From contig DASYBM010000001.1 of assembly GCA_036500765.1 (NCBI GenBank), forward strand, positions 124,001 through 188,000: 64,000 nucleotides of DNA, given 5' to 3'. The stretch is from Candidatus Sulfotelmatobacter sp. Lineage in GTDB: Bacteria > Acidobacteriota > Terriglobia > Terriglobales > Acidobacteriaceae. The notes beneath the pieces were generated by a model, which saw nothing but the letters and a program-made list of their open reading frames with translations, had not been told where the DNA came from and ran no database searches. This document shows positions 1 through 64,000 of this stretch, one piece after another (position 1 is the stretch's first letter; each line of letters opens with the position of its first letter). A program made the position numbers and the translations under genes.

Positions 1-962
1 CCGTCGAAGTCGCCGTCGCGCGCCGCGTTGCGGGTTCCAACACCCTCCGCCTCATCGGCGAAGTGCATCCTTATCAGACCGCAGTTCTCTATGCGAAAGT
101 CAGCGGTTACATGCGCAGCCTCAGCGTCGACAAGGGCGATTTCGTCCGCGCCGATCAGATCATAGCCGTCATCGAATCGCCCGAAACCGATAAGCAATAT
201 CAGGCCACTGTCGCCGATGCGCATAATAAGGAACTCATCGCCAACCGCGCCGCCACGCTCGTAAAGAAACAAATGATCTCCCAGCAGGACGCCGACCAGG
301 CCGAGGCCGACGCCGCCGTTTCCAAGGCGAACCTGGAGCAGATCGGCACCCTGAAGTCGTATGAGCAACTGCGCGCTCCTTTCACCGGAACCATCACCGC
401 GCGCTATTCCGATCCCGGAGCGCTGATCCAGAATGCTGCTACTTCACAAACCAGCGCGCTTCCCGTGGTTGAACTCTCCGAAACTTCGCGGCTTCGTATC
501 TACGTGTACGTCGATCAGTCTCATGCTTCCTTCGTGCGCGATGGCGACGAAGTCACAATTTTCGATCAGGCGAATCCGACTTTGAAACTGGCGGCGCGCG
601 TCACACGCACCAGTGGCGCTATCGATCCCAAGACCCGCACTTTGCTCGTCGAAATTGACATAGACAATCCCCACAACCGAATTCTTGCCGGCAGTTTCGT
701 GCAGGTGGAGTTGAAGGTGAACACGCCAAGTTACATCGAAGTGCCGTCCGACGCGCTGGTCATTCGTGGAAGCCAGACCTTCGTGGCGGTCGTCACGGCC
801 AACGATACCATCAAGTTCGCGCAGGTTGCGGTGGCCGAGCAAACCGGCGAAACCGCCCGCCTGTTCAGCGGTCTCAATGAAGGCGAACGCGTCGCCCGCA
901 GCATCGGCGAGCGCGTCCCCGACGCCGGCAAAGTCCAACCCGTGTCGCGGCCCGGCAGTTAG
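1..962 (+). CDS. RND efflux periplasmic adaptor (HlyD/MFP family), 5' truncated
   Basis: The reading frame is open from base 3, so the N-terminus lies outside the window and about 319 residues are visible. The protein is a membrane-fusion adaptor that joins an inner-membrane RND or ABC pump to an outer-membrane channel. A first lipoyl half-domain (motif VSGYMRSLSVDKGDFV) leads into an alpha-helical hairpin rich in Ala, Glu and Lys, then the second lipoyl half (YEQLRAPFTGTITARYSDPG) and beta-barrel domains. The first ATG/GTG within the visible part (GTG at 63) is inside the lipoyl domain and is not the true start. A pump gene is expected upstream; none follows, since the next gene is convergent. 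Family assignment is firm; substrate is unknown. Confidence 0.88.
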   Translation, partial: VEVAVARRVAGSNTLRLIGEVHPYQTAVLYAKVSGYMRSLSVDKGDFVRADQIIAVIESPETDKQYQATVADAHNKELIANRAATLVKKQMISQQDADQAEADAAVSKANLEQIGTLKSYEQLRAPFTGTITARYSDPGALIQNAATSQTSALPVVELSETSRLRIYVYVDQSHASFVRDGDEVTIFDQANPTLKLAARVTRTSGAIDPKTRTLLVEIDIDNPHNRILAGSFVQVELKVNTPSYIEVPSDALVIRGSQTFVAVVTANDTIKFAQVAVAEQTGETARLFSGLNEGERVARSIGERVPDAGKVQPVSRPGS

Positions 963-1130
963 AGCTTGGTGGATAGTTGGAAAGCCTGGGGCGATAAATG
1001 ACGGCGATAAATAACGTTGAAAGAGCGCCGATTTATCCGCGCCGCGATCGAAAGGTTTGTATCGGGGCACGGGTGGATCCGCGCCCTTCCCAAAACCGTT
1101 TCGGACATAATTTAGAGCGACATAGACATA

Positions 1131-2309
1131 TCAGTAAGAGAATCCCTGAATCTCGCTCACGCTCGCCGATGGGCCATCGACGAAGCCGGTCCGCTTGCTG
1201 GGATTCAAGGCGATGTGGGCGCCGATGACATTGCCGGCGTTGGAGAAACTGAATCCGTTCAGCGTTTCCTGCAAGACTCCTTTGGTGTCGTACACATAAA
1301 TCGTGCTGCCGGAAGGGGCCGAACTGGAGACCGGCTGGGCCACCAGAAATAATTTGTGAATGGCATCGAACTCGACGTCGGCGCCGCTGAAGATTTGCTG
1401 TTCGCCCGTGTTGGGCAGGACCACGGTAAATCCCGTTTGCGTCGCCAGATCGTAGATTTCGATGCTGGCATCGTCTTCTGTGGTAGTGCACGCGATGTTG
1501 TCGGCCGAATCGACCGCGACGCCATTCACGAAGCCGAATCCGATACCGGTAAATTCCGCGAATGTTCCTTTGGCGAGATTCGCCAGGCCAATCACCGGAA
1601 AACACCCGAAACATCCATCCCCTCCGCCGAGAACGGCAATATTGGTCACCGTGTTGTAAGCAATTGGAGGCGGCACGCTGCCAAAGTTGTAGGAGTCCAT
1701 GATGTGGACGACCGGGCCAAACGTATTCGCGGCGACGTTGGAGCTAAAAACATAAGGAACGAAATTGCTGCTGTTGTCATACGCGAAGAACGCGTTGGTG
1801 ACGGTTCCCTGGTTGCGGCTGACTCCTTCTATCAAATGCTGCGTCCCGATGGGTGGAGTCCATTTCCCAGTGACCTTATTGGCGCTCAGTGGATCGATCA
1901 CCTCAAAGGTGCGCTGCAAATGCAGAAAGCTGATTTCATGTTCGTGTTCGAACAATCCCAATGATGTTCCCACAACTCCTTCGGTGATGAAGTCATCCTG
2001 AGTTTCCGTTTCGGCGACAACCTTCAGGATCCTTCCAGTAGACTGATCGAAGGTTTCCACGGCGGCGAGGATGTTGCCGTTGGATTGCGATTTCGCCTCG
2101 CTGAGCACCCCTTCGGTGCCGTTCTGATCGATATCGAAGCCGAAAATCTGCCCGCCAAACTTGCTGTGCACAATGATGCTGCCTGTTCCGGCGGCAGAGT
2201 TCCGTCGCAGTTCATCCGATTGCGCAAGCGTCAGCGTGGATATCGTGCAGAACAGGCCGATCAGGGCGGCGGTGGTCACATATCGATAAGCAGCTTTCAT
2301 GGCGCGCAT
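1131..2309 (-). CDS. secreted protein of unknown function, probable beta-propeller
   Basis: About 392 residues. I start at the ATG whose codon ends at 2309 because AAGGAG lies nine bases before it; an ATG 24 bases upstream is in frame but has no such site. The N-terminus (MRAMKAAYRYVTTAALIGLF) is a classical signal peptide cut near LAQS. The rest is rich in Gly, Asn, Thr and short beta-strand-like segments such as NIAVLGGGDGCFGCFPVIG, with repeated IYDLAT / IYVYD motifs resembling YVTN or SMP-30 type propellers, but I cannot name a family. It is probably exported to the periplasm or outside. It is convergent with the efflux adaptor and divergent from the PEP-CTERM gene. Confidence 0.6.
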   Translation of the reverse strand: MRAMKAAYRYVTTAALIGLFCTISTLTLAQSDELRRNSAAGTGSIIVHSKFGGQIFGFDIDQNGTEGVLSEAKSQSNGNILAAVETFDQSTGRILKVVAETETQDDFITEGVVGTSLGLFEHEHEISFLHLQRTFEVIDPLSANKVTGKWTPPIGTQHLIEGVSRNQGTVTNAFFAYDNSSNFVPYVFSSNVAANTFGPVVHIMDSYNFGSVPPPIAYNTVTNIAVLGGGDGCFGCFPVIGLANLAKGTFAEFTGIGFGFVNGVAVDSADNIACTTTEDDASIEIYDLATQTGFTVVLPNTGEQQIFSGADVEFDAIHKLFLVAQPVSSSAPSGSTIYVYDTKGVLQETLNGFSFSNAGNVIGAHIALNPSKRTGFVDGPSASVSEIQGFSY

Positions 2310-2651
2310 GCTGGTGTTCTCCTTAGAAATCATCGGGTTCGATCACGGCTGGGGGTAATAGCTTACGGGCGTGACCACCTTAGCAGCGACTGGGCTCGCA
2401 GTTGTCAGAGATTTGTCAAGAGTGCGGCGGATCGTCAACTCAGGACGAGAGCCCGGCCAGTGGAGAATACCTTGTTTGGGGGATTACAGAAAGTTGGCCA
2501 TACCTCAAAGTTAGGCTGGGAGATTTGCGGAATGCCGATCCCAAGGCATTCAGACCCAGGGCACAGGAGGTGTTTGGCATTTCGCATAGTCTCAACTACA
2601 AAATGACCGGCTGGCAGCGTACCTACTGACCGGCCGGCTGGAGGAACGACA
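2310..2651. other. divergent intergenic region
   Basis: 342 bases between two oppositely directed secreted-protein genes; must carry both promoters and the two strong Shine-Dalgarno sites (AAGGAG for the minus gene, GGAGG for the plus gene). A 75-codon open frame at 2402-2629 on the plus strand has only a TTG start and no recognisable family, so I do not call it a gene. GACCGGC repeats occur close to the plus-strand ribosome site. No clear -35/-10 pair was identified. Confidence 0.5.
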
Positions 2652-3314
2652 ATGCGTCGTATCGCGCTGCTTTTCTTGTTGCTGGCATCTCTCAGCTTAT
2701 GTGCCGGCACAGCTCTGGCTAATTCCGTCGACATGCAACTCACCAGCGTGGGTGGTAACCAAGCCGGCGGAGTTTACACCTACCCGTATTACATCTCGGT
2801 TAACGGCGCCGCTCCGGTGGCGATGATTTGCGACACCTACGACAATGAAATTGTCGTGGGCGAAACCTGGAAGGCCAACCCCTCCGAGGATTTGCCGCTG
2901 GGCGGAGGCTTGTTCGGCAATTCCCCCACTATAATGAACGACTACAAAGCTACGGCGTTGATATTCAAGGGGATTATGAACGGCACGATCGACCCGAACG
3001 AGGGAAATTTCGCCATCTGGGGATTTTTCTCCCTCAACGCCAGGAATAATCCCTACTTCGGGACCAGCGGCGCCGCAGGGCTGGAATCGCAGTACCTGGC
3101 CTTGGCTGCGGCGACGCCGCTAAGCAAGTTTTGGGGATTCAAGATCTTCAACCCGGTACCCGGCACTCAGAGCCAGGGCATGCGGGCGCAGGAATTCATC
3201 GAGTACACCGGGGTGACCCCTGAGCCGTCCAGCTTCGTGCTGTTCGGTACGGGACTGTTGTCACTCGCCGGAATGGTGCAGCAAAAGCTGAGGAAGGCGG
3301 TGGCGGCTAGCTGA
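2652..3314 (+). CDS. PEP-CTERM sorting-domain protein
   Basis: 220 residues with a signal peptide (MRRIALLFLLLASLSLCAG, cut near ALA-N) and a C-terminal sorting tail: the PEP motif in TPEPSSFVLFGTG, a hydrophobic stretch LLSLAGMV, and a basic end QQKLRKAVAAS. In this family the tail is recognised by an exosortase (EpsH/XrtA type) and the protein goes to the cell surface or extracellular matrix. The middle part has a conserved-looking CDTYDNEIVVGETW segment but no domain I recognise. The GGAGG site seven bases before the ATG fixes the start. No exosortase or exopolysaccharide genes are in the window, as is usual for scattered PEP-CTERM targets. Confidence 0.87.
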   Translation: MRRIALLFLLLASLSLCAGTALANSVDMQLTSVGGNQAGGVYTYPYYISVNGAAPVAMICDTYDNEIVVGETWKANPSEDLPLGGGLFGNSPTIMNDYKATALIFKGIMNGTIDPNEGNFAIWGFFSLNARNNPYFGTSGAAGLESQYLALAAATPLSKFWGFKIFNPVPGTQSQGMRAQEFIEYTGVTPEPSSFVLFGTGLLSLAGMVQQKLRKAVAAS

Positions 3315-3320
3315 ACCGTT

Positions 3321-3384
3321 CCGGGCCGCTGAACGGGGAATCCCGCCTTTGCTTGCCGCAGGGCGGGATTCCAGCGGTTCCCGG
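3321..3384. terminator. long GC-rich hairpin between convergent genes
   Basis: The arms GGAATCCCGCC (3337-3347) and GGCGGGATTCC (3362-3372) are perfectly complementary, and the stem is extended outwards by GCCGCTG/CAGCGG and CCGGG/CCCGG. It sits between the stop codons of the PEP-CTERM gene and the convergent DUF4440-like gene and may end transcription from both sides. There is no strong T-run, so factor-independent activity is not assured. Confidence 0.5.
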
Positions 3385-3405
3385 AGCCATCCCGCATGAG
3401 AGTCG

Positions 3406-3867
3406 TCACGGCCTCGCTGGAGCGCTGTAGTGCGAAGCGACCACCTGCCACTTGCCGCCGGATTTCATCCAGACATCGGTGAGGCGATCGTGATATTCAT
3501 AGGGCTTGCCATTGGATTCGCCTTTCTCATGGTAGGCGCCGGTCACAATGGCGGTGTCGCCGTGCACGCGAACCTTCAGGTCTGACAACTCCGCCACTTG
3601 CACCTTGGTGCCTGCATCGGCGCTGTGGCTGATGTAGCCCGCCTTGCTGTAAACGCTGCCGTCTTCGATGGTAATGACGAAATCCTCCGCCAGCAGCGAC
3701 GACAGAATGTCGATGCTGCGCTCCTTATAGGATTCCGTCCATTTCAGTTCGAGGCTGCGAACAGCGGCGGCAGCCGCTTTCTCCTGCGCTCGCAAGGTGC
3801 CGGCTGAGGCGACGATCAAATATGCGATCAAACCGACGATAACGGCGCGGAGTGTGCGGATGTGCAT
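3406..3867 (-). CDS. SnoaL/DUF4440-like NTF2-fold protein, secreted
   Basis: About 153 residues from the ATG ending at 3867 (MHIRTLRAVIVGLIAYLIV), which opens a signal peptide cut near LRAQ; the 23 codons upstream look non-coding. The mature part has the NTF2-like cone-fold pattern: LELKWTESYKERSIDILSSL, then DFVITIEDGSVYSK, DLKVRVHGDTAIVTGAYHE and DVWMKSGGKWQVVASHYS. Small Acidobacteria and Planctomycetes proteins of this type are common; the reaction or ligand is not known. Nothing nearby suggests a pathway. Confidence 0.78.
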   Translation of the reverse strand: MHIRTLRAVIVGLIAYLIVASAGTLRAQEKAAAAAVRSLELKWTESYKERSIDILSSLLAEDFVITIEDGSVYSKAGYISHSADAGTKVQVAELSDLKVRVHGDTAIVTGAYHEKGESNGKPYEYHDRLTDVWMKSGGKWQVVASHYSAPARP

Positions 3868-4174
3868 CCTTCTATCTATGTCGCACAATTTTGCTCTTGC
3901 GACAAGTTCTTTGTTGAACCCCCGAACTTCATCCATTCCGACTCATTCTCCCTTTCTTATTCATTTACGACTCAATCCCATCTGTCATTCCGGCGAGCGA
4001 ACGCGAGCAGGAACCTGCTGTTCGCCGGCGCCACAAGGAAGCAGGTTTCTCGCTTTGCTCGAAATGACAAGGGAGGATGGGGCGCGAAGTTCTAAAGTAG
4101 GAGCAGTCTGAAAACTGTCCTGTCTGCGGCTTCGCCAACTTATATTGCACTAGACTTAATCTGTTGCCTCTACC
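3868..4174. repeat. intergenic region with an inverted pair of CAGCAGGT...GGAATGACA repeats
   Basis: 307 bases. Bases 3983-4021 hold one copy, inverted (TGTCATTCCGGCGAGCGAA ... GAACCTGCTGTT), and 4038-4071 hold a second, direct copy (AGCAGGTTTCTCG ... CGAAATGACAAG), so the pair can fold into a large hairpin. The same element recurs at 17721-17843, 44642-44708, 62730-62777 and, remarkably, inside mnmG and tgt. The last 60 bases before the ligase ATG are more AT-rich and may contain its promoter. Confidence 0.65.
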
Positions 4175-6742
4175 ATGGCCGAATCCTTAGCAGAATTCTT
4201 CCTGGAACATTTTCGGGCACATCGCCATGAGCGCGCCTGCCGGCAGCGCCGCGGCTACCGCACCGAATCGTTTACCTACGGCCAGATACTCGACATGGCC
4301 GGCCGCTGCGCCAGCAAGCTCGAAGCCGGTGGCATCGCCAAGGGCGACCGCGTCATGGTCTGGGGAGAGAATTGCGCCGAATGGATCGGCGTTTTTTTTG
4401 GCTGCGCACTGCGCGGCGTGGTCGTGGTGCCAATGGATGACACATCTGCGGCTGACTTTGCGATCCGGGTGTTTCAGCGCGTTGAGGCCAGGTTGTTGAT
4501 AGCGTCGCGACGCCACCTGCACGAATGTTCGACTGCGGGATTCTCCGTCGCGACTTTGAGTTTGGAGAATGTTGCAGCGGCAACGAATTCTACACCGGTC
4601 ACTCCGCCAACGGTCGCTTGTGGCCGCGACGACACTCTACAGATCGTGTTTACTTCCGGTACGACTGCTGAACCCAAGGGCGTGGTCATCACGCACGGCA
4701 ACGTGCTCGCCAACATTGCGCCGCTGGAGCGAGAGATTCGCAGTTATCTGAAATATGAACGGCTGGTGCATCCCTTGCGATTTTTAAATCTTTTGCCGCT
4801 GAGTCACGTGTTCGGGCAGTTCCTCGGAATGTTTCTCCCGCCGCTGCTGGGCGCGACCGTAATTTTTCAGGAGGAGATGAATCCTTCCGAAGTGATCCGC
4901 ACGATTCGCCGCGAGCGCGTGTCGGTATTGGTGAGCGTGCCACGGATATTGCAGTCTTTGAGGCAGAAGATCGAGCGCGATCTCGAGAGCCGCAGCGAAC
5001 TGGACGCATTCCGTAAACGGTTGAAGTCGTCGGAAAAACAACATTTCCTTCGGCGCTGGTGGACCTTCCGCGCCATTCATCGGCAATTCGGATGGAAGTT
5101 CTGGGCATTCATTTCGGGCGGCGCCGCGCTCGACAGCGAGACCGAAGAATTCTGGGGACGGCTCGGCTACGCGGCCATCCAGGGCTATGGCCTGACCGAA
5201 ACCACTTCGCTGATCAGCGTCAATCATCCCTTCCGCCTGGGCAAGGGATCGATCGGAAAGGTCCTTCCCGGGCGCGAGGTGAAGCTGGCCGAAGATGCCG
5301 AGATTCTGGTGCGCGGCGGCGGCGTGACTTCGGGCTACTGGGGCGGGGATGGAACGAACGCGAATAGCGTCTCGAATGCCGATGGTTGGTATCGCACCGG
5401 CGACATTGGCGCACTCGACCCGGCTGGAAATCTTTATTTCAAGGGCCGCAAAAAAGAAGTGATCGTGACGCCCGCCGGAATGAACGTGTATCCCGACGAT
5501 CTGGAAGCGGCCCTGCGCAGGCAGCCTGACGTGAAGGACTGCGTGGTAGTCGGTATTGAGCGCGCGGGAAACGCAGAGCCGTGCGCGGTGGTGATTTTGC
5601 GCGGCGATGCTGAGCCGACAAATCCTGGGCCGAAAAATTCGGGCGTGGAAGAAGTCGTGCAGCGCGCGAATCAATCGCTCGCCGAGTACCAGCGCATGCG
5701 AATGTGGATGGAGTGGCCGGAAGAGGACTTTCCCCGCACCAGCACGCAAAAGCCGCGGCGCAACTTAATCCGCGAGATGGCGCAGGCGCATGTCCTGCAT
5801 CGACCACCGCTCATGGCGAACGCAAGTCCTCTGGCAGAGTTGATCGCGCGCGTGATTGGCCGGCCCGCAAGCGACTTACACGAAGACGCCAGCCTCGATG
5901 CCGATCTCGGAATGAGTTCGCTCGATCGCGTGGAATTGCTGAGCGCGCTGGAGGACCGTTACCAGGGCGACTTCAGCGAAACTGGCTTCAGCGCCGTTCG
6001 CACTGTGGGAGATTTGGAACGCATGCTGCGCGGCGATGCGGCGCCCGCCGCCGTGTATCACTATCCGAATTGGACGTTGCGCTGGCCAGTCACGTGGTTG
6101 CGCATAGCAGTGCATTACTTATTGATGCGTCCGGCGATCGTTTTATTGGGCTGGCCACGAATTATAGGGCGCGAACATTTGCGCGGTATGCAAGGACCGC
6201 TGCTGATCGTCTCCAATCATATCGGCGACGTCGATGGCGGGTTCATTCTGACGGCGCTGCCCGCTCGGTTTCGGCATCGGCTGGCCACCGCCACAGGCGG
6301 CGAGGCGCTGGAGGCGTTGCGCACGCCTTCGCCCGACCGCGGATTCTTCGCCGGGGTCTACGACCACATGAAATGGCTTCTCGGCGTCTCGCTGCTGAAT
6401 TTGTTTCCGCTGCCGCGCGAGGCCGGCTTTCGCCGCAGCTTTGCTTACGCGGGCGAAGCCGTGGATCGCGGCTACAGTGTACTGGTCTTTCCCGAAGGGC
6501 GGCACACGGCAGATGGTAAGTTGAACCCCTTTCGAGCCGGCATTGGACTCCTGGCGGAAAATCTCGGCGTTCCGGTTCTGCCTATGCGCATCGACGGACT
6601 CTTCGAAGTGAAACAGGCAGGAAAAAGGTTTGCGGCTCCGTGCAAGATCGTGGTGAGAATCGGAGCTCCGATGAAATTCCCGCCCGGTTCTGACCCGCGG
6701 AAGATTGCCGCGGAATTACAGGATGCAGTCGAGCGGCTCTAG
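4175..6742 (+). CDS. acyl-CoA/acyl-ACP ligase - carrier protein - PlsC acyltransferase fusion
   Basis: 855 residues with three enzyme parts. Residues 1-545 are an AMP-forming ligase: P-loop-like IVFTSGTTAEPKG (157-169), the GYGLTETTS motif, and YRTGDIG, so it adenylates a fatty acid. Around residue 570-600 is a carrier domain with DADLGMSSLDRVELL, the second Ser of GMSSL being the likely phosphopantetheine site. From about 640 to the end is a PlsC-type acyltransferase: NHIGDVD (NHx4D-like, 681-687) and FPEGRHTADGKLNPFRAG. The arrangement resembles the E. coli Aas bifunctional protein with an added carrier, so a fatty acid could be activated, held on the internal carrier and moved to lysophospholipid or another acceptor. 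It is a stand-alone gene; the substrate is inferred only. Confidence 0.88.
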   Translation: MAESLAEFFLEHFRAHRHERACRQRRGYRTESFTYGQILDMAGRCASKLEAGGIAKGDRVMVWGENCAEWIGVFFGCALRGVVVVPMDDTSAADFAIRVFQRVEARLLIASRRHLHECSTAGFSVATLSLENVAAATNSTPVTPPTVACGRDDTLQIVFTSGTTAEPKGVVITHGNVLANIAPLEREIRSYLKYERLVHPLRFLNLLPLSHVFGQFLGMFLPPLLGATVIFQEEMNPSEVIRTIRRERVSVLVSVPRILQSLRQKIERDLESRSELDAFRKRLKSSEKQHFLRRWWTFRAIHRQFGWKFWAFISGGAALDSETEEFWGRLGYAAIQGYGLTETTSLISVNHPFRLGKGSIGKVLPGREVKLAEDAEILVRGGGVTSGYWGGDGTNANSVSNADGWYRTGDIGALDPAGNLYFKGRKKEVIVTPAGMNVYPDDLEAALRRQPDVKDCVVVGIERAGNAEPCAVVILRGDAEPTNPGPKNSGVEEVVQRANQSLAEYQRMRMWMEWPEEDFPRTSTQKPRRNLIREMAQAHVLHRPPLMANASPLAELIARVIGRPASDLHEDASLDADLGMSSLDRVELLSALEDRYQGDFSETGFSAVRTVGDLERMLRGDAAPAAVYHYPNWTLRWPVTWLRIAVHYLLMRPAIVLLGWPRIIGREHLRGMQGPLLIVSNHIGDVDGGFILTALPARFRHRLATATGGEALEALRTPSPDRGFFAGVYDHMKWLLGVSLLNLFPLPREAGFRRSFAYAGEAVDRGYSVLVFPEGRHTADGKLNPFRAGIGLLAENLGVPVLPMRIDGLFEVKQAGKRFAAPCKIVVRIGAPMKFPPGSDPRKIAAELQDAVERL

Positions 6743-6820
6743 GAAACTAAAAGCCAGGACTGTTCCCTGCCCAGCAGTTGCGTGCACTCGCAGGCGAACC
6801 CCGCACCCCATCTTCGTCGC

Positions 6821-6865
6821 CAAAAAAACCAGGCGCTGGACTCGTCGTTGAACGAATCCAGCGCC
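6821..6865 (-). terminator. rho-independent terminator of the kelch-type gene
   Basis: Perfect 9-bp arms GGCGCTGGA (6832-6840) and TCCAGCGCC (6857-6865); read on the minus strand the stem is followed by CTGG and a run of seven T (the A run at 6822-6828). It directly follows the stop of the minus-strand gene and also lies in the convergent gap after the ligase. Confidence 0.85.
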
Positions 6866-6919
6866 CGGAGACCGACTAAGACTTGGTCGAAGCCACTGCG
6901 AGGTGGCAGTGAACGGCAG

Positions 6920-8395
6920 TTATTGAAGCGTTACTGACTTGGGTGCCGACGGAATTCCGTTGGTCACCACTACCAGGGTGGCTGCTCCCGCATGAAGAGA
7001 GGGCGGAATGTCGAAAGCCGCAGTCGTAACCGTGGTGCCCTGCGCAACGCCGCCCAGCCAGTTGTGCGTATTGCAATAGGTGACCACGCCCGCGGAATCC
7101 GTGATGCGAACGATGGGGAAGTTCGTCGAGCTCTGGTTGTCATCCCCGTAGTACGCGCCCTGGGTCAAACCGTTGAACTGAGTCCCAGCGATTTTGTTGT
7201 TCTTGGTACCGCGTTTCAGGGTAGCCGCCACCTGCTTGATCGCAGGAGCGCAGCCGGCGCAGCCGGCGGTGGAAGACGGCGTGTAGATCTCGACATCGGA
7301 CGAGAAGTCCGTGAAGAGAACCTGGCCGGTAGGAAGAACAACAAAGCCGCCAACGTAGGAAGAGTCGACCCCGGCATTCGGCGGAGCCGACGTCGCGTTC
7401 AGCGTGGTGCCGTCCCATTCGAAGAACTTGCTGCCGGTGTTGAAGACGCCGGGGCTGGTGTCGAACAGGGCGTTGCCACTGGGCAATACGGCGGCTGGTC
7501 CGTCGGCGATGTCGAGCGTGCCTCCGAACTTAGGAGCCGAAGCCCAGGTTCCGGTCGAGGGAGTGTAGATGGCATTGTTGGTGGTGGCGCCTGCGGCAAA
7601 CACTAATCCGCTGGGCAGCAGAGGCATCGGTCCCAGCTCAAGCGAGGAAGGATCGACCAGGTTCACAACCGTGTTGTTCGACGGAGTCGTCCACGCGCCG
7701 GTGGTGGGGCTGTAAATCTGGTAGCCCAACAGGCAGCACTTGGACTGGCCAACGTAGGCGTCAACCGTGAGGATGTCGCCGCCGGGCAGCATGGTCCAAC
7801 CTTCTTCGTCGTTCCAGTCGAATTTGCCGGTGCCGGTGGTGGCCCACGAGGCGGTAGTTCCGGTGAGCGTAAGGATTGCTTCCTGGGTGGTGCAGCAGTT
7901 GGCCTGCATCAGGTGGCCGTTGGGAAGGATGATGCTCTGCGCATCGCCGACGGTGGTCCAGCCGCTCGGAGCAGTCAGACTGGTCCAGGCCTTGCTGGCA
8001 GGGTTGTAGACAGCTCCCTTGGTGGTCCAGTCCGCGCTGCCATTGTTGTACTCACCGCCGATGACCACGACTTGGCCGGTGGGAAGCACAGACGAACCGA
8101 AGTAAAGAGGGTTATAGCCGCTGGGCAATGTACCGGCATTCGACCATGTGCCGTTGACGTAGCTCCCCGTTGCGTCCGGTACCAGCCGGTACCAGGGATC
8201 GGAATGGTTTTCGAAGAACATGCTATTCACCAGCACGGAGCCGTCGGTGAGCAGCAAAGCATGTGCAACGGCGGAGGCCGGAGCGTTGGTTGTTTTTGTC
8301 CATGTTCCTGCCGTGAATGGTTCCTGGGCGCTCGCAACACCGGCAATAGCCAGTGACGCCAGCAGAGCAATTCCGAGGGTGCGGAATACCTTCAT
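6920..8395 (-). CDS. secreted kelch / galactose-oxidase-like beta-propeller protein
   Basis: About 491 residues from the ATG ending at 8395; the 56 codons upstream are open by chance. The N-terminus MKVFRTLGIALLASLAIAG is a signal peptide cut at ASAQ. The body is a run of kelch-like repeats with recurring LLTDGSVLV, VLPTGQVVVIGGEYN, LPNGHLM, MLPGGDILTV, LLPSGLVFAAG, VLPSGNALFD and VLPTGQVLFTDF units, i.e. a seven-bladed-propeller pattern. The C-terminus (PPSLHAGAATLVVVTNGIPS) matches the immunoglobulin-like cap of galactose-oxidase-like proteins. The copper ligands of true galactose oxidase are not evident, so catalysis is doubtful; a carbohydrate-binding or surface role is possible. A good terminator follows the gene. 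Confidence 0.82.
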   Translation of the reverse strand: MKVFRTLGIALLASLAIAGVASAQEPFTAGTWTKTTNAPASAVAHALLLTDGSVLVNSMFFENHSDPWYRLVPDATGSYVNGTWSNAGTLPSGYNPLYFGSSVLPTGQVVVIGGEYNNGSADWTTKGAVYNPASKAWTSLTAPSGWTTVGDAQSIILPNGHLMQANCCTTQEAILTLTGTTASWATTGTGKFDWNDEEGWTMLPGGDILTVDAYVGQSKCCLLGYQIYSPTTGAWTTPSNNTVVNLVDPSSLELGPMPLLPSGLVFAAGATTNNAIYTPSTGTWASAPKFGGTLDIADGPAAVLPSGNALFDTSPGVFNTGSKFFEWDGTTLNATSAPPNAGVDSSYVGGFVVLPTGQVLFTDFSSDVEIYTPSSTAGCAGCAPAIKQVAATLKRGTKNNKIAGTQFNGLTQGAYYGDDNQSSTNFPIVRITDSAGVVTYCNTHNWLGGVAQGTTVTTAAFDIPPSLHAGAATLVVVTNGIPSAPKSVTLQ

Positions 8396-8602
8396 AGAGT
8401 AGTGACCTCGCATTTTTTGGGTTATTCGAAACGTGGCTTCGGACGCGGACTTCCAGTCGATCCACCCACCACGGAAAGAAGAAAGTCCTCCAGGCGGGTC
8501 AACTCCAAGTCCCAAAGTCGCAGGATTATACCCCGGCCTGCCGGAGTTCCGAACAGTTGTCACGAGAAAATTACAAAGTTTTTTTGCGCCGCCGAAGATG
8601 TC

Positions 8603-8646
8603 GCAAAATCTTGCAAACTAAACCTCAATAGTCTGCAAGATTTTGC
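8603..8646. promoter_or_regulatory. paired palindromes upstream of the kelch-type gene, candidate operator
   Basis: The region 8396-8776 holds no gene. Inside it two near-identical palindromes, GCAAAATCTTGC (8603-8614) and GCAAGATTTTGC (8635-8646), have centres 32 bases apart, about three helical turns, and together form a perfect 13-bp inverted repeat. Each is followed by AAACT. Two equal sites on one face of the helix suit binding by a dimeric regulator. The nearest start is that of the kelch-type gene about 210 bases away on the minus strand. The regulator is unknown. Confidence 0.4.
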
Positions 8647-8776
8647 AAACTTGTAGTTGCGAACATTAATTCCGGTCCTCAGGTATAACCAAATGCTCAT
8701 GGTCTAAAGGCTCAGCCGACCGATGATGCGCGCGATCGAAGGATTGTCTACCATTCCGCACCGATGTCCTCGTTTG

Positions 8777-11700
8777 CTATTCCTCGTCGCCTTGCGCTTC
8801 GTCGTACCCCAGAGCCGCTTCCACTTCGACCTCAGGAATTTTCGCGTCACGCAGCTGACGATTGAGCGCGGGCAAATCTGAGCTCTTGAATTCATTCCAT
8901 TTCTTCAGCACATCGGCGCTCTCCTGTTCGGTCGACGAAATTGCCTCTACCTGGGAAGTCGTAGGCTCGGCATCCACCTTCCACACTTCCTGATACAGCG
9001 TGCTGGCGTTGCCGTTGACGCGGCTAAGAGTTACCTCTGGCGTCGGCGGAGCGAACAATCCCCCCGCACCGCCGAGAAGACTGTCCAGTTTTTTTCGGTT
9101 CGCTTCGACGGCGTCCTTCGTCGAATTTGCCTGCGCCGACAGCTTGTCCAGTTGCGCGCGAATCGATCCGCCCTGCTGCATCGCGTGTGAGGTTTCATTC
9201 ATGAGGGAAGCCAGGCGGGTTTCGGCATTAAACTTCTTCTCGAGGGCTGCGGTCGAGACTTTGACGCGGGGGTCCATCTTGATAATCAGCGGTTCGCTGA
9301 AAGTTTTTCCATCGACGGTGAGTTTCACCGTATACGCTCCAGGTAAAACGGTCGGGCCCAACGGATAGCGCGGCGTGTTATGCGGAATCGCAGCGATCGG
9401 ATAGTCGTGGTGCACCGCAGCCGGCGGGGTAGCGTGCAATCCCCAGACGAATCGATGCATTCCCGCGGCGGTTGAAAGTTGCCGTGGCGGTCGCACCCAG
9501 TACCGCGGTATCAGTTGCTTCTGCAATTCTTCTTCGGAGATATCGGGCTTATCCGTATTGGAAAAGCGCCGCATGAGATGGCCTTGCGCGTCCATTATTT
9601 CGAGCGTGACCGATCCTCCAGCGACGGACGCCTCGTCCGTTCCGCCGGGGCAAAGCCCAGCGGCCGCCGGCAAGTAGTAATCGATCACTGCGCCATCCGG
9701 CGGATTGGCCGCCGCCGGCTCGTCGGGCGGAAGCGGCGTGTCGGTATTGGTATCGCGCTGCACCCGATAGGCGGCCACCGGAGCAAGCAGGTGCACTCGG
9801 TTCGTCATCGCCGCAGTAGCCTGACGCAGCGGTTCGATGTCGTCGAGAATCCAGAACGCGCGGCCGTGCGTGGCCACGATCAGGTCGTTCTCGTGAATCC
9901 ACAGGTCGCGCATCGAAGTGTGTGGCAGATTCAATTGCAGCGACTGCCAGTGATCGCCGTCGTCGAACGAAACCCACACAGCATTTTCCGTTCCGGCAAA
10001 CAACAGGCCCTTGCGAACGGGATCCTCGCGCACCGTGTCGCAGGGACCGAAGTCGGGCAGGCCGGTAGTAATCAGCTTCCAGGTCTTACCGCTGTCATGC
10101 GTCCGGTAGACATAAGGATGGGCGTCGTCGATGCGGAACCGGCTGACCGACGCATAGGCAGTCTCGTTGTCAAAATGCGACGCCGAGATTTGCGTGACCT
10201 TGCTCCAGGCAGTCAGCTCGGGCGGCGTGATGTTGCTCCAGTTCTTGCCGCCGTCACGCGTGATCCAGATCTGGCCATCGTCAGTGCCCGCCCACAAATC
10301 GTTCAGGTTCTTAAACGACGGCGCCAGCGCATAGATAACGCCACGTCGCTTCTCCGCACCCGTGGGCGCCATTGCTCCAACACTGGCCGGAATGCCCGGA
10401 CTTTCGCGAGTCAAATCCGGGCTGATCGTCTGCCAGGAATTTCCGCCGTCCGCCGTCACGAACAGCACGTTGCTGGCGAAATAGAGCACGTGTGGATCCA
10501 CCGGAGAAAACATCAGCGGCTCGGTGCGGTCGGTGCGGTACTTGGAATTGCGCAGCGGAATCGGCGTCACGTTCTGCACTTCGCCGGTCGACCAGTGAAA
10601 TTTGGAAACTTCCGTTCGCCCGCCGCCATAGACCACGTCAGCATCGAGCGGGTCCGGAGCGACATATCCATACTCGATCACCCCCACCGGATGCCAGTCG
10701 CGGAATGTAATCGCGCCGTCATTGCCGCGGCTGGAAATGCACACCGAGCCGCTCTCCTGCTGCCCCCCGCAGACGCGATAGGGGAACGCGTTGTCGGTGA
10801 TCGCATGATAGATCTGTGCCGTCGGCTGGTTGTACCACGAACTCCAACTCTCGCCGCCATTCACCGTGACGATCGCGCCCTGATCGCTGACAATCAGAAT
10901 AATATTGCCGTTGTTGGGATTGATCCAAAGATTCTGGTAATCGTCGCCGCCCGGCGCGCCGCGGAAACCCGACCACGTCTTTCCTCCGTCGGTCGACCGC
11001 ATGGTCACCGTGCTGACCACGATCACGATGTCGGGATTTTTCGGATCGACCTTGGGAATCGAAAGATCGCCCCCGCCGATGCGGCCCGCCGGCCGCGGAT
11101 CGTCCGTGATCTGCGCCCACGAGTCGCCCGCGTCGTCGGAGCGGTAAACGCTTAGTTTTCCCGAAGCCTGTGAGAGCGTGGCGTAGAGCCGCCGCGGATT
11201 GCTGGGCGCAATTGCCACGTAAATCTGCGACAAATCCTGCGGCAATCCATTGGTCAGCGCATGCCAGGTGCTGCCGCCGTCGGTAGACTTGAAAAGCCCG
11301 CCGCCCGTGCCATTAACAAGGTTGCCGTCCTCCCACGGCCCTTCGCGCGCCTGCCACATCGAGGCATACACCACATCGGGATTCGAGGGATCGATCTGAA
11401 CATCGGACCCGCCGGTATTTTCGTCCTTGGAAATTACTTTCTGCCAGTTTTGACCGCCGTCGGTCGAGCGATAAATCCCGCGCTCCTCGCTCGGTCCATA
11501 CGGATGGCCAAGTACAGCCGCAAACAGGCGATTCGGATCGCGCGGATCGACGGCGAGCGCCGGAATCTGTTGTCCATCTCTCAGGCCCAGATGCGTCCAG
11601 CTCTTGCCCGCGTCGGTGGATTTGTAAATGCCGTTGCCCACAGAAAGGTCGGGCCGATGCAATCCCTCGCCGCTGCCCACATAAATAATGTTGGGATCGG

Positions 11701-12013
11701 AAGGTGCGACCGCAATCGCGCCGATCGACTGCGAAGATTCGTGATCGAAAATCGGATTCCAGGTGCGCCCGTAGTCGTCCGTTTTCCACACGCCGCCATT
11801 CACCTGCCCGACATAAAAAACGTTAGGCTGGCTGGGAACGCCCGCCGCGGCGCGCGTGCGCCCCCCACGAAAGGGCCCGATCATCCGCCAATGCAATTCC
11901 TGATAAGTATTCTCGGCAACCTGTGCCCAGGTTATAGCTGTGAAAGTGAAAACTGCGCCCAGCACAAAGAGATGAAAGACAAGCAGACGAAGGACTACCC
12001 AGAATCGGATCAC
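8777..12013 (-). CDS. sortilin/VPS10-type BNR-repeat secreted protein
   Basis: About 1078 residues starting with GTG at 12013, supported by GAGGGG a few bases upstream; the open frame to 12187 is non-coding extension. The N-terminus (VIRFWVVLRLLVFHLF...) is a signal peptide cut at TWAQ. The first ~750 residues are Asp-box (BNR) repeats typical of sortilin/VPS10-like propellers: STDAGKSWTHLG, STDGGQNWQKVI, STDGGSTWHAL, TADGGNSWQTI, TRDGGKNWSNI, THDSGKTWKLI. The C-terminal third has a FIVWGLHATP-like Fn3/Ig segment (GAYTVKLTVDGKTFSEPLII) followed by a helical, coiled-coil-like end. Such proteins are abundant in Acidobacteria and are annotated as WD40/YVTN/BNR-like glycosyl hydrolases, without proven substrates. 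Confidence 0.87.
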   Translation of the reverse strand: MIRFWVVLRLLVFHLFVLGAVFTFTAITWAQVAENTYQELHWRMIGPFRGGRTRAAAGVPSQPNVFYVGQVNGGVWKTDDYGRTWNPIFDHESSQSIGAIAVAPSDPNIIYVGSGEGLHRPDLSVGNGIYKSTDAGKSWTHLGLRDGQQIPALAVDPRDPNRLFAAVLGHPYGPSEERGIYRSTDGGQNWQKVISKDENTGGSDVQIDPSNPDVVYASMWQAREGPWEDGNLVNGTGGGLFKSTDGGSTWHALTNGLPQDLSQIYVAIAPSNPRRLYATLSQASGKLSVYRSDDAGDSWAQITDDPRPAGRIGGGDLSIPKVDPKNPDIVIVVSTVTMRSTDGGKTWSGFRGAPGGDDYQNLWINPNNGNIILIVSDQGAIVTVNGGESWSSWYNQPTAQIYHAITDNAFPYRVCGGQQESGSVCISSRGNDGAITFRDWHPVGVIEYGYVAPDPLDADVVYGGGRTEVSKFHWSTGEVQNVTPIPLRNSKYRTDRTEPLMFSPVDPHVLYFASNVLFVTADGGNSWQTISPDLTRESPGIPASVGAMAPTGAEKRRGVIYALAPSFKNLNDLWAGTDDGQIWITRDGGKNWSNITPPELTAWSKVTQISASHFDNETAYASVSRFRIDDAHPYVYRTHDSGKTWKLITTGLPDFGPCDTVREDPVRKGLLFAGTENAVWVSFDDGDHWQSLQLNLPHTSMRDLWIHENDLIVATHGRAFWILDDIEPLRQATAAMTNRVHLLAPVAAYRVQRDTNTDTPLPPDEPAAANPPDGAVIDYYLPAAAGLCPGGTDEASVAGGSVTLEIMDAQGHLMRRFSNTDKPDISEEELQKQLIPRYWVRPPRQLSTAAGMHRFVWGLHATPPAAVHHDYPIAAIPHNTPRYPLGPTVLPGAYTVKLTVDGKTFSEPLIIKMDPRVKVSTAALEKKFNAETRLASLMNETSHAMQQGGSIRAQLDKLSAQANSTKDAVEANRKKLDSLLGGAGGLFAPPTPEVTLSRVNGNASTLYQEVWKVDAEPTTSQVEAISSTEQESADVLKKWNEFKSSDLPALNRQLRDAKIPEVEVEAALGYDEAQGDEE

Positions 12014-12087
12014 GTACGCCCCCCTCAGAAACGGCAAACGAGCAAGGATAAACCAAAACCGCAGTAACCGCTGCTTCTGTGGCGTGG

Positions 12088-12128
12088 GGACAGCCGCCCC
12101 CGGCTGTCCAGTCGAGCGAAGCTCGACT
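12088..12128. repeat. two adjacent perfect hairpins in the divergent promoter region
   Basis: GGACAGCCG / CGGCTGTCC (12088-12096 and 12101-12109, loop CCCC) is followed without a gap by AGTCGAGC / GCTCGACT (12110-12117 and 12121-12128, loop GAA). Both arms are perfect. They lie between the start of the BNR gene and the start of the trehalase gene. They look like an extragenic palindromic repeat; a regulatory role is possible but unproven. Confidence 0.7.
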
Positions 12129-12212
12129 TGCCTTCGCTGGAATCGACCCGTCTGCCAGATTTGTATGGAAGCAGTCCGCCCCCGCATTTATGATGGCGGG
12201 GCTTTCCTTCTC

Positions 12213-13970
12213 ATGCTTATCTCGAAAACACGTCGCAGTTTTCAATTTCTTGCCTTCCGCTGTTCCGTTGTCGCGCTCCTCCTCATTGGAGCGATGCCGA
12301 GCCGCGCACTAGAATCTTCCGCCCCTGAAAGCAAAGGCCTCCAGCCGATTCTCGCCTACATTTCCACCGCCTGGGACACACTCACCCGATCCATGACCGA
12401 TTGCGCCACGCTGGTCGATCCCAAAATAAGCGTCGCTCCGGTGCTGTATCTCCCCAAGAACTTTCCCGAGCCGGCGGCCGTGCAGAAGCTGGCGACGGAT
12501 TGCCACGTCCGCGTCGAACATCTTCCCATTGAAATCCACCGCCTCGGCGACATCGATACTTCTACATTCCAACCGCAAGGCCTGCTCTATCTCGAAAATA
12601 AGTACGTAGTTCCCGGTGGCCGTTTCAACGAGATGTACGGTTGGGACAGCTATTTCATCGTTCGCGGGCTTCTGCGAGCCGGCCGCGTGCAACTGGCGCG
12701 CGGCATGGTCGATAACTTCTTCTTCGAGATCGAACACTACGGCGCCATGCTCAACGCCAATCGCACCTACTATCTGACGCGCTCGCAGCCTCCCTTTCTC
12801 AGCTCAATGTTCGTCGATGTCTACCAGGCGATGCCCAGAGACAAGCCAGATGTCCCGTGGTTACAGCGCGCCTATGCAGACCTCAATAAAGATTACGAGA
12901 TGTGGACCCGCGATCCCCATCTGGCCGGCCAGACCGGCCTCTCGCGCTACTACGACTTTGGCGAAGGCCCGCCCGCCGAGGCCGTGCAGGACGAATCCGG
13001 TTTCTACCGCAAAGCCGCGCAGTATTTCTTTTTGCATCCGGCGGTAGCAGACGATTATGTGGTCGAACTGCGCCCCGGCTCCGGCCCGCTCGCTTCCCGC
13101 GAAACCGTCACGAAGCAGGCCGTCGCGGGTGCTATCTATTCCCTGGACGTGTGCGATGTGTCTTCGACCATGGCGTCCCCCGAATGCGAGAGTCCGAAGC
13201 AATTCCGCCTCAGCGCGGACTACTACAAGGGCGACCGTTCCATGCGCGAGTCCGGCTTCGATGTCAGCTTTCGCTTCGGCCCCTTCGGCGCAGCCACGCA
13301 TCACTACGCTCCCGTGTGTTTGAACAGCCTTCTTTATAAGACCGAAAAAGATTTAGAGCAGATCAGCCTCTGGCTCGGCCACGCCGAAGATGCGAAGAAG
13401 TGGCACCAGCGCGCCGAAGCGCGCAAGAAACTTATCAACAAACATCTTTGGAACGCCGAGCAAGGCCTCTTCTTCGATTTCAATTTCGAGACCAAGCGTA
13501 TGTCGACCTATCAATATGCGTCCACGTTTTATCCGCTGTGGGCCGGGCTCGCCACTCCCGAGCAGGCCAAGGCCGTGGCCGGCAACCTGAAAATCTTCGA
13601 GCGCCCCGGCGGTATTCCCATGAGCACGTATGACAGCGGCGCGCAGTGGGATTTGCCCTACGGCTGGGGCAACATCGAAATGCTGGCCATCGAAGGCCTG
13701 CGGCGCTATGGCTACAACGCCGACGCCGACCGCGTCTCCTACGAATTTCTCTCGACCGTCGCCGAAAATTTCCGCCGCGACGGCAACATCCGCGAGAAAT
13801 ACAACGTGGTCACGCGCTCCTCCGAAGCCCACGTCGAACTCGGCTACGAAATGAATGTCGTCGGATTCGGTTGGACCAACGCCGCCTTCCTTGAACTCCT
13901 GCACGCCCTGCCCAAAGAAATGGTCGACCGCCTGGCGAAAGAGCAAGACCAGCCGCTGGCGGCGAAATGA
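12213..13970 (+). CDS. treA: periplasmic alpha,alpha-trehalase (GH37)
   Basis: About 585 residues. Hydrolyses trehalose to two glucose molecules. The first trehalase signature is clear, PGGRFNEMYGWDSY (residues 134-147), as is the second, QWDLPYGWGNIEML, and the late family motif NVVTRSSEAHVELGYEMN followed by GFGWTNAAFLEL. The ATG at 12213 opens a signal peptide (FRCSVVALLLIGAMPSRA), so the enzyme is exported, as is E. coli TreA; the frame open further upstream covers the hairpin repeats and is not coding. The signature 2 has GWGN where GWAP is usual. It is divergent from the BNR gene. Role: use of external trehalose or osmolyte turnover. Confidence 0.93.
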   Translation: MLISKTRRSFQFLAFRCSVVALLLIGAMPSRALESSAPESKGLQPILAYISTAWDTLTRSMTDCATLVDPKISVAPVLYLPKNFPEPAAVQKLATDCHVRVEHLPIEIHRLGDIDTSTFQPQGLLYLENKYVVPGGRFNEMYGWDSYFIVRGLLRAGRVQLARGMVDNFFFEIEHYGAMLNANRTYYLTRSQPPFLSSMFVDVYQAMPRDKPDVPWLQRAYADLNKDYEMWTRDPHLAGQTGLSRYYDFGEGPPAEAVQDESGFYRKAAQYFFLHPAVADDYVVELRPGSGPLASRETVTKQAVAGAIYSLDVCDVSSTMASPECESPKQFRLSADYYKGDRSMRESGFDVSFRFGPFGAATHHYAPVCLNSLLYKTEKDLEQISLWLGHAEDAKKWHQRAEARKKLINKHLWNAEQGLFFDFNFETKRMSTYQYASTFYPLWAGLATPEQAKAVAGNLKIFERPGGIPMSTYDSGAQWDLPYGWGNIEMLAIEGLRRYGYNADADRVSYEFLSTVAENFRRDGNIREKYNVVTRSSEAHVELGYEMNVVGFGWTNAAFLELLHALPKEMVDRLAKEQDQPLAAK

Positions 13971-14404
13971 GGTCACGCGCAGCCTTTCGGCCTGGGAATC
14001 TCGAATGCGGGTTGCCCCACTCTTCCCGCGTTCTGTGCGGGAGGGTGGGCCGCCACGAACTTCGGAAGCATTCTAGTTACTCTCACCCCTCCCACCCTGT
14101 CTCCGCAAAGTGCGCGGAGACAAGGGCGGGGCAACCGTGATTCGCAGTTCCGACGCAGCCAAATAAAGTCAAGTCCACTTTAGTAGGCATTGAATGCCCA
14201 CGAAAGTAGACGTTTCTTCCACAGCCTAACCAACTCAAAACAAACCACCGCGAAAATGCCTCTCAACAGAATCAATCACTTGAGGCCCGCAATTCCGTCC
14301 TTTTCCACAGTGTTCCCGCAGGAACACTTTCATGTTCGTGCCCGCGTTGACGCCTCGGCGCATCCGCCCTAAGATGAGAATTCCGGCGAAAAATTGCACT
14401 GTCA
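13971..14404. repeat. gene-free region with nested hairpin repeat and a perfect palindrome
   Basis: Bases 14009-14140 form a repeat element: outer arms GGTTGCCCC and GGGGCAACC enclose two hairpins, CTTCCCGC/GCGGGAG and CCCTGTCTCCGC/GCGGAGACAAGGG, the latter with loop AAAGTGC. A related hairpin with the same CGCAAAGTGCGCG centre is at 62632-62669. At 14310-14327 GTGTTCC and GGAACAC flank CGCA in a perfect palindrome; the same word recurs at 62417-62433. The remaining part holds nothing recognisable. Confidence 0.6.
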
Positions 14405-14469
14405 ATGAGCATGATCAACCTGAAATGATCAACCTGAAATGATCAACCACGCATGATCAATCTCACATG
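14405..14469 (+). repeat. five-copy 14-bp tandem repeat forming an ATGA-linked micro-ORF ladder
   Basis: ATGATCAA begins at 14411, 14425, 14439, 14453 and 14467, an exact 14-base period. Each of the first four copies reads as a five-codon ORF (MINLK, MINLK, MINHA, MINLT) whose TGA overlaps the next ATG as ATGA. The fifth ATG is the start of the kinase gene. An extra in-frame ATG at 14405 could lengthen the first micro-ORF. No strong ribosome-binding site lies directly before the kinase ATG, since the bases there belong to the repeat. The TGATCA palindrome also recurs in every copy. Confidence 0.9.
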
Positions 14470-17181
14470 ATCAACCAGACCATCTCGCACTATCGCATTA
14501 CCGGCCGCGTGGGCAGCGGCGGGATGGGCGTGGTGTATGAAGCGGAAGACTTGAACCTGGGACGCAAGGTCGCGCTGAAATTTCTACCGCCGCAACTGTC
14601 GCGCGATCAGAATGCGCTCGACCGCTTTCTGCTGGAGGCGCGGACCGCCTCAGCCTTGAACCATCCCAACATCTGCACCATCTACGCGGTCGAAAAGAGT
14701 GGCGACGGCGACGACGCGCAGTCGTTCATCGCCATGGAGCTGCTCGAAGGCCAGAATCTCGACTACAAACTCGCGTCCGGCCCCATGCCAATCGGCCCGT
14801 TGCTCGATGTAGCGATTCAACTCGCCGATGCACTCGACGCCGCCCACGCCAAGGGCATCCTCCATCGCGACATCAAGCCCGCCAACATTTTTCTGACGCA
14901 GCGCGGCGTCAAGGTGCTCGACTTCGGTCTGGCCAAGCTGATGCGTCCAGATTTGCAGATGAGCAGCGGCGCCACACAGGATTCACCCAGCCCGCACCTG
15001 ACCAGTCCAGGCGCGACCGTTGGCACGATCGCGTATATGTCGCCCGAGCAGGCCCGCGGCGAAGAACTCGACACCCGCACCGATTTGTTTTCGCTGGGCA
15101 CAGTCCTCTATCAGATGGCGACCGGAAAGTTGCCCTTTACAGGCGCCACGTCCGCAGTGGTCTTCCACGCGATTCTTGAACTTGATCCCACGCCGCCCGT
15201 GCAACTGAATGCGGCGCTGCCGCCCAAACTACAGGAGATTATCGAGAAGCTTCTGGACAAAGATCGCGACCTGCGCTACCAGTCCGCCGCCGACCTGCGC
15301 GGCGATCTGAAGCGCCTGAAACGCGACGTCGAATCGGCGAGAAAAATGGCGAGCGCGACCACGACTTCGGCCTCGGTGGCTATGCCCGCGAACGTTCTCT
15401 CCAGCTCCGGCTCGCCAACTACAAAAGCGAGTGGCGCGACTGATGTGGCGGCGCCCAGGCAATCGAATACTCGTCGCTGGATTCTGCCGGGCGTAGTGGT
15501 GTTGCTCGCGCTCGTAGTGATTGGCGACCGGGTCCGCGCCTTCTTAGGACATCGCACTCAGGCATTTCAAAATTTCTCAGTCGTCAAGGTGACGGATTCG
15601 GGGACCGCCGCCATGGTAGCGATCTCGCCCGATGGAAAATATCTGCTCACGCTGATGCGGGAGAACGGACTGGCCAGCCTTCAGTTGCGGAATGTGCCGA
15701 CCAACAGCGTAACCCAGGTGCAGCCGCCGGCAGATGTGCAGTACAACGGGCTGCGTTTTGCGCCGGACGGAAACTATTTTTATTTTGTGCGCAGCGATCC
15801 GGGCAATGACGAGTTGAGATTCCTGTATCGAGCCCCGTTGTTGGGAGGAACGCCCGAAAAGCTGGCCGAGGATGTGGACTCGAATGTGACGTTCTCGCCG
15901 GACGGGCGCCAAGTCGCGTTCATGCGGTACGACAATCCCAATCCGGGCGAGTATGAGTTGCTTACCAAAGATCTCCAGAGCGGCGCGGAGAAGGCGCTGG
16001 TGAAGGGCTCGGAAAAGCAATCGCTAAATTTACCGGCCTGGTCACCGGATGGAAAGACAATCATGTGCTACGTCTTGCAGCCGGAGGGTGGGCTGACAGG
16101 ATTCGATTTAGTGGATGCACAGAGCGGGCAACGGAAGGTCTTTGCACGCAGCGAAAATGTGATCATGAGTCCGGAGTGGCTGCCCGACGGCAGCGGCGTG
16201 CTGGCACTCGACCGGGACGCGAGTTCGAATTACCGGCGAAGCCAGGTGGTGCGTTTTTCCTATCCGGACGGTGCGATGTCCGCAGTGACGCGGGATGCCA
16301 GTGATTATTCCTGGATCAGCTTGGCCAGTAGTGCTTCCGTACTGGCGGCGGTGGCAAGCGAGCAGCACTGGGATCTGGAGTTGCTGGTTCCGGGCGGAGA
16401 GGCGAAAGCGGTTACCAAGGCACGGGAAGGAATGGCCCTGTCATGGACGCCGGACGGAAAGCTGATGGTAGACCGCGACAATCGGGTGCAGGTAGTGAAT
16501 CTCGAGACCGGAACGAAAGCGATTTTTGGAATTGATCCAGGAGTGCCGGAGTTCGAACCAAGGGCTTGCCGCGATGGGCAACTGCTGTACGCCGGCTACT
16601 CGGCGCTGAACAAACAAGTCGGCATTTGGAAGATGGATGCTACCGGAGAAAATCCAAAGAAGCTGACTGGCGGGCAGATGGACTACGCGCCGGAGTGCTC
16701 GCCGGATTTGCGCTGGGCCTATTATCGCGACGTGACCACAAACCTATTGATGCGCGTGCCGCTGCAAGGCGGGACGCCGCAAAAAGTTTCCGAGCTTCCG
16801 ATGGAGTGGCCATACGACATTTCTCCAGATGGGGCAAGTGCGCTCTTAACAACCGTGAGTCATGCCGAGGGACACAAGGAGCGAGCGGTCGAAGTGGCCT
16901 TGGAGAATGGACAGGCGAAGCGGGAGATCGTGCTCCAGAAGCCGCATACCGGCAGAATCCAATATTCGCTGGATGGGAAGGCGATCGAATACGGTGTACG
17001 GGAGAACGGCGTAGACAACATCTGGCGGCAACCCCTGGATGGGGCTGGGGGGCGATGGGAAACCGAGTTCAAGGCTGAACACATTGGTTCGTTTCAGTGG
17101 TCGCCGGACGGGAAAAGATTAGCGATGGTGCGGGGACATACCGACTCCGACGTGGTGCTGATGCGCGACGCGCAGCCGTGA
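14467..17181 (+). CDS. membrane Ser/Thr protein kinase with extracytoplasmic PD40/TolB-like propeller
   Basis: 904 residues. Kinase domain at 10-285: glycine loop VGSGGMGVVYEAE (15-), ATP lysine K38 in VALKFL, catalytic HRDIKPANI (133-141), DFGLAK (152-157), activation segment ending GTIAYMSPEQARGEE. A Ser/Thr/Ala/Pro-rich linker leads to one membrane helix at about 338-352 (WILPGVVVLLALVVIG). The rest is a WD40-like PD40 propeller with repeated ISPDGKYLL, FAPDGNYFY, FSPDGRQVAF, WSPDGKTI, WTPDGKLM and WSPDGKRLAM units. This is the PknB-type receptor layout very common in Acidobacteria. The start lies in the fifth copy of the 14-bp ladder; expression may depend on it. Ligand and targets are unknown. 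Confidence 0.92.
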   Translation: MINQTISHYRITGRVGSGGMGVVYEAEDLNLGRKVALKFLPPQLSRDQNALDRFLLEARTASALNHPNICTIYAVEKSGDGDDAQSFIAMELLEGQNLDYKLASGPMPIGPLLDVAIQLADALDAAHAKGILHRDIKPANIFLTQRGVKVLDFGLAKLMRPDLQMSSGATQDSPSPHLTSPGATVGTIAYMSPEQARGEELDTRTDLFSLGTVLYQMATGKLPFTGATSAVVFHAILELDPTPPVQLNAALPPKLQEIIEKLLDKDRDLRYQSAADLRGDLKRLKRDVESARKMASATTTSASVAMPANVLSSSGSPTTKASGATDVAAPRQSNTRRWILPGVVVLLALVVIGDRVRAFLGHRTQAFQNFSVVKVTDSGTAAMVAISPDGKYLLTLMRENGLASLQLRNVPTNSVTQVQPPADVQYNGLRFAPDGNYFYFVRSDPGNDELRFLYRAPLLGGTPEKLAEDVDSNVTFSPDGRQVAFMRYDNPNPGEYELLTKDLQSGAEKALVKGSEKQSLNLPAWSPDGKTIMCYVLQPEGGLTGFDLVDAQSGQRKVFARSENVIMSPEWLPDGSGVLALDRDASSNYRRSQVVRFSYPDGAMSAVTRDASDYSWISLASSASVLAAVASEQHWDLELLVPGGEAKAVTKAREGMALSWTPDGKLMVDRDNRVQVVNLETGTKAIFGIDPGVPEFEPRACRDGQLLYAGYSALNKQVGIWKMDATGENPKKLTGGQMDYAPECSPDLRWAYYRDVTTNLLMRVPLQGGTPQKVSELPMEWPYDISPDGASALLTTVSHAEGHKERAVEVALENGQAKREIVLQKPHTGRIQYSLDGKAIEYGVRENGVDNIWRQPLDGAGGRWETEFKAEHIGSFQWSPDGKRLAMVRGHTDSDVVLMRDAQP

Positions 17182-17198
17182 GCTTCATGGAGTCGTGC

Positions 17199-17234
17199 GG
17201 AAAAAACACTAAGGGCGGCCACTGCTGGCCGCCC
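17199..17234 (-). terminator. rho-independent terminator of the cold-shock gene
   Basis: Perfect 8-bp stem GGGCGGCC (17213-17220) / GGCCGCCC (17227-17234), loop of six. On the minus strand it is followed by TTAGTG and six T (the A run at 17201-17206), the usual form of an intrinsic terminator after csp. It is also placed to stop transcription from the convergent kinase gene. Confidence 0.82.
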
Positions 17235-17265
17235 CTGGTATCGAATTGTGACGAGCGAAGCGGTT

Positions 17266-17466
17266 TTACGCGCCCTTAACGTTTTCAGCTTGCCAGCCCT
17301 TGGGGCCTTTGACCACGTCAAACTGCACTTGCTGACCTTCTTGCAGGCTGCGGAAGCCGCTGGCCTGAATGGCGGAGAAATGCACAAAGACATCCTCGCC
17401 GTTCTGGCGGCTGATAAAACCGTAGCCCTTGGCGTCGTTAAACCACTTCACTGTTCCTGTTTCCAT
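17266..17466 (-). CDS. csp: cold-shock protein, CspA family
   Basis: 66 residues, the usual length. The OB-fold RNA-binding protein acts as an RNA chaperone in the cytoplasm. RNP1 (KGYGFI) and RNP2 (DVFVHF) are intact, and the start [11 protein letters not shown] and end [10 protein letters not shown] are canonical. AAGGAA lies about a dozen bases before the ATG. The 5' region to 17722 is gene-free, fitting the long leader typical of csp mRNAs. Whether it is cold-induced cannot be told from the sequence. Confidence 0.96.
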
Positions 17467-17911
17467 GATGGTGCTTATTCCTTTGTTGTTGATGTAGCGC
17501 TGAATCTTTCAGGATTCTCTTGCAGGCAGGTCACACGCTGGGTTGAGCGGAGATGCTTGTACTGCGAAGGAACTCTAAAGTCAAACGCAGTCAAATTGTA
17601 AAGAAAGTGCCCTGAAATAGCTACATATTTGCTGCGGGCTATGGGTAAACAATTGAGGGGGAAGATGTTATGTGGGCCTTGCTCGGGACTAGGAAGCTTG
17701 CTGTGTCTTCTTATTTGAGGCGTCATCCCGAAGCACGGCGCTCTTCAGCCGTGCGAGGGATCTCGCGTGAATCTCCACGAAAGGTTGGCGATGGGCGCGA
17801 GATTCCTCGCTTCGCCTGAAAAACGGCTCCGCTCGGAATGACGCCTACGGGTGATGCGTGCGAACAACGGCACGACTTGCGACCTTTGGGGAAACCATTC
17901 ATCATCTAAGG
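17467..17911. other. intergenic region: csp leader and a GTCATCCCGA...GGAATGACG repeat
   Basis: 445 bases between the divergent csp and TlpA-like genes. 17467-17700 is relatively AT-rich and should hold the csp leader and promoter. 17721-17843 is an extragenic repeat whose ends CGTCATCCCGA and CTCGGAATGACG are inverted; inside are GCACGGC/GCCGTGC and further palindromic pieces. It belongs to the family also seen at 3983-4071, 44642-44708 and 62730-62777. Confidence 0.55.
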
Positions 17912-18832
17912 ATGCGCTTGCGAATTTTGCTGGCTTTGTTTTTGCTCACGGCTTCGGCATGGGCGGAGATTGTGTACGACGTGCGCGTGGCGTTGTCACA
18001 GAAGAATTTTTCTGGCGCCGAGGCGGCGCTGAATGCTTATCGCAATCAACAAGGGGTGACGGGCGAATATCTCGAAGCATATTCGTGGATGGGACGGGCT
18101 GCGCTCGATCAGCGCCAGTACGACCAGGCGTCCGCGTATGCGAAAGAAACCAAGACGCTGGCGCTGGAGCAATTGAAACTGAAGCAGCGTGCGCTTGACT
18201 CCGATCCGCATTTGGCGACGGCGCTGGGGGCGGCGCTGGAAGTGCAGGCACAGACGCTCGCGGCGCGCGGGCAGCGGACACAAGCTGTAGCGCTGCTACA
18301 AGCTGCGCTGCGGACGTATGGGACGACTTCGATTCATGATCGCTTGCAGAAGAATCTGAACCTGCTGTCGTTACAGGGGAAGGTTGCGCCGGCGCTGAAG
18401 GCGGACGATTTTCTGGGAGCAAAACCGCCGCTGGCGGCGCAGTTGAAAGGCTCGCCGGTGCTGCTGTTTTTCTGGGCACACTGGTGTGTGGACTGCAAGG
18501 CGGAAGCTCCCATCATCACGCAGCTGCGCTCGGAGTTTGCCGACAAGGGATTGCAGGTGATCGGGCCGACGCGATTGTATGGTTATACGGCGCAGAGCGA
18601 GCATGCGTCGCCAGCCGATGAAAGGCAATATATCGATGCGGTGCGGCATCGCTTTTATTCCGGATTGCTCGACATGCCGGTGCCGATCAGCCAGTACAAT
18701 TTCGATACTTACGGAGCGTCGACGACACCGACGCTGGTGCTGCTGGATCGGGAGGGGAAAGTGGCGATGTACCATCCGGGCGCGCTGCCGTATGACCAGT
18801 TGAGGGCGGAGATCGAGAAGGTGGTGCGCTGA
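17912..18832 (+). CDS. TlpA-like thioredoxin-fold protein with helical repeat N-domain
   Basis: About 306 residues. The ATG at 17912 follows CTAAGG and opens a signal peptide (MRLRILLALFLLTASAWA), so the protein is exported. Residues 25-155 are TPR-like helices (YLEAYSWMGRAALDQRQYDQ). The thioredoxin domain starts near 160: FFWAHWCVDCKAEAP gives the redox CxxC as C192-V-D-C195, and ASTTPTLVLLDREGKVA carries the cis-Pro. It probably reduces or delivers thiols in the periplasm. No c-type cytochrome maturation genes are next to it. Confidence 0.88.
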   Translation: MRLRILLALFLLTASAWAEIVYDVRVALSQKNFSGAEAALNAYRNQQGVTGEYLEAYSWMGRAALDQRQYDQASAYAKETKTLALEQLKLKQRALDSDPHLATALGAALEVQAQTLAARGQRTQAVALLQAALRTYGTTSIHDRLQKNLNLLSLQGKVAPALKADDFLGAKPPLAAQLKGSPVLLFFWAHWCVDCKAEAPIITQLRSEFADKGLQVIGPTRLYGYTAQSEHASPADERQYIDAVRHRFYSGLLDMPVPISQYNFDTYGASTTPTLVLLDREGKVAMYHPGALPYDQLRAEIEKVVR

Positions 18833-18871
18833 TTATTTGGTCCGGGCACCCCTGCCCGCGATTCTTGTGAT

Positions 18872-19270
18872 ATGAAGAGGCTCCTGCAATCTCTGTTCAG
18901 TCTGGGATGCCTGACATCGGTGATTGCACCCGTCGTAGCCATTATTGTTTATCCCAGCGCGAACTGGCTCTTCTTTTTCCCGCTCCTCGGGATTGCCCTC
19001 ATTGTGTTCGGCATAGTCACCCGCAAACAGCCCACGCCAGCCGAAGTAGCTGACCGCGCCGAACGTCTGCTGGATGGAAGTTTCGGTGGCTGGGACGTCG
19101 ATAATTACGAACATCTGAATCCTAAGAATGAGCAGTTGAAGGATCTTTGGCGTAGCACGATGAGCATCGGCGGCTTTCCTGAGGAATGGCCTAGGTTGGA
19201 AGAGGACACGAAAGGCAGAATTCGCGAGGTCATCGCGGAGATGAGAAGCTTGCCAGCTCAGAATTCGTGA
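18872..19270 (+). CDS. small membrane protein of unknown function
   Basis: 132 residues. Two hydrophobic helices near the N-terminus (LGCLTSVIAPVVAIIVYP and WLFFFPLLGIALIVFGIV) are followed by a soluble tail with many acidic residues (AERLLDGSFGGWDVDNYEHL). I know no family name for it. It starts 39 bases after the TlpA-like gene on the same strand and may be cotranscribed. The Shine-Dalgarno match is weak. Confidence 0.6.
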   Translation: MKRLLQSLFSLGCLTSVIAPVVAIIVYPSANWLFFFPLLGIALIVFGIVTRKQPTPAEVADRAERLLDGSFGGWDVDNYEHLNPKNEQLKDLWRSTMSIGGFPEEWPRLEEDTKGRIREVIAEMRSLPAQNS

Positions 19271-19308
19271 AAGGTCCCCAAGGGCATTATTTTGCTAAAA
19301 TCCGGCCC

Positions 19309-19554
19309 ATGCCGACGGTGTTGCGGTCCGGCCCCTACCGCTTCTACTTCTACAGTCACGAACCGAATGAGCCGCCGCACATTCATGTCGATCGCGACGA
19401 TCGGTCGGCGAAATTCTGGCTCGATCCAATCCAGCTTGCGACGAACTTTGGGTTTAGCGCTCACGAACTTCGCACGCTACAATCATTGGTAAGTCAGAAC
19501 AGGACGCTGTTCCTGGAGGCTTGGAATGAGTTCTTCGGCAATGACCGCAGATGA
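19309..19554 (+). CDS. DUF4160 protein
   Basis: About 81 residues from the ATG at 19309 (MPTVLRSGPYRFYFYSHEPN), which gives the standard DUF4160 start; a GTG at 19267 would overlap the upstream gene. The family hallmark is EPPHIHVDRDDRSAKFWL, with the conserved PHIHV. DUF4160 proteins are usually paired with a DUF2442 protein, as here with a 29-base overlap. The pair is often regarded as a possible toxin-antitoxin-like module, but no biochemical role is established to my knowledge. Confidence 0.85.
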   Translation: MPTVLRSGPYRFYFYSHEPNEPPHIHVDRDDRSAKFWLDPIQLATNFGFSAHELRTLQSLVSQNRTLFLEAWNEFFGNDRR

Positions 19555-19783
19555 ACGGGTGCTCGATGTCGCTTTCAGCGACGACTCGCTGAGTGTGTCG
19601 CTGCGCGACGGACGAGTGATCAGCGTGCCACTCGTGTGGTATCCGCGCCTGCTTAACGCCACGCCTGTTCAGCGCGGGAATTGGAAAATTGCCGGCGGCG
19701 GCTACGGCATCCATTGGCCCGACCTCGACGAAGACCTAAGCACCGAAGGCCTGCTGCGCGGTGCGCCCGCGCCAAAAGCTTAA
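19526..19783 (+). CDS. DUF2442 protein
   Basis: 85 residues. Typical DUF2442 features: DVAFSDDSLSVSLRDGRVIS, then PLVWYPRLLNATPVQRGNW and the end GGGYGIHWPDLDEDLSTEG. It overlaps the DUF4160 gene by 29 bases in another frame, so the two are translationally linked. The C-terminal half resembles a DNA-binding antitoxin-like fold in related proteins, though this is inference. Confidence 0.88.
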   Translation: MSSSAMTADERVLDVAFSDDSLSVSLRDGRVISVPLVWYPRLLNATPVQRGNWKIAGGGYGIHWPDLDEDLSTEGLLRGAPAPKA

Positions 19784-19836
19784 GCTCCCGCCGACCAAGT
19801 ACATTCGGCTGGACTCTGATGTTAAGCTAGTCAGCC

Positions 19837-20232
19837 ATGCTGTATCTTCCCATCAGCCGCGGGTGGCTTTTATCGCGAACGGCGCAACACATTTACCTCG
19901 GATGTGCTGTTCTCACCTTTGCGCTGGTAGGAACGATTATTGGAACACACTTGGCCTTGTCTGTTATTGGCGGGAATGCACTGACCTCGGAAGCTCGTAT
20001 CTTAGTGAACTTCCTTCTTTTACCAGAAATTGCGGGAGCAGCATTGCTGTGGGTCGCAATGTGGTATTTCTGGTTCGGCTTCGATCGATCTCACTATGCT
20101 AAGAAGGCCTTCTGGTTTGTACTGTTGTTTTTCCTGGCTCCATTTGGGACGCTGCTCTATTATTTCGTGACTTACCGCCGCGATGTCTCGAGTACGGATT
20201 CGGTGGCACCTCAGATGATTCGCCAGGCTTGA
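19837..20232 (+). CDS. small multi-pass membrane protein of unknown function
   Basis: 131 residues with three hydrophobic helices: YLGCAVLTFALVGTIIG, a middle one around NFLLLPEIAGAALLWVAMWY, and WFVLLFFLAPFGTLLYYFV. The end, FVTYRRD followed by a short polar tail, puts the C-terminus in the cytoplasm by the positive-inside rule. No family recognised. It begins 53 bases after the DUF2442 gene and is convergent with the carbonic anhydrase gene. Confidence 0.6.
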   Translation: MLYLPISRGWLLSRTAQHIYLGCAVLTFALVGTIIGTHLALSVIGGNALTSEARILVNFLLLPEIAGAALLWVAMWYFWFGFDRSHYAKKAFWFVLLFFLAPFGTLLYYFVTYRRDVSSTDSVAPQMIRQA

Positions 20233-20253
20233 ACCACGTCCTCGACCTTATCT

Positions 20254-20772
20254 TCATCTTTCGAAATTACCCGGCGGGTTAACTTCTGTTAATTTCCCTG
20301 TCTTCACGTCGTAGACAAATCCGCGCACCGGAATATGTTTCGGAATCCACGGGTGCGATTTCACGCGTTGCATCTGAATCCGGACGTTTTCTTCTAGATC
20401 GTCGAAGGCGTGGAAATGCTTTGGCTCATCGGCGGTGGTTCCCATCTTTTCGGTCAGGCGCACTTTCAATTCATCTTCGCGCACTTTCAGCAGGCCGCAG
20501 TCGGTGTGGTTGATGATGATGAATTCCTGGGTGTCGAGCAGGTGATGGGAGACGATGAGGGAGCGCAGGGCGTCGTCGGTGGCGATGCCGCCGGCGTTGC
20601 GGATCATGTGGGCGTCGCCGGGATGCAGGCCGAGGCAATGCTCGAACAGGATGCGGGAATCCATGCAGGCCAGCACGGCGACGCGGCGGCGGGGACGGAC
20701 GGCGAGATCTCCGAGGGTGAAAGTTCGGGCGAAGGTCTCGTTGGCTTTTAAGAGTTCGTCGGCTACGGACAA
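20254..20772 (-). CDS. beta-class carbonic anhydrase
   Basis: 172 residues. Catalyses CO2 + H2O to bicarbonate. Zinc ligands are visible: C36 and D38 with R40 in ACMDSR, H89 and C92 in NHTDCG. The GIATDDALRSL segment after IRNAGG is the standard active-site strand and helix. The short length and C-terminal motif (IPVRGFVYDVKTGKL) match the small beta-CA group found in Actinobacteria and Acidobacteria. The gene stands alone, divergent from mnmE across a heptamer-repeat element. Confidence 0.93.
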   Translation of the reverse strand: MSVADELLKANETFARTFTLGDLAVRPRRRVAVLACMDSRILFEHCLGLHPGDAHMIRNAGGIATDDALRSLIVSHHLLDTQEFIIINHTDCGLLKVREDELKVRLTEKMGTTADEPKHFHAFDDLEENVRIQMQRVKSHPWIPKHIPVRGFVYDVKTGKLTEVNPPGNFER

Positions 20773-20793
20773 GTTTGGGCTCCTGGGGGAAAA

Positions 20794-20962
20794 TCGTCGT
20801 CGGTCGTCAGTCTTCGGTCGTCAGTCTTCGGTCGTCAGTCTTCGGTCGTCAGTCGTCGGTCGTCAGTCTTCGGTCGTCAGTCTTCGGTCGTCGGTCGTTT
20901 CGCCAACACCGCACCGGGCGGGTCTTGGACGACTAACGACCGATGACCGATGACCGACGACG
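20794..20962. repeat. composite heptamer-repeat element, copy A
   Basis: The left arm (20794-20899) is a 7-bp tandem array of GTC(G/T)TC(A/G) units. A core of about 25 bases follows, then a right arm (20926-20962) with the same heptamer in inverted form (GACCGATGACCGACGACG). The whole can fold into one long hairpin. Copies B (24595-24752) and C (32240-32396, inside mnmG) share the layout. It fills the divergent promoter region of the carbonic anhydrase gene and mnmE. Confidence 0.85.
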
Positions 20963-21005
20963 TTTTCCAGTTTACCCGTTACAATCGGCGCGTGAATCTG
21001 CCTTT

Positions 21006-22517
21006 ATGAATCTCGATGACACCATTGTTGCGATCGCTACGCCGCCAGGGCGCGGCGGGATTGGCGTGGTGCGGCTGGCGGGGGCGCGGGCGCTGGAGAT
21101 TGCGTCGCCGATGTTGCGGTTGAGACATGGGTTGGAGGCGGGGCGGGCGGTGTTTGGGGAATTGATTGAGCCGCAAGATGCAAAAGCGGTCGGAACTCCC
21201 ACCCAAGCCGCACAAAACGCGGCTTGGATGGGGCACCCTCTGAATTCTGGGTATCTGAATTCTGGGTATCTGAATTCCGCACATCTGAAGTCTGGACCTC
21301 CGAATTCTGCACAGGACCGACTCATTGACGAGGTCGTTGTCACCTATTTTGCTCGGCCTCATTCTTATACTACCGACGACATCGTCGAGATTTCGGCACA
21401 CGGGTCGCCGGTGGTGTTGCGGCATATTGTCGAATTGTGTGTGGCGGCGGGGGCGCGGGTGGCGGAGCCGGGGGAGTTCACCATGCGGGCGTTCCTGAAC
21501 GGGCGGATCGATCTCACTCAGGCGGAGGCAGTGCGGGATCTGATCGATTCGCAGACGTTATATCAGGCGAGGGTGGCGGCGCAGCAGTTGGAAGGGGCGC
21601 TTTCGCGGCGGTTGCAGCCAATCAAACAACAACTGGTGGAACTGATCGCGGCGCTCGAAGCCGGGATTGATTTCGCCGAGGATGACGTGTCGGTAATGGC
21701 GGATGCGGCGATTCTAGATCGCATCGCGGCGGTGCGAGCGCCGCTGGAACAACTCAGCGCGACGTTCGCTTACGGGAACATCGTGCATGAGGGTCTGACG
21801 CTGGCGATTGTCGGGCGGCCGAATGTCGGGAAGTCGAGTTTGTTCAATCGCCTGGTGGAGCGGGAGCGGGCGATTGTTACGGCGACTCCGGGGACGACGC
21901 GCGATCTGGTGAGCGAGACGGTAGCGATTGGCGGGATTCCGGTAAAGCTCGTCGACACCGCCGGGATTCGGCAGTCGTTCGACGAAGCGGAGTCGATGGG
22001 GATTAAGAAATCGATGGAAGCGCTGGCCGATGCGGATCTGGTGCTGGTGGTTGTGGACGCGTCAACGCCGCAAGCTTCAGAGGATCACGAGTTATTACTG
22101 CAGATGGAAAACCGGGCGGCCATCGTGGTCGGGAATAAGTCTGATCTACTGGCGGCCAAGATCCCCCTGTCGCGCAAAGGAGGCGAGACGTGGGGCACTC
22201 GTTTTTTCGTTCATACCTCCGCCTTGACGGGTGATGGCATCGCCGAACTGCGCGGCGAGATTTTGCGGCACATGGGCGGAGAGTCTGGAACCGCGGCTGA
22301 GTCGGGATTTCTGACCAATGTGCGGCATCAGGCATTGATTCAGGATTCGCTGGCGGCGCTGGACGCGGCTCGGGATGCCGTGGCCGCGAAAGTCCCGCAT
22401 GAGATGTTGCTGCTCGATTTGTATAACGCGCTGCGGCCGTTGGATGCGATTACGGGCGCGACGACGACAGACGATATTTTGAATTTGATTTTCAGTACTT
22501 TCTGCATTGGGAAGTAA
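21006..22517 (+). CDS. mnmE: tRNA uridine-5-carboxymethylaminomethyl GTPase MnmE
   Basis: 503 residues from the ATG at 21006 ([20 protein letters not shown]), the canonical start. With MnmG it makes the cmnm5/nm5 modification at the wobble uridine of several tRNAs. The N-terminal folate-binding domain has the [19 protein letters not shown] helix; the G domain has GRPNVGKSS (270-278), DTAGIR and NKSD; the C-terminus is the invariant FCIGK. The protein is about 50 residues longer than usual: residues ~60-103 are an insertion between ELIEPQDAK and [11 protein letters not shown] in the N-terminal domain, made of a hairpin repeat plus five LNSGY-like pentapeptides. Catalytic residues are intact, so the enzyme is probably active. 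Confidence 0.96.
21183..21314. repeat. in-frame repeat insertion inside mnmE
   Basis: Two parts. First a hairpin, CCCACCCAAGCCGC (21198-21211) and GCGGCTTGGATGGG (21219-21232), followed by GCACCC, as in the extragenic hairpins at 28459-28491 and 39807-39843. Then five 15-base tandem units at 21240, 21255, 21270, 21285 and 21300 (first two identical, CTGAATTCTGGGTAT), read in frame as [25 protein letters not shown]. Other bacterial MnmE proteins lack this segment, from family knowledge. Confidence 0.85.
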
Positions 22518-22525
22518 AGGGAATG

Positions 22526-22667
22526 TGGGGCGGACACTCCTGTCCGCCGACGTTGACGTATTGGTTCTTGGTCCGGAGTCTTGGGGAAATAGTCAAAAGC
22601 AACATCAAGAACAAAGGCAACCGCAAGGACAAAGGCAAGTGCGGCGGACAAGAATGTCCGCCCCACA
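22526..22667. repeat. 142-bp element with terminal inverted repeats
   Basis: The 25-base ends (22526-22550 and 22643-22667) are inverted copies with 23 matches; each also contains a GGCGGACA...TGTCCGCC palindrome. It lies between the stop of mnmE and the stop of the convergent HdeD-like gene. A half copy with the same GCGGACAGGAGTATCCGC motif is at 60054-60078. It has no coding capacity and resembles a MITE-like or extragenic palindromic element. Confidence 0.75.
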
Positions 22668-22676
22668 CTTTCGTTA

Positions 22677-23246
22677 TCAGGCTGCTTTTTTGAACGTCGG
22701 CAAGTCAGCCAGCACATGGCGCGCAGCCATCGACAGAGCCAGCCGAGAGACACCGCTAAAGAGCATGCTGATCCCCACCAGCGTACCGATCACCCATTCC
22801 GTGCTTGAGGGCCAGGTCCGCCAGATCATGACGGCGAGGATCAGGCTGATGATTCCATCGAGCAGCAGCCAGGTCGAACCTCGCATGGGACGCAGGCGGA
22901 AGGACAAGACTAGTTCCAGTACTCCCTTTGCCAGTAAGTAACCTGCGAGGAAGAGCGTGAGCGAGGCCAGGCCGGCGATGGGATGCATCAAGGCGTAGAC
23001 ACCCACGACGATATAGAGGGCGCTGAGCAAAAGCTCCCAGATGAAGCCACCGGTGGTTCGTGTGTGCCAGGCAAAGACCAGGTGGGTTGCGCCGCTGAAG
23101 ATGAGCAGCCAGGCAACGACCAGGACGACGGTAATTCCTGCCGCGGGCGGAACGACAATGGCAAGAATTCCCGCAACGATCATCAGAATGCTAAGACCGA
23201 TGGACCATCCGACCGACGCTCTCGCGATTGTGCCGAGTGAAGTCAT
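22677..23246 (-). CDS. HdeD family (DUF308) membrane protein
   Basis: 189 residues, six predicted membrane helices in DUF308 pairs: GLSILMIVAGILAIVVPPAA, ITVVLVVAWLLIFSGATHLV, LLLSALYIVVGVYALMHP and so on. The typical HdeD features are the GIxxIxxP-type turn after helix one and the late LLDGIISLILAVMIWRTWP. In E. coli HdeD is linked to acid resistance at high cell density; here function is inferred by family only. It is convergent with mnmE. Confidence 0.9.
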   Translation of the reverse strand: MTSLGTIARASVGWSIGLSILMIVAGILAIVVPPAAGITVVLVVAWLLIFSGATHLVFAWHTRTTGGFIWELLLSALYIVVGVYALMHPIAGLASLTLFLAGYLLAKGVLELVLSFRLRPMRGSTWLLLDGIISLILAVMIWRTWPSSTEWVIGTLVGISMLFSGVSRLALSMAARHVLADLPTFKKAA

Positions 23247-23304
23247 GGGTATGAACCTCCTTATGGTTGTTTCTCGCGGACGACAGCTTCGTTGTAAAAG
23301 ACAA

Positions 23305-23892
23305 TTAAAAACGACCGCTGCGCAGGGCCGTGACGATGAGTCCGGCGACTACGAGCGCCAGATATCCGACGGAGAAGATGTAATAAAGCACTTTTACTTT
23401 CGGCCAAATGAAGGCGGGCCACTGGTCGGAGAACTTATCGGAAAATGTATCTCCCATGCGCGGCGGGAGAGCGGCTTCTTCAGAGTCGGGCTTCCAGTTG
23501 CCGGCGATCCAGGTGGCGCGAAGATTCGAAAACAGCAGCGCAACAATGATGACCCGGACCACTCCAATTCCAGGTGAATTTAGAAGCAGAAAAACAAACG
23601 ATGCGAGAAAGTCGACCAGGTAGTACGCCAAGATGACTGCTGCGGCGAAGGAGTTGTGCTCGCGCACCCCAACGCCGCCGAGGTAAAACAGTAAAAAGAC
23701 CAGCACTCCATTGATGGGTTGGTGAGCCAAGGTCAGGAATGCGAGCGACATTACTCCTACAATGGTGCAAACCCAAAAGCCCTGAACCGCGAGATAGTCG
23801 ACGTCAGCACCGCTTTGGATCGAGGGCCAGAAGAGACTCTTCAGGCGGCTCTCGCTGCGAACAGCCGAATCGGAGAGGCCCAAGGTTTGCAT
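23305..23892 (-). CDS. multi-pass membrane protein of unknown function
   Basis: 195 residues with about five hydrophobic helices (FWVCTIVGVMSLAFLTLA, GVLVFLLFYLGGVGV, AAAVILAYYLVDFLASFVFL, VVRVIIVALLFSNL, VLYYIFSVGYLALVVAGLIV). The loop FSNLRATWIAGNWKP and the stretch FSDKFSDQWPAFIWP are shared with many acidobacterial hypothetical proteins, from memory, but no function is assigned. It lies upstream of the HdeD-like gene by 58 bases and may form a unit with it. Confidence 0.65.
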   Translation of the reverse strand: MQTLGLSDSAVRSESRLKSLFWPSIQSGADVDYLAVQGFWVCTIVGVMSLAFLTLAHQPINGVLVFLLFYLGGVGVREHNSFAAAVILAYYLVDFLASFVFLLLNSPGIGVVRVIIVALLFSNLRATWIAGNWKPDSEEAALPPRMGDTFSDKFSDQWPAFIWPKVKVLYYIFSVGYLALVVAGLIVTALRSGRF

Positions 23893-23953
23893 GGTGGAGC
23901 ATTTAACCCCATGCCGGATGGCTTGTCTAGAAGAAAATGTCTACAAATCCGGG

Positions 23954-24544
23954 CTATTTTGAGAGCCGTCCCAGGGATGTCCGGAAAAGAAGGTCGAAGG
24001 ACGTGGCGTCCCCTTCTTTCGCAGCGGCTGCCAAGGCTTTTTCTGCGGCGGCGCGCTGATATCCCAGATTCAGCAACGCGGAGAGAACGTCTTCTTCGGT
24101 GGCGTTCATCGCGGGAACGGCCGGCGCAGTAGCGAGACCCGCGGCCGGTAGCTTGTCGCGCAACTCGAGGACCATGCGCTCGGCGGTTTTCTTGCCGATG
24201 CCGGGGATGCGGGTGAGGCGGACGAGGTCGTTGCCGCGAATCGCTCCCACCATTTCGTCAGCGGGCATGCCGCTCAGGATGGTGATGGCCAGCTTGGGGC
24301 CGATGCCGCTCACCGTGAGCAACTTTTCGAACAGCAGTTTCTCTGAGGGACGCAGGAATCCGTAGAGGGCGAGCTGGTCTTCGCGCACATGGGTGTGAAT
24401 GTGCAGCGCGACTTCAGCGCCGAGTGCGGGCAGGTCGGAGAATGTGGGGACACTGATGGTCACGTCGTAGCCGACGCCGGAGGTTTCGATAATGGCCTGG
24501 TTGGGATGCTTGGCCAGCAGCTTTCCGCGGAGGTGGGCAATCAT
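23954..24544 (-). CDS. ruvA: Holliday junction branch migration protein RuvA
   Basis: 196 residues, the normal length. RuvA tetramers bind four-way junctions and load the RuvB motor. Domain I starts MIAHLRGKLLAKHPNQAIIE; domain II has two helix-hairpin-helix motifs, LLTVSGIGPKLAITILSG and LTRIPGIGKKTAERMVLEL; domain III at the C-terminus (EDVLSALLNLGYQRAAAEKA) is the RuvB-binding UBA-like part. ruvB and ruvC are not adjacent. Confidence 0.96.
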   Translation of the reverse strand: MIAHLRGKLLAKHPNQAIIETSGVGYDVTISVPTFSDLPALGAEVALHIHTHVREDQLALYGFLRPSEKLLFEKLLTVSGIGPKLAITILSGMPADEMVGAIRGNDLVRLTRIPGIGKKTAERMVLELRDKLPAAGLATAPAVPAMNATEEDVLSALLNLGYQRAAAEKALAAAAKEGDATSFDLLFRTSLGRLSK

Positions 24545-24594
24545 GCTGTGGACATTGTAGCGGGAGCGGGTTGGGTCTGCCGCGGTTGGGTGCA

Positions 24595-24752
24595 GGTCTT
24601 CAGCCTTCAGTCTTCAGTCTTCGGTCTTCAGTCTTCGGTCTTCGGTCTTCGGTCTTCAGTCTTCGGTCTTCGGCGCCGGCCCCACGCGAGCAAGAGTTTT
24701 CGACCCCTGGGCTCCAGGACCACAGGCCCAAGACCTACGACCCCAAGACCCG
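24595..24752. repeat. composite heptamer-repeat element, copy B
   Basis: The left arm (24595-24672) is a 7-bp array of GTCTTC(A/G) units; a GC-rich core follows; the right arm (about 24717-24752) contains degenerate inverted units (CCAAGACCTACGACC, CCAAGACC). Same layout as copies A and C with a more worn right arm. It sits between the divergent ruvA and padR-like genes. Confidence 0.75.
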
Positions 24753-24795
24753 GAAAGCATGAGCCTTGACATTAAGCTCGCGATTAGTTCACACT

Positions 24796-24806
24796 TGACA
24801 CTGTCA
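24796..24806. promoter_or_regulatory. palindrome overlapping the PadR gene start, candidate operator
   Basis: TGACA-C-TGTCA is a perfect 5-1-5 palindrome ending at the A of the ATG. A TTGACA sequence 30 bases upstream (24766-24771) might be a -35 box. PadR regulators commonly repress their own operon through such dyads; direct support is lacking here. Confidence 0.3.
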
Positions 24807-25330
24807 TGAATGACCTATTGATGCTTTCGATGATGCTGGACGAGCCGAAATATGGCTACCAACTGAAGCGGGAAGCGGGTTTGATTATGGGGCAAGCGCT
24901 ACATAATAACTTGGTGTATCCATCGCTGCGCCGTTTCTTGCAGGAAGGATGGGTTCGCAAGAAGGCAGTCCCCGGCGAGCGCGGGCAGACGCGTCAGCAG
25001 TATGCGCTCTCGGCGGATGGGCGGCAGCATCTGTTCGAGCGTCTGAATCAATTCGGCGAAGACGACGCGGCTTCTGACGATGCGTTCCATCTGCGCGTGG
25101 GGCTATTTGCGGCGCCGCAACTGAAGGCGAGAGCTGACATTCTTACCCGGCGCAAGAACTATCTGCAAAATCGCGCCCAGCACCTGGCGGCGCTCGAAGC
25201 CAATATGGAGTTGGGAAAGTTTGGCGCAGAAATCGTGCGCCACATGAGGAAACAGGTTGAGATGGAGCTGGAGTGGGTACGACATCTGCGCCGCATCTCC
25301 AAGCTCGGCCGGCGAAAGGAGAAGCAATGA
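24806..25330 (+). CDS. PadR family transcriptional regulator
   Basis: 174 residues. The winged-helix domain is at 1-85: MNDLLMLSMMLDEPKYGYQL is the PadR start (LxLLxxxPxYGYxL pattern), followed by VYPSLRRFLQEGWVRKKAV and the wing QYALSADGRQHL. The C-terminal half is a helical dimerisation arm (PadR C-terminal type, ILTRRKNYLQNRAQHLAALE). It overlaps the following methyltransferase gene by ATGA, so it probably controls its own operon. Confidence 0.92.
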   Translation: MNDLLMLSMMLDEPKYGYQLKREAGLIMGQALHNNLVYPSLRRFLQEGWVRKKAVPGERGQTRQQYALSADGRQHLFERLNQFGEDDAASDDAFHLRVGLFAAPQLKARADILTRRKNYLQNRAQHLAALEANMELGKFGAEIVRHMRKQVEMELEWVRHLRRISKLGRRKEKQ

Positions 25331-25950
25331 AGACACTAACACTGTGGCAAATTGAGCAGATTCCGTGGTATGTGTTCGCCGCGTATTGGGCGATCACGGC
25401 GCTGCGCGTGAAGCGTACCAAGGCGAGGGAGAGGTCGGCGGACCGGCTAGTCACCGTCGTCGTGGTGGTACTGGCATACATGCTTCTTTTTTCTGACAGA
25501 TTTCGCATCGGTGCGCTGGAGCTTCGGTTCGTCCCGCAGGAAAAGTGGATTGCCTGGGTTGGGATTGCCGTGACATGGCTCGGCGTGGCGATCGCCATTT
25601 GGGCACGGTATTGCATCGGCGAGTACTGGAGCGCGCGGGTCACGCTGAAAGAGGGGCATCAGCTGATTCGCTCCGGGCCATACGCGTTTGTGCGGCATCC
25701 GATTTACACGGGGATGTTGCTGGGATGTGTGGGCGCTACGTTAGTAGCCGGGGAGTGGCGCGGAATTGTCGCTGTAGTGCTGCTGCTGTTCGCGCACGCC
25801 CGTAAGGCCGTACGCGAGGAACGGCTGTTAGCGACGGAGTTCGGCGAGGAGTACGCGACCTACCAGAGAAGCACGGGCTTCCTCTTTCCGCGCTGGAACC
25901 TGCTTTCGCGGGAAAGTTCGGGGATGGACACTCATCCGGGACGCTCTTAG
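25327..25950 (+). CDS. isoprenylcysteine carboxyl methyltransferase (ICMT)-family membrane protein
   Basis: 207 residues from the ATG that overlaps the PadR stop as ATGA; an earlier in-frame GTG would run inside padR. Membrane helices at IPWYVFAAYWAITALRV, LVTVVVVVLAYMLLFS, WIAWVGIAVTWLGVAIAIW and GIVAVVLLLFAHA. The catalytic signature of the ICMT/phospholipid methyltransferase family is visible: LIRSGPYAFVRHPIYTGMLL and then EERLLATEFGEEYATYQRST. It uses S-adenosylmethionine; the acceptor in bacteria is unknown. Confidence 0.9.
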   Translation: MKTLTLWQIEQIPWYVFAAYWAITALRVKRTKARERSADRLVTVVVVVLAYMLLFSDRFRIGALELRFVPQEKWIAWVGIAVTWLGVAIAIWARYCIGEYWSARVTLKEGHQLIRSGPYAFVRHPIYTGMLLGCVGATLVAGEWRGIVAVVLLLFAHARKAVREERLLATEFGEEYATYQRSTGFLFPRWNLLSRESSGMDTHPGRS

Positions 25951-25969
25951 AATTCTGAAGGGTTCGCCG

Positions 25970-26551
25970 GTGGGTATCTTAATGGGTTGGGGCAGACTGC
26001 GGTTCCGATCGATATTGACGACGGCGCTCTTGCTTTCTTCCGGCCTCGCTATCGCACAACAAGGGCTCGATTTGGATGGCCACTCGGTAAATCCGCTGGC
26101 GGCGAATCCCGGCAAGATTGTGGTGCTTGTGTTTGTGCGGAGGGACTGCCCGGTTTCCAGCCGCTATGCTCCGGTCATTCAGCAGATCAGCAAACAGTTT
26201 GCCGAGCGAGCCAACTTCTGGCTGGTGTTTCCTGACAAGACGGAATCGGCGGCTTCGATTCGCCAGTATCTTGCAGACTATAAATATCATGTGCCGGCGC
26301 TGCGCGATCCTGAACATGTGCTCGTGAAGATGGGGCGCGTGCAAATTACTCCGGAGGTGGCCGTCTTTGACCCAGATCGTCACCTTGTCTATGACGGGCG
26401 CATTGACGACTGGTATTTTGATTTGAGCCGGTCGCGAACTGCCCCGACGACGCACGAACTGGAGGACGCCATTCGCGCGGCGTTGGCGGGGAAAGTTCTC
26501 GCGAGGAGCGAAGTCAGGGGAGTGGGATGCTACATCTCGGACCTCGACTAG
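25970..26551 (+). CDS. redoxin-like exported protein with a monothiol site
   Basis: 193 residues from GTG at 25970, seven bases after GAAGGG; ATG at 25982 is an alternative. A signal peptide (SILTTALLLSSGLAIAQ) is followed by a thioredoxin/peroxiredoxin-like fold: KIVVLVFVRRDCPVSSRYAP with one active Cys (C60) and Ser where a second Cys would be, then PDKTESAASIRQYLADYKYH and ITPEVAVFDPDRHLVYDGRI. The next gene, a cytochrome/monooxygenase-like protein, overlaps it by 25 bases. In Acidobacteria and Planctomycetes this redoxin is often next to or fused with such a protein, so they probably act together in the periplasm. Confidence 0.85.
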   Translation: MGILMGWGRLRFRSILTTALLLSSGLAIAQQGLDLDGHSVNPLAANPGKIVVLVFVRRDCPVSSRYAPVIQQISKQFAERANFWLVFPDKTESAASIRQYLADYKYHVPALRDPEHVLVKMGRVQITPEVAVFDPDRHLVYDGRIDDWYFDLSRSRTAPTTHELEDAIRAALAGKVLARSEVRGVGCYISDLD

Positions 26552-28434
26552 CCTCCTGGTTGGGTGGGACGCGATTGACGCTGATTGTGCTGGCGGGTGC
26601 AATCGTCGGTGGAACTCTGTGGGGTTCCACGGGCTTCATCATTTCGGCTGGCGCGCGACAATCAACTTCTTCACCTTCATCTTCTTCCGCTACCTCTGCA
26701 CCGCCAATTACTTTCAACCGCGACATCGCTCCGATCATTTTTCATTCCTGCTCGACGTGTCATCGGCCGGGAGAGGCGGCGCCGTTTTCGCTGCTGAGTT
26801 ATTCCGATGTGAAGCGGCATGCGCGGCAGATTGCGGAGGTGACGCAGTCGCGGGCCATGCCTCCGTGGCTGCCGGCGCCGCAACGATTGAAATTTGCCGA
26901 CGAGCTTCGCCTCGCCGACCGAGAAATTGAAATGATTCGGCGCTGGGTGGAGCAGGGCGCGATTGAAGGCGATCCGCGGGATTTGCCTGCGCCGCCGAAG
27001 TTCGTTGAGGGCTGGCGGCTAGGCAAGCCTGATCTGGTTCTCACGGCCTCGAAGCCGCTCGTTCTTCCGCCGCAAGGCACGGACACGTATTGGAATTTTA
27101 TTTTCCCGGTGCCGATTTCTGGGACGCGCTGGGTGAAGGCGGTGGAGATTCGTCCCGGCGACAAGCGCTACGTGCATCACGCGAATATTCTTATTGATCG
27201 CGAAGGGGCATCGCGCAGACGCGAAGTTGAGCCGGGCGCGGGTTTCGGAGGGATGGAGATTCGCATCGAGTCGCAGGTATTCGATCCTGACAGCCATCTT
27301 CTGTTCTGGAAGCCGGGGACCATTCCTTATGTCGAGCCGGAAGGGATGGCGCTGCGGCTCGACAAAGGGGCAGACCTGATTCTCAATACCCACCTGCAAC
27401 CTTCGGGAAAGACCGAAGTGATTCAGCCGAGCATTGGACTTTATTTCACGCCGCAGCCGGCGACGAAGCTGCCCATGCTGTTGCAACTGGAGAACGATGC
27501 CAAGCTCGACATTCCGGCGGGAGAAAAAGATTTTCTGGTCACCGATAGTTTTACGCTGCCTGTTGATGTGGATCTGCTGGCGATTTATCCCCACGCGCAT
27601 TATCTGGGGAAAGACATTCAGGCATTCGCCACGCTGCCCGACGGCACCAAGCAGACTCTCATTCATATTCCGCATTGGAATTTGAATTGGCAGGCGGTGT
27701 ATCGCTATGCGGAGCCGGTGCGCTTGCCCGCGGGAACGACGGTGAGCCTGCGCTATATGTATGACAATTCCGAGGAAAATCCGCTGAATCCGAATCATCC
27801 GCCGGCGCGGGTGTTGGGTGGAAACCGGTCGAGCGATGAGATGTGTCATTTGTGGCTGCAAGTGCTGCCGGTGAATCATGACGAGGGGCGCGCTCGAGAA
27901 AACCAGGGCGATCCGCGCATGGCGCTCCAGGAAGCGCTGGCGCGGCACAATGTAGAGAAGAATCCGGCGGACTTTGAAGCGCACTACAATCTGGCGGCGA
28001 TGTTGCAGGCTAAGAATAAGATCGATGCTGCGGTTGGCGAGTTCGAGATGGCAGTGAAGTTGCGTCCCGAGGACGCGGCTGCGAACAACGGTCTGGGCGC
28101 GGCGTTGGTGGCGGCGGGGCATCCGGAGCAGGCGGTAGGATATTTGCAGGCGGCGCTGAAGGCGCGTCCGGATTATTTTGACGCTCATTACAATCTGGGG
28201 TTCGCGCTGGCGGGCGGGAATGATTTTGAGGGCGCGGCTGCGCAGTTTGGGATCGCGCTCGGATTGCAGCCGCACGACGCCAATGTCGAGGCGAATCTGG
28301 GAGCGGCACTGGCGGAGTTGGGGAAACTTTCTGAAGCGAAGACGCACTTTGAGCGGGCATTGCAGATTGATCCGCGGCAGCCAATTGCGAAGGAAAATCT
28401 GGAGGCGCTACGGAAGGAAATGAGCGGGCATTAG
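26527..28434 (+). CDS. cytochrome c / type II copper monooxygenase-like protein with TPR tail
   Basis: 635 residues. An N-terminal membrane anchor or signal (LTLIVLAGAIVGGTLWG) is followed by a haem-binding CSTCH at C75-H79 in the segment FHSCSTCHRPGEAAPFSLL. The middle (270-450) resembles the C-terminal domain of ascorbate-dependent type II copper monooxygenases: YVHHANILI, NTHLQPSGKTE, IYPHAHYLGKDIQ and YRYAEPVRLPAGTTVSLRYM, with several His in HxH pairs. The last ~150 residues are TPR repeats (HYNLAAMLQAKNKIDAAVGE, HYNLGFALAGGNDFEGAA). It overlaps the redoxin gene by 25 bases. Substrate is unknown. Confidence 0.82.
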   Translation: MLHLGPRLASWLGGTRLTLIVLAGAIVGGTLWGSTGFIISAGARQSTSSPSSSSATSAPPITFNRDIAPIIFHSCSTCHRPGEAAPFSLLSYSDVKRHARQIAEVTQSRAMPPWLPAPQRLKFADELRLADREIEMIRRWVEQGAIEGDPRDLPAPPKFVEGWRLGKPDLVLTASKPLVLPPQGTDTYWNFIFPVPISGTRWVKAVEIRPGDKRYVHHANILIDREGASRRREVEPGAGFGGMEIRIESQVFDPDSHLLFWKPGTIPYVEPEGMALRLDKGADLILNTHLQPSGKTEVIQPSIGLYFTPQPATKLPMLLQLENDAKLDIPAGEKDFLVTDSFTLPVDVDLLAIYPHAHYLGKDIQAFATLPDGTKQTLIHIPHWNLNWQAVYRYAEPVRLPAGTTVSLRYMYDNSEENPLNPNHPPARVLGGNRSSDEMCHLWLQVLPVNHDEGRARENQGDPRMALQEALARHNVEKNPADFEAHYNLAAMLQAKNKIDAAVGEFEMAVKLRPEDAAANNGLGAALVAAGHPEQAVGYLQAALKARPDYFDAHYNLGFALAGGNDFEGAAAQFGIALGLQPHDANVEANLGAALAELGKLSEAKTHFERALQIDPRQPIAKENLEALRKEMSGH

Positions 28435-28458
28435 GAGCGGCCGGGGCAAGATCAAAAG

Positions 28459-28491
28459 CCCCACTTCTCGCCAAGAATGCGAGAAATGGGG
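28459..28491. repeat. extragenic hairpin CCCCACTTCTCGC / GCGAGAAATGGGG
   Basis: Arms of 13 bases with one mismatch, loop CAAGAAT, then GCACCCGC. A near-identical copy, including the GCACCCGC tail, is at 39807-39850; a related hairpin is inside mnmE. It lies between the monooxygenase-like gene and the TPR gene. Confidence 0.8.
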
Positions 28492-28528
28492 CACCCGCGC
28501 GTCGTGGCGGTTGTGCTCTAATCCTCAT

Positions 28529-29584
28529 ATGGAAGCACGATTCGTTGCTTTGAGGGTTGCTTGCGTCGCCGCTCTTCTTGCGACTCTGACCTCCGTTAGC
28601 GTGGGCCAGCAGCCGGTGTCCACGCCTGCGACCGAATCGCCTCAACCTGCCCCTTCCGAATTCGCGAATGCGCGCAGGCTAATGCAGCAAGGGAAGATCG
28701 ATGAGGCAATCGCCGAGTTAGAGGCTATTGAGGCTCGCGATCCCGGGGCGAAGGGTCTGGATCTGGAGCTGGGAACCGCGTATTACAAGAAAAGCGATTT
28801 CCCGAAGGCGATCGATTATTTGAAGCGGGCAACGGCGGCCGATCCGGCGAATGGCGAAGCGGTTCAGTTCCTTGCGCTGTCGTATTACGCGGGCGGGCAT
28901 CCGGCGGAGGCGATTCCGCTGCTGGAAAAATTGCAGGGCTCATTTTCTTCGCCCAACGTCGATTCTTCCTACATTCTGGGAACTTGCTATATCCAGACCA
29001 AGGATTACGAGCGGGCGCGCCAGGCGTTCGCCAAAATGTTTAATGTGCCGGGGGATTCGGCGGCGAGTTATCTGTTTACCTCGCGCATGCTGTTTCGGCA
29101 GGAATTTGATCCGGTGGCGGAAGAGTACGCGCAGAAGGCTGCGGCGCTCGATTCGAAGCTGCCGCTGGTGCACGAACTGCTGGGCGAGTTGTATACGTAC
29201 AAGTCGCGGATTCCGGAATCGATTGCCGAGTTCCAGAAGGAATTAGCAATCAATCCGGCGAATGCGGCGACTTACTATAAGCTGGCCGACGCGTATTCGC
29301 GAATTCAGAAGTATGACGATGCGCAGCGGTTGCTGCAACGCTCGATCCGGCTGGATCCCACTTCGACGACGCCGTTTATTCTGATGGGCAAGGTTCTGGA
29401 GAAGAAGGGTGAATATGATTTGGCTCTGACGGCGTTGCAGCGAGCGGCGACGATGGACCCGAATAACCCGATGACGCATTATTTGCTGGGACAGGCTTAC
29501 CGGAATGTGGGGAAGAAAGAGCAGGCAGAGGGCGAGTTGAAGTTGTCGGAGGAGTTGCAGAATAAGCAGAATTCGCACCCGTAG
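28529..29584 (+). CDS. exported TPR-repeat protein
   Basis: About 351 residues. The ATG at 28529 opens a signal peptide (FVALRVACVAALLATLTSV, cut near VGQQ). The rest is a series of TPR motifs: RRLMQQGKIDEAIAELEAIE, YYKKSDFPKAIDYLKRATA, CYIQTKDYERARQAFAKMF, YKLADAYSRIQKYDDAQRLL and LGQAYRNVGKKEQAEGELKL. It likely scaffolds a periplasmic complex. It follows the redoxin and cytochrome/TPR genes on the same strand, separated by the hairpin repeat. Confidence 0.85.
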   Translation: MEARFVALRVACVAALLATLTSVSVGQQPVSTPATESPQPAPSEFANARRLMQQGKIDEAIAELEAIEARDPGAKGLDLELGTAYYKKSDFPKAIDYLKRATAADPANGEAVQFLALSYYAGGHPAEAIPLLEKLQGSFSSPNVDSSYILGTCYIQTKDYERARQAFAKMFNVPGDSAASYLFTSRMLFRQEFDPVAEEYAQKAAALDSKLPLVHELLGELYTYKSRIPESIAEFQKELAINPANAATYYKLADAYSRIQKYDDAQRLLQRSIRLDPTSTTPFILMGKVLEKKGEYDLALTALQRAATMDPNNPMTHYLLGQAYRNVGKKEQAEGELKLSEELQNKQNSHP

Positions 29585-29658
29585 ATCCTGAGATGACACA
29601 ACGTTGAACGTGAATACAGGCAGGTGTATAGTGTTGCCAACTAACATCGGGGGATACT

Positions 29659-30360
29659 ATGTTCGTTTCACCTACGGCCCCGGAATCAGCCTCTCTGTTG
29701 TCCTCAATACTTGACGTCGTTGATAAGGTCACCAAAATCCTGGCGGTTGTAATAGGAGGCGGGTGGGCCTACTTGAACTACCTTCGAGGCCGCACTTTCA
29801 GGAAAAGGCTAGAGCTGAAGATTTCTGGCAAGCCGATCTGGTGCAGGGGAGTACTCTTTCTTTCCGGATCTGCCCAAATCAAGAATGTTGGACTGTCGAA
29901 GTTCTCCATCGAACAGAGGGGAACGGCCATTTCGGTATCCGACCTAATCCCGGTGCCCGCGGTGAAAAATCCCGTGGACGCGAGCGAGGAACTGGTTAAA
30001 GTCCGAAGCGTCTATAAGAATCACGGATGGATTGAGCCTGGAGAAACAATAGAGGAGAGCTTCCTTCTGCAATTGCCAGAAGACGAACTTCGGGCGGCTG
30101 TCAAATTGGAATTACGTGTGGTCGCTGCCCACATCGAGTGGAATGCAAATAGCATTGTGGAACTTGACAGCGCAAAACCCGTTACAGCAGCGGGAACGGT
30201 TGCCACTCGGGTACGACACTCAGACTTTATCCATGCAGCAGAAACGAAGGAAATATTACTCCCCACGCAGCCGCGACCGGCTGAATTCGTTCAACTGACC
30301 GAGAGACCAAAAGTGACAGAGGAAATCGAGAAGTTGAAGGCGAAGGGAATCCTGGGGTGA
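29659..30360 (+). CDS. membrane-anchored protein of unknown function
   Basis: 233 residues. One hydrophobic helix near the N-terminus (ILAVVIGGGWAYLNYLRG) then a soluble beta-rich domain (SGSAQIKNVGLSKFSIEQRG, GWIEPGETIEESFLLQLPED). The ending EIEKLKAKGILG is helical. No family recognised. GGGGGATACT before the ATG gives a ribosome site. Base composition is lower in GC than neighbours, so it may have been gained by transfer. It is followed closely by a small charged protein. Confidence 0.6.
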   Translation: MFVSPTAPESASLLSSILDVVDKVTKILAVVIGGGWAYLNYLRGRTFRKRLELKISGKPIWCRGVLFLSGSAQIKNVGLSKFSIEQRGTAISVSDLIPVPAVKNPVDASEELVKVRSVYKNHGWIEPGETIEESFLLQLPEDELRAAVKLELRVVAAHIEWNANSIVELDSAKPVTAAGTVATRVRHSDFIHAAETKEILLPTQPRPAEFVQLTERPKVTEEIEKLKAKGILG

Positions 30361-30434
30361 CGCCCGCGAGCGAGCGAGGGGCTTGTGCATTGGCCAATAC
30401 CTTGATTTTCAGCAAAACGAAAAGGGGTGGTGGA

Positions 30435-30578
30435 ATGTCGAAAGCTCAAGACCAAGCAATTGAGGACCGCAAAAGGACAAGAGATATTGAGGAGCGCAAG
30501 GACAAGGCTCAACAAGATGAGGATCGTCGGAAAACCGACCTGATCGAGCAACTTAAGCGAAAACAGGGTGGCTCTTGA
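30435..30578 (+). CDS. small highly charged protein
   Basis: 47 residues from the ATG at 30435, preceded by a purine-rich GGGGTGGTGGA site. The sequence is almost wholly Lys, Glu, Asp, Arg and Gln (KAQDQAIEDRKRTRDIEERK), predicting a single long helix or coiled coil. An alternative GTG start at 30357 overlaps the upstream stop and would add 26 residues without family support. Function unknown; linked to the preceding gene by position. Confidence 0.45.
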   Translation: MSKAQDQAIEDRKRTRDIEERKDKAQQDEDRRKTDLIEQLKRKQGGS

Positions 30579-30628
30579 GGCGCTAATAGCCTCCCTGTGA
30601 ATCCTTGGCTTCGCAGCTCCAAGCAAGC

Positions 30629-32785
30629 TCATAACGCGGCGGCCTGATCGCGGCGGCGGGCTTGGATTTCTATAAAGACATTTACTAACGAGACCGCTGC
30701 CGGGGTTACGCCGGGAATGCGCGAAGCCTGGCCGATGGTGCGGGGGCGAACGTGGGTGAGTTTTTCCTGCATCTCGCGGGAAAGGCCGCTGACGCTGCGG
30801 TAATCGAACCAGTCGGGGATGGAGTGCTGCTCGGATTTCTTCAGGCGATCCATGGCGCGCTGCTGTTGTAGCAGGTAGCCTTCGTACTTGATTTCGGTCT
30901 CGACGGACTTCAGTTCGTTTCTGATCTCAGAACCAAGATCAACCACAGAGGTCATTGGGGACACCGAGGATCTTCTTGCGAAAAATTCCGGTGTCAGTTC
31001 GCGCAGGACTGGGACCAGGCGTTCTGCTGTGATTTCGGGCCGCTTCAGGAACTGGGCGAGTGACTGGCCTGTTGCCGATCCCCACTCAACCGCGGGCTCC
31101 GGTGCGCTGGCGGCGACAGCAGGTTCCTCGGCGCTTCGCTTCTCGGACTGACAAGACTTTAGGCGCTCTGACATTTCCACTGTCAGTCTTGTACTTTCCA
31201 TCAACTTCTTCAGATTCTGCAAGCGCCCTTGCTTCGATTCGAAATCTGACCATGCTTGATCGGAGATCAGGCCGATGCGGCGGCCGTGCGGCGTGAGTCG
31301 GCGGTCGGCGTTGTCGATCCGCAGGTGCAGGCGGAATTCGGCGCGGCTGGTGAACATTCGGTAGGGTTCATTCGTGCCTTTTGAGATCAGGTCATCGATC
31401 AGGATCGCGGTGTAGGCTTCGGTGCGGTCGAGGATCAGCGGCGGCTGTTGCTGCACTTGCAGTGCCGCGTTGATGCCGGCCATCAGGCCTTGGCAGGCTG
31501 CTTCTTCGTAGCCGCTCGTGCCGTTGATCTGGCCGCCGAGGAAAAGGCCGGCAATCTTACGGGTTTCGAGCGTGCGCTCGAGTTCGGTGGGGTCGATGGA
31601 GTCGTACTCGATGGCATAGCCGGGGCGCAGCATGTCGGCGCTTTCAAGGCCGGGAATCGACTTCAGGATTTCGATCTGCACTTCCACCGGCAAGCTCGTG
31701 CTCATGCCGTTGACATAGATTTCATGCGTGTTCAGGCCCTCCGGTTCGAGAAAGAGCTGGTGCATCTCCTTGTCGGGAAACTTCACGATCTTGTCTTCGA
31801 TCGAGGGGCAGTAGCGCGGACCGATGGACTGGATCTGTCCGCTGTACATGGGCGAGCGGTGAACGTTCTCGCGGATGATGCGATGTGTCTCGGGCGTGGT
31901 GTAGGCGATGTAGCACGGCACTTGCGAGTCGTGGTGCGCGACGCGGCGAGTGCGAAAGCTGAATGGAGTGGGATCGACGTCGCCGGGCTGCTCAGCGAAG
32001 CGTGACCAGTCGATGGTGCGTCCGTCGAGGCGTGGAGGAGTGCCGGTCTTGAGGCGGCATCCGCGCAGGCCGAGTTTTTTCAGAGCCTCGCCGAGCAAGA
32101 TGGCGTTGGGCTCACCGGATCGTCCGGCAGGATATTGTTGCTCGCCGCAGTGGATGAGGCCGTTAAGGAATGTGCCGGTGGTGATGATGACGGCGGCGGC
32201 GCCGACGGTACGGCCGTCTCGGAGGCGGATGCCTATGACTCGCCTGCGCTCGTCGTCATCGGTCGTCGGTCGTTGGTCGTCGGCTGAAACAGCAGGTCCC
32301 TCGACTGCGCGCTCGCTTTCGCTCGCGCTCCGCTCAGGATGACAGACTGATGGGAGGTTGGCCGACGACTGACGACCGACGACCGACGACGATTCCACAA
32401 TCAGATCCGCGACTTCTGCCTGCTTAATCTTCAGATTCGGCTGCGATTCGAGGACTTCGCGCATCTTCAGGCGGTAGGCCTGCTTGTCGCATTGCGCGCG
32501 GGGCGACCAGACAGCAGGGCCACGGGACGTATTCAGCAGGCGGAACTGGATGCCGACTGCGTCGGTGATTTCGCCCATGATGCCGCCAAGAGCGTCGACT
32601 TCGCGGACGAGATGTCCTTTAGCAATGCCGCCGACGGCGGGGTTACACGACATCTGCGCGATCAGGTCGACGTTGAGCGTGTAGAGGGCGGTCTTCAGGC
32701 CCATGCGTGCGGCGGCCATGGCGGCCTCGCATCCGGCATGTCCCGCGCCGACTACGACTACGTCGAATTGTTCTGTGAATTGCAT
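30629..32785 (-). CDS. mnmG: tRNA uridine-5-carboxymethylaminomethyl enzyme MnmG (GidA)
   Basis: 718 residues; FAD-dependent partner of MnmE in wobble-uridine modification. The FAD-binding motif is [12 protein letters not shown] (11-22), followed by [27 protein letters not shown] and [14 protein letters not shown] are the family segments, and the C-terminus has the [10 protein letters not shown] helix that binds MnmE. It is about 90 residues longer than usual. One insertion (~131-182) replaces a short turn between DLIVE and VIGIRLRDG; the second is near 550 ([13 protein letters not shown]). Both are encoded by repeat elements and stay in frame. Conserved motifs are undamaged, so the enzyme should work. 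Confidence 0.95.
31115..31153. repeat. second in-frame repeat insertion in mnmG
   Basis: On the plus strand GACAGCAGGTTCCTCG is followed 11 bases later by CTCGGACTGACA, the ends of the CAGCAGGT...GGAATGACA family. It encodes [13 protein letters not shown] in MnmG, in a linker of the C-terminal half where related proteins have only a short loop. Confidence 0.7.
32240..32396. repeat. composite heptamer-repeat element, copy C, in frame within mnmG
   Basis: On the plus strand the left arm is GTCGTCATCGGTCGTCGGTC-type heptamers (32247-32283), the core is a CAGCAGGTCCCTCG...CTCAGGATGACA repeat (32288-32345), and the right arm is the inverted heptamer array (32361-32393). It is thus the layout of copies A and B with another repeat nested in it. 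The frame stays open through all of it, giving residues ~131-182 of MnmG. Confidence 0.88.
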
Positions 32786-32997
32786 GGAGCGTGAGGATCG
32801 AACCTTAGAAAACTCCCGACCTACTTCTCATTCTAGCAACTTGTATGGAGTCGCGGACGCCTCGTCCGGTTGCGCGCGAAAGCGCGTAATCGAGAGCTCA
32901 ACGGCGGCGATTCTTGCGTAAGCTGCCTCATGCGTCGCTTCGCTCCGCGGGGCGGACGAATGCGTCCCCCCTACGCGAGCAATTACAATCGCTCACA

Positions 32998-34260
32998 GTG
33001 TCCATTACTTTTCGCATCGATAAAACCTACGGTAGAGCGCGCGCAGGGCGGTTGCTGACACCGCATGCGGGGATTGAGACTCCGGTGTTCATGCCTGTGG
33101 GGACGCAGGCTACGGTGAAGGGAGTGCCGCAGGAGACGCTGGAAGATCTGACGGCGCAAATTATTCTCGGAAACACCTATCACTTATACCTGCGGCCCGG
33201 AGTTGCCACTGTAAGGAAGATGGGGGGATTGCACGGGTTTATGGCGTGGCGACGTGCCATTCTTACCGACTCCGGAGGATTTCAGGTTTTCAGTTTGAGT
33301 GAGCTGCGCAAGGTTACTGAGGACGGAGTGACGTTTCGGTCGCATCTGAACGGGTCTTCGCATTTTTTCAGCCCGGAGAGCGCGATGGAGGCGCAGATCG
33401 GGCTGGGAGCGGACATCATCATGGCGTTCGATGAGTGCACGGAGTATCCGGCAGACACGGCGCGGGCGCGGGCTTCGATGGAGATGACGGCGCGGTGGGC
33501 GGCGCGGAGCAAGGCTTACTTTGAGGAGCATAAGCATGAGGTGCCTTGGAGTGGGGCTTCCGGCTCTCGGCTTCCGGCTTCCGGCAGCATGGACGAGGTT
33601 TCGGATGGCGACGGCAAACAGCAGGTTCCTCGCGTTGCTCGGAATGACAAGAAAGAAGGGCGTCGGGACCACAACGAGAGTGGTGAAGCGACACAATCTT
33701 TGTTCGGCATTGTGCAAGGGGGAATGGATCGGGCGCTGCGGAAGGAGTCGGCGGAGCGGACTGTCGAGATCGGGTTTCCCGGCTATGCCATTGGCGGCCT
33801 GAGCGTGGGGGAGCCGCGGGAGTTGACTCAAGAGATTGTGGAGTCGACGCTGGAATATCTTCCCAAAGACCAGCCGCGCTATCTGATGGGGGTAGGGACG
33901 CCGGAAGAGATTGTCGAGTATGCAAATCTTGGCGTGGACATGATGGATTGCGTACTGCCGACGCGGGCGGCGCGGCATGGGCTGCTGTTTACCTCGGAGG
34001 GGAAAGTTTCGATCAAGCAGGCGCGCTATGCTCAGGATGCGGGTCCGCTGGACTCGAATTGCGTCTGCCGGGTGTGCCGGCGCTACTCGCGGGCTTATTT
34101 GCGACATCTTTATGCATCCAATGAAGTGCTGGCGCAGGTCTTGAATACGATCCACAACCTGAGTTTCTACCTTGACACTATGCGGCGGGTGCGGCATTCT
34201 ATTTCACTTGGGGAAGATTCCCGTTTTCTTTCTACTGTCTGGTCGCAACCGAAGCCCTGA
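32998..34260 (+). CDS. tgt: queuine/preQ1 tRNA-guanine transglycosylase Tgt
   Basis: 420 residues from GTG at 32998 (SITFRIDKTYGRARAGRLLT); the frame open upstream has only TTG. The enzyme swaps guanine 34 for preQ1 in tRNAs with GUN anticodons. Active-site segments DSGGFQVFSL and GGLSVGEP, the DCVLPTRAARHG motif, and the zinc site CVCRVCRRYSRAYLRHL are present. It is about 48 residues longer than usual: an insertion between KAYFEEHK and SLFGIVQGG is built from repeats. It is followed by a terminator and then yajC-secD-secF, the usual bacterial order tgt-yajC-secDF. Confidence 0.95.
   Translation: MSITFRIDKTYGRARAGRLLTPHAGIETPVFMPVGTQATVKGVPQETLEDLTAQIILGNTYHLYLRPGVATVRKMGGLHGFMAWRRAILTDSGGFQVFSLSELRKVTEDGVTFRSHLNGSSHFFSPESAMEAQIGLGADIIMAFDECTEYPADTARARASMEMTARWAARSKAYFEEHKHEVPWSGASGSRLPASGSMDEVSDGDGKQQVPRVARNDKKEGRRDHNESGEATQSLFGIVQGGMDRALRKESAERTVEIGFPGYAIGGLSVGEPRELTQEIVESTLEYLPKDQPRYLMGVGTPEEIVEYANLGVDMMDCVLPTRAARHGLLFTSEGKVSIKQARYAQDAGPLDSNCVCRVCRRYSRAYLRHLYASNEVLAQVLNTIHNLSFYLDTMRRVRHSISLGEDSRFLSTVWSQPKP
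33540..33695. repeat. in-frame repeat insertion inside tgt
   Basis: It begins with heptamers GGCTTCC-GGCTCTC-GGCTTCC at 33555, 33562, 33569 and 33576 and continues into AACAGCAGGTTCCTCG ... CTCGGAATGACA (33617-33650), the same core as in mnmG. It encodes a segment rich in Ser, Gly and charged residues, including KQQVPRVARNDKK, in an exposed loop before the SLFGIVQGG strand. Confidence 0.82.
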
Positions 34261-34361
34261 TGTCAGGGAAACGACCTCTAGAAAGATCTCCCCGGATTCA
34301 AGCCTGAAAGCTGAAGGAACCCGGCCGAAGTCGATCTAAACCCCGTGGTGAAATCACAGCT

Positions 34362-34394
34362 CCCGCGGCGCTAAAAAGGCGCGGGCGGTTTTTT
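34362..34394 (+). terminator. intrinsic terminator after tgt
   Basis: CCCGCG (34362-34367) and CGCGGG (34380-34385) form a 6-bp stem, followed by CGG and six T (34389-34394). It would separate tgt from the yajC-secDF genes, at least in part. Confidence 0.7.
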
Positions 34395-34418
34395 GCGGAT
34401 ACGCGCGTTTAGACCTCT

Positions 34419-34745
34419 ATGCAATTTTTGCTGGCAATGCAGCTCGGCGGTGGTGGCGGTATGGGATGGCTGGGGATGGCGCCGCTCATCTTCATTTTTG
34501 CCATCTTCTATTTTCTTTTGATTTTGCCGCAGCAGCGCCGCCAGAAAAAATGGCAGGCCATGCTCGATCAGCTCAAAACCGGGGATAAAGTCACGACCAC
34601 CGGTGGGCTGCGGGGCACGATCATGGCGCTCAAGGACGATGCGATCCATTTGCGCGTTCCGCCGAACAATATCGTCGTGGAAGTCACCAAGGCGTCGGTG
34701 CAGGTAGTGACGACGCCTGAGGAAGACGTCAAAACCAGCAAATAG
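34419..34745 (+). CDS. yajC: preprotein translocase accessory subunit YajC
   Basis: 108 residues, a single membrane helix MAPLIFIFAIFYFLLILPQQ followed by the conserved RRQKKWQAMLDQLKTGDKV and TTGGLRGTIMALKDD. The start has a run of glycine (MQLGGGGGMGWLG). YajC binds SecDF in the inner membrane. The gene lies 63 bases upstream of secD in the canonical order. Confidence 0.94.
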   Translation: MQFLLAMQLGGGGGMGWLGMAPLIFIFAIFYFLLILPQQRRQKKWQAMLDQLKTGDKVTTTGGLRGTIMALKDDAIHLRVPPNNIVVEVTKASVQVVTTPEEDVKTSK

Positions 34746-34808
34746 AAGACCAGCGTATACATATAGAAGACCGTAATAGAAGCGGATAAATTTTGGGTTG
34801 TTCTCATC

Positions 34809-36434
34809 ATGAATAAGAATCTTCTCTACAAGCTCGCATTCATCGTCGGCACGATGCTCTTTTTCCTGTTCGGAATTTTCGGGATTCCGAAAAGTCTCTC
34901 GGGCCAGGGGCTGCTCACGGCGCTGACCGACCACATTCATCTCGGCCTCGATCTGAAGGGTGGGACGCACCTGATTTTGCAGGTTCAGGTCAATGAAGCG
35001 GTGAATGTGGTAGCGCAGAATGCCATCGAGACTCTCAAAGATCAGATGCGCAAGCAGAAGATCGACTACACCGACATTACTCAGCCCGACCCGCAGAACA
35101 ATCCCGACCACATTGTGATCAAAGGGGTGCAGCCGCAATCGCGCACGGACCTGATGAACATTGTGCGCGATCGGCTGCCGGAGTATGACATTACGGGCGG
35201 TGCGGACAACATCTGGAACCTGGCGATGCGGCCTTCCAATCTTGTCGACCTGAAAAATAAGGCGGTCTCGCAGGCGATTGACACCATCCGCAACCGCATT
35301 GACGCCCTCGGCGTGAGCGAGCCGACAATTCAAGAACACGGTCTGGGCGACTACCAGATTCTGGTCCAACTGCCGGGCGTAGACGATCCCGGGCGCGTGA
35401 AGGACATCATGCAGTCGACCGCCATGCTTGAGATCAAGCAGATGATTGATGGGCCTTATCCCAGTCAAGAGGCGGCTCTACAGGCGAAGGGCGGAATCGT
35501 ACCGGCAGATTCGATGTTAATGAGCGGACAGTGCGCCAGCGGCAGCACGGAGCCGACGTGGTGTTTCGTCTCGCGGATTTCGGCAGTCAGCGGCAAGGAT
35601 CTGCGCAGCGCGGACCAATCGACCGACCAGAATGGGCAGCCCAGCGTGAGTTTCTCACTGACCGGTGAAGGCGGACAGCGATTCTACAGTTTCACCTCTG
35701 CCCACGTCGGCGACAATCTGGCGGTGGTGCTCGACAATAAAGTGATGGAAGTCGCCAGCATTAAAGAGCCGATCCGCGATCAGGGCTCGATCAGCGGCGG
35801 CCGCATGACGGAGCAGCAGGCCAAGGATCTCTCCATGGTCCTGCGTTCGGGCGCGCTGCCGGCGAGCATCAAGTACCTGGAAGAGCGCACAGTCGGGCCA
35901 TCGCTCGGCGCGGACTCGATTCGTTCGGGCGTGCGGGCGGCGGTTGTCGGCATGGTGGCGGTATTGATCTTCATGCTGATCTACTACCGCGGGGCCGGCA
36001 TTAATGCCGACCTGGCGCTGATCTTTAACCTCATCATTTTATTGGGGTTTCTGGGATGGTCGACGATGGCGGGAGTCAATGTTGCTCTGACTTTGCCGGG
36101 AATCGCGGGAGTGATTCTGACGGTCGGCATGGGCGTGGACTCCAATGTACTGATTTTTGAGCGCATTCGAGAAGAGTTGCGCAATGGCAAAACGCCGCCC
36201 TCGGCGGTGGATCAAGGGTTCAGTCACGCCTGGATCACCATCGTGGATACGCACGTCACGACCATCGTTTCGGCCGCAATTTTATTCATCTTTGGTACGG
36301 GCCCGGTAAAAGGCTTTGCCACTACGCTCACCTTCGGCTTGCTGGCGAACCTGTTTACGGCGGTGTTTGTGTCGCGCACCATCTTCGACTGGGTCTTGAG
36401 CCGGAAGCAGCGCGGGGAAGCGTTGAGCATTTAG
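34809..36434 (+). CDS. secD: protein translocase subunit SecD
   Basis: 541 residues with the six-helix RND-like layout. DLKGGTHLILQVQVNEAV marks the first periplasmic segment; the large P1 head follows; the transmembrane domain has the D-G-GVDSNVLIFERIREEL motif whose Asp is needed for proton-driven movement. SecD with SecF pulls exported proteins out of SecYEG using the proton gradient. The start ATG at 34809 has only a poor ribosome-binding site; coupling to yajC is possible. Confidence 0.96.
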   Translation: MNKNLLYKLAFIVGTMLFFLFGIFGIPKSLSGQGLLTALTDHIHLGLDLKGGTHLILQVQVNEAVNVVAQNAIETLKDQMRKQKIDYTDITQPDPQNNPDHIVIKGVQPQSRTDLMNIVRDRLPEYDITGGADNIWNLAMRPSNLVDLKNKAVSQAIDTIRNRIDALGVSEPTIQEHGLGDYQILVQLPGVDDPGRVKDIMQSTAMLEIKQMIDGPYPSQEAALQAKGGIVPADSMLMSGQCASGSTEPTWCFVSRISAVSGKDLRSADQSTDQNGQPSVSFSLTGEGGQRFYSFTSAHVGDNLAVVLDNKVMEVASIKEPIRDQGSISGGRMTEQQAKDLSMVLRSGALPASIKYLEERTVGPSLGADSIRSGVRAAVVGMVAVLIFMLIYYRGAGINADLALIFNLIILLGFLGWSTMAGVNVALTLPGIAGVILTVGMGVDSNVLIFERIREELRNGKTPPSAVDQGFSHAWITIVDTHVTTIVSAAILFIFGTGPVKGFATTLTFGLLANLFTAVFVSRTIFDWVLSRKQRGEALSI

Positions 36435-36445
36435 AAGAATCGGGT

Positions 36446-36530
36446 AATTGGGAAATTGAGTAATTTGACAATTGAAAATCAAGGCATCCACACAAAGGTT
36501 TTAATTGCACAATTACTCAATTCCCCAATT
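36446..36530. repeat. AT-rich long inverted repeat between secD and secF
   Basis: The arms 36446-36465 and 36511-36530 match at 19 of 20 positions; inside, after three unpaired bases, CAATTGAAA (36469-36477) pairs with 36499-36507 for nine more. The region is far richer in A and T than the genes. In the secD-secF mRNA it would form a strong hairpin just upstream of the secF ribosome site. No T-run follows, so it need not end transcription. Confidence 0.85.
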
Positions 36531-36578
36531 GCTCAATTCAATTTTACGTCATAGATAGATAAGGGGTTAGATAAACCT

Positions 36579-37763
36579 GTGGAGTTCTTTCGCAATACCA
36601 ACATCGATTTCCTGGGCAAGAAGTGGTATTTTCTCGCATTCTCCCTGATCTTTAGCGTCGCGGGCTTGTTTTCCATGCTGTTCTGGCATCACATTCCGTG
36701 GGGCGTAGACTTCCGTGGAGGAACGCTGGTGTATGTGAAGTTTTCGCATACGCCTGACTTGAACGCGATCCGCGCAGCTTTGGATCGGGCTGGCCTGCAT
36801 GACCCGAAGATTCAGCCTTACGACCGGCCTCAGAATAACGAGGTCTTGATCGATCTCGCCGTACGCGAAACCAACGAGCAGGCGCTCGATCAGGGCAAGG
36901 CGAAGATCATCCAGGCGCTAGAGACTAAAGCTCCGGCGGGCAAGGTCGATTTCAACAACGCCAGTTTCCTGACCATCAAGAACTATCTGCTGGATAAAGA
37001 CCCGCTGCATCTTGGCTCCGACGCGGATCAGAAATACTCCGCCCAGGCCCAGGCTGCGGTCGATTATCGCGACAAAGTGCAGGGTGGAGTTTTGAATTCG
37101 CTCGACCAATTGCAGAGTGCCGCCGGCGTTGACCCAAAGGTGGCGGCTGCGCTGGCGGATGGCTTCTATGTGTCCGATTTTGGGGTTCGCAACGTGGAAA
37201 TCGTCGGTCCCCAGGTTGGCGGGCAGTTGCGCAAACAGGCCGGATTGGCCACTCTTTATTCTCTTCTCGGGATGCTGGTTTACCTCGGCTTCCGGTTTGA
37301 GTGGATTTACGGGGTTGCGGCCGTGGTGACCGTATTTCACGACACTCTCATTACGGTAGGGTTCTTTTCCCTGACGAATACCGACATTTCCCTGACCGTG
37401 ATCGCGGCCATTCTCACCCTGATTGGTTACTCTAATAACGACACGATCGTGGTATTTGACCGCATCCGGGAAAACATTAAACTCATGCGGCGGGAGAAAC
37501 TGTCGGAGATCGTAAATCGGAGCATTAATCAAACTCTGAGCAGAACGATCTTGACAGCGGGCCTTACCTTCCTTACTGTTCTTGCTCTCTTTTTGTTCGG
37601 GGGCGAGGTGCTCCGTGGGTTCAGTCTCGCTCTGGTGATTGGCATTCTGATCGGAACGTATTCTTCGATTGCGATTGCCGCCCCGATTCTGGTCGCCTAC
37701 CAGGATTGGCGGATTGAGAAAGGCAAACGTCCGGCCACGGCCTTGGCGGGCAAGGCTAGGTAA
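36579..37763 (+). CDS. secF: protein translocase subunit SecF
   Basis: 394 residues from GTG at 36579, preceded at twelve bases by AAGGGG. VDFRGGTLVYVKF, the first-periplasmic motif, and GYSNNDTIVVFDRIREN, the membrane motif with the conserved Asp, identify SecF. It is longer than E. coli SecF (323), with an extended periplasmic part (residues ~95-200), a trait of some other phyla too. Partner of the preceding SecD; the two are separated by the inverted repeat. Confidence 0.95.
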   Translation: MEFFRNTNIDFLGKKWYFLAFSLIFSVAGLFSMLFWHHIPWGVDFRGGTLVYVKFSHTPDLNAIRAALDRAGLHDPKIQPYDRPQNNEVLIDLAVRETNEQALDQGKAKIIQALETKAPAGKVDFNNASFLTIKNYLLDKDPLHLGSDADQKYSAQAQAAVDYRDKVQGGVLNSLDQLQSAAGVDPKVAAALADGFYVSDFGVRNVEIVGPQVGGQLRKQAGLATLYSLLGMLVYLGFRFEWIYGVAAVVTVFHDTLITVGFFSLTNTDISLTVIAAILTLIGYSNNDTIVVFDRIRENIKLMRREKLSEIVNRSINQTLSRTILTAGLTFLTVLALFLFGGEVLRGFSLALVIGILIGTYSSIAIAAPILVAYQDWRIEKGKRPATALAGKAR

Positions 37764-37945
37764 GTTACCTGATGGCATGGTCGCAACAATTGCGTTAGGC
37801 CTTGTTATGTATGGACTTAAACGGAGTTGTTCGAGGCGTCTCAGGGCGCTGAGATCGACCGCCGGACGGGCAAAGAAACTGGGAGCAAAGGGGAGATGGC
37901 CGGTGTCTAAATGTCCGTAGGGGTATGAAGTAAGGGGGAAATACC

Positions 37946-38683
37946 ATGTTTGAAGACAGCCTTATCGAATCGGGCGGTAAGCTTAAAACGAAGCGGGGAT
38001 GGACATCGTTGGTTTCGTTCATCCTTCAGTTGATGATCATCGGCGTGATGGTTCTGATCCCGCTGATTTTCACGGAAGCCTTACCCAAAGGCACATCGAT
38101 GTTCATGCTGGTGGCCCCCCCACCGCCGCCACCACCGCCGCCACCGCCAGCCGCTGCGGTCGTCCATGTGAGGCAGGTTCAGACCGATATCGTGAACGGC
38201 GAACTGCGCACGCCTACCAAGATTCCACAAAAAATAAAGATGATCCAGGAAGACGAAGCTCCGCCGCAAATGGCAACGACTGGCGTCGTGGGCGGCGTTC
38301 CGGGCGGCGTCCCGGGTGGATCGATGGGCGGCGTGATCGGCAGCGTGCTTAGCTCGGTACCAGTCGCAGCCCCGAAGATGGCCGCTCCAACACGTGTGCG
38401 CGTTTCGTCCGGCGTTTCGACGGGCTTACTGGTCCGCAAGGTCCCGCCGACGTACCCTCCGCTCGCCCGCCAGGCCCGCATTCAGGGTGTTGTGGTGCTT
38501 CAGGCGCAGATCAGCAAAGAGGGCAACATCGAAAACCTGCAGTTGATCAGCGGGCATCCAATGCTGGCTCCGGCCGCGATCGAGGCGGTGAAGCAGTGGA
38601 AGTACAAACCATATCTGCTGAATGGTGAGCCGGTCGAAGTCGACACGCAGGTGCAGGTAAACTTTACCCTCGCCGGGGGCTAG
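37946..38683 (+). CDS. TonB-family energy transducer
   Basis: 245 residues. One membrane helix at 22-43 (LVSFILQLMIIGVMVLIPLI), then a proline run (PPPPPPPPPPP at 58-67) spanning the periplasm, a Gly-rich part (VVGGVPGGVPGGSMGGVIG) and the TonB C-terminal domain: PPTYPPLARQARIQGVVVL, ISKEGNIENLQLISGHPML, AAIEAVKQWKYKPYLLNGEP. It transmits proton-motive energy from ExbBD to outer-membrane receptors. The exbB and two exbD genes follow downstream. Confidence 0.93.
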   Translation: MFEDSLIESGGKLKTKRGWTSLVSFILQLMIIGVMVLIPLIFTEALPKGTSMFMLVAPPPPPPPPPPPAAAVVHVRQVQTDIVNGELRTPTKIPQKIKMIQEDEAPPQMATTGVVGGVPGGVPGGSMGGVIGSVLSSVPVAAPKMAAPTRVRVSSGVSTGLLVRKVPPTYPPLARQARIQGVVVLQAQISKEGNIENLQLISGHPMLAPAAIEAVKQWKYKPYLLNGEPVEVDTQVQVNFTLAGG

Positions 38684-39039
38684 ACTCCGAGCGCGACACG
38701 GTTCGCTATGTGGTCGTAGCAGCGTGCAAGTATGCATGACCCTCCCCTTCCCACCTTAATTCCCGGTGGCCGGGAGGGGCTTTTCAAAGCCTGAGCATGG
38801 CTGCCATACCCGTAAGATCCTTGCGCGGGTATTGCTGGCCGGTCTTGCTTGTGCGGCAAAGCTTGTGCGGCTGAACGTGCGTAGCGTAAGATGTGCGGCG
38901 CGAGCCGCGTACTCCGTCGCCAAACTCAATTCCTTAGGCGGCGATAGTTACCGCAGAGCGCATCATAAGTAATTCGAATTGGCGGTGGAGTCCGGTGTCT
39001 AAGTAACAGTACAGAGTTCCGAGGAGGGAAAAGCAACTC
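38684..39039 (+). terminator. tonB-exbB spacer with terminator-like hairpin
   Basis: 356 bases without a gene. CCTCCC (38741-38746) and GGGAGG (38772-38777), with an inner CCACC/GGTGG, make a GC-rich hairpin followed by CTTTT (38781-38784). Further on, GCTTGTGCGGC occurs twice in 25 bases. A GAGGAGGGAAAAGCAACTC ribosome site precedes exbB. So exbB may have its own promoter, although none stands out. Confidence 0.5.
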
Positions 39040-39804
39040 ATGTTCGCAACTCACGTAGCAGGAGCAATTCTCAGCAACGTTCACGTCGCAGCCACCTGGG
39101 TCGTCCAGGAAGGCGGCGGCGCCATGGCGACCGATCCCTTGGGCCTGTGGAAGGCAATGGGATGGGTGGCGAGAACCGTAGTGATCATACTTTTCATCAT
39201 GTCGGGGTGGTCGATCGGCGTGATGATCGACCGCTGGATGGCCTATAGCGCGGCCCGCAAACAGTCGCGCGCTTTCGCTCCGGCTGTGGCAGGCGCTCTG
39301 CGTGACGGCCGCATCGACGAAGCCATCAAGGTTGCCGAGCGCAACAAGAAGAGCCATCTGGCCAAGGTTGTCACCGCCGGCCTGATGGAATTCAAGGCTC
39401 ACCAGGATTCGCCGGGGGCAATCCCGGGCGAAACCATCGAAGCCTCGAAGCGCGCTCTGGAACGCACCGAAGCCATCGTCCACGCCGAACTGAAGCGCGG
39501 ATTGGGCGGCCTCGCCACCATCGGTTCGACTGCTCCCTTCGTGGGACTGTTCGGAACGGTGATGGGCATTCTGAATGCCTTCATCGGCATCAACAACTCG
39601 AAAGCCACCGGCTTGGCCGCTGTCGCCGGCGGTATTGCCGAGGCATTGGTTACGACGGCCATCGGGCTCCTCGTCGCCATCCCTGCCGTCATGATGTTCA
39701 ACTATCTAACTGGTCGCGTGGAAGCATTCGATGTGGAGATGGACAATTCCTCCTCCGAACTGATCGACTACTTCCTGAAGAAGCGCGGCGACGTACGACG
39801 GTAA
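39040..39804 (+). CDS. exbB: MotA/TolQ/ExbB proton-channel family protein
   Basis: 254 residues. The first helix (TVVIILFIMSGWSIGVMID) follows an N-terminal extension; helices two and three are LGGLATIGSTAPFVGLFGTV and GGIAEALVTTAIGLLVAIPA, with the invariant TAPFVGLFGTV and the conserved Thr residues. With ExbD it forms the proton channel that energises TonB. Next to tonB and two exbD genes, so ExbB rather than TolQ or MotA, although this is by context. The start is fixed by GAGGAGGG. Confidence 0.9.
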   Translation: MFATHVAGAILSNVHVAATWVVQEGGGAMATDPLGLWKAMGWVARTVVIILFIMSGWSIGVMIDRWMAYSAARKQSRAFAPAVAGALRDGRIDEAIKVAERNKKSHLAKVVTAGLMEFKAHQDSPGAIPGETIEASKRALERTEAIVHAELKRGLGGLATIGSTAPFVGLFGTVMGILNAFIGINNSKATGLAAVAGGIAEALVTTAIGLLVAIPAVMMFNYLTGRVEAFDVEMDNSSSELIDYFLKKRGDVRR

Positions 39805-39806
39805 AT

Positions 39807-39843
39807 CCCCACTTCTCGCGCCAAGGACACGCGAGAAATGGGG
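39807..39843. repeat. extragenic hairpin, second copy of the CCCCACTTCTCGC family
   Basis: CCCCACTTCTCGCG (39807-39820) and CGCGAGAAATGGGG (39830-39843) pair with one mismatch, with GCACCCGC after, as at 28459-28491. It is just after the exbB stop, inside the exbB-exbD spacer. Confidence 0.8.
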
Positions 39844-39966
39844 CACCCGCAATTGAGTTGCTTGTCCGGCGCTGGACTGGTTCCGGCGCCGGGCCTTCCC
39901 AACTTGAGGCGGAATGCTTTTCAGCCGCGGTGGCTGGAAGTCACGGCGGCGGAGTCCAGGAGAGTT

Positions 39967-40428
39967 ATGGCACTTGCAAAACGGAACGAGGGAGCCAAGG
40001 TAAGCTCCGACATCAACGTCACGCCGATGGTGGACGTGATGCTGGTTCTACTGATCATCTTTATGGTGGTCACGCCCATGTTGCAGAAGGGCGTGAGCGT
40101 GGATATGGCTAAAGTGGACAATCCGATTCCGATGGAAGATGCGGATAAGGAAGACGCGCTTTTGGTTTCCATTACGCGTGACGGCAAGGTGTATTTCGGC
40201 ACGGAGCAGATTACGACCGACAACTTGACCACCAAAGTAAAGGACCGCCTCGCAAGCAAGCAAAATAAAACGGTGTACGTGAAAGCTGACATGCGGACGC
40301 GCTACGGCGGCGTGGTGCAGGTCGTAGACAGCGTGCGTGCGGCCGGAGTCGATGATCTCGGCTTGCTGACCGAACAGAGAAAAACCGGGACCACACCCCC
40401 GCCACCTCCGGCTACGCCCGGGCAATAG
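39967..40428 (+). CDS. exbD: ExbD/TolR biopolymer transport protein (first copy)
   Basis: About 153 residues from the ATG at 39967 (MALAKRNEGAKVSSDINVTP); the longer frame from 39838 covers the hairpin spacer. The INVTPMVDVMLVLLIIFMVVTP segment carries the membrane helix with the critical Asp (VDVMLVLLIIF). The periplasmic domain includes VSITRDGKVYFGTEQI and VVDSVRAAGVDDLGLLTE. The C-terminus is proline-rich (TGTTPPPPPATPGQ), unlike the second copy. Confidence 0.92.
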   Translation: MALAKRNEGAKVSSDINVTPMVDVMLVLLIIFMVVTPMLQKGVSVDMAKVDNPIPMEDADKEDALLVSITRDGKVYFGTEQITTDNLTTKVKDRLASKQNKTVYVKADMRTRYGGVVQVVDSVRAAGVDDLGLLTEQRKTGTTPPPPPATPGQ

Positions 40429-40446
40429 GTACCCGGGCAATAGGTA
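40417..40446. repeat. 15-bp tandem duplication at the end of exbD
   Basis: CCCGGGCAATAGGTA occurs at 40417-40431 and again at 40432-40446. The first copy contains the TAG stop of exbD (40426-40428). It lengthens the spacer to the second exbD. Confidence 0.95.
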
Positions 40447-40462
40447 AAAGAGGAGAACGACT

Positions 40463-40903
40463 ATGGGAATGGCAGTTGGCCCGAGCGGAGGCCAAAGCGC
40501 AAACATTAACGTCACGCCGCTCATTGACGTACTGCTGGTTCTGCTGATCATCTTTATGGTGATCTCGCCGGTAACCCCCAAGGGTCTGGACGCGCTGGTT
40601 CCGCAGCCGCCTCCGCCCAACGCGCCGAAGAATGTCAACCCCGACCGAACCATCGTCGTGCAGTTGATCGACCGTGGCGCCGGCCAGGAGCCGGGCGTAA
40701 AGATCAACAACGAAGATGCGACCTGGGACAACCTTCAAGGACGGCTGACCGACATTTACAAACAACGCGCGGAAAAGGTGATGTTCGTGAAGGGGGATGA
40801 CGCCATCGCTTTTTCAAACGTCGCCAATGTGATCGATATTGCGCACGCCGCAGGTGTGGACAAGGTCGGTCTAATCACCGCGAAGATCGAAGCGGGCAGC
40901 TGA
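40463..40903 (+). CDS. ExbD/TolR biopolymer transport protein (second copy)
   Basis: 146 residues. The helix INVTPLIDVLLVLLIIFMVI with the key Asp in the I-D-V motif, then VSPVTPKGLDALVPQPPPP. The periplasmic part has VQLIDRGAGQEPGVKINNED and NVIDIAHAAGVDKVGLITA. AAGAGGAG before the ATG is a good ribosome site. Two different ExbD subunits next to one ExbB suggest a heteromeric motor or alternative partners. Confidence 0.9.
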   Translation: MGMAVGPSGGQSANINVTPLIDVLLVLLIIFMVISPVTPKGLDALVPQPPPPNAPKNVNPDRTIVVQLIDRGAGQEPGVKINNEDATWDNLQGRLTDIYKQRAEKVMFVKGDDAIAFSNVANVIDIAHAAGVDKVGLITAKIEAGS

Positions 40904-40941
40904 GTCTCCGTCCGGCAGGCGTGGAGCAGCATTTTGTAGTC

Positions 40942-40986
40942 GGCCCACCGCACAGAAGCGTCGCTGCTTGCGTGCGGTTGTGGGCC
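40942..40986. terminator. hairpin after the second exbD
   Basis: GGCCCACCGCAC (40942-40953) pairs with GTGCGG...TGGGCC (40972-40986) with a three-base bulge, and AAGC/GCTT can pair inside. No T-run. It is in the 222-base spacer before the TPR lipoprotein and probably marks the end of the tonB-exb unit or is a repeat. Confidence 0.45.
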
Positions 40987-41125
40987 GTGGCTCGTCGCGC
41001 CCGTGCCGTCTCTCGGTCAAACTGAGTCGGTCAACCATGTCCGTCAACCGCGCCGATTTAAACTGCGCTTGTCAAATCGATGTCTCTGGGCCTAGGATGC
41101 TCTGTCGAGGGAGACTTACACGGCG

Positions 41126-41968
41126 ATGAATAAGAACGTAAAGCTGATTACGCTGGCGGCTGTAGCGCTGGCGCTCTTCTCCTCTGTAGGATGCAACAAG
41201 CTGCGGGCCCGCGACCAATTGAACAAGGGCGTGGAATCTTTCAAGAACAACCATTTCGAGCAGGCCATCGACCACTTCCAGCAGGCCGTGCAATATGATC
41301 CGACCCTGATTAACGCTCGAATGTATCTGGCCACGGCTTTTGTTTCGCAATACATCCCGCAGGTCGACTCGCCGGACAATCTGCGCACGGCCCAGCAAGC
41401 TATCGACGAGTTCCAAAAAGTGTTGGACATGAACGCGAGCCGAGATCAAAGAGTTAACGCCGCCAAGGGCATCGCGTCGCTTTACTACAACATGAAAAAG
41501 TTCGACGAGGCCAAGAAATACAACCGCATGGTCTCTGAGTTGGACCCGAACGATCCCGATCCTTATTACTCAATTGGAGTCATCGACTGGGCGATGTGCT
41601 ACCAGCCGCGCATGGAAGCGCGCGCGAACCTGGGCATGAAGCCGGAAGAGAGCCTGAATCCGAAGAACAAAGATCAGAAGAAGGTCTGCGAGGAGTTGAA
41701 GGCAAAGAACGGGCCTGCCATTTCGGAGGGAATCGACAATCTCAACAAGGCAATCCAGCTTCGTCCCGACTACGATGACGCTATGGCTTACCTGAACCTG
41801 ATGTATCGCGAAAAGGCCGACGTGGAATGCGACGATCTGGCCGCGCGCGCCGAAGACCTGAAAACGGCGGACCATTGGGTGGACGAAACTCTGAAGAAAA
41901 AGAAAGAAAAAGCCGACAAGGCAGCGCAACAGGCTGGCGGTGGAATTACGGTGGATCAGCCGAAATAA
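41126..41968 (+). CDS. TPR-repeat lipoprotein
   Basis: 280 residues. The signal peptide VKLITLAAVALALFSSVGC ends in a lipobox, so Cys at about position 23 is lipidated and the protein is tethered to a membrane. The TPR helices include LNKGVESFKNNHFEQAIDHF, LYYNMKKFDEAKKYNRMVS and LNKAIQLRPDYDDAMAYLNL. The end is Lys-rich (KKKKEKADKAAQQAGGG). It follows the exb genes and is convergent with the glycosyltransferase; it might support envelope assembly. Confidence 0.88.
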   Translation: MNKNVKLITLAAVALALFSSVGCNKLRARDQLNKGVESFKNNHFEQAIDHFQQAVQYDPTLINARMYLATAFVSQYIPQVDSPDNLRTAQQAIDEFQKVLDMNASRDQRVNAAKGIASLYYNMKKFDEAKKYNRMVSELDPNDPDPYYSIGVIDWAMCYQPRMEARANLGMKPEESLNPKNKDQKKVCEELKAKNGPAISEGIDNLNKAIQLRPDYDDAMAYLNLMYREKADVECDDLAARAEDLKTADHWVDETLKKKKEKADKAAQQAGGGITVDQPK

Positions 41969-42039
41969 ATCTACTTTATTGCGTCACAAGGCCTCTGGCG
42001 ATCGGTGCGCTGGAGGCTTTTTCATTGGTTGGCAGAGAG

Positions 42040-43680
42040 CTATGGCTTCGAGTAAAGCATCACTTCGACTCGCTTGAACTGCCAGTGCACCATTTTGGGG
42101 TACGATTCGGGCAGGGTGCTCGTCAGCATCACAGTGGTCGCATCGGGCTTGCCAGTGGCGCCGTTGTGCATCAGCACAATCCAAGTCCGAGGATGGACAG
42201 GCGATGCCGTGCGCACCAGGGCGGCGGTCGGCTTACCGGTGAAGTCGCGGTAATCGAGACCTGCGCCGTGGGACGGAAACAAAATCTCGGGGCCTAGTTG
42301 GCGCCTGAAGCTCGGGCTTGCCGTATCCTCACCCGCTCGCAGCGAGCGGTAAAACTCGTAGGGAATACGAGATGCGGCGATGTGGAAGATAATAGCGTCT
42401 CCGGTTTGCGTGTGGTCGAGAATGAAATCAGTCGCGGCCCCGGCAGCGTCACGCTCATCGTCGAAGTCATGGCCATAGACGTAAAAGATCCCTTGCCCGC
42501 AGAGGAGCAGTATTGCGGCCAGCACAATCGTGAGCAGCCACAATCGTCTGAGGCGCGCCAAGCCCGCCGCGACTAGGATCAGAAGGGAAGGTAGACAAAA
42601 GATCATGTAGCGGTCCAGAAATACCGGGCGAGCGAGCGAGAGCAGCGCGGTGAGCGCTACTGGAAAGAACAGCCAGAGCATAAGAAAGCGGCTGCGCCAT
42701 ACCTGGGCAGACAAGGGCTCGGCAGATGGCTCGGGAGATCGCCGTGGCCGAGGGTCGCGGGACCACAGATTCTTTCCGAGTGGCGACACCGCGGCGAGGC
42801 AAGCTAGCGCGAAGATTGCGGCGAGCGGCCAGCGCGTGCTCCCCGACAAGCGCTCGTAAAACCGAAGCAGATCACCCGGGCCAGGCCGTTGAATCCAACG
42901 TATGGGGCCGGCCCCGGTTTTGACCACAAAGATCAGAAGTGGGAGCACGGCCACGCCAATCGTGATCCACGCGCGCCGCAATTGTGCCGGCAACTGAGCC
43001 CTAGATTGATCGGTGCCTGTGGGATCTGCGCCCAGCCAGCGCAAAGCCAGCCAATGCGTGATCAACAACAGCAGAGCATAAAAGTGAGCGTAGACGGCCA
43101 GGATGCTGACGATGACGTAGACCATCCGGTTGCGGCCCGATGGATTGCGGAGAAAAGCAACTAGGAAACCGGAGGATAGCGTCGCCAGCAGCAGGAACAA
43201 AGCGTAGCTGCGTGCTTCCTGAGAGTAGCGAACGCTATAGGCATTGAAGGCGAAGAGCGTGGCGGCGATTAGAGCAATCCGCCGGGCTTTTGGGCGGCAG
43301 GCATAGAGTTGACGCGCCAGCCAATAGATTGCCGGCAGCGTGGCCGCAGATGTCACCACCGAAAGGCTGCGAATGAAGAACTCGCTTTGTCCCGATGGCG
43401 CGCGCACAGTGAGCCAGATCCGCAGCAAAAGGTAATACAGCGACATGTTGGCTTCGCGCCACCACAGCAGGTGCAGGAAGTTGCCCCAACTCAGTCGAGC
43501 GACTTCGACACTAAAACATTCATCAAACCAGAAGGGCTTTTGCGCGAGAAACAGAAACCGTGCGACGGCCCCCACGGCCATTAGCAAAAGAAGGAGGAGC
43601 CAATGAGATGGTTCAGCAGAGTCGGAAGTGGGGGGTGAAGCGTTGGCGTTTCGATTCAGCGCGGCCTTAGGTGAGTGCAT
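42040..43680 (-). CDS. GT39-like membrane glycosyltransferase
   Basis: 546 residues, about ten membrane helices. Near the N-terminus, helix one (WLLLLLLMAVGAVARFLFLA) is followed by FWFDECFSVEVARL, the D-E pair typical of PMT/ArnT-type (GT39/GT83) glycosyltransferases that use polyprenyl-phosphate sugars. The C-terminal periplasmic domain is soluble (HTQTGDAIIFHIAASRIPYE). It is divergent from a GT2 gene, a frequent pairing because GT2 enzymes make the polyprenyl-phosphate sugar donor. Acceptor unknown. Confidence 0.86.
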   Translation of the reverse strand: MHSPKAALNRNANASPPTSDSAEPSHWLLLLLLMAVGAVARFLFLAQKPFWFDECFSVEVARLSWGNFLHLLWWREANMSLYYLLLRIWLTVRAPSGQSEFFIRSLSVVTSAATLPAIYWLARQLYACRPKARRIALIAATLFAFNAYSVRYSQEARSYALFLLLATLSSGFLVAFLRNPSGRNRMVYVIVSILAVYAHFYALLLLITHWLALRWLGADPTGTDQSRAQLPAQLRRAWITIGVAVLPLLIFVVKTGAGPIRWIQRPGPGDLLRFYERLSGSTRWPLAAIFALACLAAVSPLGKNLWSRDPRPRRSPEPSAEPLSAQVWRSRFLMLWLFFPVALTALLSLARPVFLDRYMIFCLPSLLILVAAGLARLRRLWLLTIVLAAILLLCGQGIFYVYGHDFDDERDAAGAATDFILDHTQTGDAIIFHIAASRIPYEFYRSLRAGEDTASPSFRRQLGPEILFPSHGAGLDYRDFTGKPTAALVRTASPVHPRTWIVLMHNGATGKPDATTVMLTSTLPESYPKMVHWQFKRVEVMLYSKP

Positions 43681-43765
43681 GCGGAAACTGGAGCAGGCTC
43701 GATCCAGATGATACTATGCTAGAAAATCCCAGATTTTGCGCGTATTTTCGACTGAGGACGACCCT

Positions 43766-44614
43766 GTGACTGTCTTGGCAACTGCTTCTTGGCAAAATCG
43801 ATCGGCGGCCGACGATCTGACGAACGATTCGCACAAGAATCTGAAGCCCGATCGCTGGAGGCGATGCGTCTCGGTAATTGTGCCGGTTTATAACGAGGCG
43901 GCGCATATTGACGAACTGTTGCTTGCCATCCAGTCTTCGCCGGTGAGGAAGGAAATTATTGTCGTCGATGATGGCTCGACCGATGGGACGCGCGCGAAAC
44001 TGCAAGCCCTGCCTCTAGGGGAGGATTTAACCGTCGTTTTCCATGAAAAGAATTGCGGCAAGGGGGCAGCGATTCGCACCGCGCTCGCCTACGCGCGCGG
44101 GGAGTACGTGCTCATCCAGGACTCCGATTTAGAGTACGATCCGCAGGATTATCCGGCATTGCTGCGTCCGCTCGAAGAAGGCCGAGCCAATGTTGTCTAC
44201 GGCGTGCGTCCGGACCGGCCGGAGCGGGGCTTGCGTTTTTTTCTTGGCGCCAAACTTCTGACGCAACTTGCCAATCTTCTTTACGGCGCAGGTATTCATG
44301 ACGAGGCGACATGCTATAAAGCCTTTCGCCGTTCACTGCTGGCGCGTTTGCAATTGGAATGTCGCCGCTTTGAGTTCTGCCCCGAAGTGACCGCCAAGCT
44401 GTGCCGGATGGGCGAGAAGATCGACGAAGTTCCCATCCAATACCATCCGCGTTCGGCGGTCGAAGGCAAGAAAATTCGCCACTCCGATGGATGGCTGGCG
44501 ATCTGGACGCTCATCCGCTACCGCTTCATCCCCCGGGGGCGCTGGCTGCGCTCTGGTCAGGAGAAGACATCGGCGCCATTTGCGGTGAGTTTTTCACGGC
44601 TGCCGCCGGAGTAG
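43766..44614 (+). CDS. family 2 glycosyltransferase, DPM1/DPG-synthase type
   Basis: About 282 residues from GTG at 43766; TTG at 43736 is the only other start. GT-A fold: SVIVPVYNEAAHIDELLLAI, EIIVVDDGSTDGTRAKLQAL, FHEKNCGKGAAIRTAL and the DSDLEYDPQDYPALL metal-binding motif. The GAGIHDEATCYKAFRRSLL segment and absence of membrane helices at the end suggest a dolichyl/undecaprenyl-phosphate sugar synthase. It probably feeds the divergent GT39-like enzyme. Start uncertain by ten residues. Confidence 0.9.
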   Translation: MTVLATASWQNRSAADDLTNDSHKNLKPDRWRRCVSVIVPVYNEAAHIDELLLAIQSSPVRKEIIVVDDGSTDGTRAKLQALPLGEDLTVVFHEKNCGKGAAIRTALAYARGEYVLIQDSDLEYDPQDYPALLRPLEEGRANVVYGVRPDRPERGLRFFLGAKLLTQLANLLYGAGIHDEATCYKAFRRSLLARLQLECRRFEFCPEVTAKLCRMGEKIDEVPIQYHPRSAVEGKKIRHSDGWLAIWTLIRYRFIPRGRWLRSGQEKTSAPFAVSFSRLPPE

Positions 44615-44641
44615 GCACTGCTGCGGCCGACCCCTCAAAAT

Positions 44642-44708
44642 TGTCATCCCGACCGGAGCATTCCATTCCGATCGGGAATGGAGCGTGGAGTGGAGGGACC
44701 TGCTTTTC
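44642..44708. repeat. extragenic repeat upstream of the biotin carboxylase gene
   Basis: TGTCATCCCGACCGGAGC at one end and GAGGGACCTGCTTTTC at the other are the ends of the CAGCAGGT...GGAATGACA family in inverted orientation; ATTCCATTCCGATCGGGAAT is a palindrome in the centre. It lies in the spacer between the GT2 gene and accC. Confidence 0.65.
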
Positions 44709-44805
44709 GTTGGCGGCTGCGTCCGACTTTCCCCACAACCCGTCAAGAAGGACGTCAACTCCTGTAAAATCTTGAGTTCTCCGAAACGTGCTGCAAGTCA
44801 AGAAA

Positions 44806-46341
44806 ATGTTCAAGAAGATTCTCATCGCCAACCGCGGAGAGATTGCGGTACGCGTGATCCGCGCCTGCCACGAGATGGGAATCGCCGCAGTTGCCGTCTA
44901 CTCGGACGTGGACCGAGGCGCCCTGCACGTTCGCAAAGCCGATGAAGCGTATCCGATCGGTCCTGCGGCGGCAGCCGAGTCGTATCTCAACATCCAGAAA
45001 ATCCTCGACGTCGCCGCACGATCCGAAGCAGACGCCATCCATCCCGGCTACGGCTTTCTTTCCGAGAATGCGAAATTCGCCAGAGCCTGCGTGGAGGCGG
45101 GCGTGAAGTTCGTTGGCCCGACTGCCGCTGCCATGGATGCGATGGGGTCGAAGACCCGCGCCCGGCAGGCTATGGAGCGCGTGGGCGTTCCCACCGTACC
45201 CGGCGCTTCTCACGGCCTGGAATCGTTGGAACAGGCTGAAGAAGTGGCGGCGCGCATCGGCTATCCGGTGATGCTGAAAGCCGCGGCGGGCGGCGGCGGC
45301 AAAGGAATGCGCCTGGTGCTTGCGCCGCAGGATCTGAAGTCCGCGCTCGAGAGCGCGCGCAGCGAAGCGGAGCGTTCGTTTGGCGACAGCGAAGTTTACA
45401 TCGAGAAGGCGATCGTCGATCCGCGGCATATTGAAATGCAAATCCTGGCCGACGAGCACGGCAACACGGTGTATCTCGGCGAGCGCGAGTGTTCGTTGCA
45501 GCGGCGGCATCAGAAAGTGCTCGAGGAAGCGCCCTCGCCTATCGTCGACCCCGAGATGCGAAAACAGATGGGTGAGGTCGCGGTTCGCGTGGCCCAGGCT
45601 GCGGGATACACGAATGCCGGAACAGTGGAGTTCCTGGTCGACCACCAGAAAAAGTTTTATTTTCTGGAGATGAACACTCGACTCCAGGTGGAACATCCTG
45701 TGACAGAGTTAGTCACCGGGTTCGACCTGGTGCATTTGCAAATTCGCATCGCTGCTGGAGAGACCCTGCCATTCACACAGAATGATGTGGCGATTCGCGG
45801 CCACGCCATCGAATGCCGCATTTATGCGGAGGATCCGGACAACAACTATTTCCCCAGTCCGGGCAAAATCACGCTGCTGTTGTCGCCGTCGGGGCCCGGC
45901 ATTCGACGCGACAGCGGCATGTATGAAGGCTGGACTGTGCCGATGGATTACGATCCCCTGCTGGCCAAGTTGATCGGCTATGGCACGGATCGCGAGCAAG
46001 CCATTGCGCGACTGACGCGCGCTCTCAACGAATACTTCGTCGGCGGGATCAAAACGAATATCTCCCTGTTCCGGCGCATTCTGAGCGATGCGGACTTTCG
46101 CGCCGCCAAAATCGATACCGGATTTCTTGACCGTCTTCCGAGCCAGAAGCAACATGAAGCCCATACGGATGGGGATGCCAAGGCGACCGAAGTGCCGGCA
46201 ATTGCTGCGGGAATATTTTCCGTTCTGGACCCGAGTGGCGCTGGAGTGACTGAACGAACCGCGGGCTTCTCCTCCTCCAACACCAAGCCGACGGATGACT
46301 CCAGATGGAAGCGCGCAGCTCGCCGCGAAGCGCTGCGATGA
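44806..46341 (+). CDS. accC: biotin carboxylase subunit of an acyl-CoA carboxylase
   Basis: 511 residues from the ATG at 44806 (MFKKILIANRGEIAVRVIRA), the standard start; GTG at 44788 is in frame. ATP-grasp enzyme that carboxylates biotin. Visible are AAAGGGGKGMR (glycine loop), ERECSLQRRHQKVLEEAPSP, EMNTRLQVEHPVTELVTG and GHAIECRIYAEDP. After the usual AccC end (~450) there is a tail with HTDGDAKATEVPAIAAGIFS and a basic end, as in the alpha subunits of propionyl- or methylcrotonyl-CoA carboxylase cut before the carrier domain. The carrier is the next gene. Which acyl-CoA is used cannot be told; no carboxyltransferase is nearby. Confidence 0.93.
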   Translation: MFKKILIANRGEIAVRVIRACHEMGIAAVAVYSDVDRGALHVRKADEAYPIGPAAAAESYLNIQKILDVAARSEADAIHPGYGFLSENAKFARACVEAGVKFVGPTAAAMDAMGSKTRARQAMERVGVPTVPGASHGLESLEQAEEVAARIGYPVMLKAAAGGGGKGMRLVLAPQDLKSALESARSEAERSFGDSEVYIEKAIVDPRHIEMQILADEHGNTVYLGERECSLQRRHQKVLEEAPSPIVDPEMRKQMGEVAVRVAQAAGYTNAGTVEFLVDHQKKFYFLEMNTRLQVEHPVTELVTGFDLVHLQIRIAAGETLPFTQNDVAIRGHAIECRIYAEDPDNNYFPSPGKITLLLSPSGPGIRRDSGMYEGWTVPMDYDPLLAKLIGYGTDREQAIARLTRALNEYFVGGIKTNISLFRRILSDADFRAAKIDTGFLDRLPSQKQHEAHTDGDAKATEVPAIAAGIFSVLDPSGAGVTERTAGFSSSNTKPTDDSRWKRAARREALR

Positions 46342-46393
46342 AATTCGTATCGCATATTTGCAGCCGACCGAAAGCAACGGCCAACAGGTTTTC

Positions 46394-46888
46394 ATGATTT
46401 ACGACATCACGATCGACGGCAAGCGGCACCGGCTCGATCTCAGCCGGAGCGACGGCGGCTGGGCTTGCCGTGTCGATGGGCGCGAGGTGGAAGTCGACGC
46501 CATTCTGGTGAGGCCGGACGTGCTTTCCCTTCGGGTCGGCAACCGAGCCTACGAAGTGAAGTGCGAACGCGTCGCAGGCGAAATGCAGCTTTGGGTGGGC
46601 AGCGCACGCTTTGCGGTGGAAGTGCGCGATCCGCGGTCGTTGCGCGGACGAATTCGTGCCCTTGACGATCACGGGCCGCGGAAACTCACGGCGCCCATGC
46701 CGGGCAAGATTGTTCGCCTGCTCGTGAGTCCAGGGACGACAGTTGAGGCGGGCGCCGGCGTGCTGGTAGTTGAGGCGATGAAGATGCAGAATGAAATCAA
46801 ATCGCCGAAGAAGGGGACGATTCAGAAGATTCTCGTCAGTGAAGGCGCCGCCGTGAATGCCGGCGATGTGCTGGCGATCGTTGAATAA
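46394..46888 (+). CDS. biotin carboxyl carrier protein, partner of the upstream carboxylase
   Basis: 164 residues from the ATG at 46394 (MIYDITIDGKRHRLDLSRSD); a longer frame from 46295 overlaps accC by 47 bases and has no family match at its start. The N-terminal half resembles the BT domain of carboxylase alpha subunits; the C-terminal biotinyl domain has KLTAPMPGKIVRLLVSPGTT, VVEAMKMQNEIKSP with K130 as the biotin site, and ends VNAGDVLAIVE. Together with the previous gene it forms a split version of a one-chain alpha subunit. Confidence 0.9.
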   Translation: MIYDITIDGKRHRLDLSRSDGGWACRVDGREVEVDAILVRPDVLSLRVGNRAYEVKCERVAGEMQLWVGSARFAVEVRDPRSLRGRIRALDDHGPRKLTAPMPGKIVRLLVSPGTTVEAGAGVLVVEAMKMQNEIKSPKKGTIQKILVSEGAAVNAGDVLAIVE

Positions 46889-46925
46889 TAGGACGAATCG
46901 AGCGGCGCAACCGACGGCTTAATTC

Positions 46926-48002
46926 TTATCTCTCCATCCCGTTGCTGTCGAGCACCTTCTTGGCGTAAAAATTCTCGACCTTGGCAGTATCGCGCAAGAC
47001 CTCATAATATGCGGCTTTGAGCAATTGCTCGCGGCGATCGTGAAGTTGCGAGCGAATCGCTTGCTGCACTCGCGGATCGGACAATTCGCGTTGTCCGGCG
47101 GGTTCCTTAGCCACCAGCTTGATGATGCGAAAGCCAAAGAGCTGCCGGCTCGCGGGATTGACCACGGTCACCACCGGGCTGTACTGACCGGGCTTGAGTT
47201 TCATGACTGCGTCGCGCGTGGCTGGATCCGTGCCCTTCAGGCCAGATTCTTGCGTCGTGCCTAAATCGCCGCCGTTGCCGGATGTTTCCGGGTCTTCGGA
47301 ATACTTCATTGCCAGAGTGGCGAAGTCGTCGCCGCTGTCGAGACGGTTGACGATCATCTGAATTTTCTTGCGGGCCTCAGTCTCGTTTTGCGCCTTGTCA
47401 TTCTGATTGTGGGCCTGCGGATTGGGAGCGGTCGTCACCATAATCTGCGCTAAATGATAGGTCGGCTCGATCAGGTTGAACTCGCCTTTATGCGCCGTGT
47501 AGTAGTCGGTGATGTCCTGATCGGTTACGTTGATCTTCGAGGACACTTCTTTATTCATCACTTTTTCCAGAGTGATGGAGCGGCGGATGTCGCGCTTGAA
47601 ATCGGGAAGACTGATCTTTTTTTCCTGCAACCGCTTTGCGAATTCCTCTTCCGAAGCCGGAGACTTAATCTCATTGTATTTACGATCGACTTCTTCATCG
47701 GTGGCGAGCAGGCCGAGTTTCTCCGCACGGCGCATGACGATTTCATCTTCGATGAGCTGATGCAGAATATTCAAACGCAACGCGGTCGCTTGCTCGCCCG
47801 TGGGCGGTTGCTGGGCGGCGGCGACCTGGTTGTCATAGTAACTGTCGACGTCGGACTTCATGATTTTTCGGCCATCCACGGTGGCCATCACATCGCCGCC
47901 GGTCTTTGTGTTGCACCCAGTAGCGCATCCGAGCACAGCGGCCAGCAGTGCGACGGCGAAGACCGCTGAAGCGGGCTGCCGAAAAAACGCGTTTCTTTTC
48001 AA
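46926..48002 (-). CDS. SurA/PrsA-like peptidyl-prolyl isomerase lipoprotein
   Basis: About 358 residues. I prefer TTG ending at 48002 (KRNAFFRQPASAVFAVALL), with GGGAG eight bases upstream; GTG at 48032 is the alternative. The signal ends in lipobox LGCATGC. The SurA N-terminal region (VMATVDGRKIMKSDVDSYYD, LIEDEIVMRRAEKLGL) is followed by a parvulin/PpiC domain: YHLAQIMVTT, VNRLDSGDDFATLAMKYSED, NGGDLG and FGFRIIKLV. It chaperones outer-membrane proteins in the periplasm. On the same strand follow, upstream, dsbA-like, larE and lptD. Confidence 0.88.
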   Translation of the reverse strand: MKRNAFFRQPASAVFAVALLAAVLGCATGCNTKTGGDVMATVDGRKIMKSDVDSYYDNQVAAAQQPPTGEQATALRLNILHQLIEDEIVMRRAEKLGLLATDEEVDRKYNEIKSPASEEEFAKRLQEKKISLPDFKRDIRRSITLEKVMNKEVSSKINVTDQDITDYYTAHKGEFNLIEPTYHLAQIMVTTAPNPQAHNQNDKAQNETEARKKIQMIVNRLDSGDDFATLAMKYSEDPETSGNGGDLGTTQESGLKGTDPATRDAVMKLKPGQYSPVVTVVNPASRQLFGFRIIKLVAKEPAGQRELSDPRVQQAIRSQLHDRREQLLKAAYYEVLRDTAKVENFYAKKVLDSNGMER

Positions 48003-48088
48003 GAGTGTTTCTCCCGTCCAGACTGCGAACACGAAAACTCAGATCGAGAAGGCGGCTGTACGCCACTCATCGCCAAAAAGTTCGTCCA

Positions 48089-49033
48089 CTACCGGGATGC
48101 CGGAGCCGATGGAAGATGTTGCGGCGCGGGCTCGCCGGCGTCTTTCAGAGCCGCATCTAATGCGGCGCGGACCTCGGCGATGGGAACGGCGCCATCAAGC
48201 TTTTGGCCATTGATGAATAAGGCTGGGGTTCCATTTACGCCCAGACTGTCGGCCTCTTTCATCGACGCCCGCACCGCATCTTCATTTTGCGCCTTGACGC
48301 AGGACTGCAGCCTGGTCTCATCCAGCGTGTGCTTCTGCCCCTGAAGCAAGGTAATTTTATCGATCGCTTCGAACCGCGCCCCGGAAGTCTTCTCCGTGTC
48401 CACTTCACGTTTATTGGCGTGGATGTAGTCGGCGAAGTCCCAATAGGCGTCGCCGTTTTGCGCTGCCAGGCAATTCGCGTCAACGGCTGCGTGCAATGCC
48501 CAGGGATGAATCTCGGTCAGCGGATCGTCTTTATAGATGAATGTAACGCGGTCGCCATACTCCTTGAACACCTCAGGAAACAGCGTCTGGTGCATGCGTG
48601 AGCAGAAGGGACACTCGAAGTCGTCAAAATTAACGACCACAACCTTGGCCCCCTTGGCCCCCCGAGTGGGCCGCCCGCTGACGTCGATCTTGCCCATCAG
48701 TTCGGCGAACGCATCCTTGGTCAGGTCGAACTTGGTCAGGCGCAACAGAGTATTGCGATCCTTTGACAGCAGAAACTTGTAATCCTTCTGCTTGCCCTCA
48801 CCGCCGTCAATGTTTACAGACACCGCATCGTATCCGGGAACGTCCGGGCTGGGACTCATGGTCCCGACCGTTACTTTGACCTCCGGCGGCAGGGTGTAGT
48901 AAGCGCGCACCTGGTGCTCGATTTTGCGAGCCACGTCGGGAGGCGCGGACTGGGCCACGCAGCCCAGGCAAATGAGAAGAAGAACGATCAGGGAACGCCG
49001 GATTAAAGTCACTAGAAACCGCCTCAGCATCAC
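48089..49033 (-). CDS. DsbA-like thiol:disulfide oxidoreductase (Thioredoxin_4 family)
   Basis: 314 residues; signal peptide FLVTLIRRSLIVLLLICLG with a Cys at the end (possible lipoprotein). The N-terminal part (40-120) is a small extra domain. The thioredoxin fold has the active site DFECPFCSRMHQTLFPE (C141-P-F-C144) and a cis-Pro in SLGVNGTPALFING. A CPFC dithiol with DsbA-type helical insertion suggests oxidation of periplasmic proteins. It lies 86 bases upstream of surA-like and 63 bases after larE, all in one direction. Confidence 0.9.
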   Translation of the reverse strand: MMLRRFLVTLIRRSLIVLLLICLGCVAQSAPPDVARKIEHQVRAYYTLPPEVKVTVGTMSPSPDVPGYDAVSVNIDGGEGKQKDYKFLLSKDRNTLLRLTKFDLTKDAFAELMGKIDVSGRPTRGAKGAKVVVVNFDDFECPFCSRMHQTLFPEVFKEYGDRVTFIYKDDPLTEIHPWALHAAVDANCLAAQNGDAYWDFADYIHANKREVDTEKTSGARFEAIDKITLLQGQKHTLDETRLQSCVKAQNEDAVRASMKEADSLGVNGTPALFINGQKLDGAVPIAEVRAALDAALKDAGEPAPQHLPSAPASR

Positions 49034-49096
49034 GATTATCTTTTGGATGGACTCGATTATCTCACAGCGGATGCAGGTTGGCCGCCCAGCGCGCTT

Positions 49097-49942
49097 CTAC
49101 CCGGTGCGGCGAAGATGCTCGAGAGGAAGCAGACTGTTCATGGACCCGGAGCGAAAGCCCTCCAGATCGAGGGTGACGAACTTGAATCCGAGAGCTTTGA
49201 AGATGGCGGCGAACTGCGCTGCCATGGCTGGATTCAGAGCGCGCTCAAGTTCCTCTCGGGAAATCTCGATGCGGACAATGTCGCCATGATGGCGCACGCG
49301 GAACTGCCGAAAGCCCAGCGCACGAATCGCCTCTTCGCCGCGCTCGACCACGTCGAGGGTCTCGCGCGTCACCGGGCGCCCATATTCGATCCGCGAGGAC
49401 AGGCAGGCCGATGCCGGCTTGTCCCAAATTCGCAGACCCGCCTGGCGCGCAAGTTCGCGAATCTCCTGCTTGGTGAGCTTGGCCTGCAATAGTGGTGCGG
49501 CAATGTGGTGCTCCCGGGCAGCCTGCTGCCCGGGCCGGAAGTCGCCCTGATCGTCCAGGTTCACGCCGTACGCGATCGCGTCGAAACCACGGGCCGCGCG
49601 GAGATTTTCCATCACGGCGAAGAGTTCGTCTTTGCAATGAAAGCAGCGCTGGCCATCGTTGCGGGCATATTGGGGACGGTCAAGCTCGAATGTCGAAATG
49701 ACTTCGATCGGAATTCCCTGTTCGTGGGCAAAGGCAATGGCGTCGGCAAACTGGGTGCGCGCCAGGCTGGGCGAATCGGCAATGACGGCGAGCATCTCCG
49801 TCCCCAGAACATGGTGCGCGACCCACGCGAGATAGGCGGAATCGACACCGCCGGAATAGGCGACGAGCACCCGGCCCAGTTGGCGGAGCTTCGCCTGAAG
49901 CTGCGCGTGCTTCGCGCCAATGCTGGCTTCCGAGGAATCCAT
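49097..49942 (-). CDS. larE: ATP-dependent sacrificial sulfur transferase LarE
   Basis: 281 residues. PP-loop ATPase that transfers sulfur to the pyridinium dinucleotide in synthesis of the nickel-pincer cofactor of lactate racemase. Visible are AYSGGVDSAYLA (30-35 motif), QRCFHCKDELF (C100, C103) and DKPASACLSSRIEYG with C180, equivalent to the donor Cys176 of the Lactobacillus enzyme. Two more cysteines could bind an iron-sulfur cluster in related enzymes. larB and larC are not in the window. The placement between lptD and dsbA-like genes is unusual for a cofactor gene. Confidence 0.92.
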   Translation of the reverse strand: MDSSEASIGAKHAQLQAKLRQLGRVLVAYSGGVDSAYLAWVAHHVLGTEMLAVIADSPSLARTQFADAIAFAHEQGIPIEVISTFELDRPQYARNDGQRCFHCKDELFAVMENLRAARGFDAIAYGVNLDDQGDFRPGQQAAREHHIAAPLLQAKLTKQEIRELARQAGLRIWDKPASACLSSRIEYGRPVTRETLDVVERGEEAIRALGFRQFRVRHHGDIVRIEISREELERALNPAMAAQFAAIFKALGFKFVTLDLEGFRSGSMNSLLPLEHLRRTG

Positions 49943-49999
49943 GGGAATAATGGTACCAGCGATGGCGGGCGATTGCAGGCGAGGGCTCGCGGTGAGCTT

Positions 50000-52495
50000 C
50001 TAGTACAGCCGCTCTTGCTTCCTGAGATTTCCGAACGATCCGATGTTGGCCAGGCTGAAGGTAAAGCGGAACAGATTCTCGTTGCGCACGTTCGCGATGG
50101 CGTAGCGGCGATATTCCACTGTCACGCCGCAGCAATTCCAGTTGTAGGTGGTTTGCGCGGTGGCAAATTGCAACTGCCCGGTGTCGGCATCAATGCCGAA
50201 GCTGGTGGCGGCGCTGAATCCGCGCCGGACCAGACTCCCATATCCCAACGCCACTCGGAACTGTTGGAAGGTGCAGGTGGGTTGTACCGTGTTCGCGGAG
50301 CTGCAATTTCCTTCGTTCTGCGTTGGCTGAGTATTGGATTGTGGAATCTGGAGGAACGCATCGCCCCCGCCTACCGTGAAAGGACCGAGGTTGTAGTTCA
50401 CGAGCAGAGTGCTGGCATTGATCCGGCCCAGTTGAAAGTCATAGTCGAGGTCCCACTCAGTGTCGGTGTGGCTGCTGGTGGCGGCCCGCAGGCGCGATAC
50501 CACGGGAGAAAGATGCCGTGGTTCGGTCGCGAATGCGATGCCGGTCAACTCTTCTGTCGCGGTAAAGACGTTGCGCTGCCCTGCGACCAGCGCTCCGCCA
50601 AAGTTAGGATCGAGAAAGTACTTTTGGGCTAGTTCCCAGGTGGCGATCTCCTTGACCTCCGGGCCGGGAGCGCAAGGCTGAGAGTCTAGATTGCTGATGC
50701 GCTGCCAGGGAACGATCTGTTCCGGCGCCGCGGAACCGACGGCGATACCCGTCATCGGCCTCGCGCAATCCGGAGCATGCGGCCCGGTTCGCTTCGCGTA
50801 AAGGCGCGTCACGAATCCATACTCGACTTCATTTGTATTGCTGAGGATGTCGCGTTCGTCGAAGTGCAGCACATTCGCGAAATCGTTTACTCCCGCCACT
50901 CGGCGGTACACGGCGCGCGGTTCGATGACATGCTTCCATTTCCGTCCCAGAAATTCGCGGTCGAATATTTTTTCCACGGCGGGCGGGCGAACTTCCACTG
51001 ACGCGTCCACTGCCTGCCGGTTCGTGGGATTGTTGACCGCAACGCCACTGACAAAGCGCTCGGAATAATAGGATTCGTGCAGCGCCAACGCCGGCCGCAG
51101 GGACCATCCTTGGAACTGCAAGGGTAGAGAAATTTCGGGACTGAAGTCGAACCGACCCAGCAGACTGCTGGTATGAAAGCCGGGCTCGCTGCGCGAAAGC
51201 CCGGCTAAGGAGGCGTCGAACGACCAGAGGAAGGGCGAATGCCCCAGCGGTCGGTCGACGCTGGATGCATCTGCGCTGGGGGTGTGCAGGATGCGAACGT
51301 CATCAAAGACGGGCGGATTCGAAAGAGTGCCGTCAGGGTTCGTGGTCTGAAAAAAATTCTGATAGCGCTCGACCATGCCGCCGAAGGAAAAACCGTTGAT
51401 TGTCTTTGACAGAAAAAGCTGCGACTTAACTTCTGAGTTTATGGCCTGAGTAAAAATTTCGTTAAAGGCCAGGCGAAACAAAAAAGAACTCAGATAGTCG
51501 ATATTAGAAACCGCGCGGAAGCCGTAGAAATTGCCTTCCGCGGTAAGGCGGGCCTCCTGTCCGCCTTCGCGCAAGGGGGGCAGCCCCGCGCCTTCGCTGA
51601 TGCCGCGATCGATGACTCCGAAGAAGTTGAGATCCACATAGGAGGTGTCGCTGGGGCGCACGCGAAACTCGCCGCGTTGCGACCATCCTCGCTTGGAGAA
51701 ATATTCCGCGCCCACAGTGGCGTCCATGCTGCGATTAATGTCCCAATAGAACGAGTCGCCGATCTCGTTGCCGTTGGTCGAGGAACGTCCGCCGGTGGGC
51801 ACCAGAAATCCTGTCTGCCGCGTTTCCCGATCTACGGGGTGCGTCGCATAGGGGAAATAGAGAATTGGAAATCCGTGCAGCCAGAACGTACTGTGATAAA
51901 TCTGCGCGTTGCCGCCGACATCGACGACGATGCGATGGGCATTGAACTGCCAGTTGGGATGCGGAAGTTCGCAGGTCGTTATGGTGCCATCGTAGACGAG
52001 GTAGTGATCGGGGCTGGTTTTTTCCACGACTTTGCCGCTGAAAGCGAAAGGAGCGGTCGACGTCAGCACCGCGTGGCCGCCACTGAAGCGCAGGCCGGTG
52101 GTTGCGTTTACGTTATAAAATCGACCCGTCTCGGCGGTCAAATTGTAATTTCCATGGCTGGCTTTGATATGGTCGTCGTTCGGACCACCGTCGAGCGTGA
52201 AGTGGCCGGTAGCCGTGGCCTCGCCTGTGTCGGAATTGTAAGTGACCTCGTCGGCGCGCAGGATGTAAGTGCGATAGTGAATTTCGGCGCTGCCCCGCAA
52301 TTGGTAAATGTCGCCTTCCTTTTCTTGCTCGTCGGCGCAGATGGTAGCCGAGTCGGAATCCTGGGTTGCGGCCTGGCGGGCGCAGGGCGAAAGGCTGGAA
52401 TTTCCTGACGGCAACTGGCTGGTTACTAGCGCAGGGGCGGGAAGCTGATGACAAAAAAACAGCGCCGTGATAAGGAATCTAATGCGAAGCGTCAT
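50000..52495 (-). CDS. lptD: LPS-assembly outer-membrane protein LptD
   Basis: 831 residues. Inserts lipopolysaccharide into the outer leaflet of the outer membrane. After the signal peptide, the N-terminal OstA/jelly-roll domain (EKEGDIYQLRGSAEIHYRTY, LRADEVTYNSDTGEATATGH) is followed by a large beta-barrel with many Arg/Tyr/Phe-rich strands. Adjacent cysteines NWNCCGVTVEY at 788-789 match the C-terminal CC pair that takes part in essential disulfides in E. coli LptD, and further cysteines lie at positions 38 and 53 in the N-terminal part. It starts a minus-strand run with larE, a dsbA-like gene and a surA-like gene. Confidence 0.92.
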   Translation of the reverse strand: MTLRIRFLITALFFCHQLPAPALVTSQLPSGNSSLSPCARQAATQDSDSATICADEQEKEGDIYQLRGSAEIHYRTYILRADEVTYNSDTGEATATGHFTLDGGPNDDHIKASHGNYNLTAETGRFYNVNATTGLRFSGGHAVLTSTAPFAFSGKVVEKTSPDHYLVYDGTITTCELPHPNWQFNAHRIVVDVGGNAQIYHSTFWLHGFPILYFPYATHPVDRETRQTGFLVPTGGRSSTNGNEIGDSFYWDINRSMDATVGAEYFSKRGWSQRGEFRVRPSDTSYVDLNFFGVIDRGISEGAGLPPLREGGQEARLTAEGNFYGFRAVSNIDYLSSFLFRLAFNEIFTQAINSEVKSQLFLSKTINGFSFGGMVERYQNFFQTTNPDGTLSNPPVFDDVRILHTPSADASSVDRPLGHSPFLWSFDASLAGLSRSEPGFHTSSLLGRFDFSPEISLPLQFQGWSLRPALALHESYYSERFVSGVAVNNPTNRQAVDASVEVRPPAVEKIFDREFLGRKWKHVIEPRAVYRRVAGVNDFANVLHFDERDILSNTNEVEYGFVTRLYAKRTGPHAPDCARPMTGIAVGSAAPEQIVPWQRISNLDSQPCAPGPEVKEIATWELAQKYFLDPNFGGALVAGQRNVFTATEELTGIAFATEPRHLSPVVSRLRAATSSHTDTEWDLDYDFQLGRINASTLLVNYNLGPFTVGGGDAFLQIPQSNTQPTQNEGNCSSANTVQPTCTFQQFRVALGYGSLVRRGFSAATSFGIDADTGQLQFATAQTTYNWNCCGVTVEYRRYAIANVRNENLFRFTFSLANIGSFGNLRKQERLY

Positions 52496-52797
52496 CGCAG
52501 GAAAAGCAACCGGAGAAGATCGTCCATTGGACCGTACATTCTGACGGCTATCGGACTGACGGCTATCAGATGAAGACTACCAGCTCTTGCGGCTATTTTG
52601 CCCGGGCATCGTGACCTTAGCACGCTGCCAGCCGCAGGCAAAGTGGCGAAAGAGGCTAGGATTCCTGTTGGTTGCGTTCCGGTTGTACGGCCAGGCTTTT
52701 GAGTTACGATTTCACGAATCGCAATTGACCAACACGATTGAATGGGAGCGATCTGCCGAGTGACATTCGCGGGCGCCATAATGGAAGACTGGATTTC

Positions 52798-54003
52798 ATG
52801 AATTGTTCGCTGTGTGGAGAAGTTTGCCGCTGCCCTTTGGAGTCACTTCCCTTGGCATCGTTGCCGAGCGGTCCCGAGTCCGAGTCTGGCCTCGGGTTGC
52901 AGGCGGGGGCCGACCTCTACCCCACGAATCCGGCAACTGAGGAAACGAATGCTACCGCGGATCGGTTCCCCGAATCTGCTTCGCCCGAGGCCACTGAGAA
53001 AGAAGATGTGGACGCCTGGCGTGACGAACTGTCCGCCCGCCTCAACCGCTACCGCGCGCGCCGTAAAGTGCGTCCGCCGCGTTACCCTTCGCTGCGGTTG
53101 CCGTTTGAGGGGCCGGCCTTGCCGACCGCGGCCAGCGCGCTCAGCGCTTCGTCGCAACGCCGGGAGTTCGAGCCTGTCTCCGACCATGCCCTCGCACTCG
53201 ATGGGATGAGGTCCGTGCCATCGGTCACCGCGAAGCCAAAAGCGGCGGCGGATGTCGAAACCCAATTCTTGACTGCTCAGGCGCATGGCGAGCAGGCTTC
53301 CCTTCCCCGCTCCTCTGCGGCGCCGGGCGCAGCGGTTCATGGAGGCGCGAAGATTATCGAGTTTCCCGGACTTGCCTGGGGACGACATTCGTGGGGACCG
53401 CCTGCGCTTCCCTCGGATCAATTGGCCGAACCGGTCAGCGAGCGTCCGCGAATCCTTGATGTCCCCGAGATCGCTCCTCCGCCTCCTGCTCTGGGCGGGA
53501 TTACCATCGACGCCGTCGAGCCCCCTGAGGCCGAAAGGCGGCCCGGCATCGACATTCCGTTACAGAGTGCGGCGCTCAGCTTACGCTTCCTGGCCGCTTT
53601 GGTTGACGGAACGATCATCGCGATGGCCGCCGCACTCTTCGGCTTCATCTTCTGGAAGGTCACGGCGGTTCGACCGCCATTGTTTCAGATTCTCGGGCTC
53701 GCTGGCGGAGTGGTCTGCGTATTCTGGGCGGCCTACCAGTATCTGCTGATTGTTTATGCGGGCAATACTCCCGGGTTGCGCGTCGCTGGCCTTGAACTCA
53801 CTCGCTTCGATGGCACCGCCACCGGCCGCTCGCTGCGCCGCTGGCGGATGCTGGCATCGTATCTTTCGGCGGCTTCACTGGGTATGGGCTATGCCTGGCT
53901 TTTTCTCGACGAAGATTCCCTGTGCTGGCACGACCGCATCACCCATACTTACCTGGCGCCGAAGAAGGGTTCGACAGCAGCGTCAGGGCCGTCCTTCGAT
54001 TGA
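52798..54003 (+). CDS. RDD-family membrane protein with N-terminal cysteine cluster
   Basis: About 401 residues. The ATG at 52798 opens MNCSLCGEVCRCPLESLPL with four Cys at 3, 6, 10 and 12, an arrangement that could bind zinc, followed by a long low-complexity and Pro-rich region. The RDD domain is at the C-terminus: LSLRFLAALVDGTIIAMAAA (RDD pattern), LGLAGGVVCVFWAAYQYLL, NTPGLRVAGLELTRFDGTA and WLFLDEDSLCWHDRITHTYL. RDD proteins are membrane proteins of mostly unknown function. The in-frame ATG at 52738 is less likely. Confidence 0.82.
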   Translation: MNCSLCGEVCRCPLESLPLASLPSGPESESGLGLQAGADLYPTNPATEETNATADRFPESASPEATEKEDVDAWRDELSARLNRYRARRKVRPPRYPSLRLPFEGPALPTAASALSASSQRREFEPVSDHALALDGMRSVPSVTAKPKAAADVETQFLTAQAHGEQASLPRSSAAPGAAVHGGAKIIEFPGLAWGRHSWGPPALPSDQLAEPVSERPRILDVPEIAPPPPALGGITIDAVEPPEAERRPGIDIPLQSAALSLRFLAALVDGTIIAMAAALFGFIFWKVTAVRPPLFQILGLAGGVVCVFWAAYQYLLIVYAGNTPGLRVAGLELTRFDGTATGRSLRRWRMLASYLSAASLGMGYAWLFLDEDSLCWHDRITHTYLAPKKGSTAASGPSFD

Positions 54004-54088
54004 GATTCGCGGGCCGAACTCCGCTCGGCCCGAGGGCGGCTGTTCCCACATTCGCTCCGGTTCGCTCCTCTGGTACGCTAGGTGTCCT

Positions 54089-55840
54089 ATGCCCGCATAC
54101 CTCGCAGTCCTGCTCCTCATTGCCTCCGCTGCATCTGGCTTTGCCCAGGGACACAAGCCGGTCGCCGATCGCATTGCCGCCCAGAACGCACTCTTCGACG
54201 AGCAGTACGAGTCGGACATGCGCAATTTTCCCGAGCGCGCCACCGCCTTTGGCGATTACCGGTATAACGATCTATTGGCGGACTACTCTCTGTCGGCCAT
54301 CGCGCGTCGTCATGATCTCGACGAAGATTTCCTGAAGCGGCTGGAGGCGATTTCCACTGCGGACTTCTCCGACCAGGATCAACTCTCACATGATCTGCTG
54401 ATCCGCGTGCTTAGCCAGCGCATCGCCGACTACCAACTCAAAGAGTACGAAATGCCCATCACTACGCAATCGGGCCTGCATACCAGTCTCGCCGATCTGC
54501 CCTTGTCGATGCCGCTCGACTCGGTGAAGCATTATGAGGATTACATTGCACGCCTGCACCAGATTCCGCGGGCGTTGAGTCAGCACATGGAAGTGCTCCG
54601 TGCGGGCATGCAAGACAAGCTCATGCCCGTGCGCTTCATTGCGGAGATGGTTCCGGGACAATGCGAGGGCATCATCGCTTCTGATCCATTTCTGCAACCG
54701 ACGACGAAATTTCCGGCCAGCATTTCCGAAGACGATCAGAAGCGCCTCACCGATGCCATCTCCACCGCCATAAACAATGAAGTCTTACCGGCGTACAAAA
54801 AGTATGCAGAATTCGTTCGAACCGAATACGCGCCCCAGGGCCGCACCGCACTCTCGATCACCTCTTTGCCCGACGGCCAGAAACGCTACGAGAACGACAT
54901 CTACGCGCGCACTACGACACACATGACGCCCGATGAAATTCACCAGCTGGGTCTGCGCGAGATCGACCGCATCGAGGCTGAGATGACGGCGATCGCCAAG
55001 AAGGAGGGTTTCGCCGACCTCGCAGCTTTCCGCGCCTCACTCAAAACGAATCCCAAATATATTCCGACTTCCGCCGAACAGATTCTCGACGATTTCCGGC
55101 ATTACATCGCGCAGATGGAGCCGAAGCTGCCGGAGCTCTTCACGTTGCTTCCCAAGTCGCCGGTCACGGTGGAAGCGATTCCTGCGTTCAATGCGGCCGC
55201 GATGACCCACTACATGACTGGAACGCCCGACGGCAAGCGGCCGGGACGGGTCGTAGTCGCGACCTCGAAGTTTTCCGAGCGTTCCTTAATCGACGATGAA
55301 GCGATCGCTTATCACGAAGGCGTTCCCGGCCATCACATGCAGCTTTCCGTGCAGCAGCAACTTGAAGGCTTGCCGAAGTTCCGGCTGCACGGTCTGAGCT
55401 TTAATGCCTATATCGAAGGTTGGGCTCTTTACGCCGAGCAATTGGGCAAAGAGGTTGGCTTCTATCAGGATCCTGCCTCGGATTATGGGCGGCTCTCATC
55501 CGAGCTATTTCGGGCTGTTCGTCTGGTCGTTGATACCGGCATTCACGCCAAGGGCTGGAGCCGCGATCAAGTGGTGGACTTTTTCCGCAAGTCTGGCGCG
55601 GTCGATGAGCCTACGCTACAAGCCGAAACCGACCGCTACATCTCCTGGCCCGCGCAGGCGCTCAGTTATAAGCTTGGACAACTAAAATTCCGCGAACTGC
55701 GCGGACGCGCCCAAAAAGAGTTGGGGCCGAAGTTCGATCTGCGGAAGTTTCACGACGAAATGCTCGACGGAGGCACGCTGCCCCTGGACATGCTCGAAGC
55801 GCGTACCGACAAATGGATCGCTCAGCAAAAGGCGAAGTAA
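54089..55840 (+). CDS. DUF885 family exported metallo-hydrolase-like protein
   Basis: About 583 residues. The ATG at 54089 opens a signal peptide (MPAYLAVLLLIASAASGFAQ); the frame further upstream overlaps the RDD gene and is not coding. Family marks are RYNDLLADYSLSAIARRHD, YARTTTHMTPDEIHQLGLRE, RVVVATSKFSERSLIDDEAI and the zinc-binding YHEGVPGHHMQ (HExxxHH-like), then YIEGWALYAEQLG. Members are thought to be zinc hydrolases, often peptidases. Secreted or periplasmic; substrate unknown. Confidence 0.91.
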   Translation: MPAYLAVLLLIASAASGFAQGHKPVADRIAAQNALFDEQYESDMRNFPERATAFGDYRYNDLLADYSLSAIARRHDLDEDFLKRLEAISTADFSDQDQLSHDLLIRVLSQRIADYQLKEYEMPITTQSGLHTSLADLPLSMPLDSVKHYEDYIARLHQIPRALSQHMEVLRAGMQDKLMPVRFIAEMVPGQCEGIIASDPFLQPTTKFPASISEDDQKRLTDAISTAINNEVLPAYKKYAEFVRTEYAPQGRTALSITSLPDGQKRYENDIYARTTTHMTPDEIHQLGLREIDRIEAEMTAIAKKEGFADLAAFRASLKTNPKYIPTSAEQILDDFRHYIAQMEPKLPELFTLLPKSPVTVEAIPAFNAAAMTHYMTGTPDGKRPGRVVVATSKFSERSLIDDEAIAYHEGVPGHHMQLSVQQQLEGLPKFRLHGLSFNAYIEGWALYAEQLGKEVGFYQDPASDYGRLSSELFRAVRLVVDTGIHAKGWSRDQVVDFFRKSGAVDEPTLQAETDRYISWPAQALSYKLGQLKFRELRGRAQKELGPKFDLRKFHDEMLDGGTLPLDMLEARTDKWIAQQKAK

Positions 55841-55986
55841 TCCTAATGAACTGAACCAGATCGAAAACATTGCTAGTTTGAAACGGAATTCGGATTCATC
55901 GCTCGGCTGCTCGAAATCGCAACCCGCCGCTCCCTGTGCTATCTTCATTGAGTTCGTTTGTAAACGTTTCCGCCACTCATTGAAGC

Positions 55987-58245
55987 ATGGCCACGTCCCC
56001 CGGGGGTACAAAACCGGTAGTCAAGGTCTTCGTCGCCACTTCGGTGATGCTGACCTTCATCTCGTTCTGGCGCGCCTCCGCCATCGTTTTGTCGGATCTC
56101 GCTTCGTCGGCGTATTACGCCGGAGGCGACGCCGAGAAAGTCATCGGCAAGAGCGCTCCCTGGTTCATCCTGGCGGTCATGCTGTTCAGCTATGCCGTTC
56201 GGGCGCTCTACATCGAATCCAGCAGCATGTTCGTACGGGGCGGCGTTTACCGCGTGGTCAAAGAGGCGATGGGGGGAACGCTCGCCAAGTTCTCGGTCTC
56301 GGCCCTGCTCTTCGACTACGTTCTTACCGGTCCTATCAGCGCTGTCGTGGCAGGCCAGTATCTCGCCGGATTCATCGAAGATCTCGCCCGTTCCATGGGC
56401 CATCCTATCGCTCACTTTCCGGAAAACACTTTCGCCGCCTGCTTCGGGGCGGTGGTGGCAATCTATTTTTGGCGGAAAAATACGCAGGGCATTCACGAGT
56501 CGAGCCAGAAGGCCGTGCAGATAATGATCATCACAACAGTCATGGTTGTGATCTTGATCATCTGGTGTACCATCACCGTGCTGAAGGTTCCGGTACAGCT
56601 CCCGCCAAGCCCCTTCACTCCGGGAGTTGTTCCGCTGAACAAGGAGTCACTGGGCTGGCTCGATAATACCTGGATCACCCATCTGAGATCGGGATCGGCG
56701 CTGCTCACATTCCTGATTGTTTTTGTCGGGTTTGGCCATTCTGTGCTGGCCATGAGCGGTGAGGAGACTCTGGCGCAAGTCAACCGCGAGATCGCCCATC
56801 CCAAGCTGAAGAATTTGGAGAAGACTGGCCTGGTAATTTTTGTCTATAGCCTGCTCTTCACCTCACTAGTATCCTTCTTCGCCGTGATGATCATCCCCGA
56901 CAATATTCGTCACGAATATTTCGGAAACTTGATTGGAGGGATTTCGGTATTCCTGGTTGGCCCGGAGTGGGCCAAGCTCATTTTCCATGGTTTTGTGGTA
57001 CTCGTCGGCGTCCTGATTTTGGCGGGGGCGCAGAACACATCCATCGTGGGGGCAAACGGAGTTCTGAACCGCGTGTCGGAAGACGGCGTCCTCACCTCCG
57101 CCTTTCAGAAACCGCATCCCCGGTTTGGCACGAGCTACCGCATCATCAACATGATTGTCGGCCTGCAATTGTTGACCATCATCTTGACGCGCGGAAACGT
57201 CTTCACTCTGGCCGGTCTTTACGCCTTCGGCGTGATTTGGAGCTTTGCCATGATGTCGCTGGCGGTCCTCGTGCTCCGTCATAAGGAACCCGGAGGCCGG
57301 CTGTGGAAGGTACCGGGAAACTTTCACATCGGCCAGCGCGAAATACCGGTGGGAGTCATCCTCGTTTCCGCCGTGTTGTTCACCACCGCGATCGTGAACC
57401 TGTTGACCAAGCGTGAGGCGACGATTGGAGGCGTGGCATTTAGCGCTCTGTTCTTTGTTCTTTTCACCTATTCCGAGCGGCGCGTAGCCCGCGAACGCCA
57501 GGGAAAGCCGGAGAGTGTCGACCAGTTCCGTGTCTACGGCAATCAGGAACTGGGAAGCGGAGCGATGGGAGTGCGGCCGGGCAACGTCCTGGTCGCGGTG
57601 CGCGACCCGCGCAATCTGTACTATTTGCGTCACGTACTCAGCCATACCAATACAGCCAAGCAGGACGTCGTCGTTATGAGTGCACGCCTGTATCATCGCG
57701 AGCACACGTTTGGCAGCAGCACGGTGATGGAGGCGAGCCAGGTGTTCGACCACTACGAGCAGGAGTTGTTTACTGCGGCTGTCGCCGTTGCCGAGAAAGA
57801 AGGCAAACCCATTTCGCTGTTGGTGGTGCCCGCCACCGATGTGTTCGAGGCCATCATGGTGACGGCGCAGCGACTCGATTCCAGCCGTGTGATTTGCGGG
57901 CTTTCCAACAAGCTCACCGCCGATGAGCAAGCCAAACTCACCGGCGATGCCTGGGAGCGCCTGCCGGAGCCGCGGCCGCGGCTTACGTTGGAAGTGTGCG
58001 CGCCCGACGGAAGCGTTCGCGAATATTCGTTGGGACCGCACACTCCGCGCATGCGTCCGCAGGATGTCGACCTGATGCACCAGCTCTGGCTCAACATCAC
58101 CGCCGACCCGAAATTTGCCGGCGCGCATCACTATCACATCGTGGCTTTGGCGCTGGAAGAATTGCAGCGGGAGTTAAGCACCGAGCAGCGGGCACAACTT
58201 CTGCAAAAGCTGCACGACGAAATGAACCGTTCAAGCCAGAATTAG
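55987..58245 (+). CDS. APC-superfamily amino-acid permease with large C-terminal soluble domain
   Basis: 752 residues. The first ~490 contain about twelve membrane helices with an APC start (FVATSVMLTFISFWRASAIV, SSAYYAGGDAEKVIGKSAPW, VRGGVYRVVKEAMGG). Helix 6-8 region includes VGFGHSVLAMSGEETLAQVN, the usual unwound segment. From about 520 a soluble, universal-stress-like domain follows (GNVLVAVRDPRNLYYLRHVL, VVVMSARLYHREHTFG, LLVVPATDVFEAIMVTAQ). Substrate is unknown; the C-domain suggests regulation. Precedes the candidate selenoprotein by 22 bases. Confidence 0.88.
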   Translation: MATSPGGTKPVVKVFVATSVMLTFISFWRASAIVLSDLASSAYYAGGDAEKVIGKSAPWFILAVMLFSYAVRALYIESSSMFVRGGVYRVVKEAMGGTLAKFSVSALLFDYVLTGPISAVVAGQYLAGFIEDLARSMGHPIAHFPENTFAACFGAVVAIYFWRKNTQGIHESSQKAVQIMIITTVMVVILIIWCTITVLKVPVQLPPSPFTPGVVPLNKESLGWLDNTWITHLRSGSALLTFLIVFVGFGHSVLAMSGEETLAQVNREIAHPKLKNLEKTGLVIFVYSLLFTSLVSFFAVMIIPDNIRHEYFGNLIGGISVFLVGPEWAKLIFHGFVVLVGVLILAGAQNTSIVGANGVLNRVSEDGVLTSAFQKPHPRFGTSYRIINMIVGLQLLTIILTRGNVFTLAGLYAFGVIWSFAMMSLAVLVLRHKEPGGRLWKVPGNFHIGQREIPVGVILVSAVLFTTAIVNLLTKREATIGGVAFSALFFVLFTYSERRVARERQGKPESVDQFRVYGNQELGSGAMGVRPGNVLVAVRDPRNLYYLRHVLSHTNTAKQDVVVMSARLYHREHTFGSSTVMEASQVFDHYEQELFTAAVAVAEKEGKPISLLVVPATDVFEAIMVTAQRLDSSRVICGLSNKLTADEQAKLTGDAWERLPEPRPRLTLEVCAPDGSVREYSLGPHTPRMRPQDVDLMHQLWLNITADPKFAGAHHYHIVALALEELQRELSTEQRAQLLQKLHDEMNRSSQN

Positions 58246-58267
58246 ACTGCCTCCGAAAGGAGATCTT

Positions 58268-58864
58268 ATGGCGCGTATTCCCGGCGCTCCGCGCAATCAG
58301 GGCGGCCTGCTTCGGCGGCTGTTTGTGAGCATCGTCTACTGGTCGACTAAACGCAGACTGGGCCGCGTCATCATGCCCATCCGGGTGACCGCGCATCATG
58401 CCAAAATCTTCTGGGGATATATCCAGATGGAGCAGTCGCAGATGGGCAGCAGGCTGGTCGACCATAAGCTGAAGGGACTGGCCGAGCTGCGTGTCGCAAC
58501 GCTGGTCGGATGCCCGTTTTGAATCGACATCGGTTCTGCCGTGAGCAGAGCGAGCGGCATCTCGACTGAACAAATTGCGAATCTGAACAACTATCGGACA
58601 GATTTCAATTTCTCGGACCTGGAGAAATTAGTTCTGGAGTATGCCGATGGTATGACTCAAGTTCCAGTGGAAGTTTCCGAGGCCCTGTTTGCCCGATTGC
58701 GCGAGCAATTCGGCGATGCGCAGTTGGTGGAACTCACATCGGCGATCGCGTGGGAGAACTATCGCGCGCGCTTTTCGCACGCTCTTGGAATTGAGGGAGA
58801 GAATTTTGCCGAGGGCGCGGTCTGCGCGCTGCCCGTACGAACAGCAAACGCAGCGTCACCGTAG
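58268..58864 (+). CDS. carboxymuconolactone decarboxylase / AhpD-like protein, candidate selenoprotein (in-frame TGA)
   Basis: Read through the TGA at 58520-58522, this is one CMD-family protein of 198 residues with Cys82-Pro-Phe-U85. The part before the TGA ends LKGLAELRVATLVGCPF and the part after reads IDIGSAVSRASGISTEQI, continuing without a frame change to SDLEKLVLEYADGMTQVPVE and IAWENYRARFSHALGIEGE, the usual CMD second half. In most relatives position 85 is Cys, so the redox pair is CxxC and here CxxU. AAGGAG precedes the ATG at 58268; no ribosome site precedes the GTG at 58541 where the second half could otherwise start. A SECIS-like hairpin follows the TGA. It could instead be a nonsense mutation, but the fit makes selenocysteine more likely. 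selABC are not in the window. Confidence 0.75.
58520..58565 (+). promoter_or_regulatory. bacterial SECIS-like hairpin directly after the in-frame TGA
   Basis: GTTCTGC (58533-58539) pairs with GCAGAGC (58545-58551): seven pairs, one of them U-G, around the five-base loop CGTGA (58540-58544). The loop starts 17 bases after the TGA and its second base is G; bacterial SECIS elements have the loop some 16-37 bases from the UGA with a G among its first two bases, from family knowledge. TCGA at 58524-58527 can pair with TCGA at 58562-58565 to extend the stem. Confidence 0.65.
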
Positions 58865-59029
58865 CGCCGGAGTCCCGCCGGCTGTCGCGAGAGCATCTTG
58901 CTCTCGCAGCCGGGAGCGCACGGAGTTGAGGTCTTGCCTCGAATCGCTGGGAATCAACAGACATTCTGAAACGGGTATGGGTGTGCGGGCGGGACGCCTG
59001 CACGACAGCCGCCGGGACGGCGGCGCTAC
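58861..59029. repeat. 169-bp element with 27-base terminal inverted repeats
   Basis: The two ends (58861-58887 and 59003-59029) are inverted copies with 24 of 27 matches, beginning GTAGCGCCG. The TAG stop of the preceding CMD gene is the first part of the left end. Within is GAGAGCA-TC-TTGCTCTC. The right end is nine bases from the stop of the next gene, which is convergent. No coding capacity; probably MITE-like. Confidence 0.8.
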
Positions 59030-59037
59030 AGTAAAAG

Positions 59038-59934
59038 TTAGCGTCGGAGGATGTTTTCGAGTGAAGCCCGCAGGTCGCTGAAGCGGAACGGATATCCGCC
59101 GCCTACCAGTTGCGCCGGTTCAACACGCTGGCTGCCTAAGAGAACGGTCTCGCCCATTTCTCCGAAGGCCAACTTCACCACCAACGCGGGGACGGGAAAG
59201 ATCGCGGGGCGCGAGAGCACGCTGGCCAGAGTCTTCGTGAATTCTGCGTTCGTCACCGGCCTGGGCGCAACCATGTTGACCGGGCCTTGCAGCAGATCGC
59301 TTTTCAGGATGTGATGAATCGCGCCGATCATATCCTGAATGTCGATCCAACTCATCCACTGGCGCCCGCTTCCGATCGTGCCGCCTACGCCGATCTTGAA
59401 GGGCGTCAGCATCTTCCCCAGCGCGCCGCCTTTGGGGCTGAGTACGACGCCGGTACGCATCTGAACCGTCCGAATGCCGGCCTGGACAGCAGCTTTTGTC
59501 GCCGCTTCCCACTCACCGCAAACGTCCGCAAGGAAACCGCTGCCGGGGTCGCTCTGCTCGTTCAGTACCTCGTTCCCCCGATCGCCATAGTACCCGATCG
59601 CCGAACTGCAAACGAATACCTCTGGCTTGTCTTTGGCGTGCGCGAGTGCCTGAGCCAAAGCGGTCGTACCCACGACGCGGCTGTCGCGGATCTTCCTTTT
59701 CTTTTTCTCGGTCCATCGTCCGACGATACTTTCGCCGGCGAGGTGAATGACGGCATCGAAGCCAGAGACCGATTCCGGAGCAATCGGCTTCGCCGGATCC
59801 CACGAGATCTGATCGTCGCCAATCGCGGCCCCGCGCACGAGCCGGGTGATTTCGTATCCGCGTGTTTTGAGAGTGGGAAGAAGTGCGTCACCGATTAGTC
59901 CAGAAACACCGCTGACAAGAATTCGAGAGATCAT
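59038..59934 (-). CDS. TIGR01777-family NAD-dependent epimerase
   Basis: About 298 residues from the ATG ending at 59934 (MISRILVSGVSGLIGDALLP), which gives the Rossmann G9-x2-G12-x2-G15 motif; the frame open further upstream to 60105 is non-coding. Family segments are DAVIHLAGESIVGRWTEKKK, SRVVGTTALAQALAHAK, VFVCSSAIGYYGDRG, RTGVVLSPKGGALGKMLTPF and QWMSWIDIQDMIGAI. TIGR01777 (YfcH / SulA-like) proteins are SDR-fold; their reaction is poorly known, with proposed roles in cell envelope or division control. It is divergent from the Rel/Spo gene. Confidence 0.92.
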   Translation of the reverse strand: MISRILVSGVSGLIGDALLPTLKTRGYEITRLVRGAAIGDDQISWDPAKPIAPESVSGFDAVIHLAGESIVGRWTEKKKRKIRDSRVVGTTALAQALAHAKDKPEVFVCSSAIGYYGDRGNEVLNEQSDPGSGFLADVCGEWEAATKAAVQAGIRTVQMRTGVVLSPKGGALGKMLTPFKIGVGGTIGSGRQWMSWIDIQDMIGAIHHILKSDLLQGPVNMVAPRPVTNAEFTKTLASVLSRPAIFPVPALVVKLAFGEMGETVLLGSQRVEPAQLVGGGYPFRFSDLRASLENILRR

Positions 59935-60144
59935 AATTGAACGCGTTTTCACTCTAGCAGTTTGCGCACTCATGCTCCAAACCTGTGACGAATTCGAAGA
60001 GTTCGAAAAGCCAGAAATGCAAATTCGGCTTTGGCAAGGATGAAAGGCAGCGGACAGGAGTATCCGCTCCACACTTGCCAGCTCTCCTCTCGCGCTCTCG
60101 TCCATCCCTGGGCGCGTTTGCGCTCTCGCGGGCTATAATCCTAC

Positions 60145-62364
60145 ATGGCGACCTTGCGCCAACAGATCGCGACCACGACTCTCACGCTCACCAAGTTCCG
60201 CGACTTGATGAAGCACATGCAGGAGAGTCGCCCGCAAGACGATCTCACCATCGTCAAGAAAGCCTACGATTATTCCCTGAAACATCACGAAGGCCAGACC
60301 CGCGCCTCGGGGGAGCCTTATCTCGTTCATCCTCTGGAAGTCGCGCTGGTGCTCGCTGAAATGAAGATGGACCCGGTGGCGGTTGCCGCCGGTCTGTTGC
60401 ACGACTCGGTCGAAGACACGTCGGTCACCATTGGCGATATCCGCACCGAATTCGGGGAGCAGGTCGCTCACATCGTCGAGGGCGTCACCAAGATCAGCAA
60501 GATCGATTTCGCTACGCGCGAGGAACAGCAAGCCGAAAACCTGCGCAAGATGATGCTCGCGATGGTCGATGACATCCGCGTGGTGCTCATTAAGTTGGCC
60601 GACCGGCTGCACAACATGCGGACGCTCGAACATCTTCAGCCCGAGCGCCAGCACAAGATCGCCGAAGAGACGTTGGAAATCTATGCTCCCATTGCGCATC
60701 GCCTGGGCATGGGAAAAATTCGCGGCGAACTGGAAGACCTGGGATTCCGCTTTCTCGATCCGCTGGGTTACGAGCAGGTGGAAAAATCGGTCAACGCGCG
60801 GCGCAAACAGGGTGAAGTTTTTCTTGCGAAGATGCAGCAGGTTATTTCCGACAAGCTGAAAGAAGCCGGCATCCAGGCCCGCGTGGAAAGCCGCATCAAG
60901 CGCCTCTACAGCATTCACAAGAAACTGCAAAAGCAGCACATCGGCGTCGACCAGGTCTACGACTTGTTCGCCATGCGGGTCATTACACGCTCGTTGCAGG
61001 ATTGTTACGCGGTGCTCGGCATCATTCACAACCTCTGGCGGCCAGTGCCGGGGCGCATCAAGGATTTCATCGCCATGCCGCGGCCGAATTTCTATCAATC
61101 GCTGCACACCTCGGTGATCACCGAAGACGGCACGCCGTTTGAAATTCAGATTCGCACCGAAGAAATGCACAAGATGGCGGAGGAAGGCATCGCCGCCCAC
61201 TGGAAATATAAAGACGGCCCGGTTTCGGCGCAGGATGAACAGCGACTCGCGTGGCTGCGGCAGGTGGTCGAGTGGCAGCGCGACGTCAGCGATCCCAACG
61301 AATTTTTGTCGACGCTCAAGGTCGATCTTTATCCGGAAGAGGTTTATACCTTCACGCCGAAGGGCAAAGTCGTGGTGCTGCCGCGCGATGCCACGCCGGT
61401 CGATTTTGCCTACAGCGTTCACACCGAGGTCGGACACACGTGCATCGGCGCCAAGGTGAATGGACGCATGGTGCCGCTGCGCCACAAGTTGCATTCCGGA
61501 GATATCGTCGAAATTCTGACGCAGGCTGGGCACAAGCCCAGCCGCGACTGGCTGGGACTGGTCAAGTCATCGCGCTCGCGGAACAAGATCAAGCACTGGC
61601 TGAACGTTCATCAGCGCGAGCGCGCGATCGAAATCGGACGCAAGCTGATCGAGAAAGAAGCGCGCAAGTACCGCATCGCGTTCAAAGAAATTAAAGACGA
61701 AGACCTGTTGAAAGTTGCGGGAGCATATGGCTTGGGCAAGGTCGACGATCTGATGTCGGGAATCGGCTACGGAAAATTTTCCGCGCGGCAGGTGCTGGCA
61801 CGTTTACTTCCCGCCGGCGCGACCCACTCCATCGCCGGCGATATTGAGTCTGAAGGCTTGACCTCGCAGCCCGGCGCGATCGCCAGCGTTGTGCGCCGCG
61901 TCTTCGGCGATCACAATGCGATCACTGTGCGCGGCCAGGGCGACATGATGGTCTATCGCGCACGCTGTTGCAATCCCATTCGTGGAGAAAGCATTGTCGG
62001 CTACATCACGCGCGGCAAGGGCGTAGCCGTGCATTCGATTCAGTGTCCGAACGTGACCAACCTGATGTACGAACCGGAGCGCAAGATCGATGTCGAATGG
62101 GCGCGCGATGACAGCGCCCCGACGGCTTATCCCGTGAAGTTGACTGTGTTCTGCGACGACCGCTTCGGTATGCTAAAGAGCATCACTGGAGTGATTGGCG
62201 ACGCCAAGAGCAATATCAAAAACATCACTGCACACACATCGAACAGCCAGGCCAGTGTGGAAGTCGTTCTCGACATCGCCGACCTGAAACATTTAGAGGC
62301 GATCATCGCGGGGCTGCGCAAAATTGCAGGCGTGCATGAAGTGCAGAGACTGCAGAAGATTTAG
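60145..62364 (+). CDS. bifunctional (p)ppGpp synthetase/hydrolase, Rel/SpoT type
   Basis: 739 residues. Makes and degrades the alarmones ppGpp and pppGpp. The hydrolase HD domain has HPLEVALVLAEMKMD and the intact HDSVEDT (86-92). The synthetase part has RVESRIKRLYSIHKKLQKQ, YDLFAMRVITRSLQDCYAV and GRIKDFIAMPRPNFYQSLH. After it come the TGS domain (YTFTPKGKVVVLPRDATPVD), a helical region, and a C-terminal ACT domain (DRFGMLKSITGVIGD). The intact HDxxED suggests that it can hydrolyse as well as synthesise. Stand-alone gene. Confidence 0.95.
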   Translation: MATLRQQIATTTLTLTKFRDLMKHMQESRPQDDLTIVKKAYDYSLKHHEGQTRASGEPYLVHPLEVALVLAEMKMDPVAVAAGLLHDSVEDTSVTIGDIRTEFGEQVAHIVEGVTKISKIDFATREEQQAENLRKMMLAMVDDIRVVLIKLADRLHNMRTLEHLQPERQHKIAEETLEIYAPIAHRLGMGKIRGELEDLGFRFLDPLGYEQVEKSVNARRKQGEVFLAKMQQVISDKLKEAGIQARVESRIKRLYSIHKKLQKQHIGVDQVYDLFAMRVITRSLQDCYAVLGIIHNLWRPVPGRIKDFIAMPRPNFYQSLHTSVITEDGTPFEIQIRTEEMHKMAEEGIAAHWKYKDGPVSAQDEQRLAWLRQVVEWQRDVSDPNEFLSTLKVDLYPEEVYTFTPKGKVVVLPRDATPVDFAYSVHTEVGHTCIGAKVNGRMVPLRHKLHSGDIVEILTQAGHKPSRDWLGLVKSSRSRNKIKHWLNVHQRERAIEIGRKLIEKEARKYRIAFKEIKDEDLLKVAGAYGLGKVDDLMSGIGYGKFSARQVLARLLPAGATHSIAGDIESEGLTSQPGAIASVVRRVFGDHNAITVRGQGDMMVYRARCCNPIRGESIVGYITRGKGVAVHSIQCPNVTNLMYEPERKIDVEWARDDSAPTAYPVKLTVFCDDRFGMLKSITGVIGDAKSNIKNITAHTSNSQASVEVVLDIADLKHLEAIIAGLRKIAGVHEVQRLQKI

Positions 62365-62861
62365 TTTCGGGACAGGATCCTCACGCCGGGACCGCGCGGC
62401 CGAGAGCAGGCCTTAATGTTCCCGCAGGAACACAATGTCATGGCAGTAAGGGGCATACGATTGCGTCATGACAGCTAAGGCCCAGAAAACAAGGGGGAAA
62501 CTGGGATAGGAAGGCGGGCGGGTTGGCCCAAGCCTTTCATTTGGATGAGCCCGGTGTGCGGTGAGGATCAACGAGGGCTGAGTTTTCGTTCCGAGGGCGG
62601 GTGGCGTAGCACCATTGGCGGAGGCAGCATCGTACCCGCCCTTCGCAAAGTGCGCGAAGGACGGGGTACCCACTGTAATGATGGTATCGGCGAGATCGAA
62701 GGCTGGGCCACCGCCCATTGGTGCTGTGGGAGATCCCTCGGCCCGCTGGTTAAAACGCGGGTCCTTCGGGATGACGCGGTGTGGTGTGTGGACATCCCCC
62801 ACTCAAGCCAACCCCGGGATTGAGTGGGCCACCGGCCGTTGAGCCGTCCTTACTGATCGGC
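62365..62861. repeat. gene-free region with hairpin repeats
   Basis: 497 bases. TGTTCCCGCAGGAACAC at 62417-62433 repeats the word at 14311-14327. At 62632-62669 a hairpin GTACCC...CTTCGC / GCGAAG...GGGTAC has the CGCAAAGTGCGCG centre also seen near 14110. At 62730-62777 is AGATCCCTCG ... CTTCGGGATGACG, a member of the GGAATGACA family, enclosing CCCGC/GCGGG. No convincing gene was seen on either strand; the short frames lack motifs. Confidence 0.65.
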
Positions 62862-63710
62862 TTATCCTTCCTTCCCTCCGGCGACCTGGGCGTGGCCTAA
62901 GGCTGCGACCAGAGAGAATCCTCCGATGACGTTGCCCAACAAGACTGGCAGGAAGAAATGGGTGAAGTACGTCGAGAGCGACATAGCATTTGTCGCGACC
63001 AGAAAAAACAACGTCGTCGAGCCCGCGATGATGTGGTTGAAGCCGCTGAGTCCGACGAGATAAGTGATGATGATGATAATGCTCACCCGGGCGGATTCGG
63101 CGCCCGGCAGCAGCCACACCATCAGCGCAATTAGCCAGCCGGCGAAAATAGCGCGCAGCAGGGTCGTACCGAAGCCAGCGTTGAGATGAGCCGTCCCAAT
63201 CTCCGTCAAACACTGCTGCGTGTGAGCATCGAACATGGAGAATTTTCCGAGGCACAGTGCGAACAGGAAAGTGCCCACCAGGTTGGCCGTGAGCACAACC
63301 GCCCATAAGCGAAGCATGCGCAGGAAAGTATCCCAATCCTTGCGCGTCAGTAGAGGCAGCACTACCGTCAGCGTGTTTTCAGTAAACAACTGCTGCCGCC
63401 CGAGGATGACAATGAGAAAACCTATCGAATATCCCAGGCGCGTGATCAGAGGCCGCCAGGGCTGATCGGGCAGGCGAGCGGCGAGCATCCCTTCCGCGAT
63501 AAAAGAAAAACCCATCGACAGTCCCGCCGCGAAAGCCGACCACGCCAACGCCGAGGTGGTGCGATGCAGCTCTTCTTCACCCTCACGTCGAATGGTTTCG
63601 TAAACTACGTTCGCGCCAATGGCCAGGCGCTCCTCGACCTGTTTCTTCTCGGCTCGAGTCGAGATAGTCCACTGCTCAGGAGCCGGATCCGCTTTCGCCT
63701 GCTTTTTCAT
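62862..63710 (-). CDS. formate/nitrite transporter (FNT) family channel
   Basis: About 282 residues from the ATG ending at 63710 (MKKQAKADPAPEQWTISTRA); the longer frame upstream overlaps the divergent ridA promoter. Six membrane helices with FNT features: LAWSAFAAGLSMGFSFIAEG, SIGFLIVILGRQQLFTENTL (the LFTE-type motif), FFLPVLLGNVIGGFSLVAAL (N-x-G-G). The N-terminal soluble extension is typical of the YfdC-like subgroup rather than FocA or NirC. Transported ion unknown, probably a small monovalent anion. Confidence 0.88.
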   Translation of the reverse strand: MKKQAKADPAPEQWTISTRAEKKQVEERLAIGANVVYETIRREGEEELHRTTSALAWSAFAAGLSMGFSFIAEGMLAARLPDQPWRPLITRLGYSIGFLIVILGRQQLFTENTLTVVLPLLTRKDWDTFLRMLRLWAVVLTANLVGTFLFALCLGKFSMFDAHTQQCLTEIGTAHLNAGFGTTLLRAIFAGWLIALMVWLLPGAESARVSIIIIITYLVGLSGFNHIIAGSTTLFFLVATNAMSLSTYFTHFFLPVLLGNVIGGFSLVAALGHAQVAGGKEG

Positions 63711-63812
63711 GGCTGTGTTCAGTTGCCGGATCGGGATGTTCCGTTGCCGAGAAAAGGCTGAGCGATTCAGGCCGCCGTGGTAGATTAAGCTTTGGAATCG
63801 CGACGGAGACTT

Positions 63813-64000
<188 letters not shown>

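Follow-up and report, generated by a model that had tools for sequence, protein, structure and literature searches.

A window of 64,000 nucleotides from Candidatus Sulfotelmatobacter sp. contains, on its forward strand, a reading frame that opens at ATG 58268 and closes at TAG 58862–58864, and whose sole interruption is an in-frame TGA at 58520–58522. We asked whether this TGA breaks the gene or is read as selenocysteine. The UGA is conserved among relatives, it is followed by a conserved and covarying hairpin, the genome holds the full selenocysteine machinery, both halves of the gene are under selection, and the predicted fold is AhpD-like. For these reasons we conclude, with a probability of about 95% and on sequence comparison, that the gene (58268–58864, 198 amino acids) encodes an AhpD-fold redox selenoprotein whose UGA is read as Sec85 via SelB and the hairpin, giving the pair C82-P-F-U85. 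The original prediction of a functional selenocysteine enzyme is supported to that extent.

A single CMD-family frame and its neighborhood

The TGA stands where a CxxC motif would have its second Cys, with the first half ending in LVGCPF and the second opening with IDIGSAV. The first residue of the motif, Cys82 (58511–58513), is invariant in all 36 aligned rows, and a third redox-capable residue, Cys186 (58823–58825), is kept in 31 of them. A ribosome-binding sequence, AAGGAG (58257–58262), lies five bases upstream of the ATG, and none of the four in-frame ATG, GTG or TTG codons between 58523 and 58700 has AGGA, GGAG, GAGG or AAGG 4 to 15 bases before it. With the TGA read through, the protein matched Pfam CMD (PF02627) at 26.2 bits, above the gathering score of 23, while neither half reached this family alone. 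These results agree with the claims that a CMD-family frame is split exactly at the second CxxC residue, that its halves share one frame, and that the second half has no ribosome site of its own. Gene calling with the standard code splits the gene in two, so that the enzyme would be overlooked here and in relatives of other phyla.

An amino acid permease gene on the same strand (55987–58245; PF13520, 166.5 bits) stops 22 nt upstream of the ATG, and the two genes may be cotranscribed. The permease adjoins the gene in four of the 25 loci recovered by a scan of GTDB contigs, all of them close relatives; beyond close relatives, the 3-kb flanks of these 25 loci held no common neighbors once ORFs lying within the gene or opposite it on the antisense strand were set aside.

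The site codon and selection among relatives

We examined 55 loci (L020–L074, of which L020 is the window gene itself), comprising the best 30 matches from 101 related genomes, beyond which there are many more, weaker matches, and all 25 loci of the GTDB contig scan. The site codon (58520–58522 in the window) was TGA in 49 loci, a Cys codon (TGC or TGT) in five, and GAA in one (L038). With seven loci that repeat genomes already counted (L050–L055 and L057) left out, TGA stood at the site in 42 of 48. An in-frame UGA where homologs have Cys is the pattern of a selenoprotein. The original prediction had named various unrelated stop codons at other places in close relatives as the sign of a broken gene; such stops were met solely in L038 (G006:C127:18224–18639), a decayed same-genus copy with two in-frame TAG codons in which the site is lost and the motif scrambled, though the selB of that genome (G006) passes the cut-off. 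Among the loci of the contig scan, 23 of 25 carried TGA, and, with one peptide pattern of the scan written with Cys at the site, any bias would run toward Cys relatives. The labels of these records name Acidobacteria and several of its subgroups, Planctomycetota, Gemmataceae, Deltaproteobacteria, Neomarinimicrobiota, Gemmatimonadetes and Gammaproteobacteria.

Full orthologs (>300 bits) were present in 13 of the 101 related genomes, each with one TGA, and in three the closing TAG was also visible. All 13 fall within the 45 same-genus genomes (own genome included), a patchy distribution to which the decayed copy in G006 adds. We drew another 396 genomes from the phylum, 58 of which matched with E no higher than 1e-25; the 13 best rows of this draw (at least 161.7 bits, own gene included) had TGA in 12 and none in one, and loci L082–L092 of that draw, several from sister branches, had TGA in ten and TGC in one. 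In a tree of 45 rows, which excludes L036, L038 and L071 as well as the seven repeats, Sec and Cys were intermixed, with five changes, at least four of them forced. The branch leading to the Cys row inside the Sec group (L069) is long, at 0.91, which leaves the direction of change uncertain. Another AhpD-like branch, with the motif C-x-Y-U-x3-H (L043, L044, L045, L047 and L049), also has TGA at the site, followed by a hairpin of its own that lies some two bases farther along, and genome G060, which is without selB above the cut-off, has TGT at the site in this C-x-Y branch. Together these genes form a natural panel, spanning Sec, Cys and decayed versions in the presence and absence of selB, on which the reasons for keeping selenium in the enzyme can be tested.

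Downstream of the UGA, the window gene differed from its 12 same-genus orthologs with pN of 0.10–0.17 and pS of 0.57–0.86, and from L056 with pN of 0.24 and pS of 0.67. Since pN/pS was as low after the TGA as before it, both halves of the gene were shown, as judged from these substitution rates, to be under selection.

Selenocysteine machinery and a hairpin after the UGA

The original prediction regarded absence of selB or selC from the genome as decisive against it, and we searched the genome from which the window comes (17 contigs, completeness 99.3%) for all four selenocysteine genes. All were found: selB at 348 bits (parts joined), selA at 531 bits (joined) and selD at 366 bits, each above its NCBIfam cut-off, and selC at 64.8 bits, above the Rfam cut-off and identified by ARAGORN as SeC (anticodon tca). 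The ARAGORN call matters because the selC cut-off was also passed by five of 14 control genomes and, just barely (47.1 bits), by a second sequence of the own genome that ARAGORN calls tRNA-Ser. Besides the window gene, this genome has three genes with a UGA that belong to known Sec families, namely selD, whose UGA is followed by a hairpin, and two Sec-type formate dehydrogenase alpha genes (G000:C2:27058-30297 and G000:C4:79307-82351), each with one in-frame TGA in a QAR[VI]UH motif (sites QARVU-HGP and QARIU-HSS).

Among the 101 relatives, selB was above the cut-off in 88, including all 13 with a full ortholog, and with selB so widespread co-occurrence within the class carries little weight. 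It was likewise present in 16 of the 16 genomes of further TGA-bearing loci tested (L056, L058–L068 and L070–L073). Of the genomes with a Cys copy, that of L074 and G060 are without selB and that of L069 and G436 have it. No TGA-split match was found in any of the relatives that are at least 99% complete and without selB above the cut-off (G051, G055, G060, G078 and G086); such a match occurred despite no selB above the cut-off in G074, which is 54% complete, and, weakly, in G072, which is 73% complete.

In at least 31 of the 101 related genomes selB has a second AhpD-like gene (G000:C9:282562-282975 in the own genome; L126, L017) as its tail-to-tail neighbor, within 300 bases in 30 of them and at 906 in one. 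We read seven copies (L120–L126), six of which were picked for a listed TGA. The site codon is TGC in three same-genus genomes, including the own genome, and TGA in four genomes of other genera, where a hairpin-like CTTC-GTC-GAAG follows; in G052 and G053, from two further genera, there is no stop within the matched part.

The candidate bacterial SECIS-type hairpin of the window gene spans 58533–58551 (GTTCTGC-CGTGA-GCAGAGC), with a 7-bp stem that includes one G-U pair and a CGUGA loop at 58540–58544. It had been predicted as a 7-bp stem, closed by this loop, that begins 17 bases after the TGA; stem and loop were as described, but the offset is that of the loop, the stem itself starting at 10 nt. 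The bSECIS model, as summarized in PMC13188914, has a loop of 3–9 nt with G in the first two positions, a stem of 4–16 bp, a UGA-to-loop distance of 16–37 nt and an MFE of at most −7.5. The candidate falls within these bounds, and the 19-nt hairpin folded alone at −8.4 kcal/mol. Longer stretches fold otherwise: the lowest-energy structure of 61 nt differed from the hairpin (z = −0.62), giving no single-sequence support, and in the window sequence alone the same stem arose in 2–3% of codon-preserving shuffles. One sequence is thus insufficient to show the hairpin. An Rfam search of 58000–59000 at E up to 1 matched no family, and a covariance model of UGA plus hairpin, run on the own genome, found this gene and missed the other Sec genes.

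Comparison across relatives, as opposed to any one sequence, showed the hairpin. We left five CxY-type sequences out of the 42 distinct sequences, and among the remaining 37, with F at C+2, a 5-bp core formed in 36 (the exception being L039), compared with an average of 1.66 and a maximum of seven in 2000 codon-preserving shuffles, a procedure that treats the sequences as independent. Wherever the stem encodes Arg (34 sequences), the codon was AGA or AGG; outside the stem, these two make up 44 of the 529 Arg codons of the same genes. In the alignment, 87.5% of cells paired, falling to 36–48% when the register was slid along, and four of eight pairs changed on both sides, which none of 500 shuffles reached; the number of further pair types was not above that of shuffles (71 of 500 as high). 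None of the five Cys relatives formed the 5-bp core in this register, although L048 still formed five neighboring pairs; three of them (L042, L046 and L048) are CxY-type, a branch whose hairpin is shifted about two bases downstream, and were compared in the register of the window gene. As far as these comparisons go, conservation of the hairpin exceeds what the codons and the protein demand.

Proposed chemistry, alternatives and known AhpD-like proteins

In the proposed mechanism, SelB carrying Sec-tRNA(UCA) would bind the hairpin just downstream of the UGA and direct selenocysteine to position 85, yielding the pair C82-P-F-U85. The U85 selenolate would then attack an oxidized or electrophilic substrate, most likely a peroxide. 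C82 may next resolve U85 by forming a selenylsulfide, and the enzyme may be restored either by C186 or by an external thiol reductant. A selenol is already ionized at neutral pH, and for that reason the Glu/His proton relay of AhpD may be dispensable here. A helical AhpD-type fold is predicted for the window protein, which has the Cys-X-X-Cys redox pair of AhpD-like peroxidases (PMC3141380) in the form Cys-X-X-Sec. As far as PMC3141380 sets it out, the five-residue relay of PA0269 consists of Glu36, Cys48, Tyr50, Cys51 and His55. This relay is found in AhpD-like PA0269 (2o4d, 2ijc, 7xw1) and M. tuberculosis AhpD, whereas the window protein has G70, C82, F84, U85 and G89, so that Glu, Tyr/His and His are missing. 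Of 44 Sec loci with F at C+2, 37 had neither the acid nor the His; leaving out repeats, the figure was 30 of 37. Relay loss is no simple exchange for Sec, because the His is also absent in Cys relatives L069, L074 and L084 and Sec relatives of the CxY type have Glu, Tyr and His all in place (five of five).

It is unlikely, though worth keeping in mind, that the Sec enzyme is of reductive dehalogenase type or otherwise reduces electrophiles rather than acting as a peroxidase. Somewhat less doubtful, and offered tentatively, is the suggestion that the branch forms a separate class of AhpD-fold selenoenzymes in which the low pKa of Sec replaces the lost relay and the C-terminal Cys186 joins the cycle (C-P-F-U plus Cys186), perhaps acting on non-peroxides, as in a Bmp8-like reductive removal of halogen.

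That the UGA is read through in some other way, such as decoding as Trp or leaky termination, is very improbable: the presence of Sec in the protein is deduced from sequence, which leaves such a reading some room, but an RDD-family gene in the window (52738–54003) terminates with TGA, the five intact non-TGA homologs have Cys rather than Trp at the site, the genome has the complete set of four Sec genes, and the UGA is followed by a covarying SECIS-type hairpin. A pseudogene created by nonsense mutation or sequencing error is scarcely credible even with a decayed copy such as L038 in G006, given that the same TGA recurs across phyla and in many assemblies (49 of 55 loci), that pN/pS is low beyond it, and that a hairpin is kept beyond codon constraint. 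Two separate genes were rejected along with the pseudogene and Trp read-through.

The selenoprotein reading places the window protein in a known kind, the AhpD-like and CMD-type CxxU selenoproteins, and AhpD-like proteins with Sec in this motif, cited in the original prediction as already reported, are indeed listed in surveys from 2005 on. AhpD-like and CMD-domain CxxU selenoproteins are listed in the 2005 Sargasso Sea survey (PMC1088965), AhpD-like again in 2006 (PMC1794560), and "AhpD-like 1" and "AhpD-like 2", the latter being pfam02627, in the 2008 GOS survey (PMC2398784); AhpD-like and CMD-like entries recur in reviews of 2020, 2022 and 2026 (PMC7435645, PMC9312934, PMC13188914). Our literature search met no paper attributable to this particular branch, which the AhpD-like and CMD entries of the surveys may contain, and a 2025 paper on prediction, in which one of the test genomes is acidobacterial (PMC12013277), names neither AhpD nor CMD in its main text. 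None of the nine NCBIfam models listed for the window protein reached its cut-off. The best, NF053654 ("YciW-related (seleno)protein"), covers residues 1–177 at 125.1 bits, far below its cut-off of 310, and is matched by all 36 aligned rows at E up to 0.001; TIGR01926 (peroxidase-related) gave 30.4 bits against a cut-off of 81.8. Row L040, with GCVFUQDIN and no C-terminal Cys, is 34% identical to the window protein, and the debrominase Bmp8 (6ohi, 6ohj) 13%. With the surveyed AhpD-like and CMD selenoproteins the window protein has in common the CMD family, the CxxU motif and Cys homologs, and a figure legend in that literature places an AhpD-like SECIS after the UGA. Relay loss and a C-terminal Cys, which go unmentioned in the survey passages on these proteins, are features of the window protein, which would be an AhpD-fold case where Sec goes together with the absence of the proton relay and with an extra, third Cys.
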